A program made the translations under genes and the position numbers. Below are positions 1 to 64,000 of a DNA stretch of 64,000 bases, piece after piece (within the stretch, counting starts at the first letter, position 1; the number at the start of each line of letters is the position of its first letter). The notes beneath the pieces are model-generated. The model saw only the letters and a list, made by a program, of their open reading frames with translations. It made no database searches and had not been told where the DNA came from. Source of the stretch: Odoribacter lunatus (GTDB taxonomy: Bacteria; Bacteroidota; Bacteroidia; Bacteroidales; Marinifilaceae); NCBI RefSeq assembly GCF_943193135.1, contig NZ_CALPCZ010000013.1, positions 1 through 64,000 of the forward strand, written 5' to 3'.

Positions 1-117
1 TTCCTCCAAAAAGTCAATGCACTTTTGCTCGTCTGAAAACCTCGAATAAATCTCAAAAATTGACTTTGCTTCAAATTCTATCATTTCTAATGCACTTATT
101 GTGAGATGATTGTGCAT
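1..117 (-). mobile_element. IS1595-type transposase, N-terminal part (runs off window)
   Basis: Reading the minus strand from 117 gives an open frame of 39 codons that leaves the window at base 1. The residues FEIYSRFSDEQKCIDFLEE resemble the N-terminus of IS1595-family transposases, which open with a phrase like 'FYKRFPDEQSCIDFFRE' ahead of a zinc-ribbon segment. A second ATG twelve codons in is an equally possible start. The zinc ribbon and catalytic domain would lie outside the window, so I cannot say whether the element is intact. I did not identify its terminal inverted repeat in 118-350. Confidence 0.6.
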
Positions 118-353
118 AACAAATATACATTAAATAGATATTAATCTACACCATATTTGAAAGAAATTTGATGGTTTTTCGAGAATTATTTTGAGATAGG
201 AATCAATAAAATTGATAAATATGTATTTATCTTAATTTTTAATTATGGGGAGATTCCATATTGCATTGTAAAAATCCATATATTTGTATCGTCCCATTGT
301 TAAATGGGAGGACATATCAGTTTTAAACATGGAAAGTGTTTAGGCTTGTTCTC

Positions 354-493
354 GTCACGTAAATCTGACAATTTTTGAGACCGAGGAATAAGTTACAAGA
401 CTTTCCACCTTGTGTATGCATAATTTCTTATGCTATACAAGTGTGGATACTATTCTTATTTTACGGTCAAGGTTTTGTCAGAACCCACGTGAC
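354..493 (+). ncRNA. Long imperfect hairpin; candidate structured RNA or MITE-like palindrome
   Basis: The two halves of this 140-base stretch are complementary along most of their length. The outer arm GTCACGT (354-360) pairs with ACGTGAC (487-493). TCTGACAA (364-371) pairs with TTGTCAGA, further stems carry ACCG/CGGT and AATAAG/CTTATT, an asymmetric internal loop follows (about 391-402), and the tip is TCCAC...GCATAA/TTATGC...GTGGA with loop TTTC. A -7-like TAGGCTTG lies at 341-348 and a consensus TATATTTG at 279-286, so transcription on the plus strand is plausible. A long closing stem, a central bubble and an apical hairpin is the layout of 6S RNA, but the same shape would be made by a palindromic mobile element next to the IS fragment. 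Strand is inferred from the promoter-like boxes. Confidence 0.4.
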
Positions 494-578
494 TAAGGTA
501 AGTTTACAATATCCACACTTTCTTTTTGCCAATAATTAAACTCTTCTTTTGGATATTGGGAAGGCATACATTTTTAAT

Positions 579-1166
579 ATGGAGGATGCTAATGATTATG
601 GTGTGGTTTATGTATTGACCAATCCCGTCATGCCCGGCTTGGTGAAGATCGGGATGACAAAAAGAGGCGACGTTGGAAAACGGATGAGAGAGCTGTATAA
701 GACAGGCGTACCTGTACCCTTTGAATGTGAATACGCCTGCAAGGTAAACTACGATGTCTGTCTTGAAATCGAGCAGGCACTGCACAAGGTATTTGAGAAA
801 AAACGGATAAATGACTCAAGAGAGTTCTTCAAGGTCGCTTCTGAAAAGGTGATTCCAATCCTGCAGGTATTCAGCAAAGGTGAGATAACTGTGGAAATCC
901 GGGAACAAATCCACAAGCGTCGTCCCCCGCTTGACTACCGCTTGATGGGCATCGCCGAAGGTGAGGAACTGACATACGACCTTGATCCTTTCGTCAAGGT
1001 GAAGGTCGTGAGTAATAAAAAAGTCAGCTACAACGGCGAGGAAATGTCGCTGACCGCCGTCACGAAGCAAATCATGGGTGTCACCCGTGAACTCCAGCCC
1101 ACCACCTATTGGAGTTATCGTGGCAGAAACCTCAAAGACATTTATGAAGAAACCTTTAAAGATTGA
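579..1166 (+). CDS. T5orf172/GIY-YIG-like domain protein
   Basis: A protein of 195 residues. The N-terminal half (GVVYVLTNP, LVKIGMTKR, then KRMRELYKTGVPVPFE) matches the T5orf172 / MUG113 branch of the GIY-YIG nuclease fold, including the V-K-I-G strand and the following Arg-rich helix. The C-terminal 70 residues (KVVSNKKVSYNGEEMSLTA, then QPTTYWSYRGRNLKDIYEE) look like the small RAMA/DUF4357-type domain often attached to DNA-modifying or restriction proteins. I chose the ATG at 579 because the longer frame needs a TTG start at 549. Such genes are common in phage-derived and defence-rich islands, consistent with the neighbouring IS fragment. The catalytic activity is not established, and no partner methylase or nuclease is visible. 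Confidence 0.65.
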   Translation: MEDANDYGVVYVLTNPVMPGLVKIGMTKRGDVGKRMRELYKTGVPVPFECEYACKVNYDVCLEIEQALHKVFEKKRINDSREFFKVASEKVIPILQVFSKGEITVEIREQIHKRRPPLDYRLMGIAEGEELTYDLDPFVKVKVVSNKKVSYNGEEMSLTAVTKQIMGVTRELQPTTYWSYRGRNLKDIYEETFKD

Positions 1167-1208
1167 AAGAATAGAATTTATGTATGTTTAATTTTAAATC
1201 AATTTAGT

Positions 1209-2342
1209 ATGAAAAAATTATTATTTCTTTTAACGATGTTGACCTTTATGGTCGCTTGTTCCGATGATGACAAGAACGATACCCCAATTAATGGTCTTGA
1301 AATCCCGAAGTTTGAAAATCCTGTCACTCCGGGTCAGACGATAACAATCAAGGGTGAAGGATTTGATGAAGACAGTGAAATATGGTTCAGACAAATTGCC
1401 ACACGAACAACGGACAATGACGATGTAAAGGCGGAAGTTACGGGTGTGGATGCAAACGGTATCACTTTCGTTGCACCTTCTGTGTATGGCAATCAAACTG
1501 TTTTATTGAAACAAGATGGCAGGGAATATAAACTCGGAGAGATGCTTTTTGCCGACCAACCGGAAGCACCTGCGGATGCGGAGATTCTGCCGAAGAAGAT
1601 AAAAAAGGTTACTGAATATGAGGATGAGTATGAGTATGAGTATATTTATGAATATGAATATTATGCAGACGGGAGGATTAAATTCTGTAAATTATTATCA
1701 TATAATGAAACTAATACATACATCTATTCCGATAATAAAATTACGGTTAAAAATGATGGCACTTTAGAAGATGAATTCACTTTCATATTAGAAAATGGAC
1801 GTATTGTATCTTTTTCAGATAAATATAAAGATTCTGATGGTGATTATAAAGCAGATTATAAACTTGAATATGATAAGGAAGGTTATTTAAGCAATGTAGA
1901 AATGAGAGAGTTGGCGGGGGAGTCAATGACAGAAACCTTCTCATGTGTTGGAGGCAATTTGGTGAATTACACTTTTAAAGATAATGTAGAAAAAGACAAT
2001 TATAGTTCTGTTGAATTCATTTACGGAGAGCAACTGAATAATTTGAATATTGACATGTTTTACTTTATCGGATCGTATTATTTTGATAGCAATATAGATT
2101 TGGCATTCCAGTTCAATTTGATAGGGAAACGTTCGTATTATCTGCCAAGCAGTATGAAGGTTACTCGTCCGGAATGGGATGATGATGAAGATAAAGTTAT
2201 TGGTTATAAAACTTATACGGCAAAAATTGAATATGAAATGGACGGAGAATATATCACAAAAATCACCATCAGGGAAGAAGGCCACGAGGACGTCGATGAA
2301 GATGAATGGTCTGAAGTCTTCAAATTTGAATACGAAGACTAA
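1209..2342 (+). CDS. Lipoprotein with IPT/TIG domain and Tyr-Glu repeat
   Basis: A 377-residue protein with a lipoprotein signal: Lys-Lys start, hydrophobic stretch, then ACSDDD with Cys17 as the acylated residue. Acidic residues right after the Cys are typical of surface-exported Bacteroidota lipoproteins. Residues 30-115 read as an IPT/TIG-type Ig fold (FENPVTPGQTITIKGEGF). Around residues 137-152 is a low-complexity run of alternating Tyr and Glu. The remainder (YADGRIKFCKLL, EYDKEGYLSNVEM) resembles the beta-repeat architecture of secreted YD-type or DUF4595-like proteins. The composition is very acidic. No enzymatic motif is seen. It lies 42 bp after the T5orf172 gene and ends just before a clear terminator. 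Function unknown; a cell-surface binding role is an inference. Confidence 0.75.
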   Translation: MKKLLFLLTMLTFMVACSDDDKNDTPINGLEIPKFENPVTPGQTITIKGEGFDEDSEIWFRQIATRTTDNDDVKAEVTGVDANGITFVAPSVYGNQTVLLKQDGREYKLGEMLFADQPEAPADAEILPKKIKKVTEYEDEYEYEYIYEYEYYADGRIKFCKLLSYNETNTYIYSDNKITVKNDGTLEDEFTFILENGRIVSFSDKYKDSDGDYKADYKLEYDKEGYLSNVEMRELAGESMTETFSCVGGNLVNYTFKDNVEKDNYSSVEFIYGEQLNNLNIDMFYFIGSYYFDSNIDLAFQFNLIGKRSYYLPSSMKVTRPEWDDDEDKVIGYKTYTAKIEYEMDGEYITKITIREEGHEDVDEDEWSEVFKFEYED

Positions 2343-2359
2343 CAGTTGATTATTCTTAA

Positions 2360-2398
2360 AATAAACGGTGCATTGGAAACGATACACCGTTTTTATTT
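2360..2398 (+). terminator. Rho-independent terminator after the IPT/TIG lipoprotein
   Basis: AAACGGTG and CACCGTTT pair across a 14-base loop and are followed directly by TTTATTT, 18 bases after the lipoprotein stop codon. Confidence 0.7.
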
Positions 2399-2412
2399 CT
2401 GTACCATTATTC

Positions 2413-2435
2413 TTTGCATATATAAAATATGCAAA
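2413..2435. repeat. 9-bp perfect inverted repeat upstream of the G8 gene
   Basis: TTTGCATAT (2413-2421) and ATATGCAAA (2427-2435) are exact inverted copies around a five-base centre. They lie 14 bp before the ATG at 2449 and do not carry a T-run, so an operator is more likely than a terminator. Confidence 0.45.
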
Positions 2436-2448
2436 TATTCAAATCGAT

Positions 2449-3230
2449 ATGAGTAAATCATTCTTGACTATAGCGCAAGCCTACACCAAGTTGGGCTTAT
2501 CGGGGGGGGTAACAACTGGATAAGAAAAAGCGAACTTGTATCCACCGGAAAATGTGACGCATCATTATTGGAAAAATATGGAGATAACGATTTCGTGGTG
2601 GATGAGGATATCATTCTTTTGGACAACGATTACCGTATTCCTTTTACGCAAAATCTTATTGATAGTCTTGGCAATAGTCCATCAAGCAGAACCGGCGTCA
2701 CAATACAGAATGAATGTGCGGTATTCGGTGCTTCCGATGCATTGGTTTATGATGTTGGCAATCTATTTGAGAAGGACAAGATTACAATCGAACTTGAGGT
2801 TATGTTTTTGAGTTATCCGGATGCCAATAAGCAATGTCCGGTATTCAATACAAGTTTTACCCAATTCCAAAATGATGTGCCTTTTGCAATATGGGGGAAC
2901 TATTGCTCGTGGGATTCTATGAATTATCACGTTCTTTACTACAATGGTGTTCCTGAAGATAAGTCAGGATCAGGAAAATACAACAAGATTCAGCTTAACA
3001 AATGGTACAAATGCAAGCTTGTATGGACATATTCGGAACATAAGGTGTGGTGCTACCTTGATGATGATTATCTTTCAAAAAGATGGAACTACACGACAAG
3101 ACCAAGTTATTCGTCAAGACCGACTAAGATATATTTCGGCATGACACAGAATCCGATTAGCGGATATGATAGACAGATATACCAAAGTTGTAATTTCAAA
3201 CTGAGGAACTTTGTGTTGAAGGCGGAATAA
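2449..3230 (+). pseudogene. Phase-variable or frameshifted gene, interrupted at an eight-G run
   Basis: From the ATG at 2449 the frame reads MSKSFLTIAQAYTKLGLSGG, reaches a run of eight G (2502-2509), and stops at TAA 2521. In the frame one base earlier the text continues without a break, GGNNWIRKSELVSTG and on through the 220-residue frame that starts at 2568, to the stop at 3228-3230. With nine or six G the two parts join into one protein of about 259-260 residues. The phrase 'NNWIRKSELVSTG' resembles Bacteroidota phage-tail-like or surface proteins. The C-terminal half (ITIELEVMFLSY, KIYFGM, CNFKLRNFVLK) suggests a jelly-roll/LamG-like sandwich. A homopolymeric tract at the 20th codon is a classical slipped-strand switch, so this may be an 'off' allele rather than a dead gene. 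A sequencing slip in the run is the main alternative. Confidence 0.6.
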
Positions 3231-3384
3231 TGACATCATTACGTTTCATTTTTCCATTATGCATATTTCTGTCAAGAGTCATGCATTTCCCAATGCGTCA
3301 AATAAAGAGTGCCGCAATCTCGTATGAATTTCATATCTTTTTTCAAGAGTATTTGTCCATAAATACTTCATAATAACATAACCT

Positions 3385-4059
3385 ATGAGACGCACATACG
3401 AATCCATTACCGATTGCTTGCAGGATTACAAGAACACGGTGTCACGCACCCAAAGTCTAAAAATCACTTTTGATAACATTCTCTCCGATCAGGAGCATGC
3501 GGAGCAATTCAAGATTCGGATAAACCAAGCCATGTTATTGCCTCATCATTTCGATATGGATTTCTTTTATGCCGGGAAACGGAAAGACGGCATTCGGATA
3601 TTGTCCACGTACGGATTCACGAAACTGAATCGTGAGAATATTTTCGACTACAATCCGAATGACCTGAATCGGATTAATGAACGCAATCAGAATCCGGACA
3701 AGTTCGTTGAAACGGAAACGAAGATTCTGAATGACCTTCCCTGCTACACATCCCCTTTGCTCAACCGTGAAGACCTGATTCATGTCGTGGAGCATGATCC
3801 ACGGACGTGCAAGTTGTTCGGTGAGAATTACCATTGTTTCGGCAGAGTATTCTTAAGACCGGAAGTTGTCAAAATGCAGATTGACAATATCGGAATGCTG
3901 ATGCTTCTCGATTACGGGCTGGATTGCTTGGTGAAGGGAGAAAAATTCCGTCTTCAGACGGTGGTGGGAAGATTGCTGGATTACAATGGAAAATTGAAAG
4001 AAGAGGAGATTAAAAGAGTGTTCGGGTTCTTCTTTGCGGATAAGAATGCAGTGTTTTAG
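3385..4059 (+). CDS. Hypothetical protein
   Basis: A 224-residue soluble protein that I do not recognise. It has no signal peptide or membrane segment. Charged helices dominate the first 130 residues, and a more hydrophobic stretch (VVKMQIDNIGMLMLLDYGLDCLVKG) leads to a C-terminal helix-turn-helix-like end (LDYNGKLKEEEIKRVFGFFF). It is a single gene with 154 bp of non-coding sequence before it and about 120 bp to the next promoter after it. Its location between a phage-like broken gene and an AT-rich module suggests accessory content. No function is proposed. Confidence 0.6.
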   Translation: MRRTYESITDCLQDYKNTVSRTQSLKITFDNILSDQEHAEQFKIRINQAMLLPHHFDMDFFYAGKRKDGIRILSTYGFTKLNRENIFDYNPNDLNRINERNQNPDKFVETETKILNDLPCYTSPLLNREDLIHVVEHDPRTCKLFGENYHCFGRVFLRPEVVKMQIDNIGMLMLLDYGLDCLVKGEKFRLQTVVGRLLDYNGKLKEEEIKRVFGFFFADKNAVF

Positions 4060-4128
4060 GGGGACAGAAGGGCATAACGAATAAAAATTTTGAGAAACCT
4101 TATGGAAAGATTTATCGTTTATTTTTTA

Positions 4129-4136
4129 TAGCTTTG
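4129..4136 (+). promoter_or_regulatory. Bacteroidota -7 box (TAGCTTTG)
   Basis: Exact match to TAnnTTTG, with transcription expected to begin near 4143, ahead of the small frame at 4179. The -33 element is weak (TTTA near 4111). Confidence 0.6.
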
Positions 4137-4178
4137 CGATGAGATTCTAAATCATTACATCTTACAAGATATAACACC

Positions 4179-4340
4179 ATGATTTACAAGGATTTAAACT
4201 CTTTCAATGGCAAATTGAGTAACGCTAATGTAAATGTTGATAGAGTTATCAATGTGGTTACAGAGAAAAACAAGAAACAATTTTGTTCATTAATGTCAAG
4301 GGTAATTCTATATCCCTCGAGGATGGTTAAAATAATATAA
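4179..4340 (+). CDS. Small hypothetical ORF (53 codons), possibly a decayed gene
   Basis: A short frame starting MIYKDLNSFNGKLSN follows a consensus -7 box by 42 bp. Near base 4280 an alternative frame reads FINVKGNSISLEDG and then stops. It looks more protein-like than the C-terminus in the starting frame, so a small indel may separate the two halves. Otherwise 4060-4489 holds no gene. The distance to the next start (4490) is too large to decide co-transcription. Coding status is uncertain. Confidence 0.3.
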   Translation: MIYKDLNSFNGKLSNANVNVDRVINVVTEKNKKQFCSLMSRVILYPSRMVKII

Positions 4341-4489
4341 TTTTCACAAAATACTCTTGAGCAAGAGAATCATCCCAAAATAGGACTGGTTGTTTTTTAT
4401 CATAATAATGTATAAAGACATATATTGTATTTAATGTATTATGTATATTTTAGCAGATCTTAATTTTAAATCAATTAGCTTATCATCAA

Positions 4490-5056
4490 ATGACAGAATT
4501 AGAGCAGTATGAAAAATCCGTAAAGGAATGTGTAGAGAAGGGGAACGACTATTTATTCCACAATGAAGGAAATGGACATGCCTTAATTATTTGCAAGTAT
4601 TTATTTAAGAATGCCCAAAAAGAAGTTTTAATTGCCGCAAATCAATTGTATAATGATGAGGTTGTAAACACAAGAGAATATATCGAGAGTATGAAGTCAT
4701 TCCTTGACAAAGGAAATACAAGACTAAATATCATTATTGCAAGCCTTCCTCCAAAAGAGCAAGTAAGCCAAAATCATGAAAGTTTTTATTGGATGTTATA
4801 TAATCACCCTTCTTATAAAGAAAGCAGAGTCCAAATAAAGGAGGGACAAGGGAAATTTTTTAGAGGAACTGATGGGAAAGAAATAAACTTTTGCACAGGT
4901 GACCATAATATGTATAGATTTGAAACTGACATAAATTTACGCAGAGCTGTCGCAAATTTCAATGACCCTAAAATCAATGGGTATTTAAGAGACTCATACC
5001 ATAAAATATTTGATACTTTAGACTCTAATGTCAATCTTAATGATTTTTTTGCTTAA
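4490..5056 (+). CDS. Hypothetical cytosolic partner of a two-gene membrane module
   Basis: A 188-residue soluble protein. The central alternation of short strands and helices (KEVLIAANQLYND, then a helix, then RLNIIIASLP) and the C-terminal phrase DHNMYRFETD followed by AVANFNDP resemble phospholipase-D-like folds used in some bacterial immunity proteins, but no HKD catalytic motif is present. That resemblance is an impression, not a proven relation. Its stop codon overlaps the next start as TAATG, so the two products are probably made together. The base composition is markedly AT-rich compared with the core genes from 6.1 kb onward, which suggests transfer. A sensor or regulator for the membrane partner is an inference. 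Confidence 0.6.
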   Translation: MTELEQYEKSVKECVEKGNDYLFHNEGNGHALIICKYLFKNAQKEVLIAANQLYNDEVVNTREYIESMKSFLDKGNTRLNIIIASLPPKEQVSQNHESFYWMLYNHPSYKESRVQIKEGQGKFFRGTDGKEINFCTGDHNMYRFETDINLRRAVANFNDPKINGYLRDSYHKIFDTLDSNVNLNDFFA

Positions 5057-5898
5057 TGGATAATTTTCTTGATGATTTTGCAACTTTTATTCAGCTTATG
5101 AGTGCTGTAAATTTTGCATACATTTTCACAAGTCTTCCTAAAACAATATATCATTCTATTTTTGATGAAGAGCAGCGACGGAATCAAAGATTTAATGAAT
5201 TCAGATTAGGTATTTTGGAGCCTTTTAGGCAAGATTTAGACAATATGCACTCCTTTGTGATTGATGGACACGACACGTCTACACACATTGATAAACTAAA
5301 TAAAAAATTCGTTGATATTGTTGATAAATGGGAAAATATAGAAGCCCAAACAAAAAATTGGACGAACAACATAAAAAAAGCAAAGGGATTTAAATGCTTA
5401 TCTTTATACATTAGTGTATATTGTATAGTGGATTTATTTGTAATTGCTGCTATGAAAACTTGGGCGAATTGGTATGTATATGCATATTTACTCAATTTTT
5501 GTGCATTATATTACTCTATTAAGATCACATTAAAGATTTTAAGGTCAAAGTGGAAAAATAAAAAGAATATTTTTTGTTATAATAAAACAAGAAAATACAT
5601 AACAAGAACAATGATTGTTTCATTTGCTTTATGGGGAATTTATGAATTAACACCAAGTCATTTAGATATTGGAGTGATAAAAAATTTTTTATACCCCAAT
5701 ATCCTATTGCCACTTTACCCTTGTATTTTTTCTGTGGGATATATATTCGCAATAATAATATTTGTGGATACATATAGAAGATTCAAAAAAATACAATTAT
5801 CATATATTTTAACGAAACTTAAAAAAGAAAAGAAAAAGATAGACGCTGCTTATAATTTACTCACATCTCAAGAATCTCAAGAACTAAAATGGGAATAA
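5056..5898 (+). CDS. Hypothetical multi-pass membrane protein of the two-gene module
   Basis: A 280-residue protein. Residues 1-110 are mainly cytosolic and helical, with a likely coiled segment around 60-105. Membrane segments fall near 113-133, 138-158, 183-199 and one or two between 211 and 240. The C-terminal 40 residues are Lys-rich and helical. The start overlaps the preceding stop by one base (TAATG), which indicates translational coupling. The pairing of a small soluble protein with a membrane protein in an AT-rich, single-operon island next to mobile-element debris is the usual setting of abortive-infection or membrane-disrupting defence modules. I do not recognise the family, so this role is only an inference. 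Confidence 0.6.
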   Translation: MDNFLDDFATFIQLMSAVNFAYIFTSLPKTIYHSIFDEEQRRNQRFNEFRLGILEPFRQDLDNMHSFVIDGHDTSTHIDKLNKKFVDIVDKWENIEAQTKNWTNNIKKAKGFKCLSLYISVYCIVDLFVIAAMKTWANWYVYAYLLNFCALYYSIKITLKILRSKWKNKKNIFCYNKTRKYITRTMIVSFALWGIYELTPSHLDIGVIKNFLYPNILLPLYPCIFSVGYIFAIIIFVDTYRRFKKIQLSYILTKLKKEKKKIDAAYNLLTSQESQELKWE

Positions 5899-6037
5899 CT
5901 TTGAATTTGTCTGAATTTTCAAAATTATTTGAATAAATTAAAAATAGATCTTATGTCTCATATAATTCTTATATAGAAAATTATGATTAATATAAGTTAT
6001 ATATAAGTACCTTAAGTATAAGGTTAAAAATAGATAA

Positions 6038-6067
6038 AATCGTCATAAAATTTATGGCGATTCTTTT
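6038..6067 (+). terminator. Rho-independent terminator before the TPR-HTH gene
   Basis: AATCGTCATAAA pairs with TTTATGGCGATT, allowing one G-U pair, and is followed by CTTTTT. It lies 140 bp after the membrane-protein gene. The rest of 5899-6121 is AT-rich and holds nothing else I can support. Confidence 0.65.
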
Positions 6068-6121
6068 TAAAATTGATTTGGTGTAAAGTTGTATATAAGT
6101 GCCCAGAAATAATATTGACGA

Positions 6122-7219
6122 ATGAAACCATTCTCTTCTTTGCGATTTGTATTTCTGCTCTGTTTCTGTCTTGGAGTGGGAATGGCTTTCGCAAATACGG
6201 ATTATTCAGAAGAATCGCCCATACAGAGCATGGTTAGTCGTTTTAATCCCAAGAAAATTGCCGGGGGGGCTTTGCTAAAGGCAGACAGGCTATATCGTGC
6301 GGGACAACCTTTCCTTTCCGACAGCCTTTTGCAAAAGGCTCTTCATTATTACGAGGGGCAACAACCGTGCTCCGAACTGACACGCCTTTATTTTTACACG
6401 GGGCTGTTTTATGAACGTCTAAATCAACCGGAAGAGGCATTGAAACAATACACGTTAGCGGAGACGAATCTTTCCCTTTTTCCCGACAGTTTGTTTTCTT
6501 TCGTTATTGCGCGGAAGATTTTCACTCTGCAACAGCTTTTTGGGAAAAGGGTGACGGAAGACCTGCAATGGGAAACCCGTTACGCGGAACTTTTGCAACA
6601 GGCTCAACAAGGGTATGTCACTGCTCGGAAGTGGCGCACGGCTTGTTTCGTACTTATTGGCCTGCTATCGGTTTTTGTTGGCGTCACGCATTACCGGACA
6701 CGTCATCGCAAACGTGAGTTGTTCAAAAGTCAGCTTTTTATCGAGCGCCTGCAACGGGCGGAAGATGAATTGAAAGAAAAAATGTCCCGGCAACTTCATG
6801 AAAAGGACGGCAAGCTGAAAGATTTTTTTCGTCTCCGGGTGGACATGATTAAAGAATTTGTCGAATTTTCCCAGAAATATGCCAACAATCCTGAAAAGCT
6901 GAAATATAAATTTCAACGTACTATCTCCACCGACTCTTTTTCTCCCACGGATTGGGAGTTGCTTCTCGAAGGTGTGAATATCACAGGGAACGGCATCATC
7001 ACGTATTTGCAAGAGAATTATCCGGATCTCACGGAAGAGAATTTGCGTTACTGTGCCCTTATCTGTGCCGGATTTGAAACGGATGAACTGGCTATTTTGT
7101 GTGATGTTAATAATACCTCTATTTATAAACGCCGCACCCGCTTGCGTCAAAAATTAAATCTTTCGCCCAATCAGGATTTAAAAAAGTTCTTTGATGAACT
7201 TATTGCCCGTCTTGGCTGA
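6122..7219 (+). CDS. TPR / transmembrane / HTH regulator
   Basis: A 365-residue protein. The signal peptide (residues 1-25, ending AFA) leads to a short periplasmic TPR-like helical region (FYTGLFYERLNQPEEALKQYTLAE, residues about 97-120). A membrane helix follows at about 171-190 (ACFVLIGLLSVFVGV), then a coiled coil. The C-terminal region (about 290-360) has the pattern EENLRYCALICAGFETDELAILCDVNNTSIYKRRTRLRQKL, a LuxR-like helix-turn-helix. This layout is common in Bacteroidota one-component membrane regulators. The gene at 53519 is a longer relative. It precedes the lone permease at 7403 by 183 bp on the same strand, so it may control that permease or share its signal, but no binding site is identified. 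Confidence 0.75.
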   Translation: MKPFSSLRFVFLLCFCLGVGMAFANTDYSEESPIQSMVSRFNPKKIAGGALLKADRLYRAGQPFLSDSLLQKALHYYEGQQPCSELTRLYFYTGLFYERLNQPEEALKQYTLAETNLSLFPDSLFSFVIARKIFTLQQLFGKRVTEDLQWETRYAELLQQAQQGYVTARKWRTACFVLIGLLSVFVGVTHYRTRHRKRELFKSQLFIERLQRAEDELKEKMSRQLHEKDGKLKDFFRLRVDMIKEFVEFSQKYANNPEKLKYKFQRTISTDSFSPTDWELLLEGVNITGNGIITYLQENYPDLTEENLRYCALICAGFETDELAILCDVNNTSIYKRRTRLRQKLNLSPNQDLKKFFDELIARLG

Positions 7220-7402
7220 AAATAGGCGCTCCCGCTTCACTCTTTCCAACGTTTCGGAACATGGTCTCGTTTTTATTAAAAAACGATATTGGGTATCAGC
7301 TGTTTAAAATGCCGGTGTCTCGATATTTTTCAATGTGTCATATAGGAAATAGTGTAGGAATCCTCTAATTTGCGTTACGGAAATTCAGCAAAATCAAATA
7401 TC

Positions 7403-9667
7403 ATGATGAAACGCATTTCATATCTTCTGCGCGGTCTGTTTCATTCCAAAGGGAACAGCCTCACGAAAATTGTTTCACTCACTATCGGTCTGACGACAGG
7501 TATTTTGGCATTCGGTTATTGCGTTTTTGAAACCGACTACGACAGCTTTCACAGAGACGCAGACCGTATATACCGGGTTGATTATGAAATACCGCTTGCC
7601 CTGATGGAAGAAATCTCACGGGAAATTCCTGAAATAGAGCTTTCCACCGTCCTCTCACAACGTATCTCCATTAATTATCGTTATCATGACAACAGAATAT
7701 CCGGTGGCGAATTTCGTTTTGCCGATACGTCCTTTTTCCGGCTTTTCTCTTTTCGTTTGCTTTCGGGTGATCCGCAGGCATTGAGTGATCCGAATAAATT
7801 CTTTATATCGCAAAAACTGGCGAATCTTCTTTTCGGGAAAGAAGAACCCGTCGGGAAAGAAGTTGTTTATAACCATCAGCAGCTCATTGTAGGAGGGGTT
7901 TATGAGGATTTTCCCAGCAACAGTTTTCTCAAAAACATCAATGCTCTCCATTCGTTAGCCGGAGTTACGAAAAAAGGAGGAATGCAACAAAAAGAAAGTT
8001 ACCGGGGATACATACGAATTGCCTCTGATGCCAATCCGCAGGAAGTGATACGAAAAATACAAACCGTCATCGACCGGCACCGGACTTTCGGACAGTCCTA
8101 TACCTATGCCCTGCATCCCTTGAAAGAACTTCACCTGAAATACGGTTGGGGCTATTCTTCCGTTTATTTGGTGGGATTCATGGGATTGGTTATCGTTATC
8201 ATATCCGCCCTCAATTACATACTCATAGCCATCTCGTCCCTGATACGGAAAAACAAAGAGATTGCCATACATAAAGTCAATGGGGCCAACAGTGCCAATA
8301 TCTTCGGAATGTTTTTCTGGGAAACTGTAATCCTTTCATTGCTGGCAGGACTTTTCACTTATGGAATTCTCGTCGTATGTCAGCCGTTTTTTGAAAATCT
8401 GTTATTTCATGAATATGCTGCTTTTTTTAACAGACGGGTACTAATCACTTGTGGGTTGTTCTTTCTCGGAATGCTCTTTTTTACGGGAGGTATCCCAGCT
8501 CGGATATTCGCGACTATTCCGGTATTGCAGATTTTCCGGCAGGTTTCGCAAAACCGCCGGCGTTGGAAATACCTGTTGCTTTGGGTGCAATTCTTTTCCA
8601 CCTGTATGCTGCTCACGTTGTTTTTGATTTTCAGCAAGCAATACAACTATTTAATCAATAAAAACCTCGGATACGATACCCGATATCTTTATTATACGCA
8701 GGTTGCTTGCGGTATGTCTTATCCTTCCATGTCCTCCGTCAAAGAAGAAATCAAGCGTCTGCCTTTTATTGCCGACGCCGCTTTTGTACATACTCTTCCT
8801 TTGTGGGCCCCGCAGGCTACAATTTATAATCAGGAGCGGCAGGGTATATTTGAATGCCGTTATCTTTATGCTGACGCTGATTTTCTTCATACGCTGCAAG
8901 TACCGTTTATCGAAGGGGATACTCATCGTACCCTGCAAGCCGTAAATGAGGTATGGATCAATGAAAAATTTCGTGATAGACTTCTGAGTAATCCGCAAGC
9001 GCAAAGTCTTTTGTTTGTAGAATCCCGTCCTATAACACCCCAAGGCGTTTTCCGGGATTTCCAGGTCGCTTCGTTATATATCGGTCAGCAGCCGGTCGTC
9101 ATTCTGCCTTTGGAAGAACCGGACACGTGCCGAAATTATTATCTGTTGTTTAAAAGCACGCAAATGACGGAAGAAAACATTGTTTTGTGGAAGAAAAAGA
9201 TGAGCGAAATTACGCACCAATCCAATTTTCGCCTCTATTACTATCCCTATACCCATCGGGCAGCTTATGAAGACCAGCAAGACATGTGTATCACTGTGGA
9301 AATTCTTATGTATCTTGCTCTTATCATTGTATTTTTAGGCCTTTTCGGTTTTGTCGGAGATGAAATAGCCCGCAGGATGAAAGAAATAGCCATCCGAAAG
9401 GTAAACGGAGCTTCGATATTACAGATAACGTTGCTTTTGTTGCGTAATATCTGTTTGCTTGCTTTGTGCGCTCTTCCTTTTGGATTAGCGGGTGCTTATT
9501 ATATGGGGAATTATTGGTTAGATGAGTTTGCATGGCGGATACCGCTTTCTTTATGGTTTCTTGTCGGTAGTGCTGTTTTGACTTTTGTTATCATTGTATT
9601 TATTGTTTTATTGAAAAGCTGGCAAGGTATCAAAGCCCGTCCTTCGGAAGCCTTAAAAAACGAATAA
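7403..9667 (+). CDS. FtsX-type ABC transporter permease (MacB-like), stand-alone
   Basis: About 754 residues with the duplicated FtsX layout: an N-terminal membrane helix, a MacB-type periplasmic core, three helices, a further helix, a second core, and three C-terminal helices. The conserved cytoplasmic phrases I-A-I-H-K-V-N-G-A and I-A-I-R-K-V-N-G-A follow the two FtsX domains, and the protein ends EALKNE like the other permeases here. I chose the ATG at 7403 (7406 also possible) because the longer frame begins with TTG. Unlike its three relatives at 10.9-18 kb it is on the plus strand without an ATPase, and I found no clear sigma-54 promoter in front. It probably uses one of the two MacB-like ATPases in the window. 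The transported substrate is unknown. Confidence 0.85.
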   Translation: MMKRISYLLRGLFHSKGNSLTKIVSLTIGLTTGILAFGYCVFETDYDSFHRDADRIYRVDYEIPLALMEEISREIPEIELSTVLSQRISINYRYHDNRISGGEFRFADTSFFRLFSFRLLSGDPQALSDPNKFFISQKLANLLFGKEEPVGKEVVYNHQQLIVGGVYEDFPSNSFLKNINALHSLAGVTKKGGMQQKESYRGYIRIASDANPQEVIRKIQTVIDRHRTFGQSYTYALHPLKELHLKYGWGYSSVYLVGFMGLVIVIISALNYILIAISSLIRKNKEIAIHKVNGANSANIFGMFFWETVILSLLAGLFTYGILVVCQPFFENLLFHEYAAFFNRRVLITCGLFFLGMLFFTGGIPARIFATIPVLQIFRQVSQNRRRWKYLLLWVQFFSTCMLLTLFLIFSKQYNYLINKNLGYDTRYLYYTQVACGMSYPSMSSVKEEIKRLPFIADAAFVHTLPLWAPQATIYNQERQGIFECRYLYADADFLHTLQVPFIEGDTHRTLQAVNEVWINEKFRDRLLSNPQAQSLLFVESRPITPQGVFRDFQVASLYIGQQPVVILPLEEPDTCRNYYLLFKSTQMTEENIVLWKKKMSEITHQSNFRLYYYPYTHRAAYEDQQDMCITVEILMYLALIIVFLGLFGFVGDEIARRMKEIAIRKVNGASILQITLLLLRNICLLALCALPFGLAGAYYMGNYWLDEFAWRIPLSLWFLVGSAVLTFVIIVFIVLLKSWQGIKARPSEALKNE

Positions 9668-9703
9668 ACACATTTATTTCAAAGAATTAACCGCGCGGAT
9701 TTG

Positions 9704-9711
9704 TATTTTTG
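9704..9711 (+). promoter_or_regulatory. -7 box (TATTTTTG) of the Cys-rich protein gene
   Basis: Exact match to TAnnTTTG, with a start predicted near 9718. This leaves a leader of about 58 bases before the ATG at 9776. TTTC at 9677-9680 could be the -33 element. Confidence 0.6.
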
Positions 9712-9775
9712 ACAGAGAATGCAGACCTTTATCCTGTGAATTTGGAATGAAGTAATAATCTTTAAAAACAAAAAC

Positions 9776-10093
9776 ATGAAAGCAAAAATGTTGATTACGG
9801 CATTGGCATTGGTTTTCACCGTAAGCGTTGCCTCTGCACAAAGCAATAAAACCGCTCAAGACGGTAAGAAGGAATGCAAAAAAGAATGTGTAGAAAAGAA
9901 AGACTGCTGCAAGAAAGAAGCTCAGAAATGCGCTTGCGTATGCAAAGACAAACAGGCATGCAAAGAAGGCAAATGTGAAAAAGACTGCAAATGCAAACAG
10001 GCTTGCGACAAAAAAGACCAGAAGTGCTGTAAAGACGCTAAGAAAGGCGAATGCACCAAAGGAGAAAAGAAATGTTGTAAAGACAAAAAATAA
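9776..10093 (+). CDS. Cys/Lys-rich secreted protein, possible metal binder
   Basis: A 105-residue protein with a signal peptide (residues 1-22, ending ASAQ). The mature part is nearly all Lys, Cys, Glu, Asp and Gln, with 17 Cys in about 80 residues in patterns such as CC, CAC, CVC and CKC. It contains almost no hydrophobic residues, so it will not form an ordinary folded core without metal or disulfides. Metallothionein-like metal sequestration in the periplasm is the simplest reading, but no known metallothionein family is matched by eye. It is a single gene with its own -7 box and a strong terminator. In a strict anaerobe free thiols would remain available for metal. Confidence 0.7.
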   Translation: MKAKMLITALALVFTVSVASAQSNKTAQDGKKECKKECVEKKDCCKKEAQKCACVCKDKQACKEGKCEKDCKCKQACDKKDQKCCKDAKKGECTKGEKKCCKDKK

Positions 10094-10117
10094 TTGTAAT
10101 TAGTTTCTTTTTTTTGA

Positions 10118-10157
10118 AATTGCCGGTCATCAGGAATGAGGCCGGCAATTTTTTTCG
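10118..10157 (+). terminator. Terminator of the Cys-rich gene, overlapping the DUF5131 stop
   Basis: AATTGCCGG (10118-10126) pairs with CCGGCAATT (10142-10150), followed by seven T. The loop contains the stop codon of the convergent DUF5131 gene. Confidence 0.8.
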
Positions 10158-10912
10158 GGTTTAAGATCCGCTCCTATCCGGTAATCGATACCCGCTTTCA
10201 TTGCCTGGGAAATCTGCAATGCCCGGCGAATATGGTAAATCTTTCCGTCTTTCAGCAACTTCGCACCGGTCTGGTGAAAACGAAACGGAATATCTTTCTC
10301 GATACATTGCCGCCGCAGGTCCAATATCCAATCGTAGTCGCACACCCGGGCGTTCTCTCCCGACTCGCCGCTAACGGAGACTTCTTCCACCCGCTCATCT
10401 AGCCACGGCAAAATATTCACCCGTTCCAGCATCGGGGCGACAATAATCGCCCGGTGCTTGAGTGGCGCATTCATGAAGACAGGCAACCGCCGGTCTGCCA
10501 TTGCCTGGTTCTCCACCGTGCAGCCGATAATGACATTATCATAGCCGTCTGCCCAGTCGTCGGGAATACATTCAGCAAACCGCTCGATTCGCTTTGTAAA
10601 AAAATAGAACATCAGATCCCGGCGTTCGCGCATCATCGCCCAGGCTTCGGGACGCCATTCGTCGGCATCCTCCACCAAAAAATCGGAAGTAAAACAGGTA
10701 AAAACCACCTTCCCCGAAGAAATCTTATAACTCTTGTCCCGCTTGCGTTTCACCGGCAGATTGAAATTCGCAGTCTTGCGCACCTCGCTGCTTTCCTGCT
10801 CCGTCCCGTACATCGCATCCTGACGGTAGACATAACAATGCGCACACCCCGGACTGATTTTCGTACATCCGTGCCACGGATTCCAATTTTCAAATATATC
10901 CTTTTCTCCCAT
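10130..10912 (-). CDS. DUF5131 family protein (phage Gp37/Gp68-like)
   Basis: A 260-residue protein. The N-terminus NPWHGCTKISPGCAHCY gives Cys16, Cys23 and Cys26 in a CX6CX2C arrangement, followed by conserved phrases VFTCFTSDF, FYFFTKRIERF and VIIGCTVENQ. This is the DUF5131 / phage Gp37Gp68 pattern, thought to have a radical-SAM-like TIM-barrel with an iron-sulfur cluster. The biochemical role is not known. It starts three bases after the stop of the last permease and so is very probably the final gene of the ABC export operon. This is an unusual place for a family known mostly from phages and mobile elements. Involvement in modifying an exported peptide is speculative. Confidence 0.75.
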   Translation of the reverse strand: MGEKDIFENWNPWHGCTKISPGCAHCYVYRQDAMYGTEQESSEVRKTANFNLPVKRKRDKSYKISSGKVVFTCFTSDFLVEDADEWRPEAWAMMRERRDLMFYFFTKRIERFAECIPDDWADGYDNVIIGCTVENQAMADRRLPVFMNAPLKHRAIIVAPMLERVNILPWLDERVEEVSVSGESGENARVCDYDWILDLRRQCIEKDIPFRFHQTGAKLLKDGKIYHIRRALQISQAMKAGIDYRIGADLKPEKNCRPHS

Positions 10913-10915
10913 CGT

Positions 10916-13246
10916 TTACTCGCTTTTCAGCACTTTTACGGGATTGAGGTTGGCAGCTTGCCATGTTTGATAACTTACGGTCAGAAGCGTGACGAAGAAC
11001 GTAACGGCTCCTGCCAGAAGGAACACCCACCAGCTCAATGCTGTGCGTTCCACGAATCCTTCCAGCCAATTCTGCACAAACAGATAGGCGATCGGACACG
11101 CCAAAAGGAAAGAGAGACCTACCCACACGAAAAAGTCTCGGTTCAGAATCAACAGCAACTCTTTTACCGAAGCACCGTTTACCTTGCGGATACCTACCTC
11201 TTTCAAGCGGCGTTGTGTCGTATAATACGCCATGGCGAACAATCCTGCTACACTGATAATCAATGTAATCATCATTGCCATGCCCAGGATATTTCCGGCA
11301 TTCGTTTCCGCTTTATACAATTGGGCGTAACTGCTGTCGAGGAAATGATAATCGAACGGTTCCCCCGGATTGAGGTCATTCCATTTCGCTTGTACGAAGC
11401 GGATAGCTTCCTGCGGGTCCCCTTGTACTTTAAAAAAGACGGTGGGATACCTCCCCTCATATGGAAAATAAATCTGCGGGTCCACAGCCTGGTGGAGAGA
11501 CTTGGTATACGCGTCCTTCACCACTCCGATTACCGTATAATAATTGCCGTTTGCTCTCACCCGTTCCCCTACAGCATTTGTAAACTCCAACATCCGGGCT
11601 GCCGTTTCATTGATAATGCAATAATTCAGTGAATCGCCTGCTCTTTCTGCAAATTCCTGTCCTTCCTTCATTCCCATGCCCATGACCCGGAAATAATTGG
11701 GTTTTATCTGGCAGAATTCCATCAGATACTCCTGCTCGCTTCCCGGTTTTCCTACGACATCCCCGCGGCACCAGCCCAGCGGGTCGGTATCTTTCAGCGT
11801 AATCCCTGCAATGGAAGGATGCGCCAGCATCTCGTCATAAAACGAATCGTAATTTTTCAGAATACCACCCCGGTCCGCCACATAAAAAACATGTTCCTTA
11901 TCAAATCCCAAATCTTTATGAATCATATATTCGACCTGCTTTTCAATAAAAAATACCGAAATCAATATCACAATTGCAGCCGTAAACTGGGTAATAATCA
12001 GCCCCTTTTGAAGAAACGACAGATTCTTTCCCTTGAACTGTCCCTTCAGCGTCTCTACAGTATTGAACTTCGTCATATAAAAAGCGGGGAAAGTGCCGGC
12101 AGCCAGCATAATGACAAGCACAATCGCCGCCAAAAATCCGTATAACAACGGACTGGCAAAATCAATCGTCAGTTGATAATCCGCCAACCGGTTGAATAAA
12201 GGCAGAGCCAGTGTTGCCAGTATCGTACCCGCAATCGCCGCTAATATCACATAATAAAGCGTTTCTTTATAAAACTCTCCAATCAGCATTCCTTTGTCCG
12301 CCCCGTGTGTTTTACGGACACCTATCGACTTCGCCCGCAAGAAAGAGGTCGAAATGAACAGATTGATGAAATTAATACACGCTATTACCAAAATAACAAA
12401 AGCCGTCAGCATAAACACCATCACCAGACTTTTATTGCCGTGTACGACATCGTCGAACTTCAGCGTATTGTCAAAATACACATCACGCAACGGCTGCAGC
12501 AAATACTTAAAAGAAATCTGTTTGAACGCAGGATTCGCTTCGTAGATGGCATCTGTCATGCCTTTCTCTATTTTGGAGACAAACGCGGGATTCGGAATCT
12601 TAAAATAAGTAATGAAAATATCGTTGCTGCCGTACTCGAAGTTTTGCGCCCAATATCCCGTAAAAGGAGCCACGATATGCGCCTGCAAATGGGAATTCAC
12701 CGGCATGTTTTCCATCAGCCCCACAACGGTAAAATCCTTGCCGTTCATCCGGATGATTTTTCCCATTGGGTTTTCTCCGGGAAAATAACTGTTGGCAGCG
12801 TATTCGTCTATCACCACTCCGTCCGGTGCGGACAGACAGGTCAATGGATTACCGGCTTTCAGTGTAAAAGAGAAAAAAGAAAAGAAAGAAGAATCCACCT
12901 CAAAAACATTTCTTCCGGGATAAAGCACATTATTGACCGTTATGTCGAATGTCAGCGGTGCGACCCGGCACATCGCCTCAATTTCCGGAAACATCCGGAG
13001 CGCATCGTCCCCCGCACACTTATATGTCGCGCCTGTTTTGGCGAGTTCACCATTCAGCATGATCTTTCCGTTTATCCGGTATATTTTATCCTTATCCCGG
13101 TGAAAACTGTCGAAGCTGAATTCATTCACCGACCAAAGCCCGATTAAAATGACAACGGCAATAGCTACAGCCAGGCTACCGATACTCAAAATACCGACTG
13201 TTTTCTGCTTTTGCAGATTTCTCCAAAATACTTTCAGACTATTCAT
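10916..13246 (-). CDS. FtsX-type ABC transporter permease 3 of the operon
   Basis: 776 residues with the duplicated MacB-core plus FtsX plan. A membrane helix lies at about 18-40, a periplasmic core to about 270, membrane helices from about 280 to 400 and at 425-445, a second core to about 655, and three final helices. The phrases IGVRKTHGAD and VGIRKVNGAS follow the two FtsX modules, and the protein ends VKVLKSE. The family acts with a LolD/MacB-type ATPase in mechanotransmission-type export or lipoprotein release. It lies 17 bp downstream of permease 2 and three bases upstream of the DUF5131 gene. Three non-identical permeases with a single ATPase suggest alternative complexes or hetero-oligomers. 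Confidence 0.88.
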   Translation of the reverse strand: MNSLKVFWRNLQKQKTVGILSIGSLAVAIAVVILIGLWSVNEFSFDSFHRDKDKIYRINGKIMLNGELAKTGATYKCAGDDALRMFPEIEAMCRVAPLTFDITVNNVLYPGRNVFEVDSSFFSFFSFTLKAGNPLTCLSAPDGVVIDEYAANSYFPGENPMGKIIRMNGKDFTVVGLMENMPVNSHLQAHIVAPFTGYWAQNFEYGSNDIFITYFKIPNPAFVSKIEKGMTDAIYEANPAFKQISFKYLLQPLRDVYFDNTLKFDDVVHGNKSLVMVFMLTAFVILVIACINFINLFISTSFLRAKSIGVRKTHGADKGMLIGEFYKETLYYVILAAIAGTILATLALPLFNRLADYQLTIDFASPLLYGFLAAIVLVIMLAAGTFPAFYMTKFNTVETLKGQFKGKNLSFLQKGLIITQFTAAIVILISVFFIEKQVEYMIHKDLGFDKEHVFYVADRGGILKNYDSFYDEMLAHPSIAGITLKDTDPLGWCRGDVVGKPGSEQEYLMEFCQIKPNYFRVMGMGMKEGQEFAERAGDSLNYCIINETAARMLEFTNAVGERVRANGNYYTVIGVVKDAYTKSLHQAVDPQIYFPYEGRYPTVFFKVQGDPQEAIRFVQAKWNDLNPGEPFDYHFLDSSYAQLYKAETNAGNILGMAMMITLIISVAGLFAMAYYTTQRRLKEVGIRKVNGASVKELLLILNRDFFVWVGLSFLLACPIAYLFVQNWLEGFVERTALSWWVFLLAGAVTFFVTLLTVSYQTWQAANLNPVKVLKSE

Positions 13247-13263
13247 ATATTTTTAGTTTATAA

Positions 13264-15630
13264 TTATTCATTTTTCAAGGCCTCGACGGGATTCGCCGAA
13301 GCGGCTTTCCAGCTCTGCCAGCTTACGGTCAGCAAAGCTATTATCAGCGTCACTGCCCCGCCCAACAAAAATATCCACCAATACACGGGCGTTTTGTAGC
13401 TGAACCCCTTTAGCCAGCTGTTTACGGCGTACCAGGCAATCGGGCACGCCCCGACAAAAGATACTGCCAGTAGCCGGAAAAAAGTACGGTTCAGCAGTAC
13501 CATAATCTGCCCCTCGGTAGCACCGTTCACTTTCCGGATACCGATTTCCTTGCGCTTATACTGGGCATTAAAAACCACCAATCCGTATACCCCCACTAAA
13601 GCCAGCACGATCGCGATGCCTCCCATCAGAAAAACCACCTGCATCAGCTTCTTCTCTCCTTCATAATTCTGTTGCAAAGATTGGTCCAAAAACTTGAACC
13701 TGAATACTCCGGCAGGAGACAAACGCTCATACGTTTGCCGGAGCTTCTCCAGCGTAGCGGACAAATCGTTTCCCGACAGCTTCAGGAACATGTAATTATA
13801 CTCGTCCCCCTCCTCACAGGTAATCGCCAGCGGCATCAGCGGTGAATGCAGCGACATGTAGTGAATATCCTTTATCACACCGACAAACCGGCCCAACCGA
13901 GGACTTGTAGCAATCGTTGTACCGAAACTGTGCTCCAGTACGGGATGCTTCCGGACAGCCGTCTCGTTCAGAATAAGTTGAGCCGACTGGTCGGATGCCG
14001 AAAAATTCTCCCCCTTCACGATAGAAACCCCGATAAAATCCAAAAAGTTCTTATAAACAGACCAGCGGTTCAGTTGCAACGCTTCGCCTTCCACCTCCAG
14101 CCCCATGCCGTTAATCTGGTTATTCATCCCCACGACATGATCGGCAAACGTATAATCCGTGACTCCCGGAATGGCCGTCATCTCGGAAATCAATGCGCTT
14201 TGACTCCCCGCCAAATCCCGGTTCAGCTCGAAGAAACCGATGTTTTCCGTATCATATCCCAGCGAAAAATGCTGCATATAACGGTACTGCGCTCCGATAA
14301 ATAGCGTACATATAATCAAAACAATGGAAGTGACGAACTGAAAAGCCATCAGGCCGTTCCTCAAATGCATTCCCTTCGGGGACATCACGAAATTTCCCTT
14401 CAAGACCAGTGCGGGCTCAAAAGAAGTCACATACCAGGCGGGGTATAGACCGGCAAACACGCCCAGCAATACGGCGCCGCCTCCGATAACTGCCAAAAGC
14501 CCTGCATGTTCCGCCGGATACAGCGACATGCTGAACAGCGAAGCAAAACCCGACGAAGCGAACAGATGAAGCCACCCCACAGCCAGGACGAAGGCCGCCA
14601 GAGAATAAAACACCGCTTCCCCCACTAAACGTCCCCTTAGCCTTCTCACACCGGCACCCAGCACCTTCTGTGTATTTATGGCCTTCATGCGGGTTGGAGC
14701 CAGTGAAATGGAAAAATTCACGAAATTGATTTCGGCAATCAAAATAATAAGAATACCTATCGCCAGCATAATCATCGCACTCCGTTTCGTTCCCTTTTCA
14801 AAAGAATCAAATGCGGTCGTCTGGTCGTAAAATATGCCGGTCAGTGGGGACACTCTCAAAAAAAACTTCCCTTCCTTCTCCATCTGCTCTTTTTTATGCA
14901 AGCCTTCAAATATCTCTTCCAGCGGCTCGATTTTCATCCCGTTCACCTGCTGCTGCAAAGCCTGCCGGTCACTGTTTGCTGACAAGACATATATCTGCGT
15001 GGCCCAGTGCCCCCATTCCTCCTGCTCAACCAAACGGGTATAGCAGTCATTTTTAAAAATCGAATTGCCGGGCAAATCCCGATACACCGCCGCCACCGTA
15101 TAATGACCGTCTCCCTCCCTGCCATACACCTGTTTCTTCACGGCGGACTCCTTGCCGAACCATTTTCGGGCTGTCGATAGAGGAATCATCAGCATATTGG
15201 GTTCTGTCAGCGCCTGCCGGGCATCCCCTTCCACAATCTCAAGCCCCAATATATCGGCAAAAGAACCGGAAACCCTCATACTCTGCTCCCTGAATTTATC
15301 CGAACTTCCGTCTTCATGCCTCAGCGTAAACCCAATTTCACCTCCGCCGCCGATCATAAAATAATCCTCCACCACAGGACACTGTTCCTTCAGCAAGGCA
15401 CCCACGGCATCCGGGCCGAAAGCGCTGTATTGCAATGAAACGGGGAAAAGCGTCTCCACCCGGAAAATCCGGTCGGCGTCCTTATGAAACCGGTCGTAAC
15501 CGAACTGAAACATCAGTTGCACGGCAATCACCGCAAAAGCGGCAAAAGCCACGGACAAACCGAAAACATTCAACACCCCCGCCGTCTTGAAACGCCGGAA
15601 ATTCATCATCAACTCATGCAATATCCTCAT
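13264..15630 (-). CDS. FtsX-type ABC transporter permease 2 of the operon
   Basis: 788 residues, with the same architecture as its neighbours: N-terminal helix at about 18-42, first periplasmic core, helices near 285-400, a helix near 425, second core, and C-terminal helices. The cytoplasmic phrases are INTQKVLGAG after the first FtsX module and IGIRKVNGAT after the second, and the end is VEALKNE. The first phrase has drifted from the RKVNGA consensus, which may reflect an asymmetric interaction with the ATPase. It lies 24 bp from permease 1 upstream and 17 bp from permease 3 downstream. The ends of the three permeases are similar, so the array probably arose by duplication. Substrate unknown. 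Confidence 0.88.
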   Translation of the reverse strand: MRILHELMMNFRRFKTAGVLNVFGLSVAFAAFAVIAVQLMFQFGYDRFHKDADRIFRVETLFPVSLQYSAFGPDAVGALLKEQCPVVEDYFMIGGGGEIGFTLRHEDGSSDKFREQSMRVSGSFADILGLEIVEGDARQALTEPNMLMIPLSTARKWFGKESAVKKQVYGREGDGHYTVAAVYRDLPGNSIFKNDCYTRLVEQEEWGHWATQIYVLSANSDRQALQQQVNGMKIEPLEEIFEGLHKKEQMEKEGKFFLRVSPLTGIFYDQTTAFDSFEKGTKRSAMIMLAIGILIILIAEINFVNFSISLAPTRMKAINTQKVLGAGVRRLRGRLVGEAVFYSLAAFVLAVGWLHLFASSGFASLFSMSLYPAEHAGLLAVIGGGAVLLGVFAGLYPAWYVTSFEPALVLKGNFVMSPKGMHLRNGLMAFQFVTSIVLIICTLFIGAQYRYMQHFSLGYDTENIGFFELNRDLAGSQSALISEMTAIPGVTDYTFADHVVGMNNQINGMGLEVEGEALQLNRWSVYKNFLDFIGVSIVKGENFSASDQSAQLILNETAVRKHPVLEHSFGTTIATSPRLGRFVGVIKDIHYMSLHSPLMPLAITCEEGDEYNYMFLKLSGNDLSATLEKLRQTYERLSPAGVFRFKFLDQSLQQNYEGEKKLMQVVFLMGGIAIVLALVGVYGLVVFNAQYKRKEIGIRKVNGATEGQIMVLLNRTFFRLLAVSFVGACPIAWYAVNSWLKGFSYKTPVYWWIFLLGGAVTLIIALLTVSWQSWKAASANPVEALKNE

Positions 15631-15654
15631 AACTTTTTTAATAAAAATAACTTA

Positions 15655-17961
15655 CTATTCGTTTTTTAGGGAATGTACCGGATTTTCCGTGGCAGCTTTT
15701 ACGCTCCGCCATAACAATGTGGCAAACGCAATAAGAGTCGTCAGTGCTCCTGCAACAAGGAAAATCCACCAGCTCATATCCGTACGCTGCAAATAAGATT
15801 CAAGCCAGCGGCTCATAAGATAATAAGATAAAGGGCAGGCAATCAAAAAACTGACCATAATCGGTTTTAAAAAATTTACATTCAGCAACCACAGTATCTC
15901 ACTTACTTTTGCTCCGTTCACCCGACGGATACCAATCTCTTTTCGTTTCTGGTCTGTCATAAATGTAGCAAGCCCGAATAATCCCAGGCAAGAGATAACA
16001 ATAGCCAAGACAGAAAAGAAAGAAACCATTTGGGCGGACTGTCGTTCGGAAGCAACCCAATACTCCACGTCCCTCTCTAAAAAACGGACTACCGGTTCTT
16101 CACCGAAAATCTCCCTTGCTCGCTTTCTGACCAACTCATACGTTTCGCCCAGTTTTCCACCGGCAATTCTTATATTCAAAACGCCAACCCACCGGGTCTT
16201 TGCTGAAACGGGAAAAATAATCAGCGGTTCCTGCGCATTTTTATAATCATTAAACTGTAAGTCTTTCACCACACCGATGATTTCCTGTTTATTCCCATTC
16301 CATTCGACATATTTTCCCACAACCTCGCCGCCAATCATTTCTTCTAATTTGCCATTCACCAATACACCTTCCTCCGCTTCCGTAAAAAACGTTCCCTCTT
16401 TCAAACGGATATCATACGTCTTCTGAAAATTTTCATCCGCATAAACCATCGAAATCAATGGGTTGTGTGACGGGGCTTTGCCTTCCCAATCGAAGCCCAC
16501 ACTATTCCAGTAAATAGAAGTCGGTATCGACGTCGATACACTTGCTGCCTGCACGCCGCTTTCTTTCAGTAATTCGTCGCGTAGCACAAATGCCTTGTCC
16601 CGTTGTGCCTGATTGCGCAACGATACATATATTACTTCATCCCATTGGTAACCCAGATTCATTGTCTGATACATCCGGATTTGTTTGGAAACAATCAGTG
16701 TGCAAACAACCAGTGTAATGGAAACTGCAAATTGTAAGACAACCAGCATCTGTCGCATGCGGGCACCGGCTCCCCCGGCCGTGTATTTGCCTTTCAGTAC
16801 TTTCACCGGCTGAAAAGAAGACAGATACAAAGAAGGGTATATCCCTGCCAGCACGGTCGTCACAACCAGTATGATACAGCCTATGCCTAAAATTTCCGGG
16901 CGTAACAAATCGTATGTACTGAAATCACCGCCGATAATTGTTCCGAACAACGGTACCATGAAATATGCCAAAGCCAGCGCCAGCAAATACGAAATCAATA
17001 CCAACAGAAAAGTGTTGCCCAAATAACCAAGAACCAAACTTCTCCGGGAGGCTCCGATAACCTTACGCAATCCCGTCTGAATGGCGGAATGGGAAAAACT
17101 TGCTGTAGAAAGGTTCACAAAATTAATACAGGCAATTAATAATATGACCAAAGCGATGAATCCCATCAAACGCACTTTCCCGATGTGTCCGAATCCGTAC
17201 AAATAACGCTCTTTCAAATGTCCCGCTTTGATATACAATTCATTTTCCGGAGCTGCTTCCATAGCCCGGGTTCTGACTTCTTCGGCAAACTGCTTGTACC
17301 CCTCCGTATTGTTCAATAACACATAACTTTCAAAACTGTTGTTATACCACGATGATAACCCTTCTTCCGAACGTTCCATGGGGATAAAAACAATTTCTTC
17401 CCGACCTTGTGTCGCCACTGTACGGCGACGGGGTAAATTCTCAATGATACCGCACACTGTAAAATTTCCCTCTTCCGTTTCCAATACTTCATTCAACGGA
17501 GCTTTGTCTCCGAAAATAGCCATTGCTGCCTTGCGGGTCAATACACAACGGTCCTTCTCTCCGGATACAAAAGGCCGGCCTTCCGTGAATGTCAAACTGA
17601 ATAAATCAAACAAATCATAATCCGCATCATAAACCGATACATTGTAAGATTCTGTTCCCCACTTGATTGTCCGTGCTGCACTGCGAATGCGGGCGGCTTT
17701 TTCTACCTCCGGACGCTCTTGCTTTAACGTCGGAGCGACGGCGGGAGAAACCCCGAAGAAAGGACTCCGCCCTTCATGATATCCCTGCAACGTAACAATT
17801 CGGTCAATATTCTTAAATCCGCGGTCTGTCTCTACTTCTCGCAATACCCACATAACAATCAATAGGCAACAAGCCAAGCCCGTTACTAACCCTAGCATAT
17901 TAATCAGATTGGCTTGCCGGTTCATGCGGAAACTTCGGGAAAAATTCTTAAAAATGTTCAT
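15655..17961 (-). CDS. FtsX-type ABC transporter permease 1 of the operon
   Basis: 768 residues. The N-terminal helix at about 18-42 (LINMLGLVTGLACCLLIVMW) leads to a MacB-type periplasmic core, helices near 283-305, 330-355 and 370-395, a helix near 420-440, a second core, and C-terminal helices. TGLRKVIGAS and IGIRRVNGAK follow the FtsX modules, and the end is VHSLKNE. It begins 16 bp after the ATPase gene stop, so both are on one message from the sigma-54 promoter at 18721-18736. Its likely partner is the ATPase encoded just upstream. The cargo could be a peptide or lipoprotein, as for MacB and LolCE, but nothing in the sequence decides this. Confidence 0.88.
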   Translation of the reverse strand: MNIFKNFSRSFRMNRQANLINMLGLVTGLACCLLIVMWVLREVETDRGFKNIDRIVTLQGYHEGRSPFFGVSPAVAPTLKQERPEVEKAARIRSAARTIKWGTESYNVSVYDADYDLFDLFSLTFTEGRPFVSGEKDRCVLTRKAAMAIFGDKAPLNEVLETEEGNFTVCGIIENLPRRRTVATQGREEIVFIPMERSEEGLSSWYNNSFESYVLLNNTEGYKQFAEEVRTRAMEAAPENELYIKAGHLKERYLYGFGHIGKVRLMGFIALVILLIACINFVNLSTASFSHSAIQTGLRKVIGASRRSLVLGYLGNTFLLVLISYLLALALAYFMVPLFGTIIGGDFSTYDLLRPEILGIGCIILVVTTVLAGIYPSLYLSSFQPVKVLKGKYTAGGAGARMRQMLVVLQFAVSITLVVCTLIVSKQIRMYQTMNLGYQWDEVIYVSLRNQAQRDKAFVLRDELLKESGVQAASVSTSIPTSIYWNSVGFDWEGKAPSHNPLISMVYADENFQKTYDIRLKEGTFFTEAEEGVLVNGKLEEMIGGEVVGKYVEWNGNKQEIIGVVKDLQFNDYKNAQEPLIIFPVSAKTRWVGVLNIRIAGGKLGETYELVRKRAREIFGEEPVVRFLERDVEYWVASERQSAQMVSFFSVLAIVISCLGLFGLATFMTDQKRKEIGIRRVNGAKVSEILWLLNVNFLKPIMVSFLIACPLSYYLMSRWLESYLQRTDMSWWIFLVAGALTTLIAFATLLWRSVKAATENPVHSLKNE

Positions 17962-17977
17962 ACTCTTTTTTTACTGG

Positions 17978-18685
17978 TTATAACTTCAAACCGCCCTCTA
18001 CCGTGGCAATTCCTTCTTTCAGGTAACCGTCCATAATATTCACGATACGGGTGCCGTACTGCGCATTCTGCTCGGAATGAGTCACCTGGATAATCGTCAT
18101 CCCTTCCTCCTGATTCAACTTCTTCAGCAACTCCATAATCTGCCGGCCCTGCTCCGAATGCAAATTACCGGTAGGTTCGTCCGCAAGCAGCAACCGGGGC
18201 TTGGCCACAATCGCCCGCGCAATCCCTACCAGCTGCTGCTGACCGCCAGACAGCTGTTCCGGAAACAAATCCTGCTTCGCCACAATATTAAAACGGTCCA
18301 GAATATCTGCCACAATCGCTTTCCGCTCCTTTCCCTTCACGCCTTTATACACCAATGGCATCTCGATATTCTCATATACTGTCATATCCTCTAAAAGATG
18401 GTATGCCTGAAAGATAAATCCGATATAATTCCGGTGACACAAATTCTTATCCTTCTCACTCATCTTATGAGCCGGATTGCCCATAAAAAAATACTCCCCT
18501 TCCGACGGCTCGTCCAACATACCGATAATATTCAACAATGTTGATTTCCCCGCACCGCTCGGACCCATAATACTCACAAATTCCCCCTCATTCACCGTAA
18601 AATCTACATTCTTCAGAATAAACGTACGCTGAAAGCGCGATTTATAATACTTATCTACCTTCTTCAGTTCAATCATCGTTTCCAT
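17978..18685 (-). CDS. ABC transporter ATPase (MacB/LolD type)
   Basis: About 235 residues. It shows Walker A GPSGAGKST, the Q-loop phrase GFIFQAYHLLEDM, signature LSGGQQQLVGIARA, Walker B LLLADEPTGNL and switch His in VTHSEQNA. The signature carries LVG where RVA is usual. The frame is open upstream to 18940, but that part is low-complexity and overlaps the promoter and tandem repeats. I therefore start at the ATG at 18685 (18676 also possible), 26 bases after the predicted sigma-54 start near 18711. It heads the operon with three FtsX permeases and DUF5131. It should power mechanotransmission-type export together with them, and possibly with the TolC/MacA pair encoded at 55-58 kb under the same kind of promoter. 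Confidence 0.9.
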   Translation of the reverse strand: METMIELKKVDKYYKSRFQRTFILKNVDFTVNEGEFVSIMGPSGAGKSTLLNIIGMLDEPSEGEYFFMGNPAHKMSEKDKNLCHRNYIGFIFQAYHLLEDMTVYENIEMPLVYKGVKGKERKAIVADILDRFNIVAKQDLFPEQLSGGQQQLVGIARAIVAKPRLLLADEPTGNLHSEQGRQIMELLKKLNQEEGMTIIQVTHSEQNAQYGTRIVNIMDGYLKEGIATVEGGLKL

Positions 18686-18720
18686 AATTTCTTTTATTTT
18701 TACACATTCCCTCTCCAAAT

Positions 18721-18736
18721 AACAATATTTGTGCCA
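18721..18736 (-). promoter_or_regulatory. Sigma-54 promoter of the ABC permease operon
   Basis: The minus strand reads TGGCACAAATATTGTT. The -24 element TGGCAC is perfect and the -12 element is TTGT (consensus TTGC) at the right spacing. Transcription is expected near 18711, 26 bases before the ATPase ATG. Confidence 0.75.
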
Positions 18737-18790
18737 CTTTTGTAATAGATTGTAATACATGTATATAGAATGCATTTTCGTCTTTTGAAG

Positions 18791-18829
18791 TGTAAAAAAA
18801 TAAGACAGGTTACGTCTAATAATTTTACA
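18791..18829. promoter_or_regulatory. Paired activator sites (TGT-N11-ACA) upstream of the ABC operon
   Basis: Two 17-bp sites: TGTAAAAAAATAAGACA (18791-18807) and CGTCTAATAATTTTACA (18813-18829). Their centres are 22 bp apart, and 64 and 86 bp upstream of the first G of the -24 element. The same pair at the same distance precedes the promoters at 31907 and 57912. Probable enhancer sites for the NtrC-type regulator encoded at 58130. Confidence 0.65.
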
Positions 18830-18876
18830 ATTGGGACAAGGGATTTTAAGTCGCTGGTTACCAGTGTGATAAAAAA

Positions 18877-18942
18877 ACGATAGGTTTTCGATGCAAAAAC
18901 GATAGGTTTTTGGTGTAAAAACGATAGGTTTTTCACTCAAAA
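18877..18942. repeat. Three tandem 22-bp repeats
   Basis: Three head-to-tail units (18877-18898, 18899-18920, 18921-18942) share ACGATAGGTTTT and end in CAAAA or TAAAA. Each core AAAAACGATAGGTTTTT is an imperfect palindrome. The period is two helical turns. They lie between the HEPN gene and the sigma-54 promoter, 140-220 bp upstream of the -24 element, where a second regulator could bind. Confidence 0.75.
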
Positions 18943-18957
18943 AGAGGCTCTTTTTTA
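18940..18957 (-). terminator. A/T-rich terminator of the HEPN/MNT operon
   Basis: AAAAAGA-GGC-TCTTTTT forms a short hairpin 10-28 bases after the HEPN stop codon, with T-runs on both strands. The stem is weak. Confidence 0.45.
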
Positions 18958-18967
18958 AAAGTCACTT

Positions 18968-19366
18968 TTACAATAATCTTTCTATAGTGGTAATAAAATC
19001 TTCAGCCAACGGCCGGATTTGATTTAGTTGTTCCTCGTCAAAAACAAGAAAATCATCGTAATCACCACTGATTCGATCATTAAATAGCTGGCTGTAAAAA
19101 TGAGAATACTTATTTGCAATTTTACCTGTTGCAACAAAGTGTAAGCCAAACATCTGTTTGACTCCCTGATGGGTCTGTGCTATAATATCATTCTTTACCA
19201 AAAGAGCTATTACAGCGTAATAGCAGGCATAATACAAACGATTTACAGCAGCATTAAAACAATGTTGAGCAATCAGAATGTCCGCTTCGTGCAAAGTCTC
19301 TTTTGCTCGTTGCATACGGTACTTTATTAATGCCTGAATACTATTTTCATCGAGTTGTTGCTTCAT
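18968..19366 (-). CDS. HEPN domain protein of a HEPN/MNT toxin-antitoxin pair
   Basis: A 132-residue all-helical protein. The phrase AAVNRLYYACYYAVIALL, then THQGVKQMF and a C-terminal DRISGDYDDF are typical of the HEPN family paired with minimal nucleotidyltransferases. In characterised pairs the HEPN protein is an RNase toxin whose RX4-6H motif is silenced by the partner. A clean RX4-6H is not evident here, so the nuclease may be atypical or inactive. Its ATG overlaps the stop of the nucleotidyltransferase by four bases (ATGA), which indicates coupled translation in the order antitoxin-toxin. Confidence 0.8.
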   Translation of the reverse strand: MKQQLDENSIQALIKYRMQRAKETLHEADILIAQHCFNAAVNRLYYACYYAVIALLVKNDIIAQTHQGVKQMFGLHFVATGKIANKYSHFYSQLFNDRISGDYDDFLVFDEEQLNQIRPLAEDFITTIERLL

Positions 19367-19677
19367 AACCGGACTCCTTCATTTATTACATTGAGATAAA
19401 AAGGCGTAAGGAAAGGACGTTTTTCCCATGAATCACGAGTATAAACCAATGGACTTACAGTTATTCCATCAGTAATTTCCAAATCGTACAAAGGATACGT
19501 AAGATAAGTAATATCCTGATAAGTCAATTTTTTTTTATTCACTAATATCAACAAATCGATATCCGAGTCTCTTCGGGCGTCGCCTCTGGCTTCTGAACCG
19601 TAAACAATCAATTCGGCCGTAGGATCCAGTTTTAGAAGAAGATTTCTGATTTTTTCGATACTTTCCGGTCTGTTCAT
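19363..19677 (-). CDS. Minimal nucleotidyltransferase (MNT) of the HEPN/MNT pair
   Basis: About 104 residues. The phrase YGSEARGDARRDSDIDLLI is the GSX10DXD signature of polymerase-beta-type minimal nucleotidyltransferases, with the two metal-binding Asp in DSDID. A longer frame begins at 19734, but the consensus -7 box at 19704-19711 puts the transcript start near 19697, so I use the ATG at 19677 (MNRPESIEKI). In related systems the MNT protein AMPylates a Tyr near the HEPN active site. It is first in a two-gene operon with a four-base overlap to the HEPN gene. Confidence 0.82.
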   Translation of the reverse strand: MNRPESIEKIRNLLLKLDPTAELIVYGSEARGDARRDSDIDLLILVNKKKLTYQDITYLTYPLYDLEITDGITVSPLVYTRDSWEKRPFLTPFYLNVINEGVRL

Positions 19678-19703
19678 ATTATAAATGGATATATGTAATG
19701 AAA

Positions 19704-19711
19704 CAAAAATA
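19704..19711 (-). promoter_or_regulatory. -7 box (TATTTTTG) of the HEPN/MNT operon
   Basis: Exact TAnnTTTG on the minus strand. The predicted start near 19697 supports the shorter MNT start at 19677. Confidence 0.6.
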
Positions 19712-19739
19712 AGAAATCCTCTACAGAAAATCAATAGTG

Positions 19740-20705
19740 TTATCTCCTAAACCCGTCCGCGACACATTTTGTCGGGAACAACGGATACGTGACTATCACC
19801 TCGAACGTCCCCTTTGTATTACCTTTCAGTGACCGGATATTGTAATCGTAACTGCAGAGGATTTTCATCTCCGACAACAGCTTCACCCCCGCCAAAAAAC
19901 CAAACTCCCCCGTTGAACGCCCCAATAGCGAAAACTGGAACTTCTCCCGCTGCGTCGGATGATTCAGGTAAAACGACACCACCCCGTCCACCTGGAAGTC
20001 GTCTTCCGTCTGCTTCACACACAATCCCCATTCCATATCGTAAGTCGTCGGAGAAGCCGAAGTACGGTACGATGGACGGAATATCCGCCCCAATAGCCGG
20101 GTGCGGTACCTCCCGTACACATAGTTCGTACCCCCGAATATCGCCTCCTCTTTCTTGAAAAAGGAAAACAGATGCTGTGTCGAAAGCCCGACTCGGAAAG
20201 AAGGATTCACGATATATTCCACCCCCAGACCCATATTCCATTTCTTCTTACCTGCAAACAGATTCTCCAGCGCCGGGTCCGTTTCATCCTCTATCAGCAC
20301 TTCACTCCTGTCCGCTTTCTGAAACTGGTACCCCCACGAAAAGCCCATACTCAAAAAACTCTCTTGAAAAGAAAGTGTGTAAGCATACGAAACGGAAACA
20401 TCCGTACTGTTCAGATAGCCGATTTTGTCATTCAACAGCTTCACCCCTGCCTGCATCTTGTACTTCTCCCAATAAAAAGCACCCGTCCCGAAAACTGTCA
20501 CCGGACTGCCCGAAAGCCCCAGCCACTGTTTCCTGGCCGAAAGCGAGAAATAAGCACTCGCCTCCGTATTCACAAAAGCAGGATTGATATAGTAGGGATT
20601 TTCCCAGTAAAAGGCCGTAGAAGGATTCACCTGCCCCCTGGCGCAGAAAAACGTCAGCTGAAGCAAACACCACCATAGCGTATATCCTCGTACCCGTTTA
20701 CTCAT
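19740..20705 (-). CDS. PorP/SprF family type IX secretion membrane protein
   Basis: About 321 residues. A signal peptide (to about residue 24, CARGQ) is followed by the family hallmark FYWENPYYINPAF near the mature N-terminus, then repeated amphipathic beta-strands ending in a membrane beta-barrel C-terminus. The start at 20705 overlaps the stop of the giant upstream gene by four bases (ATGA), so the two are coupled. The longer frame to 20819 lies inside that gene and is unlikely. PorP/SprF proteins are outer-membrane partners needed for export or attachment of type-B T9SS cargo. The adjacent cargo with a C-terminal type-B sorting domain is therefore its probable client. Confidence 0.85.
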   Translation of the reverse strand: MSKRVRGYTLWWCLLQLTFFCARGQVNPSTAFYWENPYYINPAFVNTEASAYFSLSARKQWLGLSGSPVTVFGTGAFYWEKYKMQAGVKLLNDKIGYLNSTDVSVSYAYTLSFQESFLSMGFSWGYQFQKADRSEVLIEDETDPALENLFAGKKKWNMGLGVEYIVNPSFRVGLSTQHLFSFFKKEEAIFGGTNYVYGRYRTRLLGRIFRPSYRTSASPTTYDMEWGLCVKQTEDDFQVDGVVSFYLNHPTQREKFQFSLLGRSTGEFGFLAGVKLLSEMKILCSYDYNIRSLKGNTKGTFEVIVTYPLFPTKCVADGFRR

Positions 20706-23700
20706 CGAATCAGTGTCACATAGCCCGTTTTCATCCTTTCTCCCAAGGCCGTCCGGTAATAAAGACGGTAAAAATAAGTATCCGCCGGTGCAGGACTGCC
20801 CTTGTAGGTTCCGTCCCAACCGTTTTCTCCCGTATATATCCGCAAACCGTTGCGGTTGATGATTTCTATGCGGTAATCACCCATGAACACATCGTTGATG
20901 CCGTCGCCGTTCGGACTGAACGTATTGAGGGTTTTCGGGAAAAAAGCCACCTCTATCTGCGCCCGGCTCTCCGTCACACAACTGTCCGCGTTGAATACCT
21001 TCAGCCATACGTCGTAATACTTCTCACTGTGCGCGTCATACGTATGCGAAACACTGTCGCCTACTCCCGTTACTCCGTCCCCGAAATCCCACTCGCAACG
21101 CATGCCCGGCAAGACATCCACCCGGAAATGGACGGTGGGATAATCCTCGTCTATCAACAGGCGGTTCGCCCGTATCGGTATCTCCGGGAAATAGGGCGGC
21201 ACATACTGGACGTAAGAGTACAGGTTCTCACACCCGCCGGAAGTCTCCAGACGGAGCTGTATCCGGTACAGCCCGGAATTCGCATACGTGTGGTATCCCT
21301 CCTCGCTGCGGAACACCTTCCCATCTCCCATATCCCACAGCCACGCACTTTGGGGAACGACGGGATTAAAGAAGAACGCATAGCCGTGCAGGCTGCAATC
21401 CTCCAGCGAGAGACCGATGGCTCCCTCTATCTTCTTCTCCTCCGTCAGGGTCAAAAGGACGGTACTGTCACAGCGGGCTATGGTTTTCAGATAAAGGTAA
21501 TGCTCGCCGGGGGTGGTCACGCTGAAACCGTACTGGTTGTAGGTGGTCCCCTCGCAAAGAATACCGGAAAGCCGCACATCATACACCGGATGAACCGTCA
21601 GGTAAAGGCAATAAACACTGTCGCAGCCGTGAACCGTCGTCAATGAATCGTAATACGTACCGCTTTCATACAAACGCCTGCCGCGGAAATCGAACGTATC
21701 CCCCTCGCAGATGTTTTCCGTTCGGGGATAGAAGTAAGTCGGGTAAACATACAATTCCAACGTCACGAGGCTGTCGCAACCGTGAACGGAACGCAAACGA
21801 CGGCGATAGGTACCGGTCTCCCTTATATCGGAAAGTTGAAAGCCGTGGCGGACGTAACGCGCCGAGGGACACACGGAATCGTACAGAATCGTATTATACA
21901 CCGGATGGACTTTCAGATGCAACGTAAGCACCGAATCGCATCCGGCACGGGAAAAAAGCGTCAACGAATCTTCTCTGTCGGCCTGCACGGAAGACAGAGA
22001 GAAACCGTGTTTATAATACCCGTCCCCCTGGCAAACCGTGTCGTACAAAGGCGTATTGTACACCGGCTGCACCGCCAGGTATAACGTACGTATCGAATCG
22101 CACTTCCAGACACTTTGGAACGTATCCCGGATGACCGTATCGCGATAAACGGCAGGAAGGCGGACGCCGTATTTATCATAGCTGCTGCCGTAACAAACAA
22201 CATCCTGAAAATAAGGACGAGGTATCGGATGAACGGTCAAAGTCATGCGGTAAACACTATCGCAACCGTGGACAGTACTCAAGGAATCATAGTAAACACC
22301 GCTCTTGTACAGCTTACGCCCTCTGAAATCAACAGTATCTCCGGAGCAGATATCCTTTGCATAAGTATAGAGATATTTCGGCCACACGTGCAGGTTTAAA
22401 GTGACGGTACTGTCGCAGCCGTGAACACTCAGGTGATTTTGGGTAAATGAACCGCCTAAAGTACCTTCGGGCAAACTGAAACCATGAAGATAATACCCTT
22501 CACCCCGGCAAATCGTATCGTAAAAAGTCGTATCATACACCGGATGAACCGTCAGATATAACGTACGTAGCGAATCGCACCCCCAACGGGTTTTAAAGGA
22601 ATCCCGGACTATCGTATCGCGATAAACGGCAGGAAGGCTGAAACCGTAATTATTATATGGGCTACCGAAGCAGACCGCACCCGAAAAAGAAGAGTCGTAG
22701 ACCGGATGAACCTCCAACGTCATGCTGAAGACACTATCGCAGCCGTGGACGGTTTTCAAGGAATCATAGTAAACACCGTTCTCATACAACTTGCGACCCC
22801 GGAAATCAAAGGTATCCCTTTCACAGACATCCTTGGTATAAGTATAGAGATATTTCGGCCACACATGCAAATTTAAGGTGACATTACTGTCACAGCCGTG
22901 GATTGTATGCAAAGGTTGCGGATGTGTTAAACTTTCTGTTACGGCGGCAAGATTCAGACCGTGTTTATAGTAGGCATCCCCCTGGCAAACCGTATCGTAC
23001 AATATCGTATCATACACCGGATGAACCGTCAGGTATAACGTACGCAGCGAATCGCACCCCCAACGGGTTTTAAAGGAATCCCGGACTATCGTATCGCGAT
23101 AAACGGCAGGAAGACTGAAACCGTAATTACTGTATGGGCTACCGGAACAGACCGCACCCGAAAAAGAAAAGCCATAGACCGGATGAACCTTCAGCGTCAT
23201 GCTGAAGACACTATCGCAACCGTGGACGGTTTTCAAGGAATCGTAGTAAACACCGCTCTTGTACAGCTTACGCCCTCTGAAATCAAAGGTATCCCCGGCA
23301 CAAATATCTTTCGTTTGGGAATTGAAATATTTCGGCCATACGTGCAGGTTTAAGGTGACGGTACTGTCGCAGCCGTGGATTGTGTGCAAAGGTTGTGTAT
23401 GCGTTAAACTTCCTGTTACGGCGGCAAGATTCAGACCGTGTTTATAGTAGGAATCCCCTTGGGAAACCGTGTCGTACAAGGTCGTATCAAAAGACTGCTG
23501 AATCGTCAAATGCAGATTGACGATACTGTCACACCCCGTAATGGTACTGATGCATTGAAAGCGATAATCGCCCGATACCGTCCCGACATCAAAAGTTGTA
23601 TCACCCCACTCGTAAGGTAAGTCCTTTGTGCAAACAGTTACGGACGTGTCCGTCACGGTACTACCGCATCCCGTCGTGTCCCGCCCTGCAACGCAACGCA

Positions 23701-26700
23701 CGGAATAGGCACCATCCCCACCATAAGTAAATTTCGATTCAATATCCGGAAAAGTAAGGAGATAGGCAGCTTCATTATTATATACTCGTGTAGTTGACCA
23801 ATATTCTCCCATAGTAGTAAACGTTCCATAATCAACAGGAAATGAACGGGAACCGGCTGCCGGCATAAAGATAGTGTTACCACTGGTCTTGTCTGTAAAT
23901 CGCATACCATTGACTCCGTTCTGTTGCGTCCACTCATACTCCACGTTCAAATCGTCAAACAAAGTAAACATTTCTCCTATGGTCGGTATCCGCCAATCTG
24001 CCGGACACGGATTATTAATTGCCTCCCAGCGAGAATCTTTAGAACTATTGTAGCTCCAATGATTAAGATATCCTTTAAGGGGATGTCCCTTTTTCCGGTT
24101 CCATTGATAAAGCAAGCCAAACGCTTCAGGTGTATCGGCGAAAGTATTGGGATTGTCCACATTGCTTTCCGCCCAACACACGCCGTTAATAAATACCCCT
24201 CTTTCCTTGCAGGGCTTACCGCATAGCGTATCCACCGTCAGATACAAATAGAAAATACTGTCACATCCGCTTGCCGGATTGGTGCGCCGGATGCAATACT
24301 CCCCGGTTACCGTTCCTTCCCGGAATGTTGTATCATGCCATGTATAGGGCAAAGTCTCCTTACAAATATTTTCAGAGGCGGTCAAAACAATATCACACGC
24401 ATTCTCGTCTGCAACGCAACGGACGGAATAACCATCGGCATAAGGTCGTTGTTGGAAAAAAACATTATCCCACAAAGCCCAATGATTTGACCCCGACCAA
24501 TACTCCTTACGTTGAGTAATGTGTGTCACACCATGCTCGTCCCGATAATTGGCATGCGGCAAGAAAATCATATTACCGGTGGCAATGTCTGTGTATCTTG
24601 TACTAAGAACTCTGTCCCGTGCCGTTTCTATGCTGCTTACTTTTGTTTTGTCAAATAACTTCTCCATTTCTTCTGCAGTAGGCATCCGCCATCCCACAGG
24701 ACACGGGTCATTGGCAGGCTCCCATGTATCGCCCGGTTCAAGACTGCTGGCCCAACCGGAAACACTTTCCGGTGTCATAGCAGGCCACCCCTTCTTCCGG
24801 TTCCATTGGTAGAGCATACCGTACGGCTTGCCGGGGTTGGCAAAGCGTCCCGGCTCGTCCACGTTGTACTTCGCCCAGCACACCTCGTTAATCAACACTC
24901 CGGGGCAAGGTTTTTCGCATTTATCCACCGTCAAATGCAGATTGACGATACTGTCACACCCCGTCACGGTACTGATGCGCTGAAAGCGATAGTCGCCCGA
25001 TACCGTCCCGACGTCAAAAATCGTATCCCCCCATTCGTAAGGCAAATCCTTTGCACAAACAGTTACGGAAGTGTCTGTGATAATGGTGTCACACTTCAAA
25101 TCGGCAACACAACGGACAGAGAGTCCATAAATCGTGAGAAAATTCACGTCACTAAAATAATCGTGCTTAAAGAACAATATCTTAGCCAACATTTCAGCTG
25201 ATCGCATATCAGACCAATACCACCCTTCATGCTCTGAAGGTATTTTCTCATGATTTCCATCTCGATACCTGACACTGGGTAAGAAAATAGTATTGCCAGT
25301 CGTATTATCGGTAAATTTCCTTCCATTAACTCCGTTTTGCAATGTCCAAATAGAATTCACCTTCACATCGTCCAATAATGCATCTATTTCCTCGGCAGTT
25401 GGTACCCGCCAACCCGCAGGACACGGATCATTGGCAGCTTCCCAACTTTCACCAGACGGAACACTACTGTCCCATCCGGAAACCTCCCCTGTTGCAGGCC
25501 ATCCCTTTCTCCGGTTCCATTGGTAGAGCATGCCACTCGCTTCGGGAGTGGCAGCAAAAGTGCCCGGCTCGTCTACATTGCTTCTTGCCCAGCACACGCC
25601 GTTAATCCATTCGCCGGGGCAAACGGACAGATGCAAATTGACGATACTGTCGCACCCCGTAACGGTACTGATGCGCTGAAAGCGATAAACTCCTGATTTT
25701 GTCCCGACATCAAAAATCGTATCACGCCACTCGTAAGGCAAATCCTTTGTGCAAATAGTGACGGAAGTGTCTGTAACCACATCGGCACACGTCGGTACGT
25801 TTTCATCGGCAACACAACGGACGGTGGATCCAATGTCGTTTGAGAAATCCTCCAAATCTGCCAAGTTGTACCTGCCTACCACTAAACTTCTAGCCCTACC
25901 ATTCCCTGAAGAAGAACCGGACCAATAATGCCCATCTCCAGCAGCGCCTGTCCCCCACGAAGTAAGACATGTCGAAAGAGGGAAAAAAAGGGATGTCCCC
26001 GTAGTCACATATGTAAATTCAATGCCCTCGACGCCATTTCGTTGTGTAGATATACTGGTAACTTTCCCGGAATTTAATGAGCCCATTTCCTCCGCCGTGG
26101 GCACCCTCCACCCCGCAGGGCACGGGTCATTTTCAGACTCCCAGCGTTCTCCGGGAGCGGAGGTATTATCCCATTCTGCACCGGGTTTTTCCGCTGGCCA
26201 CCCTTTTTTCCGGTTCCATTGGTAATACATGCCATACGATTCGGGAGTGGAGGCAAAGGTACCCGGTTTGTCCACATTGCTTCTTGCCCAGCATACCCCG
26301 TTAATCCACAGGCCGGGGCAGGGAATATGACATACTGTGTCTACCGTCAGATACAAATAAACGGTACTGTCACAACCGGTTTCTTTACAAGTGCGTCGAA
26401 AATAGAACTCGCCGGTTCTCGTTCCTTCTCTGAAAACCGTATCACGCCATCTGTAAGGCAAATCCTTTTCACAAATAACTTCGGAAGTGGTTAAAACAAT
26501 ATCGCAAGCTGTTTCATCTGCAACACAGCGAACGGGAAATCCTAGAGCCGCATTCTGGGAATAAACCTTTAACTGAAGTGCGCCATGAGAATTATCCAAC
26601 TCCAAAGCGTAACGGGATGAATTTAACCAATAAAAAGTTTGACCTAGAGCATAATAACGTCCACTTTCATAGATAAAGCCAGTATTACAAGGCAGATCTA

Positions 26701-27145
26701 TCGTATTGCGGGTAACTCTATCTATAAGTATTTTATTATCAAAATGTGTTGAATTATAATTTTCCGATATTTTTATTAAGCGATTTACTTCTTCAACAGT
26801 AGGCATCCGCCAGCCGGCAGGACAGGGATCATTGGCAGCTTCCCATGTATCACTGGGGTCGGGGCTGCTATCCCATTCGGAAAAACTGCCCGTGGCAGAC
26901 CATCCCTTTCTCCGGTTCCACTGGTAATACATTCCGTTGGGATTGGCCGGATTGGCAAAGTGCCCCGGCTCGTCCACGTTGTACTTCGCCCAGCATACCC
27001 CGTCCATCAACACCCCGGGGCAGGCTCTAAAACCAATCTTCTCCTGTGAAACCGCCGTTTGTTCAAAAAACAAAAAGATACACCAAAGAAATAATATTTT
27101 ATTCTTGATAATGTGTATTGGGATATGACACAGGAGAAAATTCAT
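20702..27145 (-). CDS. Giant T9SS type-B surface protein with FISUMP and 'GCDS' repeats
   Basis: 2147 residues with a signal peptide. Residues about 40-1190 hold five Fibrobacter-succinogenes-paralogous (FISUMP) domains, each with the pattern G-V-C-W-A-x-x-N-V-D, YQWNR(R/K)KG and DPCPxxWR(M/V/I)PT. Each is followed by a 'LPYxWxDT...GCDS' module. About 1210-1905 is thirteen further Cys-Asp-Ser modules of about 53 residues in a rotating three-type order. PKD-like folds follow (FFNPVVPQSAWLWDMGDG and CEWDFGDGVTGVGDSVSHTY). The end (TFSPNGDGINDVF ... TYFYRLYY ... VTLIR) is the gliding-motility C-terminal type-B sorting domain. It lies 20 bp after the LRR lipoprotein gene and overlaps the PorP/SprF gene. 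An adhesin or fibre is likely. Recent duplication is visible at the DNA level (about 480-bp repeats). Confidence 0.9.
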   Translation of the reverse strand: MNFLLCHIPIHIIKNKILFLWCIFLFFEQTAVSQEKIGFRACPGVLMDGVCWAKYNVDEPGHFANPANPNGMYYQWNRRKGWSATGSFSEWDSSPDPSDTWEAANDPCPAGWRMPTVEEVNRLIKISENYNSTHFDNKILIDRVTRNTIDLPCNTGFIYESGRYYALGQTFYWLNSSRYALELDNSHGALQLKVYSQNAALGFPVRCVADETACDIVLTTSEVICEKDLPYRWRDTVFREGTRTGEFYFRRTCKETGCDSTVYLYLTVDTVCHIPCPGLWINGVCWARSNVDKPGTFASTPESYGMYYQWNRKKGWPAEKPGAEWDNTSAPGERWESENDPCPAGWRVPTAEEMGSLNSGKVTSISTQRNGVEGIEFTYVTTGTSLFFPLSTCLTSWGTGAAGDGHYWSGSSSGNGRARSLVVGRYNLADLEDFSNDIGSTVRCVADENVPTCADVVTDTSVTICTKDLPYEWRDTIFDVGTKSGVYRFQRISTVTGCDSIVNLHLSVCPGEWINGVCWARSNVDEPGTFAATPEASGMLYQWNRRKGWPATGEVSGWDSSVPSGESWEAANDPCPAGWRVPTAEEIDALLDDVKVNSIWTLQNGVNGRKFTDNTTGNTIFLPSVRYRDGNHEKIPSEHEGWYWSDMRSAEMLAKILFFKHDYFSDVNFLTIYGLSVRCVADLKCDTIITDTSVTVCAKDLPYEWGDTIFDVGTVSGDYRFQRISTVTGCDSIVNLHLTVDKCEKPCPGVLINEVCWAKYNVDEPGRFANPGKPYGMLYQWNRKKGWPAMTPESVSGWASSLEPGDTWEPANDPCPVGWRMPTAEEMEKLFDKTKVSSIETARDRVLSTRYTDIATGNMIFLPHANYRDEHGVTHITQRKEYWSGSNHWALWDNVFFQQRPYADGYSVRCVADENACDIVLTASENICKETLPYTWHDTTFREGTVTGEYCIRRTNPASGCDSIFYLYLTVDTLCGKPCKERGVFINGVCWAESNVDNPNTFADTPEAFGLLYQWNRKKGHPLKGYLNHWSYNSSKDSRWEAINNPCPADWRIPTIGEMFTLFDDLNVEYEWTQQNGVNGMRFTDKTSGNTIFMPAAGSRSFPVDYGTFTTMGEYWSTTRVYNNEAAYLLTFPDIESKFTYGGDGAYSVRCVAGRDTTGCGSTVTDTSVTVCTKDLPYEWGDTTFDVGTVSGDYRFQCISTITGCDSIVNLHLTIQQSFDTTLYDTVSQGDSYYKHGLNLAAVTGSLTHTQPLHTIHGCDSTVTLNLHVWPKYFNSQTKDICAGDTFDFRGRKLYKSGVYYDSLKTVHGCDSVFSMTLKVHPVYGFSFSGAVCSGSPYSNYGFSLPAVYRDTIVRDSFKTRWGCDSLRTLYLTVHPVYDTILYDTVCQGDAYYKHGLNLAAVTESLTHPQPLHTIHGCDSNVTLNLHVWPKYLYTYTKDVCERDTFDFRGRKLYENGVYYDSLKTVHGCDSVFSMTLEVHPVYDSSFSGAVCFGSPYNNYGFSLPAVYRDTIVRDSFKTRWGCDSLRTLYLTVHPVYDTTFYDTICRGEGYYLHGFSLPEGTLGGSFTQNHLSVHGCDSTVTLNLHVWPKYLYTYAKDICSGDTVDFRGRKLYKSGVYYDSLSTVHGCDSVYRMTLTVHPIPRPYFQDVVCYGSSYDKYGVRLPAVYRDTVIRDTFQSVWKCDSIRTLYLAVQPVYNTPLYDTVCQGDGYYKHGFSLSSVQADREDSLTLFSRAGCDSVLTLHLKVHPVYNTILYDSVCPSARYVRHGFQLSDIRETGTYRRRLRSVHGCDSLVTLELYVYPTYFYPRTENICEGDTFDFRGRRLYESGTYYDSLTTVHGCDSVYCLYLTVHPVYDVRLSGILCEGTTYNQYGFSVTTPGEHYLYLKTIARCDSTVLLTLTEEKKIEGAIGLSLEDCSLHGYAFFFNPVVPQSAWLWDMGDGKVFRSEEGYHTYANSGLYRIQLRLETSGGCENLYSYVQYVPPYFPEIPIRANRLLIDEDYPTVHFRVDVLPGMRCEWDFGDGVTGVGDSVSHTYDAHSEKYYDVWLKVFNADSCVTESRAQIEVAFFPKTLNTFSPNGDGINDVFMGDYRIEIINRNGLRIYTGENGWDGTYKGSPAPADTYFYRLYYRTALGERMKTGYVTLIR
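22550..23345. repeat. About 480-bp near-identical direct repeats inside the giant gene
   Basis: The plus-strand stretch beginning at about 22560 (around GCGAATCGCACCCCCAACGG) recurs nearly unchanged at about 23040, including the next 100 or so bases. The unit equals three GCDS modules. A more diverged copy begins near 22080. Array length could change by recombination. Confidence 0.75.
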
Positions 27146-27165
27146 TCTATATGTTTTTCTGCGTA

Positions 27166-28485
27166 TTACTCATTAATCTGCCAATTTTTCTTGCTCGCTA
27201 CACCAACCAAATCATTAATATATCTGGAATAGGTATACAGATGCCCCGGAGTTACTCCATTTCTATCTGGTAATGCAAGGCCGAGAGTTTCTATATTTGT
27301 CGAGTCCTTTTCAAAAGGCGTATACTCTATTCGCAATTCATATAGTCTTACAAAATCGGCTTTTGAACAGTTTAAATGCGTTAATTTAGAACGGGTCGTC
27401 CTTAAGGTATGCACTCTCACGCCGGACAAGTCTAATTCCGTTATTTTCGAGCCGGAAATATCAACAGCATACAACATCGTGTTTTTTGATAAATCCAACA
27501 AGGTAAAAGGTGTAGACGCTACATTCAGTGTAAACAATTTCGGGAAGATGGCAAAACTCGTAGCACCAATAGGATCGCCATTGATTGTTTCTAACGAAAG
27601 GCCTTCCAAAGAAACAACGGTTAAATTCGGATTACTACGTAAATCAAGGTTTGTTATGGAAGTAAAAGAAACATCTATGCTTGACAGTTTTGTTTGGTTA
27701 CTTAAATCAAGCTCCTTGATCGGATTGAAGGAAAGATTCAGCAAGGTAAGATTGGAATTGTCCGACAGACTAATAGCTGTTATTTCATTGTTCCCAAGCA
27801 TCAATCGATAAAGAGCCGGATTAGCAGACAAATCAATGTCTGTCAGCTGATTGTTTTCCGCAGAAAAATTATAAAGCACAGGCATACGAGTGACGTCAAC
27901 GGAGGAAAGCTCATTGTTTGAAACATCAAGTACTTGTAGTGCCGGATACTCATCCGACAACAGTATCTCTTCCAAATAATTATTTACACAATTTAAAGTT
28001 TCCAGGTTCTCATTAGAGTGAATACTCAATGAAATAAGTTCGTCATCATCTACCGTCAGACTCTGTAATGCCTGTTCCGAATCGCTTATATATATCACAT
28101 GAGACAGATAATTATCGGTATATCTATAAGAATAGTTATGCTCCTTACCATCCGCTATTATATTTAAAGTCGAATCATCTCCCCAAGTAATTGTCATAGG
28201 CTCTGTTGCCCGCACTTTGATAGTAACCGAATCTTTAATCGTTACCATCACAACTCCGGGAGCAGTAATACGCGTCTGTGGCATCCGGTTCAGCGCCTGT
28301 TCGATTAATTCGGCTTTGGAGTATTTTTGAAGTAATTCGGCTTTAGAGAGCTGTTTTGTCTCTTCGGGGAGGTTGATTTCAAAGTCGTCGTCACTGCTGC
28401 ACGAAGTTGCATAGATTGACAGTGTTAAACACGCGAACAGCATAAAACAAGCTGATTTTATGCTTTTAAAAATTGTTTTTTTCAT
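27166..28485 (-). CDS. Leucine-rich repeat lipoprotein
   Basis: A 439-residue protein with a lipoprotein signal (YATSCSSDDD, Cys29). From about residue 155 to 390 it is built of leucine-rich repeats of about 21 residues (LQVLDVSNNELSSVDVTRMP, LYRLMLGNNEITAISLSDNS), of the internalin/BspA-like kind. Between the signal and the LRR is a beta-rich domain (TIKVRATEPMTITWGDDS). The acidic SSDDD after the Cys favours surface exposure. It is the first gene of the operon with the giant FISUMP protein and PorP/SprF, behind a consensus -7 box. A cell-surface binding or anchoring role beside the T9SS cargo is inferred. Confidence 0.85.
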   Translation of the reverse strand: MKKTIFKSIKSACFMLFACLTLSIYATSCSSDDDFEINLPEETKQLSKAELLQKYSKAELIEQALNRMPQTRITAPGVVMVTIKDSVTIKVRATEPMTITWGDDSTLNIIADGKEHNYSYRYTDNYLSHVIYISDSEQALQSLTVDDDELISLSIHSNENLETLNCVNNYLEEILLSDEYPALQVLDVSNNELSSVDVTRMPVLYNFSAENNQLTDIDLSANPALYRLMLGNNEITAISLSDNSNLTLLNLSFNPIKELDLSNQTKLSSIDVSFTSITNLDLRSNPNLTVVSLEGLSLETINGDPIGATSFAIFPKLFTLNVASTPFTLLDLSKNTMLYAVDISGSKITELDLSGVRVHTLRTTRSKLTHLNCSKADFVRLYELRIEYTPFEKDSTNIETLGLALPDRNGVTPGHLYTYSRYINDLVGVASKKNWQINE

Positions 28486-28516
28486 GGGAATAAATCTTAA
28501 GAATTAATATTTTTTA

Positions 28517-28524
28517 CAAATGTA
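28517..28524 (-). promoter_or_regulatory. -7 box (TACATTTG) of the LRR/FISUMP/PorP operon
   Basis: Exact TAnnTTTG on the minus strand. The start is predicted near 28510, about 25 bases before the ATG at 28485. Confidence 0.65.
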
Positions 28525-28644
28525 AATAAAATAATTTATCTAATACTATAAATATCAATTTTACTTTATTTTATCCGAAATAAATAATGCTACAAAATAA
28601 AATCTATGCTATGCCGATAAAAGACAATAAACTCAATTATACTA

Positions 28645-28673
28645 AAAAAACACTACCTTAAGTAGTGTTTTTC
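28645..28673 (-). terminator. Terminator of the cysQ/M18/HMA operon
   Basis: AACACTAC and GTAGTGTT form a stem with T-runs on both sides (seven T on the minus strand), about 30 bases after the HMA stop. Nothing else is seen between 28530 and 28640. Confidence 0.75.
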
Positions 28674-28702
28674 AATGAAAAAGAATTTTTTCAAACTCTT
28701 TA

Positions 28703-28909
28703 TTACAGCAATTCGGCTTTGAAACCGGCGGATTCGATGGTTTCTGCAATTTTTGTAGCCGGTAGGTCGGTTGTTACGGTAACAGTTTTGTCGGGGCTGT
28801 TCAAATCCACCTGCCAATTCCCGTGAGGAAGCAATTCATCCATACAAGGCGTCAGTTTGGCGACACAGCCTGCGCATTTCAAGGTGGTTTTAAATTTGTA
28901 TGTGTTCAT
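28703..28909 (-). CDS. Heavy-metal-associated (HMA) domain protein, copper-chaperone-like
   Basis: A 68-residue protein of HMA-domain length. The metal motif CAGC (Cys12, Cys15) follows the first strand, and the order beta-alpha-beta-beta-alpha-beta can be read through VTVTTDLPATKIAETIESAGF. The usual M-x-C-x-x-C is here L-K-C-A-G-C. It most likely binds Cu(I) or a similar soft metal as a chaperone or sensor. It starts 11 bp after the M18 aminopeptidase stop and ends before a strong terminator, so it is the last gene of that operon. No P-type ATPase partner is visible in the window. Confidence 0.8.
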   Translation of the reverse strand: MNTYKFKTTLKCAGCVAKLTPCMDELLPHGNWQVDLNSPDKTVTVTTDLPATKIAETIESAGFKAELL

Positions 28910-28920
28910 GTTTATTTGTT

Positions 28921-30219
28921 TTATATGTTATAAAATGTCGTAAATGCTTTGATTACGTAATCATGGTCTTGCGTGCCGGCGGTTTCGCGTACGGAATGCA
29001 TCGCCCACATGGGATTGCCTATGTCTACCCCCCGGAGTTCCATTTGGGAAAGCAGTATGTTGCCCAATGTGGAACCTCCCGCCATGTCGGAGTGATTGAC
29101 GAAAGTCTGGTAAGGAATGTCTGCCATCCGGCAAATGGTGGCAAAGACGGCTGCCGAGTCCCCGTCCGTCACATATTTTTGGTTGGCATTCAGTTTGATA
29201 ACCGGGCCGCCGTTCATAATCGGGTGGTTGGTGGGGTCGTGCTTTTCCGGATAGTTCGGATGCAATGCGTGTGCCATGTCCGCCGAAATCATGAAAGAGT
29301 TGTGGATGGCTCGGTACAGGTCTTCCTGTGTGCCGCCCAGTCCGAAGACGATGCGTTCGATAATTGTCCGGAGTATGGGAGAGCCGGCGCCCTGTTTGGT
29401 GCCGCTGCCTACTTCTTCGTTGTCGAAAATGGCTAACACTTTGGTCTTGGAGGATTTTCCGGAAGCGGTGAGCGCTTTCATACCGGCGTGTACCATGGCC
29501 AGGTCGTCTAATCGGCCGCAGGATATAAATTCGTCATTGATTCCCGTAAAACAGCCTTTTTCAACGTCGTATAGCGTCAGGTCGAAATCAAGGATAAGTT
29601 CCGGGTCTACCTGCATTTCGGTTGCAATCAGCTTCAGCAGGAAATTATCTTTTTCAAAGTGTTCGTTAATCATTCCGATGACCGGCAACATATCCCGTTG
29701 TTTGCTTAACGGGTTGCCCTGTTCGTTGATTGTTCGGTTGAAATGGATGGCCAGATGGGGGATGATTAATAGCGGCCGCTTGAAGTTTACGAATTGGACG
29801 GCGGGTTTCAACGGATTGTCGCTTTTTAATAAAACCCTGCCGGCAAGAGATAACGGGCGGTCGAACCAGGTATATAAAATAGGGCCTCCGTAGACTTCCG
29901 TATTTAATTTCAGGTATTTCCCCGCTACCGTCATTTCAGCGGAAGGCTTGATGCGGAAGGAAGGGGAATCGCTGTGAGCGCAGATGAACTTGAATCCGTT
30001 TTCGGCCATGTTGCCTTCACCCGGAATAAACGCGAAGAGGGAGGAGTGGTTTTTGGTTACGAAATATTTGCCTCCTCGTTCAAGGTGCCATGCTTCACCG
30101 GAAAACAGTTGTTTGAATCCGTTTTTGGAGAGTTGTTTTTTCAGGTTAAGGATAGCATGATAATTGGTCGGACTTTCGTTGATAAACTGGATGAGTTCCT
30201 GTGCTGCCTGTTTTTCCAT
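28921..30219 (-). CDS. M18 family aminopeptidase
   Basis: A 432-residue cytosolic zinc aminopeptidase. Metal ligands and catalytic residues are visible in CAHSDSPSFRIKP (His and Asp), GRLDDLAM (Asp), FDNEEVGSGTKQGA (Glu-Glu pair) and SADMAHALHPNYPEKHDP (Asp, His). The length fits bacterial M18 enzymes, which remove N-terminal acidic or neutral residues from peptides as dodecamers. It starts 11 bp after the cysQ stop and 11 bp before the HMA gene, so the three are co-transcribed. Confidence 0.93.
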   Translation of the reverse strand: MEKQAAQELIQFINESPTNYHAILNLKKQLSKNGFKQLFSGEAWHLERGGKYFVTKNHSSLFAFIPGEGNMAENGFKFICAHSDSPSFRIKPSAEMTVAGKYLKLNTEVYGGPILYTWFDRPLSLAGRVLLKSDNPLKPAVQFVNFKRPLLIIPHLAIHFNRTINEQGNPLSKQRDMLPVIGMINEHFEKDNFLLKLIATEMQVDPELILDFDLTLYDVEKGCFTGINDEFISCGRLDDLAMVHAGMKALTASGKSSKTKVLAIFDNEEVGSGTKQGAGSPILRTIIERIVFGLGGTQEDLYRAIHNSFMISADMAHALHPNYPEKHDPTNHPIMNGGPVIKLNANQKYVTDGDSAAVFATICRMADIPYQTFVNHSDMAGGSTLGNILLSQMELRGVDIGNPMWAMHSVRETAGTQDHDYVIKAFTTFYNI

Positions 30220-30230
30220 GGTGTGATGTT

Positions 30231-31076
30231 CTAATTGCCTATTTTATTGTAATGAATGTATATATCGTTGCCTTCTTCTACCTGTTCTTTTATTTTTTTA
30301 CTGAACATGATAAAAGGCGGGTTTTCCATGCTTTCTTTGTTGTATTGCAGGGTTGAATAGTCTTTCGGATTGACGACCATACCGCCGGCGGTTTCAACAA
30401 TCACTTGTCCTGCGGCGGAATCCCATTCGTAACACCGTCCGAATTTCGGATAAATATCCGCCAGGCCTTTGGCTATTTCCGCTTGTTTGGCGGATGCGCC
30501 CAGGGGGATTAATTCAATGCTGTAACCTTTGGATTGCAGATAGTCGATGTATTCAAATTCCGCTTCTGTCATGTTAAAGCGGCTGACAACCATTTTCAGC
30601 TTGGAACCGGTGGATTTATTCAGCGGAAGTTCGGAGCAGACACCGTCTTTTTTGATATAGCATTTATCGTTTTTGTAAGCCCAGATAATCTCGTTGTCCC
30701 GAACGTTGTTAATCATTCCGAAAACGGGTTGTCCGTTTTGGATTAAGGCGATGTTGATACAGAAACGTCCGTTTTTGTAAATGAATTCTTTTGTCCCGTC
30801 CAACGGGTCTACGAGCCAGAAGTATTCCCATTTCTTCCGTGTATTGTAATCCGGAAGGTTGGATTCTTCGCTGATGATGGGGATATGGGGATAAAGAGCC
30901 TTGAGGTCGTGATTCAGTATCTCGTTTGACGAGCGGTCTGCTTCCGTGACGGGAGTGGCATCTACTTTCATCTCAATATCCAATTCTTGTTTTTCGTATA
31001 GTTCAAGTAAGTTCTTGCCTGCGTTTTCAATGATTTCAAGAATTTGGTTTATGTTTTCTTTTATTTGCATTTGCAA
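30231..31076 (-). CDS. cysQ: 3'(2'),5'-bisphosphate nucleotidase CysQ
   Basis: A 281-residue inositol-monophosphatase-fold enzyme. The Mg2+/Li+-binding motifs are ISEES, DPLDGTKEF and the C-terminal WDSAAGQVI. It hydrolyses 3'-phosphoadenosine 5'-phosphate to AMP, so clearing the by-product of sulfate activation and of phosphopantetheinyl transfer. The start may be residue 1 or the Met two codons later (MQMQIK). It is first in the operon with M18 aminopeptidase and HMA protein. No sulfate-assimilation genes accompany it here. Confidence 0.9.
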   Translation of the reverse strand: MQMQIKENINQILEIIENAGKNLLELYEKQELDIEMKVDATPVTEADRSSNEILNHDLKALYPHIPIISEESNLPDYNTRKKWEYFWLVDPLDGTKEFIYKNGRFCINIALIQNGQPVFGMINNVRDNEIIWAYKNDKCYIKKDGVCSELPLNKSTGSKLKMVVSRFNMTEAEFEYIDYLQSKGYSIELIPLGASAKQAEIAKGLADIYPKFGRCYEWDSAAGQVIVETAGGMVVNPKDYSTLQYNKESMENPPFIMFSKKIKEQVEEGNDIYIHYNKIGN

Positions 31077-31136
31077 TGAGATTAAACTTTACAATGGCTA
31101 AAGTAATAAATAAAATCGGAGTGTTAAAATTGAAAT

Positions 31137-31165
31137 AAAAAAAAGAGGGCATTATGCCCTCTTTT
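31137..31165 (-). terminator. Terminator of the orphan ABC ATPase gene
   Basis: GAGGGC-ATTAT-GCCCTC is flanked on the minus-strand 3' side by eight or more T, 24-50 bases after the ATPase stop. It separates the ATPase from cysQ and shows that no permease is co-transcribed. Confidence 0.9.
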
Positions 31166-31188
31166 CATCGAGTTAATTTATGAGAAAA

Positions 31189-31866
31189 TTATAAATTGGG
31201 TTTTTCGGTAACGATTTGCCCGTCGAATAGATTTATCACCCGGTGCGTAAAGGAGGCATCGTGTTGAGAGTGGGTTACCATGACAATCGTTGTGCCTTCT
31301 TTGTTGAGTTCCGTCAATAGATTCATGACTTCCATACCGTTTTTGGAGTCGAGGTTTCCGGTCGGCTCATCGGCGAGGATGAGTTTGGGGCCTGCAACAA
31401 CGGCTCTGGCAATGGCTACACGTTGTTGTTGTCCTCCGGATAATTGTTGCGGGAAGTGTTTTGCCCGGTGACTGATTTTCATCCGGTCGAGGATTTGGTT
31501 TACTTTTTCTTTTCTTTCACTGGCTTTCAGTTTCAGGTAAATCAAAGGCAGTTCGATGTTTTCATAGACGTTCAGTTCGTCTATCAGGTTGAAACTTTGA
31601 AATACGAAACCGATGTTTCCTTTGCGTACCATGGTACGCTGCCTTTCTTTGAGTGTACCGACTTCTTTCCCGTCAAAGTAGTATTTGCCGGAAGAGGGAT
31701 TGTCCAGCAGCCCGATAATGTTCAATAGGGTTGATTTTCCGCATCCGGAAGGTCCCATAATGGCAACAAATTCGCCTTCTTTGATGTGTAAAGATACATC
31801 GCTCAATGCAGATGTTTCGACTTCTTCCGTACGGAAGACTTTGTTTAAATTTTCTATTTGTATCAT
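31189..31866 (-). CDS. Orphan ABC transporter ATPase (MacB/LolD type)
   Basis: A 225-residue protein with Walker A GPSGCGKST, Q-loop GFVFQSFNLIDEL, signature LSGGQQQRVAIARA, Walker B LILADEPTGNLD and switch His in VTHSQHD. It resembles the ATPase at 17978 but with a consensus signature. No permease is adjacent: a strong terminator follows 24 bases downstream and a divergent RND operon lies upstream. Its sigma-54 promoter (31907-31923) and paired upstream sites match those of the permease operon and the TolC/MacA operon. It may therefore energise one of the four FtsX permeases of this window, perhaps the stand-alone one at 7403. Confidence 0.92.
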   Translation of the reverse strand: MIQIENLNKVFRTEEVETSALSDVSLHIKEGEFVAIMGPSGCGKSTLLNIIGLLDNPSSGKYYFDGKEVGTLKERQRTMVRKGNIGFVFQSFNLIDELNVYENIELPLIYLKLKASERKEKVNQILDRMKISHRAKHFPQQLSGGQQQRVAIARAVVAGPKLILADEPTGNLDSKNGMEVMNLLTELNKEGTTIVMVTHSQHDASFTHRVINLFDGQIVTEKPNL

Positions 31867-31906
31867 ATCCTGTATTTTGAATGATTTTGCATTTGTTGTT
31901 TTTATA

Positions 31907-31923
31907 TAGCTATTTTCGTGCCA
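31907..31923 (-). promoter_or_regulatory. Sigma-54 promoter of the orphan ATPase gene
   Basis: The minus strand reads TGGCACGAAAATAGCTA, with GG and GC separated by exactly ten bases. The predicted start is near 31898, 32 bases before the ATG. Confidence 0.8.
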
Positions 31924-31977
31924 AACTTGTAATTGATTGTTTGTTAGTGTGTTGTAATTTTGGTGTATGCGTGTGTA

Positions 31978-32015
31978 TGTAAAAAAAATGGACAGGGGTG
32001 TTTGATTTTTAGACA
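31978..32015. promoter_or_regulatory. Paired activator sites (TGT-N11-ACA) upstream of the orphan ATPase
   Basis: TGTAAAAAAAATGGACA (31978-31994) and TGTTTGATTTTTAGACA (31999-32015). Centres are 21 bp apart, and 64 and 85 bp upstream of the first G of the -24 element. The pair also lies upstream of the divergent RND operon. Confidence 0.7.
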
Positions 32016-32104
32016 GAGCCGTATTATTTTTTAATAAAGATGTGTGTATTAATGAAAAAAATCGTTATTTCGTACTTTTAAAAGTGTTGCTAAATAAAAA
32101 AGAT

Positions 32105-33172
32105 ATGGTGAAAAGTTATATGTTGTCCCTTGTCGTTTTCGGAGTGGTGTGTGGGGGATGCCGTCATGATGAGGAAAAGAATACGGAAGCGGTGGGAACC
32201 GTGAAAGTGGAAACGGTAGAGAGTTATCAAAATGAATTGACGATTGCTTATCCGGGAAAAGTGAAGGCTTCGTCGGATGTGGATTTGGCTTTCCGGGTGG
32301 CAGGTCCTTTGCATCGCTTGCCGGTGGAAGTCGGCGCTTTTGTGAAAGAAGGGCAAGTGATAGCTGAGATAGACCCTCGTGATTATAAGGTGCAGCAGGA
32401 GGCGACAGAGGGAGAGTATAAGCAGATTAAGGCGGAAGCGGAACGCGTGATGGAGTTGTATAAGAGAGGAAGTGTGCCGGTAAATGATTATGACAAGGCA
32501 GTATATGGTTTGCAGCAGATTACGGCAAAGTATGAAGCTCACAAAAATGCGTTGGCGGATACGCGGATGAAGGCACCTTTTAGTGGATATATTCAGAAAA
32601 AATATTTTAACGAACATGAGACGGTGGGAGCCGGCATGCCTGTTGTCTCGATGATTAGCGATGGTTATTTTGAGGTGGAGGCGGACATTCCTTCCAGCGA
32701 TTATATTCGTCAGAATCATTTTAAGTCTTTTGTATGTACGTTTGATATTTTCCCTGGTAAAGAGTTTCCGTTGAGTCTGATAGAGATTACCCGGAAGGCT
32801 AATTTGAATCAATTGTATCGTGTCCGGCTGAAACTGAAGAATGAGAAGGAAATGAATATTGCAGCGGGAATGAGTGTGAGTGTGATGATAGAATACGCTC
32901 CCGAAGAGAATACATTGACGTTGGTTCCCGTAACGGCGGTTTTTGAAAAGGAGGGAGAAGCCCGGGTATGGGTATATGATGAAGCGGCTGCGTGTGTGCG
33001 GGAAAGGAAAATTGTTCCGGGGAAAATTTTAAAGACCGGGCAGATGATGGTGTCGGAAGGATTGGTTGCGGGAGAGAAGGTGGTTTCTGCGGGTGTGCAT
33101 AACTTGAAAGAGGGTATGAAAGTCAAGTTGCTGAAACCGGTGAGTAAGACGAATGTTGGTGGATTACTGTAA
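32105..33172 (+). CDS. RND efflux periplasmic adaptor (MFP/HlyD family), lipoprotein, operon 1
   Basis: About 355 residues. I start at the ATG at 32105 because it opens a lipoprotein signal (VVFGVVCGGCRHDE). The longer frame begins with GTG at 32042. Residues 40-100 form the first half of the barrel-sandwich hybrid (VKASSDVDLAFRVAG, EVGAFVKEGQVIAEIDP), followed by an alpha-hairpin with AYxxK-like helices, then the second half (TRMKAPFSGYIQKKYF), beta-barrel and membrane-proximal domains. It bridges the RND pump and outer-membrane channel. A near -7 box TACTTTTA lies at 32073-32080. It is followed after 14 bp by the pump gene. The adaptor at 38555 is a close paralogue. Confidence 0.9.
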   Translation: MVKSYMLSLVVFGVVCGGCRHDEEKNTEAVGTVKVETVESYQNELTIAYPGKVKASSDVDLAFRVAGPLHRLPVEVGAFVKEGQVIAEIDPRDYKVQQEATEGEYKQIKAEAERVMELYKRGSVPVNDYDKAVYGLQQITAKYEAHKNALADTRMKAPFSGYIQKKYFNEHETVGAGMPVVSMISDGYFEVEADIPSSDYIRQNHFKSFVCTFDIFPGKEFPLSLIEITRKANLNQLYRVRLKLKNEKEMNIAAGMSVSVMIEYAPEENTLTLVPVTAVFEKEGEARVWVYDEAAACVRERKIVPGKILKTGQMMVSEGLVAGEKVVSAGVHNLKEGMKVKLLKPVSKTNVGGLL

Positions 33173-33186
33173 GTGGAAATAAATAT

Positions 33187-36100
33187 ATGAATATCACGGA
33201 ATATGCCTTGAATAATAGGGCATTAATTAAATTTTTTATAGCCGTATTGGTGGCTGGCGGAATCTTTGCGTTTAGCTCCATGAGTAAATTGGAAGATCCG
33301 GAGTTGAAGGTAAAACAGGCGATGGTGGTGACGGTTTATCCGGGAGCTTCGGCCCATAAGGTCGAACTGGAGGTGACGGATGTATTGGAAAAGTCGATTT
33401 GCTCTATGGGAGACGTAGACAATATCCAGTCCAAGTCCATGTCGGATGTTTCGCAGATAACGGTGACATTGTCAAGTACGGTAAGTCCGGACGAATTGGA
33501 ACAGAAGTGGGATATGCTTCGGCGGAAAGTGACCAATGCGCAGGCGGAATTGCCTTCCGGAGTGACGACATCGGTCGTGTTGGATGATTTCGGGGATGTT
33601 TACGGTATGTTTTATGCCATGACGACAGACGGGATTGCCGATGAGGAATTGTTGGATTATGCGTGGTTGATTAAGCGGGAATTGCAGGATATTGAAGGGG
33701 TAAAGCGTGTGGAGATTTACGGTAATCGCAAGCCTTGTATTGATATAGAAATTATTCAGGATCGGATGGCGAATATGGGAGTGCATCCGCTGGAAGTGCT
33801 TTCGACACTGAACGGTCAGAATCAAACGGTTTATCCGGGGTATTTTAATAGCGGGGATGAACGTATCCGGGTAAAAATCAATGATAATTATAAATCGGTA
33901 GATGATATTCGCAATTTGATTTTGCAAGGGCACGAACAAGATCAGTTGCGATTGGGGGATATTGCGATGATTACCCGCGGGTATCAGACACCGGCACGCA
34001 ATGAGATGCGGTATGATACGCTCAGGGCATTAGGAATATCGCTTTCTATGGAGAAAGGGGGAAATATTGTGGAGTTGGGGAAAGTAGTGGATAAAAAACT
34101 GGAAGAGTTGAAAGCACGGATGCCGTTGGGGATAGATTTTCATAAAGTATTTTTTCAGCCTGATCAGGTAAGCGATTCGATAAATGTGTTTATGGTCAAT
34201 CTGATAGAGTCTGTACTGATTGTGATTGTTGTTTTGATGCTGACGATGGGTTTGCGGAGCGGGATGATTATCGGAGTGGGACTTGTGATTATCGTTTTGG
34301 GGTCGTTTGTGGTGCTTTATCTTTTTGGCGGAACATTGCAGCGGGTTTCTTTGGGGGCATTGATTATTGCTATGGGAATGTTGGTGGATAATGCAATTGT
34401 CATCATTGACGGCATACAGGTCGATTTGGAAAAAGGAGTGGAAAAGCCGGGGGCGTTGGTGAATATTACCCGTAAGACGGCTTGGCCTCTGTTGGGAGCG
34501 ACATTGATTGCGATACTGGCTTTCTTGCCGATTTTCCTGTCTCCGGACACGACAGGGGAATATGTGAGGGATTTGTTTATTGTTTTGGCGGTATCGTTGC
34601 TGTTGAGCTGGTTGTTGGCTTTAACCCAGATTCCTTTGCATGCTGACCGGTTGTTGAAAGTGAAGCCTCGTGAGAATGAAGATTTGTATGATAGTCGGAT
34701 TTATCGGATATTTTACACATTTCTCCGAAGTATGCTTTCCCACAGAAAATTGGCATTGGGGGTAACGGTGCTTTTATTGGGGATAAGTATTTATGCTTTT
34801 CGTTTTATTCCGCAAGGTTTTTTCCCGGATTTGAGTTATAAGCAGTTATATATCGAATTTCAAATGCCGGAAGGAACGAGAATAGAACGGGTGAAAGCCG
34901 ATTTGTCGGAAATCGAGGGGTATTTGCTGGGACGACCGGAAGTGGAACATGTGACCGCCAGTTTCGGAGGGACTCCTTCCCGGTATAATTTGGTCCGTTC
35001 CATTGCAGAACCTTCCATGAGCTACGGAGAACTTATTGTGGATTTTACGACGGCGGATAAATTGAAATATTCAATACCGGAGATACAGCATTATTTGACG
35101 GAGAATTATCCGGATGCTTATGTTCGGATAAAGAGGTATAATTTAATGTATGAGAAATTTCCCGTAGAGTTGATGTTTACGGGACCTGACCCGGCGGTAT
35201 TGAAAGAATTGACGGCGAAGGCAATGGAGATTATGAAGAAAGAGCCGAAAGCAATGTTGGTGAGACGGGATTGGGACCCGATGGTGCCGGTATTGACTGT
35301 GGAATATGAACAGCCGATAGCCCGAATGGCGGGATTGTCACGGGCGGACATAGGCATGTCGATGCTTTCGGCTACGGACGGAATGCCTGTCGGCTCGTAT
35401 TATGAGGGAACGCATGCGTTGCCGATTTATATGAAAAGTATCGACCACCAAGGGGAAAAGGTGGGGACATTGCATAATATTCCGGTATGGAGCATGTTGC
35501 CCTCGGTAACAAGTTTGAATGGAGAGATATTGAAGGGCTTGCTTACAGGAACAGTGAAAAGCGAGGATTTATTGTTGAATGCAATAGGTTCTACGCCGCT
35601 TAGTCAGGCAACTCGGGGGATAAATATTTCATGGGAAGACCCTGTTGTGAGACGTTATAATGGACAGCGGGCGATGAAAGCACAGTGTAATAATGTGTGG
35701 GGCATGACAGCAGAAGATGTGCGTCGGGCGATTATGCCGGCAATAGACACGATTACCCTGCCGGAGGGATATGGGTATAAATGGTTGGGAGAATACCGGG
35801 CAAGCAGTCAGTCCACCAAATATTTGTTCCGCAGTTTGCCGTGGGCGGTAGTGCTGATGATAGCTATTTTAATTATGTTGTTTCGGGATTTTAAGAAACC
35901 GGCGATTATATTCCTTTCGCTGCCCCTGGCAATGGTGGGAATTGTTGCGGGGATGTTGCTTACGGGAAAGGATTTCGGTTTCGTAGCCATCGTCGGAGCA
36001 TTGGGATTGATAGGTATGATGATAAAAAATGGAGTTGTCTTGTTGGACGAGATTATGTTGCAGATTCAATCAGGCAAGGAACCGGTGAAAGCGTTGCTTG

Positions 36101-36291
36101 ATTCTTCAGCATCTCGCTTTCGTCCGGTAATGATGGCTGCTTTAACCACTATCCTGGGAATGATTCCTTTGTTGGCGGATGACTTGTTCGGAGCGATGGC
36201 GGTGACGATAATGTTTGGTTTGTTGGTAGGAACGGTTATTACTCTGGTATTTATACCAGTATTATATGCTTTGTTTTTTAAGATAAAGTGA
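33187..36291 (+). CDS. RND efflux pump inner-membrane transporter, operon 1
   Basis: 1034 residues of the AcrB/HAE superfamily with twelve membrane helices and two large periplasmic loops. The N-terminus LNNRALIKFFIAVLVAGGIFAF is the first helix, and the phrase MSKLEDPELKVKQAMVVT begins the porter domain. In helix 4 the proton-relay region reads GMLVDNAIVI: the first Asp is present, but the second Asp of AcrB (Asp408) is Asn. The helix-10 Lys is kept (IGMMIKNGVVLLDE). It overlaps the channel gene by one base (TGATG). It exports drugs, bile-salt-like compounds or other amphiphiles by proton antiport; the substrate is not predictable. Confidence 0.93.
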   Translation: MNITEYALNNRALIKFFIAVLVAGGIFAFSSMSKLEDPELKVKQAMVVTVYPGASAHKVELEVTDVLEKSICSMGDVDNIQSKSMSDVSQITVTLSSTVSPDELEQKWDMLRRKVTNAQAELPSGVTTSVVLDDFGDVYGMFYAMTTDGIADEELLDYAWLIKRELQDIEGVKRVEIYGNRKPCIDIEIIQDRMANMGVHPLEVLSTLNGQNQTVYPGYFNSGDERIRVKINDNYKSVDDIRNLILQGHEQDQLRLGDIAMITRGYQTPARNEMRYDTLRALGISLSMEKGGNIVELGKVVDKKLEELKARMPLGIDFHKVFFQPDQVSDSINVFMVNLIESVLIVIVVLMLTMGLRSGMIIGVGLVIIVLGSFVVLYLFGGTLQRVSLGALIIAMGMLVDNAIVIIDGIQVDLEKGVEKPGALVNITRKTAWPLLGATLIAILAFLPIFLSPDTTGEYVRDLFIVLAVSLLLSWLLALTQIPLHADRLLKVKPRENEDLYDSRIYRIFYTFLRSMLSHRKLALGVTVLLLGISIYAFRFIPQGFFPDLSYKQLYIEFQMPEGTRIERVKADLSEIEGYLLGRPEVEHVTASFGGTPSRYNLVRSIAEPSMSYGELIVDFTTADKLKYSIPEIQHYLTENYPDAYVRIKRYNLMYEKFPVELMFTGPDPAVLKELTAKAMEIMKKEPKAMLVRRDWDPMVPVLTVEYEQPIARMAGLSRADIGMSMLSATDGMPVGSYYEGTHALPIYMKSIDHQGEKVGTLHNIPVWSMLPSVTSLNGEILKGLLTGTVKSEDLLLNAIGSTPLSQATRGINISWEDPVVRRYNGQRAMKAQCNNVWGMTAEDVRRAIMPAIDTITLPEGYGYKWLGEYRASSQSTKYLFRSLPWAVVLMIAILIMLFRDFKKPAIIFLSLPLAMVGIVAGMLLTGKDFGFVAIVGALGLIGMMIKNGVVLLDEIMLQIQSGKEPVKALLDSSASRFRPVMMAALTTILGMIPLLADDLFGAMAVTIMFGLLVGTVITLVFIPVLYALFFKIK

Positions 36292-37706
36292 TGGATATGA
36301 GATTTGTTTTGGTTTTATTGGGAATATTGACGGCAGCGTTGGCGCCTGCTTCCGCACAAGTGGAATTGAATATTCAAAAGTGTCGGGAGATGGCGTTGGA
36401 AAGTAGTAAGAAAATGGCGATAGCCGATAAGCAATTGCTGAAAGCGGGATATGATAAGAAAGCTTATCGGGCTAATTTCTTTCCAAAGTTGTCGGCCATG
36501 GGGATGTATGCCTATATGCAGAAAGATTATTCTTTTAAGATAGAAGGAGGGAATTTGCCGACATTTGTTCCGGGGGAAAATACGTTGGTGCCGAACTATT
36601 TGCTGGATGCCAACGGAAAAGTTGTGGTAGGGGCTGACGGACGCCCGGTGTTCGCTCAATATGCTTTTATGCCCGATATCGCGATAACCATGGGATTGGA
36701 CAACGCCTACACATTGGGTGCCGTATTGGAAATGCCTGTATATATGGGAGGGAAAATACGCAATGCTTATCAAATGGCAGAAGTGGGAACGGAAATGGCG
36801 AAATTGAATGTCAATTATAATCGGGCGGAAGTGATTATGGAGGTGGAAAATGCCTTTTGGCAATATGTTCGTTTGCAGGAATTGGAATTGTCAGCTCAAA
36901 AATACAGAGAAGTGGTTAGTGAATTGGTGCATAATTTGACGGATGCCCAACAAGTGGGAATGGTTTCAAAGAATGATTTATTGAAAGCCCAGGTAAAGCA
37001 AAACGAGGCGGAACTTTTATTGCAGAAAACCCAAAATGGTAAACGCTTGGCGGGAATGAACTTATGCCGGGTCATCGGGTTGGATTTAAATACGGCGGTA
37101 AAAGCGGCAGATTCGCTGACCGGTTTTGTTACACCCGGCGTGTTGGAAAGTGGTGTGGTCATAACGAATCGTCCGGAATACAGTATTTTGGATAAAGAGG
37201 TGGAATTGAAAGAAAGGCAGGTGAATATCGTCCGTTCTGATTTTTTACCCCAATTGGGTGTTTCCGTCTCTTACGGTTATACCGATGGTATAAATGTGAA
37301 TGGAGAAACGGATGGGATAGCTTCTTTTATGGCAATGGCTTCATTGAAAGTACCTGTTTTTCATTGGAGTGAGGGCCGGAATAAAATAAAAGCGATGAGG
37401 GCGGAGCAGGAAATGACCGAGTTGAAAAAAGAAGACGCAGAGCAAATGATGGTGCTTGAAGCGACCAAAGCGCGTTTTAATGTGGAAGATGCGCTTACCC
37501 GGGTGAAATTGACGGAACATTCTCTCTTGCAGGCGGAGGAAAATTTAGCGGAAAGTAAGAATAAATACGAGTTAGGGCTGGAGATTCTTACCAATTATAT
37601 GGAAGCACAGGCGCAGTGGCAAAAGGCATGGAGCGATTGGATTGATGCCAAAGCGGAATTGCGTTTAAGTGAAACTCACTATTTGAAAGCGACAGGAAGG
37701 CTTTAA
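36291..37706 (+). CDS. Outer-membrane efflux channel (TolC/OMF family), operon 1
   Basis: About 471 residues with a signal peptide ending ASAQ, then the duplicated helix-strand pattern of TolC. LNIQKCREMALESSKKMAIAD is the first repeat helix, VMEVENAFWQYVRLQEL and LTNYMEAQAQWQKAWSDWIDAKAELR are from the long alpha-barrel. I chose the ATG at 36291, which overlaps the pump stop codon, over the GTG one codon earlier. It supplies the exit duct of the tripartite pump. The paralogue at 42813 shares the same length and motifs. Confidence 0.92.
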   Translation: MDMRFVLVLLGILTAALAPASAQVELNIQKCREMALESSKKMAIADKQLLKAGYDKKAYRANFFPKLSAMGMYAYMQKDYSFKIEGGNLPTFVPGENTLVPNYLLDANGKVVVGADGRPVFAQYAFMPDIAITMGLDNAYTLGAVLEMPVYMGGKIRNAYQMAEVGTEMAKLNVNYNRAEVIMEVENAFWQYVRLQELELSAQKYREVVSELVHNLTDAQQVGMVSKNDLLKAQVKQNEAELLLQKTQNGKRLAGMNLCRVIGLDLNTAVKAADSLTGFVTPGVLESGVVITNRPEYSILDKEVELKERQVNIVRSDFLPQLGVSVSYGYTDGINVNGETDGIASFMAMASLKVPVFHWSEGRNKIKAMRAEQEMTELKKEDAEQMMVLEATKARFNVEDALTRVKLTEHSLLQAEENLAESKNKYELGLEILTNYMEAQAQWQKAWSDWIDAKAELRLSETHYLKATGRL

Positions 37707-37713
37707 AATAGAA

Positions 37714-38364
37714 TTATCTATTTCCTATATGCCGGATATAAAAGAGGCGTACTGTTTCGGGAGCGACTTTGTATTTATGAGCTATTTTTTGGTAGGAATA
37801 GCCTTTGGTGCGAAGTATTTTAATATCTTCCATATGTTCGTATAATTTACAGGAACAGAGACTGCCTTTGGGGCGTCCCAGCTTCATCCCGGCTGCTCGG
37901 CGTCTTGCTAAGGCTTCCCGGGTTCGTTGGGAGATAAGGGTACGTTCTATCTCGGCGCATAAACCGAAAGCAAAGGCCAATACCTGGCTGTTAATAGAGG
38001 AGTCGAATTTGTATCCTTCTTTTATGCTGTGAATCGTGATGCCTTTTTCGATAGATTGATGAATGATATTCATAATGTTTATCAACTTGCGGCTCAATCG
38101 GGATACTTCCGTAATGATTAATATGTCTCCTTGTTGCAGTTTATCAAGTAATACTCCTAATTTCCTTTCATCTTCTTTTTTTGTACCGCTGACGGTTTCC
38201 TTACACCATACATTAATTTTCAGCTCTTGTCGTTTACAGAAATTAAGAATCTCACTTTTTTGATTTAAAGTAGTTTGTCGGTCAGTACTTACACGTAGAT
38301 AGGCGGCAATAATTTGTTTCCTTTCCTTATGTAGATTAGGGGTATAATATTCGTTGATAAACAT
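37714..38364 (-). CDS. Serine recombinase (resolvase/invertase, Mpi-like)
   Basis: A 216-residue protein. The N-terminal catalytic domain contains AAYLRVSTDRQTTLNQ, with the nucleophilic Ser in RVST, then DILIITEVSRLSRKLINI and AEIERTLISQRTREALARRRAAG, the conserved Arg-rich and E-helix motifs. The short C-terminal region (GYSYQKIAHKYKVAPETVRLFY) is a resolvase-type helix-turn-helix. The size fits small invertases such as Bacteroides Mpi, which flip several promoters. It lies between two paralogous RND operons, convergent with the first and divergent from the second. Whether it acts here or elsewhere in the genome is unknown. Confidence 0.9.
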   Translation of the reverse strand: MFINEYYTPNLHKERKQIIAAYLRVSTDRQTTLNQKSEILNFCKRQELKINVWCKETVSGTKKEDERKLGVLLDKLQQGDILIITEVSRLSRKLINIMNIIHQSIEKGITIHSIKEGYKFDSSINSQVLAFAFGLCAEIERTLISQRTREALARRRAAGMKLGRPKGSLCSCKLYEHMEDIKILRTKGYSYQKIAHKYKVAPETVRLFYIRHIGNR

Positions 38365-38441
38365 CTTGAATAGGAATTATGCCGGAGTCTATTCGCGTTT
38401 ATAGCTTGGTATTGAGATTAGTAATTTATGATTCGGGGTGA

Positions 38442-38449
38442 CAAATATA
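38442..38449 (-). promoter_or_regulatory. -7 box (TATATTTG) of the serine recombinase gene
   Basis: Exact TAnnTTTG on the minus strand, about 78 bases before the recombinase ATG. Confidence 0.5.
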
Positions 38450-38554
38450 CGAAAATATATCGCATCGCATTTTTTTGGCTTCTAAATGAAACAACTTTTG
38501 AGGTTTTAAGTATATATAAAAAAACGTTTTAAAACTTAAAGTCTTATAAAACAA

Positions 38555-39637
38555 ATGAAGGGGTTTTCATATTTTTTTGCATGTTTGGGAGTAGGATTGA
38601 TTCTGGCGGGAGTACTGCTTTCCTGTCAGGGAAAAACATCAACGCTGGAGATTGCCCAATTGGTGAAAACGACAATCGTTCAAACACACAAAGATGATTT
38701 TTCTGTGACTTATCCGGGGGTATTGAAAGCGGCTTCCGATGTGAAACTGGCATTTCGGGTACCGGGGCCCATTGACAAAGTTTGGGTAAAGGAAGGACAG
38801 TATGTCAAAAAAGGGACATTGTTGGCGCAATTAGACCAAAGAGATTATAATCTTCAATACGAAGCGGCAGCCGCAGAATATAAACAAATAAAAGGAGAGA
38901 CGGACCGAATTATCGAATTATATCAGACAAACAGTGTTTCGGAGAACGATTATGATAAGGCAGTGGCGGCACAAAAACAGGCTTGGGCATTGTATCATGC
39001 CCGGCTAAATGCGTTGGAAGATACAAAATTGAAAGCTCCGTTTGACGGATATATTCAGAAAAAATATTTTGATAGTTATGAAATCGTCAATCAGGGGGTA
39101 CCGGTAGTTTCCATGATTGATGACAATTATCTGGATGTCAATGTGGATATTCCTGCTACGGATTATATTCGCAGTGCTGATTTTTCAGATTATCAAATGA
39201 GGGTAGATGTTTATCCTGATACACTTTTACCGCTTGAACTGGTGGAAATAAACCGCAATGCCAATTTTAATCAACTCTTTCAAGTTCATTTTCGATTGAA
39301 GAGAGATAAAAAGTTATCCTTGGCGCCGGGAATGAGTGCCAGTGTAACAATCCGTTATAAACCGGATAGCGGAAAAATGTCTGTAATACCGGTTTCCGCA
39401 TTACTACAAGAGGAGGGACACACTTATGTCTGGCTGCTCGGTGGAAAAGAACGGGATGTGGTAAAGAAAACTCTTGTGGAAGTCTGTCAGGTCTTGAAAG
39501 ACGGGACGGCAATTGTCAATGCGGAATTGCAAGCGGGAGATATAATTGTCTCCGCTGGTGTGAACACTTTGAAAGAAGGACAGCAGGTGCGCATACTTCC
39601 TTCTCCTTCCGTTTCCAATGTTGGTCATTTATTGTAA
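38555..39637 (+). CDS. RND efflux periplasmic adaptor (MFP/HlyD family), lipoprotein, operon 2
   Basis: 360 residues with a lipoprotein signal (LAGVLLSCQGK, Cys24). The barrel-sandwich (VLKAASDVKLAFRVPGP, KEGQYVKKGTLLAQLDQRDY), hairpin and TKLKAPFDGYIQKKYF segments align closely with the operon-1 adaptor. Both keep the AEYKQIK(A/G)E(A/T)(E/D)R(V/I) hairpin helix. It starts 190 bp after the divergent recombinase start; no clear TAnnTTTG box was found in that gap. It is followed after 20 bp by its pump gene. Paralogy suggests that the two operons arose by duplication and now serve different substrates or conditions. Confidence 0.9.
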   Translation: MKGFSYFFACLGVGLILAGVLLSCQGKTSTLEIAQLVKTTIVQTHKDDFSVTYPGVLKAASDVKLAFRVPGPIDKVWVKEGQYVKKGTLLAQLDQRDYNLQYEAAAAEYKQIKGETDRIIELYQTNSVSENDYDKAVAAQKQAWALYHARLNALEDTKLKAPFDGYIQKKYFDSYEIVNQGVPVVSMIDDNYLDVNVDIPATDYIRSADFSDYQMRVDVYPDTLLPLELVEINRNANFNQLFQVHFRLKRDKKLSLAPGMSASVTIRYKPDSGKMSVIPVSALLQEEGHTYVWLLGGKERDVVKKTLVEVCQVLKDGTAIVNAELQAGDIIVSAGVNTLKEGQQVRILPSPSVSNVGHLL

Positions 39638-39657
39638 CCTTAACGCTTCATGTATTT

Positions 39658-42600
39658 ATGAATCTGACGGAATATGCTTTAAAGAATAAAGCGCTGATTT
39701 ATCTTTTCATTTTTGTATTGGTTGTCGGGGGAATTTACGCATTCAAAACAATGAGTAAATTGGAAGATCCGGCAATAACGGTAAAACAGGCAATGGTCGT
39801 AACGGCTTATCCGGGGGCTTCCGCTTTTCAGGTAGAATTGGAAGTGACCGACTTGCTTGAAAAATCCATCCGGTCAATGGGGGATTTAGACCATGTGGAA
39901 TCCCGTTCCATGGACGATGTATCGGAAATCTTGGTCGAGTTGAGTAGTACGGTGCCTTTAGCCGAATTGCAGCAGAAATGGGATATCTTGCGACGGAAAG
40001 TAGCGAATGTGCAAGGACAATTGCCGCAAGGAGCGCAACCATCTATGGTGCTTGACGATTTCGGGGATGTATATGGCATGTTTTATGCCATGACGTCCGA
40101 CGGTTTTGATTATCAGAAAATGATGGACTATGCGCAACTTGTCCGTCGGACAGTGCTGGATATAGACGGGGTGAGCAGTGTGGATATTTACGGCGAGCAC
40201 CAGCCTTGTGTTGATATAGACATCAAGGAAGATAAAATGGCGAACTTGGGAGTACATCCTGCCGAAATTATTTTGACATTGAACGGTCAAAACCAGACCG
40301 TTTATTCCGGCTATTACGATAGTGGAGAGAAACGCATGCGGGTGGGAATAGGCGGAAACTTTCAAAGTCTGGACGACATACGTAATTTATTGATAAAAGG
40401 ACACGAGGACGACAATGTTCGTCTGGGTGACGTTGCCCAAATCAATCATGGTTATGTAAAACCTTTTCGGGAAAGTTTGCTGTATGATACAATACCGGCA
40501 ATAGCCATTTCCATTGCAATGGAAAAAGGCGGAAATATTATTGATTTGGGCAAAGTGGTTGATAAAAAATTGGATGAATTGAAAACGGAAATCATTCCGG
40601 CAGGCATTGATTTCAAAAAAGTATTTTTTCAGCCGACCCGGGTAAAAAGCGCAATCAATGTCTTCATGGTAAATTTGATAGAGTCCGTGCTCATTGTCAT
40701 CCTTATTGTGATGCTGTTCATGGGATTCAGGAGCGGATACATCATCGGGGTCAGTCTGGTCATAGTCGTATTAGGTTCTTTCGTGGTATTGCACATGATG
40801 CACGGAACATTGCAACGGGTCTCGTTGGCTTCCTTTATCATCGCGATGGGAATGTTGGTAGACAACGCCATTGTTATCGTAGACGGCATCATGGTTGATT
40901 TACAAAGGGGGATAAAAAAGCCGCAGGCTTTAATCGATATTACAAAAAGAACAGGGTGGCCTTTGTTGGGGGCGACGACTATCGGTATATTGACCTTCCT
41001 TCCGATTTACATGTCTCCCGACACGACGGGAGAATATGTCCGGGACCTTTTTATCGTATTGGCGGTATCTCTCTGGTTAAGTTGGATACTGGCACTGGGG
41101 TATGCGCCGTTGCAGGCAGATCGGGTATTAAAAGTGAAAGGAAAACCCGTATCTGAAGAAGAATTGTATCGTCGGCCGGTGTATCGGATATATCGCAAGA
41201 CATTACAATTTTCCATTGATAATCGCTGGTTGGTAGTCATAGCGGTTGTTATCCTGTCGCTTATCAGTGTGTGGGGTTTTCGGTTTATCCGGCAGGGATT
41301 CTTTCCCGATTTGAGTTATAATCAGCTATACATAGAATATCAAATGCCTTACGGAACAAACCCGGAAAAAGTCCGGACAGATTTGGCGGCAATGGAACGA
41401 TATTTAATGAGCCAACCGGAAATTACCGCTGTTACAACCAGTCTGGGAGGAACTCCCTCCCGCTATAATTTAGTCAGGACAGTTGCGGAACCGGCCTTGA
41501 GTTACGGAGAATTGATAGTTGATTTTACTTCGCCTGCAACCCTAAAAGACAATTTGCCGAGGTTACAGAAATATCTTTCGGAACACTATCCGGAAGGATA
41601 TGTGCGGATGAAACGCTACAATTTGATGTACATGAACTTCCCGATACAGTTTATGATTGCAGGCCCGGACCCTGCGGTATTGAAAGATTTATGCGGACAG
41701 GTGGAACAGATTATGCGGGAGGATTCCTCGGCAATACTGGTCACGAACAATTGGGGACCGATGACACCGATGCTGAATGTCAATTATTCCCAGCAAATAG
41801 CCCGTAGGGCGGAACTTTCAAGGAGTGATGTAGGACTGGCCTTATTGGCGGCAACGGATGGGTTGCCCGTGGCTTCCTACTATGAAGGGGAGCATGTTCT
41901 TCCGTTATACATTAAAAGTGTGAACGCAAAGGGGGAAAGATTAAATTGGATAGACAATATTCCCGTATGGAGTTTAACTCCATCAACCAATGGCTTGATT
42001 ACCGAGGTAAAAGAATTGATGATGGGCATGACTTCCGTGGATGATATTTTGAAAAACGCCGTGGGGGCGAAATCATTAAGTCAGGCGGCTAATGGCATAA
42101 ATATGAAATGGGAAGTGCCTTTGGTCAGACGTTATAACGGACAGCGCTCTATTTCTGCTCAATGTAACAACGCTCCCGGTTTTACGACAACCGAAGTCCG
42201 TAATAATCTGTTACCCAAAATAAACTCATTGCAGATACCTCCTGGGTATACCACAAAATGGCTGGGAGAATATTTGGCAAGTACCCAATCAGAGCAATAT
42301 TTATTTAAAAATGTGCCGATAGCAATCGTATTGGTCATTGCAATCTTGGTTGCACTGTTCCGTGATTTCCGGAAACCGGTGATGATACTCCTATGTTTGC
42401 CGATAGCTGTAATCGGTATCGTAGCCGGCATGCTGCTGGCGGATAAAGAATTCGGTTTCGTCGCTATCGTCGGAGCCTTGGGATTAGTAGGGATGATGAT
42501 AAAGAACGGAGTCGTATTGGTGGATGAGGTCGGGATACAAATCAAGGCCGGAAAAGAGCCTTTTCTTGCCTTATTGGATGCATCCTCTTCCAGACTGCGG

Positions 42601-42789
42601 CCGGTTCTTTTGGCAGCCTTGACAACCATCCTGGGAATGATACCTTTGGTCAATGATGATATGTTCGGTTCTTTGGCAGTAACGATTATGGGAGGGTTAT
42701 TAGTCGGGACAATCATCACACTGGTCATATTGCCGGTACTATATGCATTATTTTATAAAATCAAAGAAACACATCCCGAAGAAAGATAA
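39658..42789 (+). CDS. RND efflux pump inner-membrane transporter, operon 2
   Basis: 1043 residues, AcrB-like, with twelve membrane helices. It is highly similar to the operon-1 pump from the first residues (NxTEYALxNxALI) to the end (LPVLYALFYKIK). The helix-4 motif is again GMLVDNAIVIVDG, with Asn at the place of AcrB Asp408, and the helix-10 Lys is present (VGMMIKNGVVLVDE). The C-terminus is a few residues longer (ETHPEER). Differences cluster in the periplasmic porter loops (for example 680-800), as expected if substrate range has diverged. It lies 20 bp after the adaptor and 23 bp before the channel gene. Confidence 0.93.
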   Translation: MNLTEYALKNKALIYLFIFVLVVGGIYAFKTMSKLEDPAITVKQAMVVTAYPGASAFQVELEVTDLLEKSIRSMGDLDHVESRSMDDVSEILVELSSTVPLAELQQKWDILRRKVANVQGQLPQGAQPSMVLDDFGDVYGMFYAMTSDGFDYQKMMDYAQLVRRTVLDIDGVSSVDIYGEHQPCVDIDIKEDKMANLGVHPAEIILTLNGQNQTVYSGYYDSGEKRMRVGIGGNFQSLDDIRNLLIKGHEDDNVRLGDVAQINHGYVKPFRESLLYDTIPAIAISIAMEKGGNIIDLGKVVDKKLDELKTEIIPAGIDFKKVFFQPTRVKSAINVFMVNLIESVLIVILIVMLFMGFRSGYIIGVSLVIVVLGSFVVLHMMHGTLQRVSLASFIIAMGMLVDNAIVIVDGIMVDLQRGIKKPQALIDITKRTGWPLLGATTIGILTFLPIYMSPDTTGEYVRDLFIVLAVSLWLSWILALGYAPLQADRVLKVKGKPVSEEELYRRPVYRIYRKTLQFSIDNRWLVVIAVVILSLISVWGFRFIRQGFFPDLSYNQLYIEYQMPYGTNPEKVRTDLAAMERYLMSQPEITAVTTSLGGTPSRYNLVRTVAEPALSYGELIVDFTSPATLKDNLPRLQKYLSEHYPEGYVRMKRYNLMYMNFPIQFMIAGPDPAVLKDLCGQVEQIMREDSSAILVTNNWGPMTPMLNVNYSQQIARRAELSRSDVGLALLAATDGLPVASYYEGEHVLPLYIKSVNAKGERLNWIDNIPVWSLTPSTNGLITEVKELMMGMTSVDDILKNAVGAKSLSQAANGINMKWEVPLVRRYNGQRSISAQCNNAPGFTTTEVRNNLLPKINSLQIPPGYTTKWLGEYLASTQSEQYLFKNVPIAIVLVIAILVALFRDFRKPVMILLCLPIAVIGIVAGMLLADKEFGFVAIVGALGLVGMMIKNGVVLVDEVGIQIKAGKEPFLALLDASSSRLRPVLLAALTTILGMIPLVNDDMFGSLAVTIMGGLLVGTIITLVILPVLYALFYKIKETHPEER

Positions 42790-42812
42790 ACAAGTGTTGA
42801 AAAAATAGAAGT

Positions 42813-44231
42813 ATGAAAAAAATTATATTGATAGGCGGCTTGCTTTATTGCATTGGTGGGGTAAATGCACAGGTCATCTTGAATTTGCCGCAGTGTCGGG
42901 AAATGGCATTGGAAAACAGCAAGCAGACGGCAATTGCCCGAAAACAATTGGAAAAAGCGGAATCCGAAAAAAAAGCCTATCATGCCGGATACTTTCCTCG
43001 TCTGTCAATAACAGGCATGGGATTTTATAATCAGGAAAAATATTCCTATAAATTGAAAGGCGGCTATTTGCCTACCTATGTGCCTGACGAAAACGGGACA
43101 TTGCAGCCTAATATAGTTGTCAATCCTTCTACCGGTCTGCCAGTAGAAGGTGCGGACGGGAAGCCTGTATTCAAAGAATATGCTTTTCTGCCGGACATCG
43201 GGATAAAAGTCGGGATGCGGGGTGTTTATACAGTAGGCGTGCAATTGCAGCAGCCCGTGTATATGGGAGGAAAAGTCCGTACGGCTCATGAGATGTCAAA
43301 AATCGGGGAAACAATGGCGAATGAGAACATCCGGTTGAGTCGCTCCGAGGTCTTTGCTGAGACAGATAAAGCCTATTGGCAACTATTGGGCGTTGAAGAA
43401 CAGGTAAAAGCGGCGGAAGCCTATCGGCAGGCATTGGGAGAATTATTGAAAAACGTCGAGAATGCCCGCAAAGTAGGAATGATAACAGGCAATGACGTAC
43501 TGAAAGTACAGGTGCGTTATAATGAAGCGGATTTACTGGTACAGAAAGCCCGGAACGGATTAGTCTTATCGCAGATGAACCTTTGTCGGATTATCGGGTT
43601 GGATTTACAGACGGATATCGCCATACAGGACAGTTTGTCCGAAACAATCCTGCCGGGCATATTAACCCAATCGGCGAAACTTACCCAGCGTCCCGATTAT
43701 AATCTATTGCAGGAAGAAACCGTATTGAAAGAAAAAGAAATACATCTTGTCCAGGCCGATTTTTTACCGCAAATCGGAGTCACTGCGGGATATGGGTATG
43801 GAGGCGGACTGGAATTGAATGGCGAGCGGGAATCCAAAGCCTCCTTCAACGCCTTGGCTTACGTGGAAATACCTTTGTTCAACTGGGGAGAAGGGCGTAA
43901 CAAATCGAAAGCGGCACGTACCGAGCATGAGATAAGTCGTCTGAATCTTGAAAAATCCGCACAATTGATGGAACTGGAAATCACCTCCGCCCGATTTAAT
44001 ATCCAGGATGCCCAGACACGCATTAAAATGGCAAAAAACGCCCTGTTACAAGCTGAAGAAAACTTGCGAATCAGCAACAACCAATACAAAGTAGGCATGG
44101 AAAGCCTCACCAATCTCTTGGAAGCACAGGCGCAGTGGCAGGAAGCCCAAAGCCAATGGGTAGAAGCCAAAGCCGCACTGAAAATGAGTGAAACCCAATA
44201 CCTCAAAGCCATCGGTCGGTTGGCGGAGTGA
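42813..44231 (+). CDS. Outer-membrane efflux channel (TolC/OMF family), operon 2
   Basis: 472 residues with a signal peptide ending VNAQ. The TolC repeat phrases LNLPQCREMALENSKQTAIARKQLEKAE and ESLTNLLEAQAQWQEAQSQWVEAKAALKMSETQYLKA match the operon-1 channel. It completes the second tripartite pump. It ends 12 bases before the stop codon of the convergent mazF remnant, with no obvious terminator in between. Confidence 0.92.
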   Translation: MKKIILIGGLLYCIGGVNAQVILNLPQCREMALENSKQTAIARKQLEKAESEKKAYHAGYFPRLSITGMGFYNQEKYSYKLKGGYLPTYVPDENGTLQPNIVVNPSTGLPVEGADGKPVFKEYAFLPDIGIKVGMRGVYTVGVQLQQPVYMGGKVRTAHEMSKIGETMANENIRLSRSEVFAETDKAYWQLLGVEEQVKAAEAYRQALGELLKNVENARKVGMITGNDVLKVQVRYNEADLLVQKARNGLVLSQMNLCRIIGLDLQTDIAIQDSLSETILPGILTQSAKLTQRPDYNLLQEETVLKEKEIHLVQADFLPQIGVTAGYGYGGGLELNGERESKASFNALAYVEIPLFNWGEGRNKSKAARTEHEISRLNLEKSAQLMELEITSARFNIQDAQTRIKMAKNALLQAEENLRISNNQYKVGMESLTNLLEAQAQWQEAQSQWVEAKAALKMSETQYLKAIGRLAE

Positions 44232-44243
44232 GATACTGGGACA

Positions 44244-44543
44244 TTATAAACAAAACATCTGATTGAATATTTGTTGTAATTCCGCTATTTCGTGGCTGTT
44301 TAATGTACCCATCGCTTTTTTTAAACGTTTTTTGTCTACCGTTCGTATTTGGTCGGCAGCAATCTCTCCGTCTCTTCCGGCAATGGAGCAACCTACCCTG
44401 AAAGATACATTCCGGATAGTTGAAGTGATGGGTGCTATGATAACAGTTTTCAAATGGTTATTTAGGCTTGTAGGACTGACAATCACACACGGACGGGTTT
44501 TTGTAATTTCTCCTCCTTGAGTAGGATCTAAACCAAGAGATAG
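44244..44543 (-). pseudogene. mazF: MazF/PemK-type toxin remnant, 5'-truncated
   Basis: On the minus strand the frame LGLDPTQGGEITKTRPCVIVSP, then VIIAPITSTIRN, then ADQIRTVDKKRL is a clear MazF/PemK-fold endoribonuclease sequence. It includes the conserved KTRP and the C-terminal helix. The expected N-terminal strand (about ten residues before L-D-P-T) is missing: a TAG at 44544-44546 lies directly upstream in frame, and there is no ATG until GTG/Val inside the fold. No MazE-type antitoxin is visible. A start inside the protein would remove the catalytic Arg region, so I call it a remnant. A single sequencing error near 44540 is the alternative. Confidence 0.7.
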
Positions 44544-44625
44544 CTACATTATAGGCAAAATTTATTGGTTGTTGTCAGTTTTGATTTTTTGTGCTTAGGG
44601 TATTTTATTGTATATTTAAAAAAAT

Positions 44626-44633
44626 TATATTTG
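44626..44633 (+). promoter_or_regulatory. -7 box (TATATTTG) upstream of the structured RNA candidate
   Basis: Exact TAnnTTTG with a TTG at 44608-44610. The predicted start is near 44640, with no ORF for the next 300 bases except the structured region, so it may drive an RNA or a long leader. Confidence 0.55.
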
Positions 44634-44781
44634 TCAAACCTATTCGGCTCTATATAAGTTGAAGAGGTAGACATATTGTAAAGACGTTTTCAAACGTATT
44701 CTTCCGGATTCAAACTTCGCAAACTTGTATCTATTTGGGAAGATTATGCGATGAGTAGCGTCTACGTTGATGATTATGTGT

Positions 44782-44912
44782 CATTACGTCTTTTGACGTG
44801 ATGTCTGTATACGTCATCTGGACGTGGGTAAACTTTATCGCTTATTCTCAAATAGAGGTATGCGAAGACCTGAATCCAGAATAAGTGCGAACAGACACCC
44901 ACGTCTTTTTTT
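44782..44912 (+). ncRNA. Structured RNA candidate ending in a strong terminator
   Basis: A hairpin CATTACGTC/GACGTGATG (44782-44803) is followed by a nested structure. The outer stem is GACGTGGGT (44821-44829) with ACCCACGTC (44897-44905), the inner stem CGCTTATTCT (44839-44848) with AGAATAAGTGCG (44878-44889), and a small apical AGGT/ACCT hairpin. Seven T follow the outer stem (44906-44912). The upstream -7 box at 44626 would give an RNA of about 270 bases. It ends 47 bases before the DUF2971 start, so it could be an independent small RNA or a leader attenuator of that operon. No known riboswitch core is recognised. The rest of 44550-44780 shows no gene. Confidence 0.5.
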
Positions 44913-44959
44913 GTTTTTGCCATTCTGGGGTTGTCTACGGCATTTAATAGATAATAAAA

Positions 44960-45727
44960 ATGAATTGTAACAACTGCCTATTGGATCATGGTATTCCTTT
45001 TTTTGAAGCTTCTTTAAAAGAAGAAAATAACTTCTCATTTGAAGGGAAAAATATTCTCATAAATCAAAATCTTTCATATGATACGAAAATATACCGTATC
45101 ATATCGTTCATTGATTTAATTCGTATTCTTGAAGGAAGACTAAGGCTGACGAAACGTGGTTCTTTTTCTGATTGCCATGAAAGAGGTGAATATGTTGCGG
45201 AGGAAATAAAGGTTTCTCAAAAGGAAACTTTGGGTAGAGAAAGGATAGAACTTGTCCGTAAAAAGAAGAAAAGATTTGAAACCTCTATGCAATTATATGC
45301 ATCGTGTTGGACCTTGGAGAAGAAAGAGATCTTTCCAATGTGGCGTGCTTATGCAATAGATAAGTTCAGTGTAAGAATTCAGACAACAATTGGAGATTTG
45401 TTGTCTTCTATCCGTTTGGAATCGTCACAAAAGATGTTTTGTTCCCCAATGGTGTATGGCGAAGAAAAAAATAGAACAAAGGCATTTGATATATTGTTTT
45501 ATAAAACAGAAGAATATAAGATTGAAAATGAATTTAGATTGTATTTGTCGGCAGATAGTTGTTCGGAAATATTTTATCTGCCTATAAATTGGGAGGCATG
45601 TATAGAAGATATCATGTTTTCGCCGTTTATTGAACCTGATATTGCTAATTATATAGCATCGTGTTTGCTTTTAAAGCATCCTTCTCTTCAGTTTAAACTA
45701 TCACCTTCACAAATTATTGAATATTAA
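44960..45727 (+). CDS. DUF2971-like protein
   Basis: A 255-residue soluble protein. The features are an N-terminal Cys-x-x-Cys (CNNC), the phrase IYRIISFIDLIRILEGRLRLT, then SCWTLEKKEIFPMWRAYA, and near the end FYKTEEYKIENEFRLYL with a final EDIMFSPF. This order is that of the DUF2971 family, whose function is unknown and which often occurs in defence or mobile islands. It is strongly AT-rich compared with the efflux operons. It ends five bases before the start of the trypsin-like protease, so the two are probably one operon. It follows the structured RNA candidate and its terminator. Confidence 0.7.
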   Translation: MNCNNCLLDHGIPFFEASLKEENNFSFEGKNILINQNLSYDTKIYRIISFIDLIRILEGRLRLTKRGSFSDCHERGEYVAEEIKVSQKETLGRERIELVRKKKKRFETSMQLYASCWTLEKKEIFPMWRAYAIDKFSVRIQTTIGDLLSSIRLESSQKMFCSPMVYGEEKNRTKAFDILFYKTEEYKIENEFRLYLSADSCSEIFYLPINWEACIEDIMFSPFIEPDIANYIASCLLLKHPSLQFKLSPSQIIEY

Positions 45728-45731
45728 AATC

Positions 45732-47633
45732 ATGAGGAAATTTATTTGTCTTTTTTTGTTGGGATCCATTTGGCAAGTTGCTTTATGTCAACTTGGACGT
45801 GGTGTAGCGACAGAAAAGCCCTTGGTAAGAGATCAAAATAATAGAGGAATTATCCAAAGTGTGTATATATATAATGGTGTAACATTCGTTGATATTAACT
45901 TTTATTATGAATATATAAGAAGGAATAATGTATCTATAGCTTCCTCAATACGGCTTTGTTATTTTCATCCTAAAACTAGTAAGTATGAATGTTTGCCTGC
46001 CGTAAAATTAACGAGAGGAGAGGAAGATCTTGATTCAGAATTCAATAAGGAATATACTAGATATGATTTTGGAAAACTCCCGGCAACTACAGAATTTGAC
46101 ATTATGTTTGAGGGTATGCCAGCTTCAGGGGTAAAAACTTTATATCTTGAAGAACCTGTAAAATACGGTTTTTACTGGAAAAATATAAAAATAAACCCGA
46201 TATACACTTATCAACCGAAAACAATAGGAGGAGAGGGTGATGTAGAGGAAAGAATTTATGAGCTTATAGTTAAAACCAATAATCCTATGCGGGGAATATA
46301 TGAGGAGGTGGATGATGATGATCCAATTCAACTTGCATTCCTTGAAGATGAAGATGGGTCAATATGCCTTGTGTATTATGATGGTCTGGATGATTGGGAG
46401 GTTGGTGAAGTTAAAGCTGAATTGCGTCAAACAGTCTCTCCTTATGTTTATAAAGCGGATTGGTATACGGATTTTAAGCAAAAAGTAGATGCTGTCGTTA
46501 CATATGATAAGGGGGTAATGGAAGTAACCATAGGTGATAAAACGTATACCTATGTAAAAATGAAAGACCAATTTGGTGATATTCCTGTTGGCAAAACTGA
46601 TGAAGAACAATGGTCAGGAACTGGGTTTGCACTTAATAATGGTTATATTGCAACAAACTATCATGTGGTGGAGAATGCAAAATCGTTGAAAGTTCGGGGA
46701 ATTAAAGGTGATTTTAATATAGAATATAATGCCACGGTTGTTTCAACGGATAAATTAAATGATCTTGCCATTATAAAGATTGCTGACGATAGATTTAGCG
46801 GTTTTGGGACAATACCTTATCGTGTAAAGACATCAATCTCTGAAGTGGGTGAAGATATATTTGTATTGGGCTATCCTCTTACGACAGTAATGGGGGATGA
46901 AATTAAATTAACGACGGGAGTAATAAGTTCCAAAACAGGTTTTCAAGGAGATGTTTCATTATATCAAATTTCGGCGCCTGTTCAGCCTGGAAATAGCGGA
47001 GGGCCTTTATTTGATGGGAATGGAAATTTGATAGGTATCGTTAATTCTAAATTTAATGGAGCAGAAAATGTCGGTTATGCAATAAAAACGTCATATCTTA
47101 ATAATCTTGTAGAGAGTACTTCTTCTGTAAAATTATTACCAACAAATAATGCTGTTTCAGGCATGACGTTGAGTAATAAGGTTAAAAGTTTGAAGAATTT
47201 TGTATTCATGATAACATGTTCTAATAATGTTTCTAATAATCAGACATCCCATTATGATAATATTTCATCAACAACAATTTTAGGTCCTCCATCGGTGCGA
47301 AGTAGTACGACAGAAAGAACAAAAATTGAAAGTGTGATATTAACAAAGGATTACACAGCCGTTGAAATGGTAACAAATAATCATAGTGATGATGAATACT
47401 TTGAATGGTGTAGTATTGATAAAGGTACTTGTTTGATTGTTAATGGGAAACGTTATATAATGACGAGAGCGGAGGGAATTAAAGTTGCTCCGGCTAAAAC
47501 ATACTTTTCGTATGCTGGTCAAAATTTAACTTTTACTTTATATTTTCCACCAATACCTGCTTCTGCAACTTCAATGGATTTAATAGAGTCAGAAGATAGT
47601 GATTGGAAATTTTATGGAATTAAAATAAAGTGA
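45732..47633 (+). CDS. Secreted trypsin-like serine protease (S1C/HtrA-type catalytic domain)
   Basis: About 633 residues with a signal peptide (FLLGSIWQVALCQ). Residues about 1-280 are a beta-rich region of unknown family. The trypsin-fold domain spans about 290-460, with catalytic His in IATNYHVVENA (about 311), Asp in LNDLAIIKI (about 343) and Ser in QPGNSGGPLFD (about 421). There is no PDZ domain; the C-terminal 150 residues look beta-rich. I use the ATG at 45732 rather than the TTG at 45717 that overlaps the previous gene. It is AT-rich like its DUF2971 partner. A cell-envelope protease is certain in type; its substrate is unknown. Confidence 0.82.
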   Translation: MRKFICLFLLGSIWQVALCQLGRGVATEKPLVRDQNNRGIIQSVYIYNGVTFVDINFYYEYIRRNNVSIASSIRLCYFHPKTSKYECLPAVKLTRGEEDLDSEFNKEYTRYDFGKLPATTEFDIMFEGMPASGVKTLYLEEPVKYGFYWKNIKINPIYTYQPKTIGGEGDVEERIYELIVKTNNPMRGIYEEVDDDDPIQLAFLEDEDGSICLVYYDGLDDWEVGEVKAELRQTVSPYVYKADWYTDFKQKVDAVVTYDKGVMEVTIGDKTYTYVKMKDQFGDIPVGKTDEEQWSGTGFALNNGYIATNYHVVENAKSLKVRGIKGDFNIEYNATVVSTDKLNDLAIIKIADDRFSGFGTIPYRVKTSISEVGEDIFVLGYPLTTVMGDEIKLTTGVISSKTGFQGDVSLYQISAPVQPGNSGGPLFDGNGNLIGIVNSKFNGAENVGYAIKTSYLNNLVESTSSVKLLPTNNAVSGMTLSNKVKSLKNFVFMITCSNNVSNNQTSHYDNISSTTILGPPSVRSSTTERTKIESVILTKDYTAVEMVTNNHSDDEYFEWCSIDKGTCLIVNGKRYIMTRAEGIKVAPAKTYFSYAGQNLTFTLYFPPIPASATSMDLIESEDSDWKFYGIKIK

Positions 47634-47750
47634 AAGCATAGAAGAGTTGATAAGAAATATATTTTATATGTTGATTTTGCAGCTTTATCGTTGTATGGTG
47701 TATTTGTTTGAAATAGGGGTGAACTTCGTACAATTTCCGTAGTATTTGGG

Positions 47751-47893
47751 GGGTATCTCCGGGATATCTCCGCCTTTTAGCTATACTTGGGCTATGGTTG
47801 CTCTATGGTTGGACTATCTGAGCATAGGGAAAACATAGCTAAAACATAGGTATAATATAGCTAAAAGCTGGAGATGATACGGAGATTGTACCC
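47751..47893. repeat. Long palindromic element between convergent genes
   Basis: ATCTCCGCCTTTTAGCTATA (47766-47785) is complementary to 47856-47875 at 18 of 20 positions, and the outer flanks (GGGTATCTCCG against CGGAGATTGTACCC) extend the pairing. The interior holds several CTATG/CATAG words (GCTATGGTTG, CTCTATGG, GCATAGGG, ACATAGCT, ACATAGG). The whole is about 143 bp with no ORF, in the 293-base gap between two convergent stop codons. It looks like a MITE or REP-like repeat; it could also serve as a two-way terminator. Confidence 0.6.
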
Positions 47894-47926
47894 GGTTTCT
47901 GTGGAGATTGTGTTGCTTTGTGAATT

Positions 47927-48913
47927 TTATACGGCAAGCAAAGAGAATGCCGTGCAAAATTCAATGGGCAGGGAGGTGCCTACAAATTGCTTCCATGCTT
48001 TTTCTTTGTGGCTGATGGCGGAGATTTCAGAGGCTGATGTTTCTTTAAAACGTTTGGCGATTGTCTCCAATGTTACCAGTTCTTTATCGGAAAATACGGA
48101 TAAATCGGGTTTTTCAGTTGAAGTGAGGAATGTGCCGCCTGCACCTGATTCAAATTCTACCAAATCTTGTTCAATGCAGTCAAGTAGGCTATATCCCCGA
48201 TCCCAACGGATAGGAACCGGACCGTATTGAATGGCACGATATGTCATGCCTGTTATCGCCTGCCCGTGTTGGCGGTAATTAAGAAAGTCTGTATAGAAAA
48301 GCAGTTTGTTCATCTTGGTGTTAAATACTCCGTTACATTTTTCAATGAAATAGAGTATGACGTTTTGCAATTTTTGTATGGATTGCAACGCGAAACCGTT
48401 GTCTGCACATCGTTCTGTTTGCCCGAAAATCAGATTTTGTCGGACATCCGTATTGTCATATTGATTTTTGACAGATTCGATTTTGTTGATGATTTTGTCA
48501 TATTCTTTCTCGGTCAGTTGTTGTCGGGAATTTTTTACAAGTGTTTCAAAAACATGAGGGTTCATGCACGCTTTCAGTATTTTGCCGTTGCTTTCTGCCG
48601 GAACATATCCTTCTTCGTATTGACGGTATTGATTATCGCCGAATCCCAAAATGGCAGACATTTTTAATGCGGATAAGCCGTACGTTTCTCTTAAAGCAAT
48701 GATTTCATCCACAAACGGAATGGAGTGCTTCACCCGGTATTGGTTGTATACTTGGGTGATGTTGGCTTCGTCCATTTCGGTGGTGGTGAATTGTTCGTGT
48801 GTTTGGTCGTCTTCGTAAAACTGGGCGATATAGGAATATTTTTCTTTGCGGTACGTCAATTCACGTTTTTCGTATTTTAATGTGGCGTGGCCGCCGGTAA
48901 ACGGACTTATCAT
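47927..48913 (-). CDS. Antitoxin with MqsA-like HTH and Panacea (SocA/DUF4065) domain
   Basis: A 328-residue protein. Residues 1-60 are a short beta region lacking the zinc-binding Cys of MqsA. Residues about 60-105 (YRVKHSIPFVDEIIALRETYGLSALKMSAILGFGDNQYRQYEEG) are the MqsA-type helix-turn-helix. Residues about 180-328 (MNKLLFYTDFLNYRQHGQAITGMTYRAIQYGPVP) form the Panacea domain, known as a promiscuous antitoxin scaffold. Its start overlaps the toxin stop by four bases. The HTH and the 24-bp palindrome upstream point to autoregulation. Toxin-first order is typical for mqsRA-like operons. Confidence 0.85.
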   Translation of the reverse strand: MISPFTGGHATLKYEKRELTYRKEKYSYIAQFYEDDQTHEQFTTTEMDEANITQVYNQYRVKHSIPFVDEIIALRETYGLSALKMSAILGFGDNQYRQYEEGYVPAESNGKILKACMNPHVFETLVKNSRQQLTEKEYDKIINKIESVKNQYDNTDVRQNLIFGQTERCADNGFALQSIQKLQNVILYFIEKCNGVFNTKMNKLLFYTDFLNYRQHGQAITGMTYRAIQYGPVPIRWDRGYSLLDCIEQDLVEFESGAGGTFLTSTEKPDLSVFSDKELVTLETIAKRFKETSASEISAISHKEKAWKQFVGTSLPIEFCTAFSLLAV

Positions 48914-49293
48914 AGCTTATCTCCTTTTTTGCTTTTTGTTTTGTCTTTTTTATACGGATATTGCATCGGATGTTCTGCAATATGAAAGGATATGCATATT
49001 GTGGAACAATTAGGGTGGCCTAGTGAAATTTTGATATATATTTCATGTTTTTGTACATCTTTTCCAAATACCCATATCCCATTTATTTTATTTAGAGTAT
49101 CAACGATAGGGCCTTCGCTGTAATCTTCCACTGTAATTTCTTTGATTGTCTTGATGCGTGCCGAGGGTGGCATATCAAGTAATGCCAATGTGGACAAATT
49201 TTTACCGCGGTCATCACGAAATACAATATTATATATCTCTAGCTTTTGATGAAATTGTTTGAGAAATAATGCAACTTCTTCTTTAGAGGCCAT
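48910..49293 (-). CDS. MqsR-like toxin
   Basis: A 127-residue protein. The core (LKEIT-like helix, DYSEGPIVDTL, WVFGKDV, EIYIKISLG, TICISFHIAEHP) follows the MqsR order of a helix, a D-(Y/F)-x-x-(G/S)-P/M segment, WxxVY, VYLKI and VSF. MqsR enzymes are RelE-fold mRNA interferases. The C-terminal tail HPMQYPYKK is Lys-rich and probably exposed. It is first in the operon, behind a consensus -7 box at 49314-49321 and next to operator-like palindromes. The partner with HTH and Panacea domains overlaps it by ATGA. Assignment rests on pattern reading, so a related RelE-like family is possible. Confidence 0.7.
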   Translation of the reverse strand: MASKEEVALFLKQFHQKLEIYNIVFRDDRGKNLSTLALLDMPPSARIKTIKEITVEDYSEGPIVDTLNKINGIWVFGKDVQKHEIYIKISLGHPNCSTICISFHIAEHPMQYPYKKDKTKSKKGDKL

Positions 49294-49313
49294 CGTGATG
49301 TCTTTTCTTTATA

Positions 49314-49321
49314 CAAAAGTA
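49314..49321 (-). promoter_or_regulatory. -7 box (TACTTTTG) of the toxin-antitoxin operon
   Basis: Exact TAnnTTTG on the minus strand. The start is predicted near 49307, 14 bases before the toxin ATG. Confidence 0.65.
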
Positions 49322-49356
49322 ATATTTAAAATTGAATTTTAATCTGTTTTTATGAG

Positions 49357-49380
49357 AAATTCAACTTTAAAGTTGAATTT
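49357..49380. promoter_or_regulatory. Perfect 24-bp palindrome, probable antitoxin operator
   Basis: The half AAATTCAACTTT and its exact complement meet at 49368/49369. A related partial copy (AAAATTGAATTTTAA) covers the -33 region around 49329-49343, so binding by the antitoxin HTH would block the promoter. Confidence 0.6.
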
Positions 49381-49500
49381 TTGAATTGAATTATTTGAGT
49401 GCCTGGGGTATTTTTTTAGTTTGTGAATGCAAAGTAAAAATTGGGGTTTTAAAAAAGATACTCTTTTTTATTCGGAATTGATAGGTTTACAATTTTACTG

Positions 49501-49541
49501 CGAAAAAACAACGCCCGAAATTTTATTTTCGGGCGTTGTTG
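49501..49541 (-). terminator. Terminator of the tricorn-like protease gene
   Basis: A 14-bp stem AACAACGCCCGAAA / TTTCGGGCGTTGTT with six T on the minus-strand 3' side, directly after the stop at 49545. Confidence 0.9.
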
Positions 49542-49544
49542 TGT

Positions 49545-52500
49545 TTATTGTTTGCCTGATTTGTCCGGGAAGTCCGGGATGGCAGGTTGTTGCGGTGATT
49601 CGGTCTTTAGCTTTTCGAGGATGATTTCGATGGCTTTGTTGAGTTGTTCGTCTTCACCCATGTATTCTTTGTAAGGGTCGTTTTCGATGTCGATGTGAGG
49701 GGTGACACCGGTGCCTTCGATGATGAAGCCGCTGCCATCAACGGCATACGGAGCATAGGAAGGGGTGACGATGGAACCGCCGTCCACGACCGGAACGGTG
49801 CCGCTGTAACCAACAACTCCGCCCCATGTGCGCCGTCCGATGATTGTTCCCAGTTTGTTGTGTTTGAATCTGTAGGGGAACAGGTCACCGTCTGAGGCGG
49901 AATATTCATTGACTAATAGTACTTTGGGACCGACGAAGGTGCCCACAGGATTGACGGAACCTTCGGTCTGGTTGGTGTGCATGGTGTAGAAGGTAGGGGT
50001 GCGCAACAGCCGTTCGGTAATCATCGGTGATACGTTTCCTCCTCCGTTCCCCCGGTCGTCAATGATAAGGGCTTTTTTGTTGAGTTGGGGATAGTAGTGT
50101 TTTACAAATTCATTAAGTCCGGCGACTCCCATGTCGGGAATGTGGATGTAACCGACTTCTCCGTTGGTGGCCTCATTTACTTTTCTGATGTTGTTTTGTA
50201 CCCAGTTGTAGTAGTAGAGCTGGGATTCGTCGGCCAATGGCGTTACCAGCACTTTGCGGGCACCTTCGGCGGAAGGTTTGCTGTTTACTTCCAGTTCGAC
50301 GGTTTTGTCCGCCATGTCTATGAGGTGGCGGAACAGGTTGTCCGAGTTTTTGAGGGAATTCCCGTTGACGGAGATGATGTAGTCGCCTTCTTTGACATCG
50401 ACGCCCGGCATGGTCAGAGGGGAGCGGGTGGCTTTGTTCCAGTTGGCTCCCCGGATGATTTTTTGTACTTTGAAGTAGCCGGAGGGGTCTTTTTCAAAGT
50501 GTGCGCCAAGTAGTCCCATGGGGATGCGTGCGGGTTCCGGATGTTCTCCGTTTTGCGAGTAGGCGTGTCCTACGTTCAGTTCGCCAATCATTTCACCGAT
50601 GATGTAGGTGAGGTCCGTACGGTGGTTTACGTACGGGATGAGGGCGTTGTATTTTTCGTAAACAGCATTCCAGTCTACGCCGTGCATGTTTTTTGCGTAA
50701 AAGAAGTCACGCATCTGACGCCAGCTCTCGTTGTATATCTGTTGCCATTCCTGGTGGTAGTCGATGTTTTTCTTGAGTCCGGCCAATGAGATGGGTTTGT
50801 CGGAGGTAACGGGAGCGGTCGGGATGTCGATGACCTGTATTTTCTTTCCGTTTACTGCGATGGCCTTTTTGTAGCCGGGACCGAAGCTGATGCTGGCATT
50901 CAGATTTGTTTCTTTTTTGTTGTCGAGGTTGTATACCGATGTTTGTCCTCTGCGGTTGTAGTAAATGTTGTTACCGACCATGTGGAGGTTGTAGTAGTAG
51001 GAAGGGGCAATAGGCAGCTCAATGATACGGTTTTCGATGTCTGAAAAGTCGTATACAAGTGCCGATTGTTCTTTGGCGTTTTGTTTGGTTTGTGTGTTTT
51101 TTCCCGGTTGCTCGGTTTTTATCTGGTCGTTTTCGGGAGCAAAGGGTATTTTGGCGTCACGGGTTAATGGAAGGATATATACTTTTTGCATGTTGTTGTA
51201 TATGTGGTTCCATTCGGTGCTGCTGTATGTCGGGTTGAAGGTTCTGGAAGAGACGAACAGCAGGTATTTCCCGTCTTTGCTGAAATTGGATGCTCTGGCT
51301 CCGTACCAACCGTCCGTGATCCGGTGTTTTTGTTTGTTGGCGATGTCATATACGATGATGTCGCTCATCGTTTTTTGAGGCAGGGTATAGGTGATGTATT
51401 TGCTGTCCGGTGACCAGTTGTATGAGTGTATGGGGCTTATGCCGGAGGTTTCGATTGTTTCGGTTTGTCCGGTGGTGACGTCTGTGATGTTCAGCGTGTT
51501 TTTCTTTTCGTTCCACAGGATTTTCCGGGAGTCGGGAGACCAAAGGAAGTCGAAGATGTAGGTTTGCAGGTTTCGGGTTAGCTGGCGTTCCTGGCCGCTT
51601 TGTACGTCCCGTATCCAGATGTTGAATTCACCTGTTTTGTCTGAAATGTATGCGATTTGGGTTCCGTCCGGCGACCAGCTTCCGGCGAAGTCGTTGGCGT
51701 CGGAGGAGTTTGTCAGGTTGTAGGTGATGCCTTCTTTGGCGGGAAGGGAGTAGATGTCTCCCCGGGCTGTAATCAATACCCGTTCGCCGTTGGGGGCTAA
51801 GTCGATGTGGCTGATGTTATCGCTTACGTCTTTTAGTTCGGGACGGGAGTAGGTCTGGTCGTTTTCGATGGATATGTTTATTTTTTCGGCTTTTTGTGTA
51901 CGGGTGTCGAATTTGTAGATGTATCCTCCGTTTTCATAGACAATCTGGTCTTTCCCGATGGACGGAAATTTGATATCGTAGTCTGTGTATTGCGTCAGCT
52001 GTTTTGTCGTTTTGTCCTGAATGTTGTATGCGTAAAGGTTCATGACGTTGTCCCGGTCGGAGATGTAGTAGATTTCTTTTCCGTCGGCACTCCACATGGG
52101 GATGATGTCCTGGTTCGGGTTGTCGGTGATTTTTTCGGATTTTTTGGTATCGAAGTCAAAAATCCGGATGTCATCGGCCATCCCTCCCCGGTATCTTTTC
52201 CAGGTTCTGAATTCCCGGAATATATAGTTGTAAGCCAGTTGTTTCCCGTCAGGTGAGAAGGAGGCGAAACCTCCGTTTTTCAAAGGTATTTCGGTTGCTT
52301 CTCCGCCTTCTACAGGAATGGTCATGAGTTGTCCCGTAAAGTCGTTGAAGGTGTATTGGCGGGTGCGGTACAGAATGTTTTTGCTGTCGGGTGTCCAGCC
52401 GATAACGATGTTGTTGGGTCCCATTCGGTCTCCCAGGTCGTCCCGTCCCAAGGTGGCGGTAAAGGTTAATCTTCGGGGTTCGCCTCCTTCTGCGGGGATA

Positions 52501-52766
52501 ACGAAGACTTCCGTGTTCCCGTCATATTGTCCGGTGAATGCGATGTATTTCCCGTCGGGAGATATGCGGGGAAACATTTCGTATCCCGGGTGGGAGGTCA
52601 GTCGCCGGGCGGTTCCTCCGTTTGCCTGAACGGAATATAAGTCTCCTGCATAGGAGAATACGATGGTGTTGTTTTGAATGTGCGGAAACCTTAAGAGGCG
52701 GGCTTCCTGTGCATAGATTCCTACATAGAAGAGCAGTAGGAGTGCTGATAAAATAATTTTTTTCAT
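49545..52766 (-). CDS. Tricorn-like S41 protease with N-terminal beta-propeller and PDZ
   Basis: 1073 residues with a signal peptide (GIYAQ). Residues about 25-560 are WD40-like/TolB-type propeller blades (RISPDGKYIAFTG, GSWSPDGTQIAYISD, YNWSPDSKYITYT). A helical bundle, then a PDZ domain (about 770-860, PGVDVKEGDYIISVNG) and the S41 catalytic region follow. The tricorn-type His is in ELNVGHAYS (about 735) and the nucleophilic Ser in NEYSASDGDLFPYRF (about 960). Bacteroidota carry many such secreted peptidases. Its substrate is probably envelope peptides. It is a single gene between a strong terminator and a 185-bp gap containing an 11-bp inverted repeat. Confidence 0.92.
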   Translation of the reverse strand: MKKIILSALLLLFYVGIYAQEARLLRFPHIQNNTIVFSYAGDLYSVQANGGTARRLTSHPGYEMFPRISPDGKYIAFTGQYDGNTEVFVIPAEGGEPRRLTFTATLGRDDLGDRMGPNNIVIGWTPDSKNILYRTRQYTFNDFTGQLMTIPVEGGEATEIPLKNGGFASFSPDGKQLAYNYIFREFRTWKRYRGGMADDIRIFDFDTKKSEKITDNPNQDIIPMWSADGKEIYYISDRDNVMNLYAYNIQDKTTKQLTQYTDYDIKFPSIGKDQIVYENGGYIYKFDTRTQKAEKINISIENDQTYSRPELKDVSDNISHIDLAPNGERVLITARGDIYSLPAKEGITYNLTNSSDANDFAGSWSPDGTQIAYISDKTGEFNIWIRDVQSGQERQLTRNLQTYIFDFLWSPDSRKILWNEKKNTLNITDVTTGQTETIETSGISPIHSYNWSPDSKYITYTLPQKTMSDIIVYDIANKQKHRITDGWYGARASNFSKDGKYLLFVSSRTFNPTYSSTEWNHIYNNMQKVYILPLTRDAKIPFAPENDQIKTEQPGKNTQTKQNAKEQSALVYDFSDIENRIIELPIAPSYYYNLHMVGNNIYYNRRGQTSVYNLDNKKETNLNASISFGPGYKKAIAVNGKKIQVIDIPTAPVTSDKPISLAGLKKNIDYHQEWQQIYNESWRQMRDFFYAKNMHGVDWNAVYEKYNALIPYVNHRTDLTYIIGEMIGELNVGHAYSQNGEHPEPARIPMGLLGAHFEKDPSGYFKVQKIIRGANWNKATRSPLTMPGVDVKEGDYIISVNGNSLKNSDNLFRHLIDMADKTVELEVNSKPSAEGARKVLVTPLADESQLYYYNWVQNNIRKVNEATNGEVGYIHIPDMGVAGLNEFVKHYYPQLNKKALIIDDRGNGGGNVSPMITERLLRTPTFYTMHTNQTEGSVNPVGTFVGPKVLLVNEYSASDGDLFPYRFKHNKLGTIIGRRTWGGVVGYSGTVPVVDGGSIVTPSYAPYAVDGSGFIIEGTGVTPHIDIENDPYKEYMGEDEQLNKAIEIILEKLKTESPQQPAIPDFPDKSGKQ

Positions 52767-52833
52767 AGAATGATGTTTTAAATCGCTTTTGTGTGGCGAA
52801 TTTAGTAAAAAACATCATCGGATGAAAATAAGG

Positions 52834-52911
52834 GAACCTGCACAGATTCAAATGTAGAAATCTAAATAAAGCTTGGTGAAATTATTAGAAGTTACTAGAA
52901 TGTGCAGGTTC
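52834..52911. repeat. 11-bp perfect inverted repeat between two minus-strand genes
   Basis: GAACCTGCACA (52834-52844) and TGTGCAGGTTC (52901-52911) are exact inverted copies separated by 56 bases. They lie between the DUF3244 stop and the tricorn-like start, so a 3' hairpin, operator pair or recombination site are all possible. Confidence 0.5.
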
Positions 52912-52951
52912 TGAGAAACAGGAAATTGATTTATAATTCTGTCAGGAATTT

Positions 52952-53341
52952 TTAATGCAATTCAAAATTGGCAACTTGCGTGGGTTCTCCCGGCAAATAA
53001 CATTGCAGGCGATATTTCCCGGCTTTTAGTTTGCTTAAGTCAAGGTAATAGGAGCCATTGGCTACGGCGTTTACTTCTTCACTTAAACATAGTTCTCCTT
53101 TTTCACTTACAATCCAGAATGTGACGTACCCGTAGTTAAATGCAAATGTACCTGTAATGGTACGGTTTACATGAGAAAGGGTGGCAGTCAGGTATTCCGG
53201 TTGAAGTGATACCGGACCGAATTCTGCATCCCAGTTGGATTGTAATTCTAGGTTTTCTTCCGTTAATTGGGCATGAGATGTTTTCGGAAAGAAAAGACTT
53301 ATACCCAATAGACACACCATCATAAATAGTTTTGTTTTCAT
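52952..53341 (-). CDS. DUF3244 domain secreted protein
   Basis: About 129 residues, starting at the ATG at 53341 because it opens a signal peptide (CLLGISLFFPKTSHAQ); the longer frame to 53431 has no support. The mature part is a single beta-sandwich-like domain (LTATLSHVNRTITGTFAF, VTFWIVSEKGELCLSEEV, SYYLDLSKLKAGKYRLQCYLPG), the DUF3244 pattern of small secreted Bacteroidota proteins with no known activity. The C-terminal G-K-Y-R-L-x-C resembles a T9SS-like end but lacks the full signal. It is 177 bp downstream of the TPR-HTH regulator gene on the same strand. It may be a target of that regulator, which is an inference from position. Confidence 0.75.
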   Translation of the reverse strand: MKTKLFMMVCLLGISLFFPKTSHAQLTEENLELQSNWDAEFGPVSLQPEYLTATLSHVNRTITGTFAFNYGYVTFWIVSEKGELCLSEEVNAVANGSYYLDLSKLKAGKYRLQCYLPGEPTQVANFELH

Positions 53342-53518
53342 AGTCGTTTTATTTGCTGTTTGAAATTTTGTCAAAATAAGTGACTCCTTTTCACATAGCC
53401 AAATAAACACAGAGGACACAAGGAGGGACAATGTCCGATAAACTGTATTATTTAGTATTGATTACCATGAGTTTATCTTTAGTGACAGAGGGACGAGGTT
53501 AAAAAGGCTATAACAGTT

Positions 53519-55162
53519 TTAAATTTCGATGAGGTATTGTTCGATGTTTGGAATGTCTGCCTGTTTTCTGGTGAGTTTGTTTTTTAATCGTTTTTTCCTT
53601 TTTTGGATTGCTTCCAGTGAGGTTTGAAAAACTTGGGCGATGTCGTTGTTGTCCCATTGATAATGTATCATGGAGGCAAGCAAGATATCGTTGGGCGAAA
53701 GGTTGGGATGTTTTTGTTTTAATTTTTGAGTAAACTCGTTGTTTAGGTCGGTCAAAGAGAGAAGCAGGCGTTGTGAATAGTTGATTTGCAAGTCGTGATG
53801 AAGTGAACGAAATTCATCCAATGTTTGTTGTGGAATGTGGGTGGCGTGCCGGCAGAGTATTTCTTCCAATCGGGCATATTGATGGCTGTCGTCTTTCATT
53901 AATTCTTTTGATAGCGTAAGTCCCCACTCCACTTTGGCCATTTGTCCGATGAGTTGTGCATTTTTGTTTTTTAGTTTTCGTTGTCGCCAAGTATAATATA
54001 ACAAGATAATTGAACCCAGGAAAAGGAGAATGAGGATGGAGATACATAACCAAAGGATTTTGGTTTGTGCTTTGTAATATGCTTTTTCTTTTTCCGCATA
54101 GTTGTATTTTTTCTCAAGTCGGATGATTTCATTGAATTTTAGTTGTTTGTTGTATTCGTCTTTCAGTGCGATGTATTTCTTTTGTAAAGTACATGCTTGT
54201 TTGAAATTTCTTTCTGCTTTTGCTAAAAAGATTAATAAATGGTGGCCTCTTATAAGATTGAGTAAATTATTTTCTTGTTCAGCTCGTGTGAGCATTTTGT
54301 TACAATATTTATGAATGCTGTTTGTGTCATTTGTTTGTTGAATAGCAGTTAGTAAGGTGCAGTATAGGTTGGATGGTATGGGTAAATTATAATTTTCTAG
54401 TATTTCTATAGCTTGTTTTCCTGAGATAATGGCTTTCTTTGTATTAGCTTTGTTTTTGTAATGTTGGGATAGAGCATTCAATAGACTTGCATGTAAGTTT
54501 ATGAATTGCTCATTGTTATTCGTGATATTTTCAATTAATTTTATAGCATTCAGTAAGGTATTTTCGGATTCTTCAAACTTTTTCTGACTCATATACATCC
54601 ATGCTATTTGTTTCGCAATTGTCAGCATGGAAAGGGTGTCTTTTATGTCACTAAAGATATCGTAAGATTTTTGATAATAGTTTTGTGCTTCTTGGCAATT
54701 GTCTTGTCTTCCTTGAATAGTGCCATGGAGTGAATAAATCAACCCCAATAAATACAGGTCGGTAGGATTTGCTTTTGTTATGTTTTGTTCGGCGTTTTTT
54801 AGAGAGATGAAAGCTGCGGCCGGGTCATTGGTGTTGAGGAGGTATTTGGCAAGGTAATATTGGGTGCGTCCGGTGTTGTGGTAATCATGTTTTTGAGAAA
54901 AGTATTTTTCGGCAATACGTAAGGTGGAGTCGTCGGATATTTTTTGATAGTTTTTGTCTTTTGCGGCAGCTTCAAGTAGATAAAAGTAAGCGCGGTCGTT
55001 TTTGTCAAGTTCTGTCGGGGTTATGTGGGATAAACTATCCAGGGCCTGTTGCGGATTTTGGGTTAAAAGTGAGTCCAGTTCTTTTAAACGAGGAGACAAA
55101 GAATTTTCCGTGTGGCAACTTACGAGAAAGAAAATTGTCAGAAAATAATGAAGTTTACACAT
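53519..55162 (-). CDS. TPR / transmembrane / HTH regulator, lipoprotein-type signal
   Basis: About 547 residues. The ATG at 55162 opens a lipoprotein-like signal (LTIFFLVSCHTENS). Residues about 30-360 are tetratricopeptide-type helices (YYLAKYLLNTNDPAAAFISLKNAEQ, YYQKSYDIFSDIKDT). A membrane helix follows near 370-390 (ILWLCISILILLFLGSIILLYY), then a coiled coil and a C-terminal LuxR-like HTH (LSPNDILLASMIHYQWDNNDIAQVFQTSLEAIQKRKKRL). Both a Cys lipobox and an internal membrane helix are unusual together but recur in this regulator family. The consensus -7 box at 55177-55184 leaves a very short leader. The gene at 6122 is a shorter relative. Confidence 0.78.
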   Translation of the reverse strand: MCKLHYFLTIFFLVSCHTENSLSPRLKELDSLLTQNPQQALDSLSHITPTELDKNDRAYFYLLEAAAKDKNYQKISDDSTLRIAEKYFSQKHDYHNTGRTQYYLAKYLLNTNDPAAAFISLKNAEQNITKANPTDLYLLGLIYSLHGTIQGRQDNCQEAQNYYQKSYDIFSDIKDTLSMLTIAKQIAWMYMSQKKFEESENTLLNAIKLIENITNNNEQFINLHASLLNALSQHYKNKANTKKAIISGKQAIEILENYNLPIPSNLYCTLLTAIQQTNDTNSIHKYCNKMLTRAEQENNLLNLIRGHHLLIFLAKAERNFKQACTLQKKYIALKDEYNKQLKFNEIIRLEKKYNYAEKEKAYYKAQTKILWLCISILILLFLGSIILLYYTWRQRKLKNKNAQLIGQMAKVEWGLTLSKELMKDDSHQYARLEEILCRHATHIPQQTLDEFRSLHHDLQINYSQRLLLSLTDLNNEFTQKLKQKHPNLSPNDILLASMIHYQWDNNDIAQVFQTSLEAIQKRKKRLKNKLTRKQADIPNIEQYLIEI

Positions 55163-55176
55163 GTTTTGTTTTTGTG

Positions 55177-55184
55177 CAAAAATA
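55177..55184 (-). promoter_or_regulatory. -7 box (TATTTTTG) of the TPR-HTH regulator gene
   Basis: Exact TAnnTTTG on the minus strand. The start is predicted near 55170, giving a leader of about eight bases. Confidence 0.55.
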
Positions 55185-55190
55185 GGGTAT

Positions 55191-55226
55191 AAAAAAGAGA
55201 TTATTTTTGAAATAATCTCTTTTTTT
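55191..55226 (-). terminator. Terminator of the TolC/MacA operon
   Basis: A near-perfect stem (GAGATTATTT with AAATAATCTC) is flanked by six or more A and T on each side, 30 bases after the MacA stop. It shows that no permease or ATPase follows on this transcript. Confidence 0.85.
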
Positions 55227-55255
55227 CCAAATATGTCAGTACTCAAATGTCAGTT

Positions 55256-56506
55256 TTATTTTAGAATTAACCGTTCGTTGTTTCCATACATTTCGTATCC
55301 GGAGGTGATTACTTTTTCACCCGGTTCCAGTCCGTTAATGACTTGGTAATATTGCGGGTTTTGTTTGCCTATTTTAATGCTTCGGCGATAGGCTTCTTTG
55401 CCGTCCGGTGAAACGACGAATATCCATTGCCCTCCGGTGCTTTGATAGAAAGCGCCTCGCGGTATCAATACGGATTCGTCCGATTGTCCCAGTTGCAGGT
55501 TGATGTGATAGGTTTGTCCTGTTCTGACATTATCCGGCATTTTGTTTACGAAGCATAGGTCTGTTTTGAATTGTCCTCCTTTTACATCGGGGTAGACTTT
55601 CAGTACTTTCATGTGGTAGTTGCTTCCTTGTCGTTCCAGCGAGGCTTCGAGGTCTTTTCTTACGCGGTCGATATAGTGTTCGTCGATTTGAGCGACGACT
55701 TTGTAGTTGTCGAGGACGTTGATTTTTCCGATTTCCATTCCTCCGGAAACGCTTTGTCCTATTTCAACTGCCAGGGTTCCCAGTTGTCCACTGATGGGGG
55801 CTTTGACGTTTAGGTTGTCGTATCTTTCCCGTACGAGTTTGAGGTTCCGGCGCATGTTGTTTAGACTTTCTCCCATGTTTTCTACCTGAATTTCCCGGTA
55901 CATGGAGTCTTGTTTTTGGCGTTCGATGAGCATTCGGTTGTTTTCTACGGAGGTTTCGTAGTCTTCTTTGGCCGTGAGGTAGTCTTCTTTGGCAATGAGG
56001 TCTTCTTCGTATAGTTTTTTGTTTTGTTCGTATTTGCGCTTATTGCGGGTAACGGTGAGTTCACTTTGCAGACGGTCCTGACGGATGCTGAGTTTGTCTT
56101 TTTCCATGGATAGCAAGGTATTACGCAGTTCGTTTTCCTGGTAGGCCAAGTCTGCTTCGCTTTTGAGGATTTCCATTGAAAGATTGGGGTTTTCCAATTT
56201 TACGATGATGTCTCCTTTTTGTACCATAGCGCCTTCTTCTACGACTTTTTCAACAACTCTTCCGCCTTCCAGTGCACTTAGCTGGAAGAACATGATGGGT
56301 TCGACGTTGCCCATTATCCGGATGTAGTCGTTGAAGATGTCTTTTTTTATTTCTTCAATGGTGATTTTACTTTTGTCTACCCGTAGCGTCGAGCTGTGGT
56401 TTCCGAAGATTAGCCAACCAATGAATAATAAGGCGAAGGCGCTTCCAATGATGTAAGGGATATGTTTTTTCTTTAATCCTTTTTTCTTTTCGATGATTTT
56501 GTCCAT
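55256..56506 (-). CDS. MacA/HlyD-type periplasmic adaptor of an ABC exporter
   Basis: 416 residues with one N-terminal membrane helix (about 17-36, IPYIIGSAFALLFIGWLIFG) and no lipobox, unlike the RND adaptors in this window. The barrel-sandwich begins FQLSALEGGRVVEKVVEEGAMVQKGDIIVKLENP. A long coiled-coil hairpin (about 110-225) follows, then NVKAPISGQLGTLAVEIGQSV, a beta-barrel, and a C-terminal domain ending NGLEPGEKVITSGYEMYG. The membrane anchor and long hairpin fit MacA-type adaptors that work with FtsX/MacB permeases. It lies 38 bp after the TolC gene, under the sigma-54 promoter at 57912. Its ABC partners are probably the ATPases and permeases at 7-18 kb and 31 kb. Confidence 0.88.
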   Translation of the reverse strand: MDKIIEKKKGLKKKHIPYIIGSAFALLFIGWLIFGNHSSTLRVDKSKITIEEIKKDIFNDYIRIMGNVEPIMFFQLSALEGGRVVEKVVEEGAMVQKGDIIVKLENPNLSMEILKSEADLAYQENELRNTLLSMEKDKLSIRQDRLQSELTVTRNKRKYEQNKKLYEEDLIAKEDYLTAKEDYETSVENNRMLIERQKQDSMYREIQVENMGESLNNMRRNLKLVRERYDNLNVKAPISGQLGTLAVEIGQSVSGGMEIGKINVLDNYKVVAQIDEHYIDRVRKDLEASLERQGSNYHMKVLKVYPDVKGGQFKTDLCFVNKMPDNVRTGQTYHINLQLGQSDESVLIPRGAFYQSTGGQWIFVVSPDGKEAYRRSIKIGKQNPQYYQVINGLEPGEKVITSGYEMYGNNERLILK

Positions 56507-56544
56507 GATGTATTGTGTTTTTATTGTTTTTTAGTGAATGTTGT

Positions 56545-57873
56545 TTAGAATTTTATTTTTGTCTGTAATGGTGTGCCTTGATAGAAGCTAACCATTTTCT
56601 TTTTTATTCCGTAGGTCAGTTTGGCTTTTAGCAGGTCTAATTTTGCTTGTCTCAAGTTGTTGTCGCTTGTATTGACGTCCATAATGGTTACAAGTCCTTG
56701 TTCGTATTTCTTTTTGTTGGCTTGATAAGAGAGTTCGCTGAAGTTCAGTTTTTTGATGGCCATGTTGTATTCCTGGGTTACGGCTTGGAGTTCCAGAACG
56801 GCTAATTCGATTTCTTTGTATGCGTTTTGCATGGTTTCCTGATAAGCGTATTCTGCGTCTTTCATTTGATATTTGGCGCGTGTGATGTTGGAGTGTCTGT
56901 ATAATCCGTTGAAGATAGGGATGTTTACGCTGAAACCGAAACTTTTTCCCAGGTTGTCTTTGAATTGTTTGGAAAAAGAATTGTTTTGCGTGTCGTAGTA
57001 GGAGGTGTTCAGGTTACCGGACATGCTGAAAGATGGTAATAGTTGTCCTTTGTAAATGTACCAGTTGAGGCGGGCGGTTTTTATGGCAAATTGGGCGGAG
57101 TTGATTTCCGGAAGCTGTTCTACGGCTTGATTGAAAAGTTGCTCCGTATTGATGGATTCGTTTTCCGGCAAGATGCTACTTAGTGTGGAGGCATTAATTT
57201 CCAATTCTTCGTCTGCTTGGTAGTTCATGATTTGTTTCAGGGTAACCAATGCTGTGGATTTTTTGTTTTGATTGGAAATTAAGCTGTATTCGCTTTCGGC
57301 GACTTGCGCTTGCAAATCAAATAAGTCGCTTTTGGGTTTGATTCCCAGTTCATATTGCCGTTGTGTTTTTTTTAGTTGTAATTGGGCGTTTTCCAATTGT
57401 TCTTTGGAGATTTCAATAAGTCCTTCTACATAGGCTAAATCGTAAAATGCCTGCATGATGTTGATTGCAATGTCATTGGCACGTTTTTCGGAGTCTTTTA
57501 TACCTTTTAATTTGGATACTTTGCGGTAACGCAATGTATTGATGGCGGTGAAGCCTGAAAATAGATTTAATGAAGCTCCCAATGAGTAGCTGTTTGCCAT
57601 GATGCGGGTATTTATGTAGGTATTGTTTTCACCAATGGACCGACCGAAGTTGTAACCGATGCTGGAGGATCCGCTGACACTGGGAAGAAAGTCTAAATAG
57701 GCGTCTCTTAGGTGTGTTTTGTCGATTTCATTATTTAATAACTGACGTTCCATGGAAAGACTTTGTTCTATTCCATAATTGATGCACTCTTGTAATGTCC
57801 ATTTGGATGACTGGGCATTTGATGAAAGAGAGAGGAGTGCGATAAATAGGATGAATAGATTTGATTTAATCAT
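56545..57873 (-). CDS. TolC-family outer-membrane channel
   Basis: 442 residues with a signal peptide (IALLSLSSNAQ). The TolC duplication is visible: WTLQECINYGIEQSLSMERQ and IMQAFYDLAYVEGLIEISKEQL in the first half, NAYKEIELAVLELQAVTQEY and YEQGLVTIMDVNTSDNNLRQAKLDLLKAK in the second. It is the first gene of the operon with the MacA-type adaptor and starts 29 bases after the predicted sigma-54 start site. It is only distantly related to the two RND channels at 36 and 43 kb, in line with service to an ABC exporter. Confidence 0.9.
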   Translation of the reverse strand: MIKSNLFILFIALLSLSSNAQSSKWTLQECINYGIEQSLSMERQLLNNEIDKTHLRDAYLDFLPSVSGSSSIGYNFGRSIGENNTYINTRIMANSYSLGASLNLFSGFTAINTLRYRKVSKLKGIKDSEKRANDIAINIMQAFYDLAYVEGLIEISKEQLENAQLQLKKTQRQYELGIKPKSDLFDLQAQVAESEYSLISNQNKKSTALVTLKQIMNYQADEELEINASTLSSILPENESINTEQLFNQAVEQLPEINSAQFAIKTARLNWYIYKGQLLPSFSMSGNLNTSYYDTQNNSFSKQFKDNLGKSFGFSVNIPIFNGLYRHSNITRAKYQMKDAEYAYQETMQNAYKEIELAVLELQAVTQEYNMAIKKLNFSELSYQANKKKYEQGLVTIMDVNTSDNNLRQAKLDLLKAKLTYGIKKKMVSFYQGTPLQTKIKF

Positions 57874-57911
57874 ATGGTTTTGTTTTAATTTTTCTTGTTT
57901 GTATGGATATA

Positions 57912-57927
57912 TGCCAAAACCGTGCCA
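57912..57927 (-). promoter_or_regulatory. Sigma-54 promoter of the TolC/MacA operon
   Basis: The minus strand reads TGGCACGGTTTTGGCA, with GG and GC separated by ten bases (-12 element TGGC instead of TTGC). The start is predicted near 57902, 29 bases before the TolC ATG. Confidence 0.78.
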
Positions 57928-57980
57928 AAAATGTAATATATTTATTTATAGGTGTTTGTGCTTCGTTGTAGAATCCGGTG

Positions 57981-58018
57981 TGTCAAAAATATAGACACTG
58001 TTGTGTGATTCTTTTACA
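57981..58018. promoter_or_regulatory. Paired activator sites (TGT-N11-ACA) upstream of the TolC/MacA operon
   Basis: TGTCAAAAATATAGACA (57981-57997, near-perfect dyad with GTGTC/GACAC arms) and TGTGTGATTCTTTTACA (58002-58018). Centres are 21 bp apart, and 63 and 84 bp upstream of the first G of the -24 element. Confidence 0.7.
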
Positions 58019-58059
58019 TAAGGATGTAGTTTGTGGAGGAAAATTAAAATGGATCAGAA

Positions 58060-58076
58060 TGTCTAATTTTTTTACA
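58060..58076. promoter_or_regulatory. Third TGT-N11-ACA site, in front of the regulator gene
   Basis: TGTCTAATTTTTTTACA lies 54 bp before the regulator ATG and just upstream of its -7 box, so the regulator may control its own gene. It closely resembles the site at 18791-18807 read on the other strand. Confidence 0.6.
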
Positions 58077-58105
58077 GATGTTATGGATATATGGAAAATG
58101 CTTTT

Positions 58106-58113
58106 TAGTTTTG
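58106..58113 (+). promoter_or_regulatory. -7 box (TAGTTTTG) of the sigma-54 regulator/kinase operon
   Basis: Exact TAnnTTTG. The start is predicted near 58120, ten bases before the ATG at 58130. The regulator itself is thus probably read by the housekeeping sigma factor. Confidence 0.6.
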
Positions 58114-58129
58114 AGCAAATAAAAGTAAG

Positions 58130-59497
58130 ATGATGACAAAAAAAGGAACGATTTTATTGGTAGACGATAATAAGTCTGTCTTGATGGCTGTGGAGTTGTT
58201 GTTGAAAAGCTATTTTGAGAAGGTAATTACGTCTGTATCACCGGAAAGAATACCTTCTATTTTGGCGGAAGAGAAGGTGGATGTGATATTGTTGGATATG
58301 AATTTTTCGGCGGCTATTAATACAGGGAATGAGGGTTTGTTTTGGTTGGCCAGAATTAAAGAATTAAGTCCTGAGATTCCTGTGGTGCTTTTTACGGCTT
58401 ATGCGGATATCGAGTTGGCTGTAAAGGCGGTGAAGGAAGGAGCGGCGGATTTTGTTGTGAAGCCTTGGGATAATGCTAAATTGGTGGCGACGTTGCTTTC
58501 TGCTTACCGGTTGAGGGAGTCGCAGGGGGAGGTGAAGCAGTTAAGAGAGGAGAAGAATGTTTTAAAGAATCAGTTGAATCGTGAGCCTTCTATGCTGTGG
58601 GGTACTTCTCCGGCTATTATGCAGGTGTATAATTTGATAAGTAAGGTGGCAAAAACGGATGCCAATGTTCTGATTACAGGAGAGAACGGGACGGGGAAAG
58701 AGATGATTGCCCGTGAGATTCATCGGTTGTCCAATCGTTCTTCGGAGGTGATGATTTCTGTTGATATGGGGGCCGTGACGGAGACTTTGTTTGAAAGTGA
58801 GTTGTTCGGACATGTAAAAGGGGCGTTTACCGATGCGAAGGAAGACAGGGCAGGTAAGTTTGAAGCGGCTAATAAGGGGACGTTGTTTTTGGATGAAATA
58901 GGGAATCTTTCTTATGCGTTGCAGGCTAAATTACTAACGGCGTTACAAAGTCGTAAGATTGCCCGTATCGGTTCTAATAAACCGATTGATATAAATATTC
59001 GTTTGGTTTGCGCTACGAACCGGAATGTGCAGCAAATGGTTGAGAAAGGGGTGTTCAGGGAGGATTTGCTTTATCGTATTAATACGATTCATGTAGAAGT
59101 GCCGCCTTTGCGTGATCGTACAGAAGATATTGTGCCTCTTGCCGAATATTTTTTGAAGAAGTATATGTCGAAGTACGGTAAGGAAAATATTAAATTGCAG
59201 CAGACGGCGAAAAATAAATTGATGGAGTACAGATGGCCGGGAAATATCAGGGAGTTACAGCATACAATTGAAAAAGCGGTGATTATGTGTGAGGGGGATT
59301 CGATAAAGCCTTCCGATTTCTTTTTTAAGACTGTGACAACAACTTTTGTGGAAAAGAATGAGACGTTGGAGGAGATGGAGAGACAAATGATAAAGATGGC
59401 TATTGACCGAAGTAATGGGAATTTATCGGCAGTGGCTTCCCAATTAGGGATTACGCGGCAAACGCTATATAATAAGATGAAAAAGTATAATCTTTGA
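58130..59497 (+). CDS. Sigma-54-dependent response regulator (NtrC family)
   Basis: 455 residues. The receiver domain is residues 1-125, with the acidic pair Asp12/Asp13, phospho-acceptor Asp56 (VILLDMNF) and Lys111 (VVKPW). The AAA+ domain has Walker A GENGTGKE (184-191), the sigma-54 contact loop GAFTDA (231-236; GAFTGA in most, with the essential Thr kept), Walker [10 protein letters not shown] (251-259) and Arg-finger region. The C-terminal Fis-type HTH (about 415-455) reads [24 protein letters not shown]. It is followed three bases later by its kinase gene. The three sigma-54 promoters with shared upstream sites in this window are its likely targets. The start could also be the second Met. 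Confidence 0.93.
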
Positions 59498-59500
59498 TTT

Positions 59501-60829
59501 ATGTTCCGGAGGATTTCGTTGCACCTTTTGTTGTATGTTTTGATTATCGTCGGTTTTACCGTAGGTGGATGCGTTTGTTTTGCAGCTGGGTTTTATGTCG
59601 GTGTGTGTGTGTGTGTAGGGGGAGGAATTGTTTTTATTTCCAAAACATTGACGTTGTATAATTCGGTAAATCGTAAGATTGCTTATTTTTTTGAAGCGAT
59701 AGAGAATGATGATTATTCTATTAATTTTATAGAGAGACAGGGTACTAGTTCGGAAATGTTTCTGAGCTTTATTCTTAATAAAATGAAGGGGATTGTGCAA
59801 AAGACCAGAATTCAGGCACAACAGAAGGAAAAATTTTATGAATTGATACTGGAAAGTATTAATTCAGGTATTGTGATATTGAATGCTGCCGGGTTCGTTG
59901 TGCAAACCAATGCTGCTGCATTGAAGTTGCTCGGTTTAAATGTGTTTACTCATGTTCGGCAATTAGATCATGTTGATCCCGCTCTTACAGTGTTGTTTGA
60001 AAATATTAAGTCGGGGGATGAGAAAGTTTGTTCATTAACAATGGAACGCGGGACGATTCAATTGAGTATTAAGGTTTCGGGTTTCTTGCTGGATAAAGAG
60101 GAGGTTCGTTTAGTCGTGATTCATGATATTAATAATGAGATGGATGAGAAGGAGATAGAATCATGGATTAAATTGATACGGGTTTTATCACATGAAATTA
60201 TGAATTCGATAGCTCCGATTACGTCTTTGAGTGATACGTTATTAGCTTTATATGAGAATGAAAATGGTGAAAGTCATCATATCAGGGAGAATGCGATAAA
60301 CGGGTTGCATGTTATTAGTGAGACGAGTAAAGGATTGGTTTCTTTTGTGGAGTCTTACAGGAAGTTTACCCGAATACCAACTCCCGCGAAAGAGTTGTTT
60401 AATGTTTTGGAATTTGTGCAGCGGATCGTGATTCTGTGTAGTGCTGAAGATAATTTTAATTCTGTAAGAATTGATACGAGTGAGGTGGTTGAGGATTTGA
60501 AGTTGTATGCGGATTCCAATTTGTTGGGGCAGGTGATGATTAATATAGTGAAGAATGCAATTCAGGCTTTGCAGGGGCGGGCGGATGCTGTTATTAAAAT
60601 TGCGGCTTATAAGACGAAAGATGACCGGACGATTTTTACTATCAAAGATAATGGTCCCGGTATACCAGAGGAGCTTATGAAGCAAATATTTGTTCCATTT
60701 TTTACTACGAAGAAGCAGGGCTCCGGTATTGGATTGAGCATAGCCCGGCAAATTATTCGAGCCCATAACGGGTCTATTCGGGTGCATTCGATTCCTGATA
60801 AGGAGACTCGTTTTACTATAGAATTGTAA
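59501..60829 (+). CDS. Membrane sensor histidine kinase
   Basis: 442 residues. Two membrane helices in the first 50 residues (LLLYVLIIVGFTVGGCVCF and AGFYVGVCVCVGGGIVFI) leave almost no periplasmic loop, so it probably senses within the membrane or in the cytosol. A PAS-like domain spans about 110-210 (SGIVILNAAGFVVQTNAAALKLLG). The phospho-acceptor is His231 in VLSHEIMNS. The ATP-binding domain has N box NIVKNAIQAL, G1 DNGPGIP, F box FVPFFTTK and G2 GSGIGLSIARQI. It starts three bases after the sigma-54 regulator stop and is its cognate partner. Similar kinases in Bacteroidota sit beside ABC exporters with FtsX permeases. Confidence 0.92.
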   Translation: MFRRISLHLLLYVLIIVGFTVGGCVCFAAGFYVGVCVCVGGGIVFISKTLTLYNSVNRKIAYFFEAIENDDYSINFIERQGTSSEMFLSFILNKMKGIVQKTRIQAQQKEKFYELILESINSGIVILNAAGFVVQTNAAALKLLGLNVFTHVRQLDHVDPALTVLFENIKSGDEKVCSLTMERGTIQLSIKVSGFLLDKEEVRLVVIHDINNEMDEKEIESWIKLIRVLSHEIMNSIAPITSLSDTLLALYENENGESHHIRENAINGLHVISETSKGLVSFVESYRKFTRIPTPAKELFNVLEFVQRIVILCSAEDNFNSVRIDTSEVVEDLKLYADSNLLGQVMINIVKNAIQALQGRADAVIKIAAYKTKDDRTIFTIKDNGPGIPEELMKQIFVPFFTTKKQGSGIGLSIARQIIRAHNGSIRVHSIPDKETRFTIEL

Positions 60830-60842
60830 GATATAGGTGGCT

Positions 60843-61457
60843 TTATCGGATAACTGATTTTATGTTTTCGATGAGCATGGTTACTGCTACGGAATTAAAG
60901 CCTCCTTCCGGAATAATAACATCTGCGTATTTTTTAGAAGGCTCAACAAACTCTTCGTGCATGGGTTTGACGGTGGTGATGTATTGACTGATGACGGATT
61001 TCATACTTCGTCCCCGTTCACTGACATCCCGCAATATTCGCCGAGCCAATCGGATGTCGGCATCCGTATCAACAAATACTTTGATGTCCATGAGGTCCCG
61101 TAATTGTTTATTTTCAAATATAAGAATTCCTTCTACAATCAAGACTTTAGCGGGGATGACTTTTATTGTTTTTGCCAGGCGGTTGTGGTCTACAAATGAG
61201 TATTCGGGGCGTTCGACCGGAACACCTTCTTTTAAAGCTTTGACTTGCTCAATCATCATTTGTGTATCAAATGCCTGCGGGTGGTCATAATTGAGTTTTC
61301 TTCTTTCTTCTAATGTGATGTCGTTGTTTTCTTTATAGTAGTAATCATGGCTGAGTGTTACAACGTCTTTTTCGGCAAATGCTTCGCGTAGTTTTTTTAC
61401 TAATGTACTTTTTCCTGAACCGGTACCTCCGGCAACGCCGATGACTGTTGTTTGCAT
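60843..61457 (-). CDS. udk: Uridine kinase
   Basis: About 204 residues. Walker A GGTGSGKST (residues 8-16), then LSHDYYYK, YDHPQAFD, RPEYSFVDH and the lid region RRILRDVSERGR are the uridine/cytidine kinase set. It phosphorylates uridine and cytidine with ATP or GTP in pyrimidine salvage. I start at the ATG at 61457 (MQTTVIGVAGG). The longer frame to 61556 runs into the glnA terminator and contains the -7 box at 61481-61488. It converges with the kinase gene, 13 bases apart. Confidence 0.94.
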   Translation of the reverse strand: MQTTVIGVAGGTGSGKSTLVKKLREAFAEKDVVTLSHDYYYKENNDITLEERRKLNYDHPQAFDTQMMIEQVKALKEGVPVERPEYSFVDHNRLAKTIKVIPAKVLIVEGILIFENKQLRDLMDIKVFVDTDADIRLARRILRDVSERGRSMKSVISQYITTVKPMHEEFVEPSKKYADVIIPEGGFNSVAVTMLIENIKSVIR

Positions 61458-61480
61458 GATTTTTAAGATTTTGATTGATA

Positions 61481-61488
61481 CAAATATA
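61481..61488 (-). promoter_or_regulatory. -7 box (TATATTTG) of udk
   Basis: Exact TAnnTTTG on the minus strand. The start is predicted near 61474, 17 bases before the ATG at 61457, which supports the short udk start. Confidence 0.65.
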
Positions 61489-61489
61489 T

Positions 61490-61517
61490 AAAAAGGCTGG
61501 CTTTTGCCAACCTTTTT
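61490..61517 (-). terminator. Terminator of glnA
   Basis: AAAAAGG(T/C)TGGC and GCCA(G/A)CCTTTTT form a 12-bp stem with one mismatch, ten bases after the glnA stop. It overlaps the upstream part of the udk promoter. Confidence 0.8.
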
Positions 61518-61527
61518 ATGTTTCACA

Positions 61528-63036
61528 TTATTCTGCGTTGAGGTATTTTTTGACAAGTTCGGTAAGACGTTCGGTGTTATTGCCGATTTCTTGTCTTAAT
61601 GTGCGGTCGTTGTATGATTTTAGTTTATGAATAATACCGTCGAGTAATTTAGGACTAAATACTTGGTGTTCTTCATAAATATGCCGTTGCTTTTCAAGGC
61701 ACTCGGCTGATTCTGCACATGACGCGGGTAAGTGGTTTAGTTTTTCGGCTGTTGCCTTGTGGGCATCATCAAAGATATTAACGCTTACATAGCGTTCTTG
61801 GGCATATTCGATTGCATTGACCATCTCAAATCCATGGCGTGCGGCTACTGCTAGTCCGGCTAAGAGCAAATAGAGGTCGGCAGACCCGTCAGGACAGCGG
61901 AATTCTACTGTTTGTTTTATACCTGGGTCGCTTTCTTGTGCGTTTTTTTCAAGTGGATTGGCATCTGTTATCATGTGTGATGCACCTTGAGTCCAGCCGA
62001 GTGGAACCCGGACAAGTACTGATCGGTTACGGTCTCCCCAACAGATGTTGGTCGGAGCTTCCTGGTGCGGTACCAGTCTGAAGTAGGAAGTTGGATTTGT
62101 ATTGCCAAAGGCTGTTAAAGAGGAGGCGATGTCGAGAATTCCAGCGATTGCTTTTAATGCCGCGGGTGTCAATTCTCCGTTTTTAATATACATATTTTGT
62201 CCGTTTTGCATTAAACGGGTATGTATGTGAAGTCCACTTCCGGCTTTGCCAGCTGTGATTTTGGGAGCGAAAGTCAGATTGATTCCGTATTGGTCCGCCA
62301 GTGTGCGCATAATCCACTTGGCAATGACCAATTGGTCTGCGGTGTCTTCAATATTGACAGGCAGGAATTCTATTTCATTCTGCTCGTAGGCAGTTGTTCC
62401 CAATGTAAAATTGCCGACTTCTGAATGTCCGTATTTGATTTGTCCTCCTGTTTGAGCAATAGCACGCATGCATTCGCAACGGAAAGCAGCCCATTTACAA
62501 AAAGGTGTGGATTCATGATAGCCTTTTTGGTCTTCAGTTTCAAAAAGTTCTTCTTTTTCGCTGATGACGTAATATTCTAATTCTCCCATTGCCTGAAATT
62601 CCATGCCGGTTACTTTCTTGAATTCCTCGTGTGCTTTTCGTAGGGTGTATTCCGGTGCGCTTTCCAATGGTTTGCCTTCTTTGGTGTAATAGCTGCATAG
62701 AATGTCAATTGCCGGAATTTCACTAAAAGGGTTCAGAAAAGCTGTTCGATAACGCGGAATAACATATAAATCGCTTGCTCCCGCCTCTATATAAGGAAAT
62801 AAACTTGAACCGTCTACACGTTCCCCATAGGTAAGGATACTGTCAAGGTGTTGGAGGCTGTTGATAATAAAGTTCAATGTTTTCAGCCGGCCATCTCCAC
62901 CGATATAACGAAAATTGACCATTTCAATGTTATTTTCCGTTATGTATTTGATGAGATCCGTTTTTGTAAAATCGTTACGGTCTTTTTGTAAAAATTGTAC
63001 TAATGGGTTAGGATTTAAGATATACTTGTTCTGCAT
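61528..63036 (-). CDS. glnA: Glutamine synthetase (GlnA, type I-like)
   Basis: 502 residues. The catalytic motifs are visible in order: GELEYYV and NEIEFLPV (metal-binding Glu), GSGLHIHTRL (metal-binding His), NTNPTSYFRLVPHQEAPTNICWGDRNRS (substrate and nucleotide site) and EFRCPDGSADLYLLLAGL (Glu and Arg of the active site). The protein condenses glutamate and ammonia with ATP. The N-terminal beta-grasp region is longer than in the E. coli enzyme, and the adenylylation Tyr loop of that enzyme is not evident, as in many non-proteobacterial forms. It has its own -7 box and terminator, so it is a single gene. Confidence 0.93.
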   Translation of the reverse strand: MQNKYILNPNPLVQFLQKDRNDFTKTDLIKYITENNIEMVNFRYIGGDGRLKTLNFIINSLQHLDSILTYGERVDGSSLFPYIEAGASDLYVIPRYRTAFLNPFSEIPAIDILCSYYTKEGKPLESAPEYTLRKAHEEFKKVTGMEFQAMGELEYYVISEKEELFETEDQKGYHESTPFCKWAAFRCECMRAIAQTGGQIKYGHSEVGNFTLGTTAYEQNEIEFLPVNIEDTADQLVIAKWIMRTLADQYGINLTFAPKITAGKAGSGLHIHTRLMQNGQNMYIKNGELTPAALKAIAGILDIASSLTAFGNTNPTSYFRLVPHQEAPTNICWGDRNRSVLVRVPLGWTQGASHMITDANPLEKNAQESDPGIKQTVEFRCPDGSADLYLLLAGLAVAARHGFEMVNAIEYAQERYVSVNIFDDAHKATAEKLNHLPASCAESAECLEKQRHIYEEHQVFSPKLLDGIIHKLKSYNDRTLRQEIGNNTERLTELVKKYLNAE

Positions 63037-63064
63037 ATTGTATGAATGTTAACGTTTTCGATAG

Positions 63065-63072
63065 CAAAACTA
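63065..63072 (-). promoter_or_regulatory. -7 box (TAGTTTTG) of glnA
   Basis: Exact TAnnTTTG on the minus strand. The start is predicted near 63058, 22 bases before the ATG. Confidence 0.65.
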
Positions 63073-63123
63073 TGAAAAATATTTAGAATATAGAAAGAAC
63101 GGTAATTACGTATTTTTCATCTA

Positions 63124-64000
63124 TTAGGGATTTACTTTTCTTTTAAAAGGAAGTCTGGGGAAAAGTTTTCTGAAACGAATGAGAAAAGGAGTAATACTAC
63201 TTCCTGCTATAATAAAAGTAACAGCACAGATAATCATGATAATACCGCATCCCAATCTGAATGTCAGAACTTCTCCGAAAACAGTAATGCCGAAGAATAC
63301 CGCCGTTAAAGGCTCTAAAGCTCCGAGAATAGCTGTTGGAGTAGAACCGATATATTGGATGGAAAGGGTAGTACAGAGAAAAGATACAGCAGTTGGGAAA
63401 AGAGCTAATGCTATCAAATTGCCCCATAAATACCACTCCTGTGCCAAACATAGACTTTTCCCGAAATCTACTCGGACAAAAAATAAAGACAATCCGAAAA
63501 GTAAGACATAAAAGGTTAGTTTAAGAGTCGCTATATCCTTTAAGATTGGGCGGTTTATGCTTACAATATAGATAGCATAGGAAAGCGCCGAGAGCATTAC
63601 TAGCAGAATACCTGTAAGATTAAGTGGCAAACCGTCCCCTCCTTTATAGAGTAACCCAATACCGACTAATGCCAATATAATACACAGAATAGTCTGAAAA
63701 GATAATCTTTCTTTGAAAAGACTGGCCATAATAATCGCAACCATAATCGGATATACGAATAACAGAGTAGAAGCGATACCGGCTTCCATATAATTATAGC
63801 TTTGAAACAATGGGAGAGAGGAAAGGGCGACTAATAATCCCATGATAATCAGAGGTACAATCTCTTTTCGTTGTAACTGAAAATTTCTCCCTCGTGCTTT
63901 AAGCATAAAACCCAATACCGGAATCGCAAACAGATATCTGAAAAAAAGAACCGAATCCGGATTCATGCCAGATTGATATAAAGGGAGGGCGAATAACGGA
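63124..64000 (-). CDS. EamA-family (DMT superfamily) transporter, N-terminus outside window
   Basis: The frame is open from the window edge (codons PLFALPLYQSG) through the ATG at 63966, so the true start lies beyond base 64000. About 292 residues are visible, with nine or ten membrane helices in two EamA repeats. The first includes SVLFFRYLFAIPVLGFML and GIASTLLFVYPIMVAIIMA, the second AISYAIYIVSINRP-like and STPTAILGALEPLTAVFFG. The phrase ALEPL(T)AV followed by a late helix is characteristic. These proteins export amino acids, nucleobases or related metabolites. The Lys/Arg-rich tail (RFRKLFPRLPFKRK) is cytosolic. Confidence 0.88.
   Translation of the reverse strand, partial: PLFALPLYQSGMNPDSVLFFRYLFAIPVLGFMLKARGRNFQLQRKEIVPLIIMGLLVALSSLPLFQSYNYMEAGIASTLLFVYPIMVAIIMASLFKERLSFQTILCIILALVGIGLLYKGGDGLPLNLTGILLVMLSALSYAIYIVSINRPILKDIATLKLTFYVLLFGLSLFFVRVDFGKSLCLAQEWYLWGNLIALALFPTAVSFLCTTLSIQYIGSTPTAILGALEPLTAVFFGITVFGEVLTFRLGCGIIMIICAVTFIIAGSSITPFLIRFRKLFPRLPFKRKVNP

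Follow-up and report, generated by a model that had tools for sequence, protein, structure and literature searches.

Two open reading frames overlap near the start of a contig of Odoribacter lunatus, and the coding sense passes from one to the other at a run of eight G. This arrangement raises the question of whether the two frames are parts of one gene and, if so, whether the run acts as a phase-variation switch or marks the site of a simple replication error. We analyzed the locus in a window of 64,000 nucleotides (the whole stretch of DNA, to which all positions below refer unless another contig or locus is named). The window begins at the end of contig C13 in a draft assembly of 67 contigs, and the run lies 2.4 kb from the contig end.

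Results

The upstream frame (2449..2523, + strand) starts with an ATG and encodes MSKSFLTIAQAYTKLGLSGGVTTG*, with MSKSFLTIAQAYTKLGLSGG being followed by VTTG and, after 24 codons, by a TAA stop at 2521-2523. The run of exactly eight G (2502..2509, + strand) lies inside the coding region and spans codons 18-21 of this frame. Here, the coding sense shifts to a frame two bases on (equal to -1), which is open over 257 codons (2457..3230, + strand), reads ...GGGNNWIRKSELVSTG... and carries ...GGGNNWIRKSELVSTGKCDASLLEKYG... Its coding sense extends from the run onwards (~2510-3227) to a stop at 3228-3230. The claim that an eight-G run breaks the gene and that the sequence continues in the neighboring frame is thus borne out: the 2449 frame ends at 2521-2523, and the -1 frame remains open to 3230. 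The third frame across the gene is closed by many stops, and 239 codons free of stops would arise by chance in a given frame with P ~3e-7 in first-order simulated DNA of local composition. Host codon usage favors the 2449 frame 5' of the run and the other frame 3' of the run. No ATG, GTG or TTG is present near the 5' end of the 2457-3230 frame, in which the first in-frame start is TTG 2568. We rejected a translation start inside the downstream frame as the main reading, as initiation at TTG 2568 would remove most of the conserved N-terminal domain outlined below. Other disabling mutations had been named as the mark of a plain pseudogene. In this copy, to which our check was confined, we found a single disruption in 257 codons and the remaining 239 codons undamaged. 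The gene is therefore no pseudogene that decayed long ago.

We searched by tblastn with the first 66 residues, translated through the run, and obtained a single phage protein, XCD04935.1. The alignment covers residues 1-56 (48% identity, E 2e-6, PP511520.1:12661-12831). XCD04935.1 is a hypothetical protein of Dulem virus 41 (PP511520.1), a circular phage genome of 92.9 kb from lemur faeces. The shared part corresponds to an N-terminal domain of ~56 residues that spans the G run (2449..2616, + strand). It begins at the start codon in both proteins (MSKEFLTVRDASNKLGLPGSTN... in XCD04935.1, MSKSFLTIAQAYTKLGLSGG... in the split gene), with the start and first 19 residues of the 2449 frame matching the start of the phage protein, and ends with YGYNDFPVDDDI in XCD04935.1 and YGDNDFVVDEDI in the split gene. 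Each half also matches on its own. The pre-tract half, 18 residues after the M, has 11/18 identities and a score that was reached in 0/200,000 shuffles; the score of the post-tract half against XCD04935.1 was reached in 0/20,000 shuffles. The two halves thus descend from one coding sequence, with 2449 as its true start. They flank the run in different frames and match one homologue, and it is the run length that sets the frame. Because the halves each align on their own with the N-terminus of the same phage protein, we regard 2449-3230, as judged from these alignments, as one gene split at the G run rather than as a chance juxtaposition of frames.

XCD04935.1 has the same N-terminal domain from the start codon as the split gene, but it differs in its continuous frame, in its C-terminal part and in its location in a phage, behind a tail-fibre gene. 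The phage frame has no G run and carries CCGGGCAGTACA at the corresponding place; the homologue is distant, with 48% identity over one domain. Its gene lies directly 3' of that for a tail-fibre protein of 1380 residues ('pyocin knob', with tail matches in PHROG), and the shared N-terminal domain is thus probably a tail attachment or adaptor domain. The C-terminal domain (2691..3227, + strand) is predicted, with low confidence, to form a lectin-like jelly roll of the concanavalin-A-like/LamG type, as concluded from an AlphaFold2 single-sequence model and Foldseek. The part following the N-terminal domain was modeled with a mean pLDDT of 50.9 and a pTM of 0.56; a full-length single-sequence structure was unusable (pLDDT 40). 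Best Foldseek matches of the C-terminal model were legume lectins and GH131 (PDB, E 1e-4), along with phage LamG/ConA proteins. Searches of Pfam, PHROGs, NCBIfam and PADLOC with the split-gene protein returned no match (Pfam and PHROG even at E 10), and a PDB sequence search gave nothing meaningful. Tentatively, the protein may be described as a lectin-like head, of weakly predicted fold, on a phage-type adaptor. The original prediction had guessed at a phage-tail-like protein, and this guess is well supported by the N-terminal homology to a protein encoded behind a tail-fibre gene and by the lectin-like C-terminal fold (low model confidence).

Relatives of the split gene were found neither in 60 related genomes nor in 59 genomes of the family, two congeners among them, where only weak short matches appeared. 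In 393 genomes of the order there was again no relative, the one weak match being to an unrelated oxidoreductase-like protein, and 395 genomes of the phylum contained no relative of the N-terminal domain. IMG/VR yielded none with either full-protein or N-terminal queries, and the genome-contig database held no full-protein relatives by search or by alignment. Plasmids were likewise negative for the split gene, and there is no second copy in its own genome.

The split gene follows a lipoprotein gene (1209-2342) that is closed by a terminator-like hairpin plus T run (2365..2398, + strand), of which a near-identical copy (34 bp, 97%) is located behind another gene (G000:C1:307731-307764). It follows from this hairpin that the split gene should be transcribed from a promoter of its own in ~2399-2448. 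Three genes without useful matches lie 3' of the split gene, and are followed by a regulator and FtsX-type genes common to both congeners. In those two genomes other genes stand in front of the regulator, and 1-6000 is thus a species-specific patch. No phage structural matches were found among the neighboring genes, and when the genome was searched with the tail fibre and the portal of Dulem 41, an approach blind to unrelated prophage, no relative of either was found. Just before the regulator gene (6122-7219) sits a short repeat (6026-6103) of ~37-78 bp, which is 89-96% identical in contigs C48, C42 and C4 of the same genome (G000), and a 39-bp near-perfect palindrome (5665-5703) is found within gene 5056-5898. 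At the contig end, window 1-209 has 209 bp in common with G000:C22:42608-42814 (ends of contigs C13 and C22, 92% identity), and a transposase-like frame lies near the C22 end (L048:3012-3989). The shared ends and the nearby transposase-like frame suggest that a repeat broke the assembly here.

Close to the same contig end we observed a candidate undescribed structured RNA of ~250 nt (window 292-545, or 279-545 in its wider delimitation, + strand), which we view as more interesting than the split gene. It consists of a 5' hairpin and a long interrupted hairpin of ~200 nt, with TATATTTG (Bacteroidota -7-like) just upstream. The same genome contains the RNA once more in full length, with different neighboring genes, and homologues occur in two other genera of the family (copies and homologues at L047:1765-2014, - strand; L048 ~4490-4597, - strand, 5' part only; L056:1470-1725; L055:1490-1760, - strand; L057:1340-1600, - strand). 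Folding of four sequences gave z of -6 to -7.5, compensatory changes are found at 24/60 consensus pairs in five sequences, and Rfam, searched up to E 1, returned no match. Directly 3' of the RNA, 549-1166 (+ strand) encodes a GIY-YIG (T5orf172) protein that matches the candidate defence family PDC-S57 (E 2.9e-67).

We compared the run to others in the genome, which contains 14 tracts of at least eight G, counting both strands, 13 of them (all G8-G9) besides that at 2502-2509. Eleven of these 13 are in frame inside intact open frames, several clearly housekeeping; of the other two, one falls in a short frame and one in sequence that appears to be intergenic. As read from the translations, the intact run-bearing genes are LepB-, SpeA-, galactokinase-, LigA-, RuvX-, LpxB- and Mfd-like, and further ones encode BamA/TamA-like, formylglycine-enzyme-like, nucleotidyltransferase and membrane proteins. 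With 11/13 of the other runs in intact genes, several of them housekeeping, G runs show no enrichment in surface or accessory genes of this genome. G8-G9 runs are thus ordinary here rather than marking a set of contingency loci, and elsewhere the assembly counts such runs correctly. The genome also encodes MutS.

Discussion

We favor, with somewhat better than even confidence, a recent slippage frameshift in a solitary, accessory phage-derived lectin gene, reversible in principle. The gene would have originated as a phage-tail gene, with a short N-terminal domain of the tail-region type followed by a lectin-like domain. A one-step slipped-strand error during replication of the eight-G run may then have changed its base count, placing the two parts of the gene in different frames. 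A ribosome starting at 2449 would stop after 24 codons, and a full-length protein would presumably no longer be made. With no damage in the other 239 codons, the frameshift is likely to be recent. The gene is a solitary accessory, either acquired or a relic, whose loss would thus cost the cell little. The same slip could reverse the change, but nothing shows that reversal is frequent or selected.

The run could alternatively belong to a contingency locus, in which frequent changes in its length would turn on and off a lectin exposed on the surface or the virion, the assembly having caught the off state. Its position early in the gene is the usual place for a switching tract, and the frame has no other damage. 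A live phase-variable gene would indeed have an equally intact downstream frame, and a recent loss and the off state of a switch would look alike in the sequence. Campylobacter phages reportedly possess hypermutable polyG tracts, a finding ascribed to Sorensen et al. 2021 in PMC11868660, PMC10877375 and PMC8713573. In Campylobacter jejuni, switching is driven by polyG tracts with at least seven G, with G8 representing the on state and G7 the off state of cj1139 (PMC8437040). However, most of the other G8-G9 runs of our genome keep the frame of intact genes that are partly housekeeping and not surface genes, the only homologue (distant, with 48% identity over one domain) has no G run, and MutS is present. 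A virion context is also missing, as the genome yielded no relatives of the fibre and portal of Dulem 41. The passages on Bacteroides in a review of phase variation name mainly invertases and DNA inversion and not polyG tracts (PMC11868660), and our literature search found no useful papers on polyG phase variation in Bacteroides or Odoribacter. We regard a switch as possible but rather unlikely. From the original prediction of an on/off gene, we retain that one gene is broken at the run and unreadable as one frame; an evolved switch is unsupported, most of the other runs being in frame in intact genes, the one, distant homologue lacking the run and no prophage surrounding the gene. Domestication of a phage tail adaptor-lectin gene by a Bacteroidales gut bacterium, with polyG slippage as the switch, appears more doubtful still.

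It is also conceivable that the gene is intact and that the G run was miscounted in sequencing or assembly. Such errors typically arise in homopolymers, the gene shows no other defect, and the run is found near a contig end of a draft assembly. We nevertheless consider a miscount improbable, since 11 other G8/G9 runs in the same assembly are in frame in intact, mostly recognizable genes. Finally, a programmed -1 ribosomal frameshift or transcriptional slippage at G_GGG_GGG could yield the full protein from the sequence as is. The heptamer (2502-2508) is in the zero frame, and a -1 slip from it enters the long frame. However, the sequence 3' of the heptamer shows no stimulatory fold (z -0.5), the phage homologue is encoded by an uninterrupted frame that lacks the motif, and the sister motif G_GG.G_GG.U showed the lowest frameshift frequency in an E. 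coli survey, with 0.018% in the absence of a stimulator (PMC4066793). A programmed -1 frameshift at the G run is unlikely, and we give recoding in either form very little credence.

A recent slippage frameshift is thus our preferred reading. PolyG slippage is seldom described in Bacteroidales, where DNA inversion dominates. A true switch would add polyG slippage to the inversion-based phase variation of gut Bacteroidales, and the phage-derived lectin could affect binding to glycans. If the run has undergone a plain slip, which we think likelier, the locus is a further case of an accessory gene being lost at a homopolymer. The 13 other runs, which are mostly harmless in frame, caution against taking a frame break at a G run, on its own, for a switch.

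Among known systems, phage proteins with LamG or concanavalin-A-like lectin domains resemble the split-gene protein in the predicted jelly roll of its C-terminal domain, but the latter has no Pfam or PHROG match at E 10, and model confidence is low. The polyG tracts reported for Campylobacter phages are similar in that a G run is present in a phage gene, and on our own reading they may function in host recognition. The split gene differs from them by being solitary in a bacterial genome, with no phage around. The genes cj1139, cj1421, cj1422 and cj1426 of Campylobacter jejuni likewise contain ~8 G early in the coding sequence, with the tract length setting the frame (PMC8437040, PMC8713573). 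There, however, variation has been measured and the tracts cluster in surface-modification genes, whereas the split gene is known from one assembly, and the other tracts of its genome are mostly located in intact, partly housekeeping genes.
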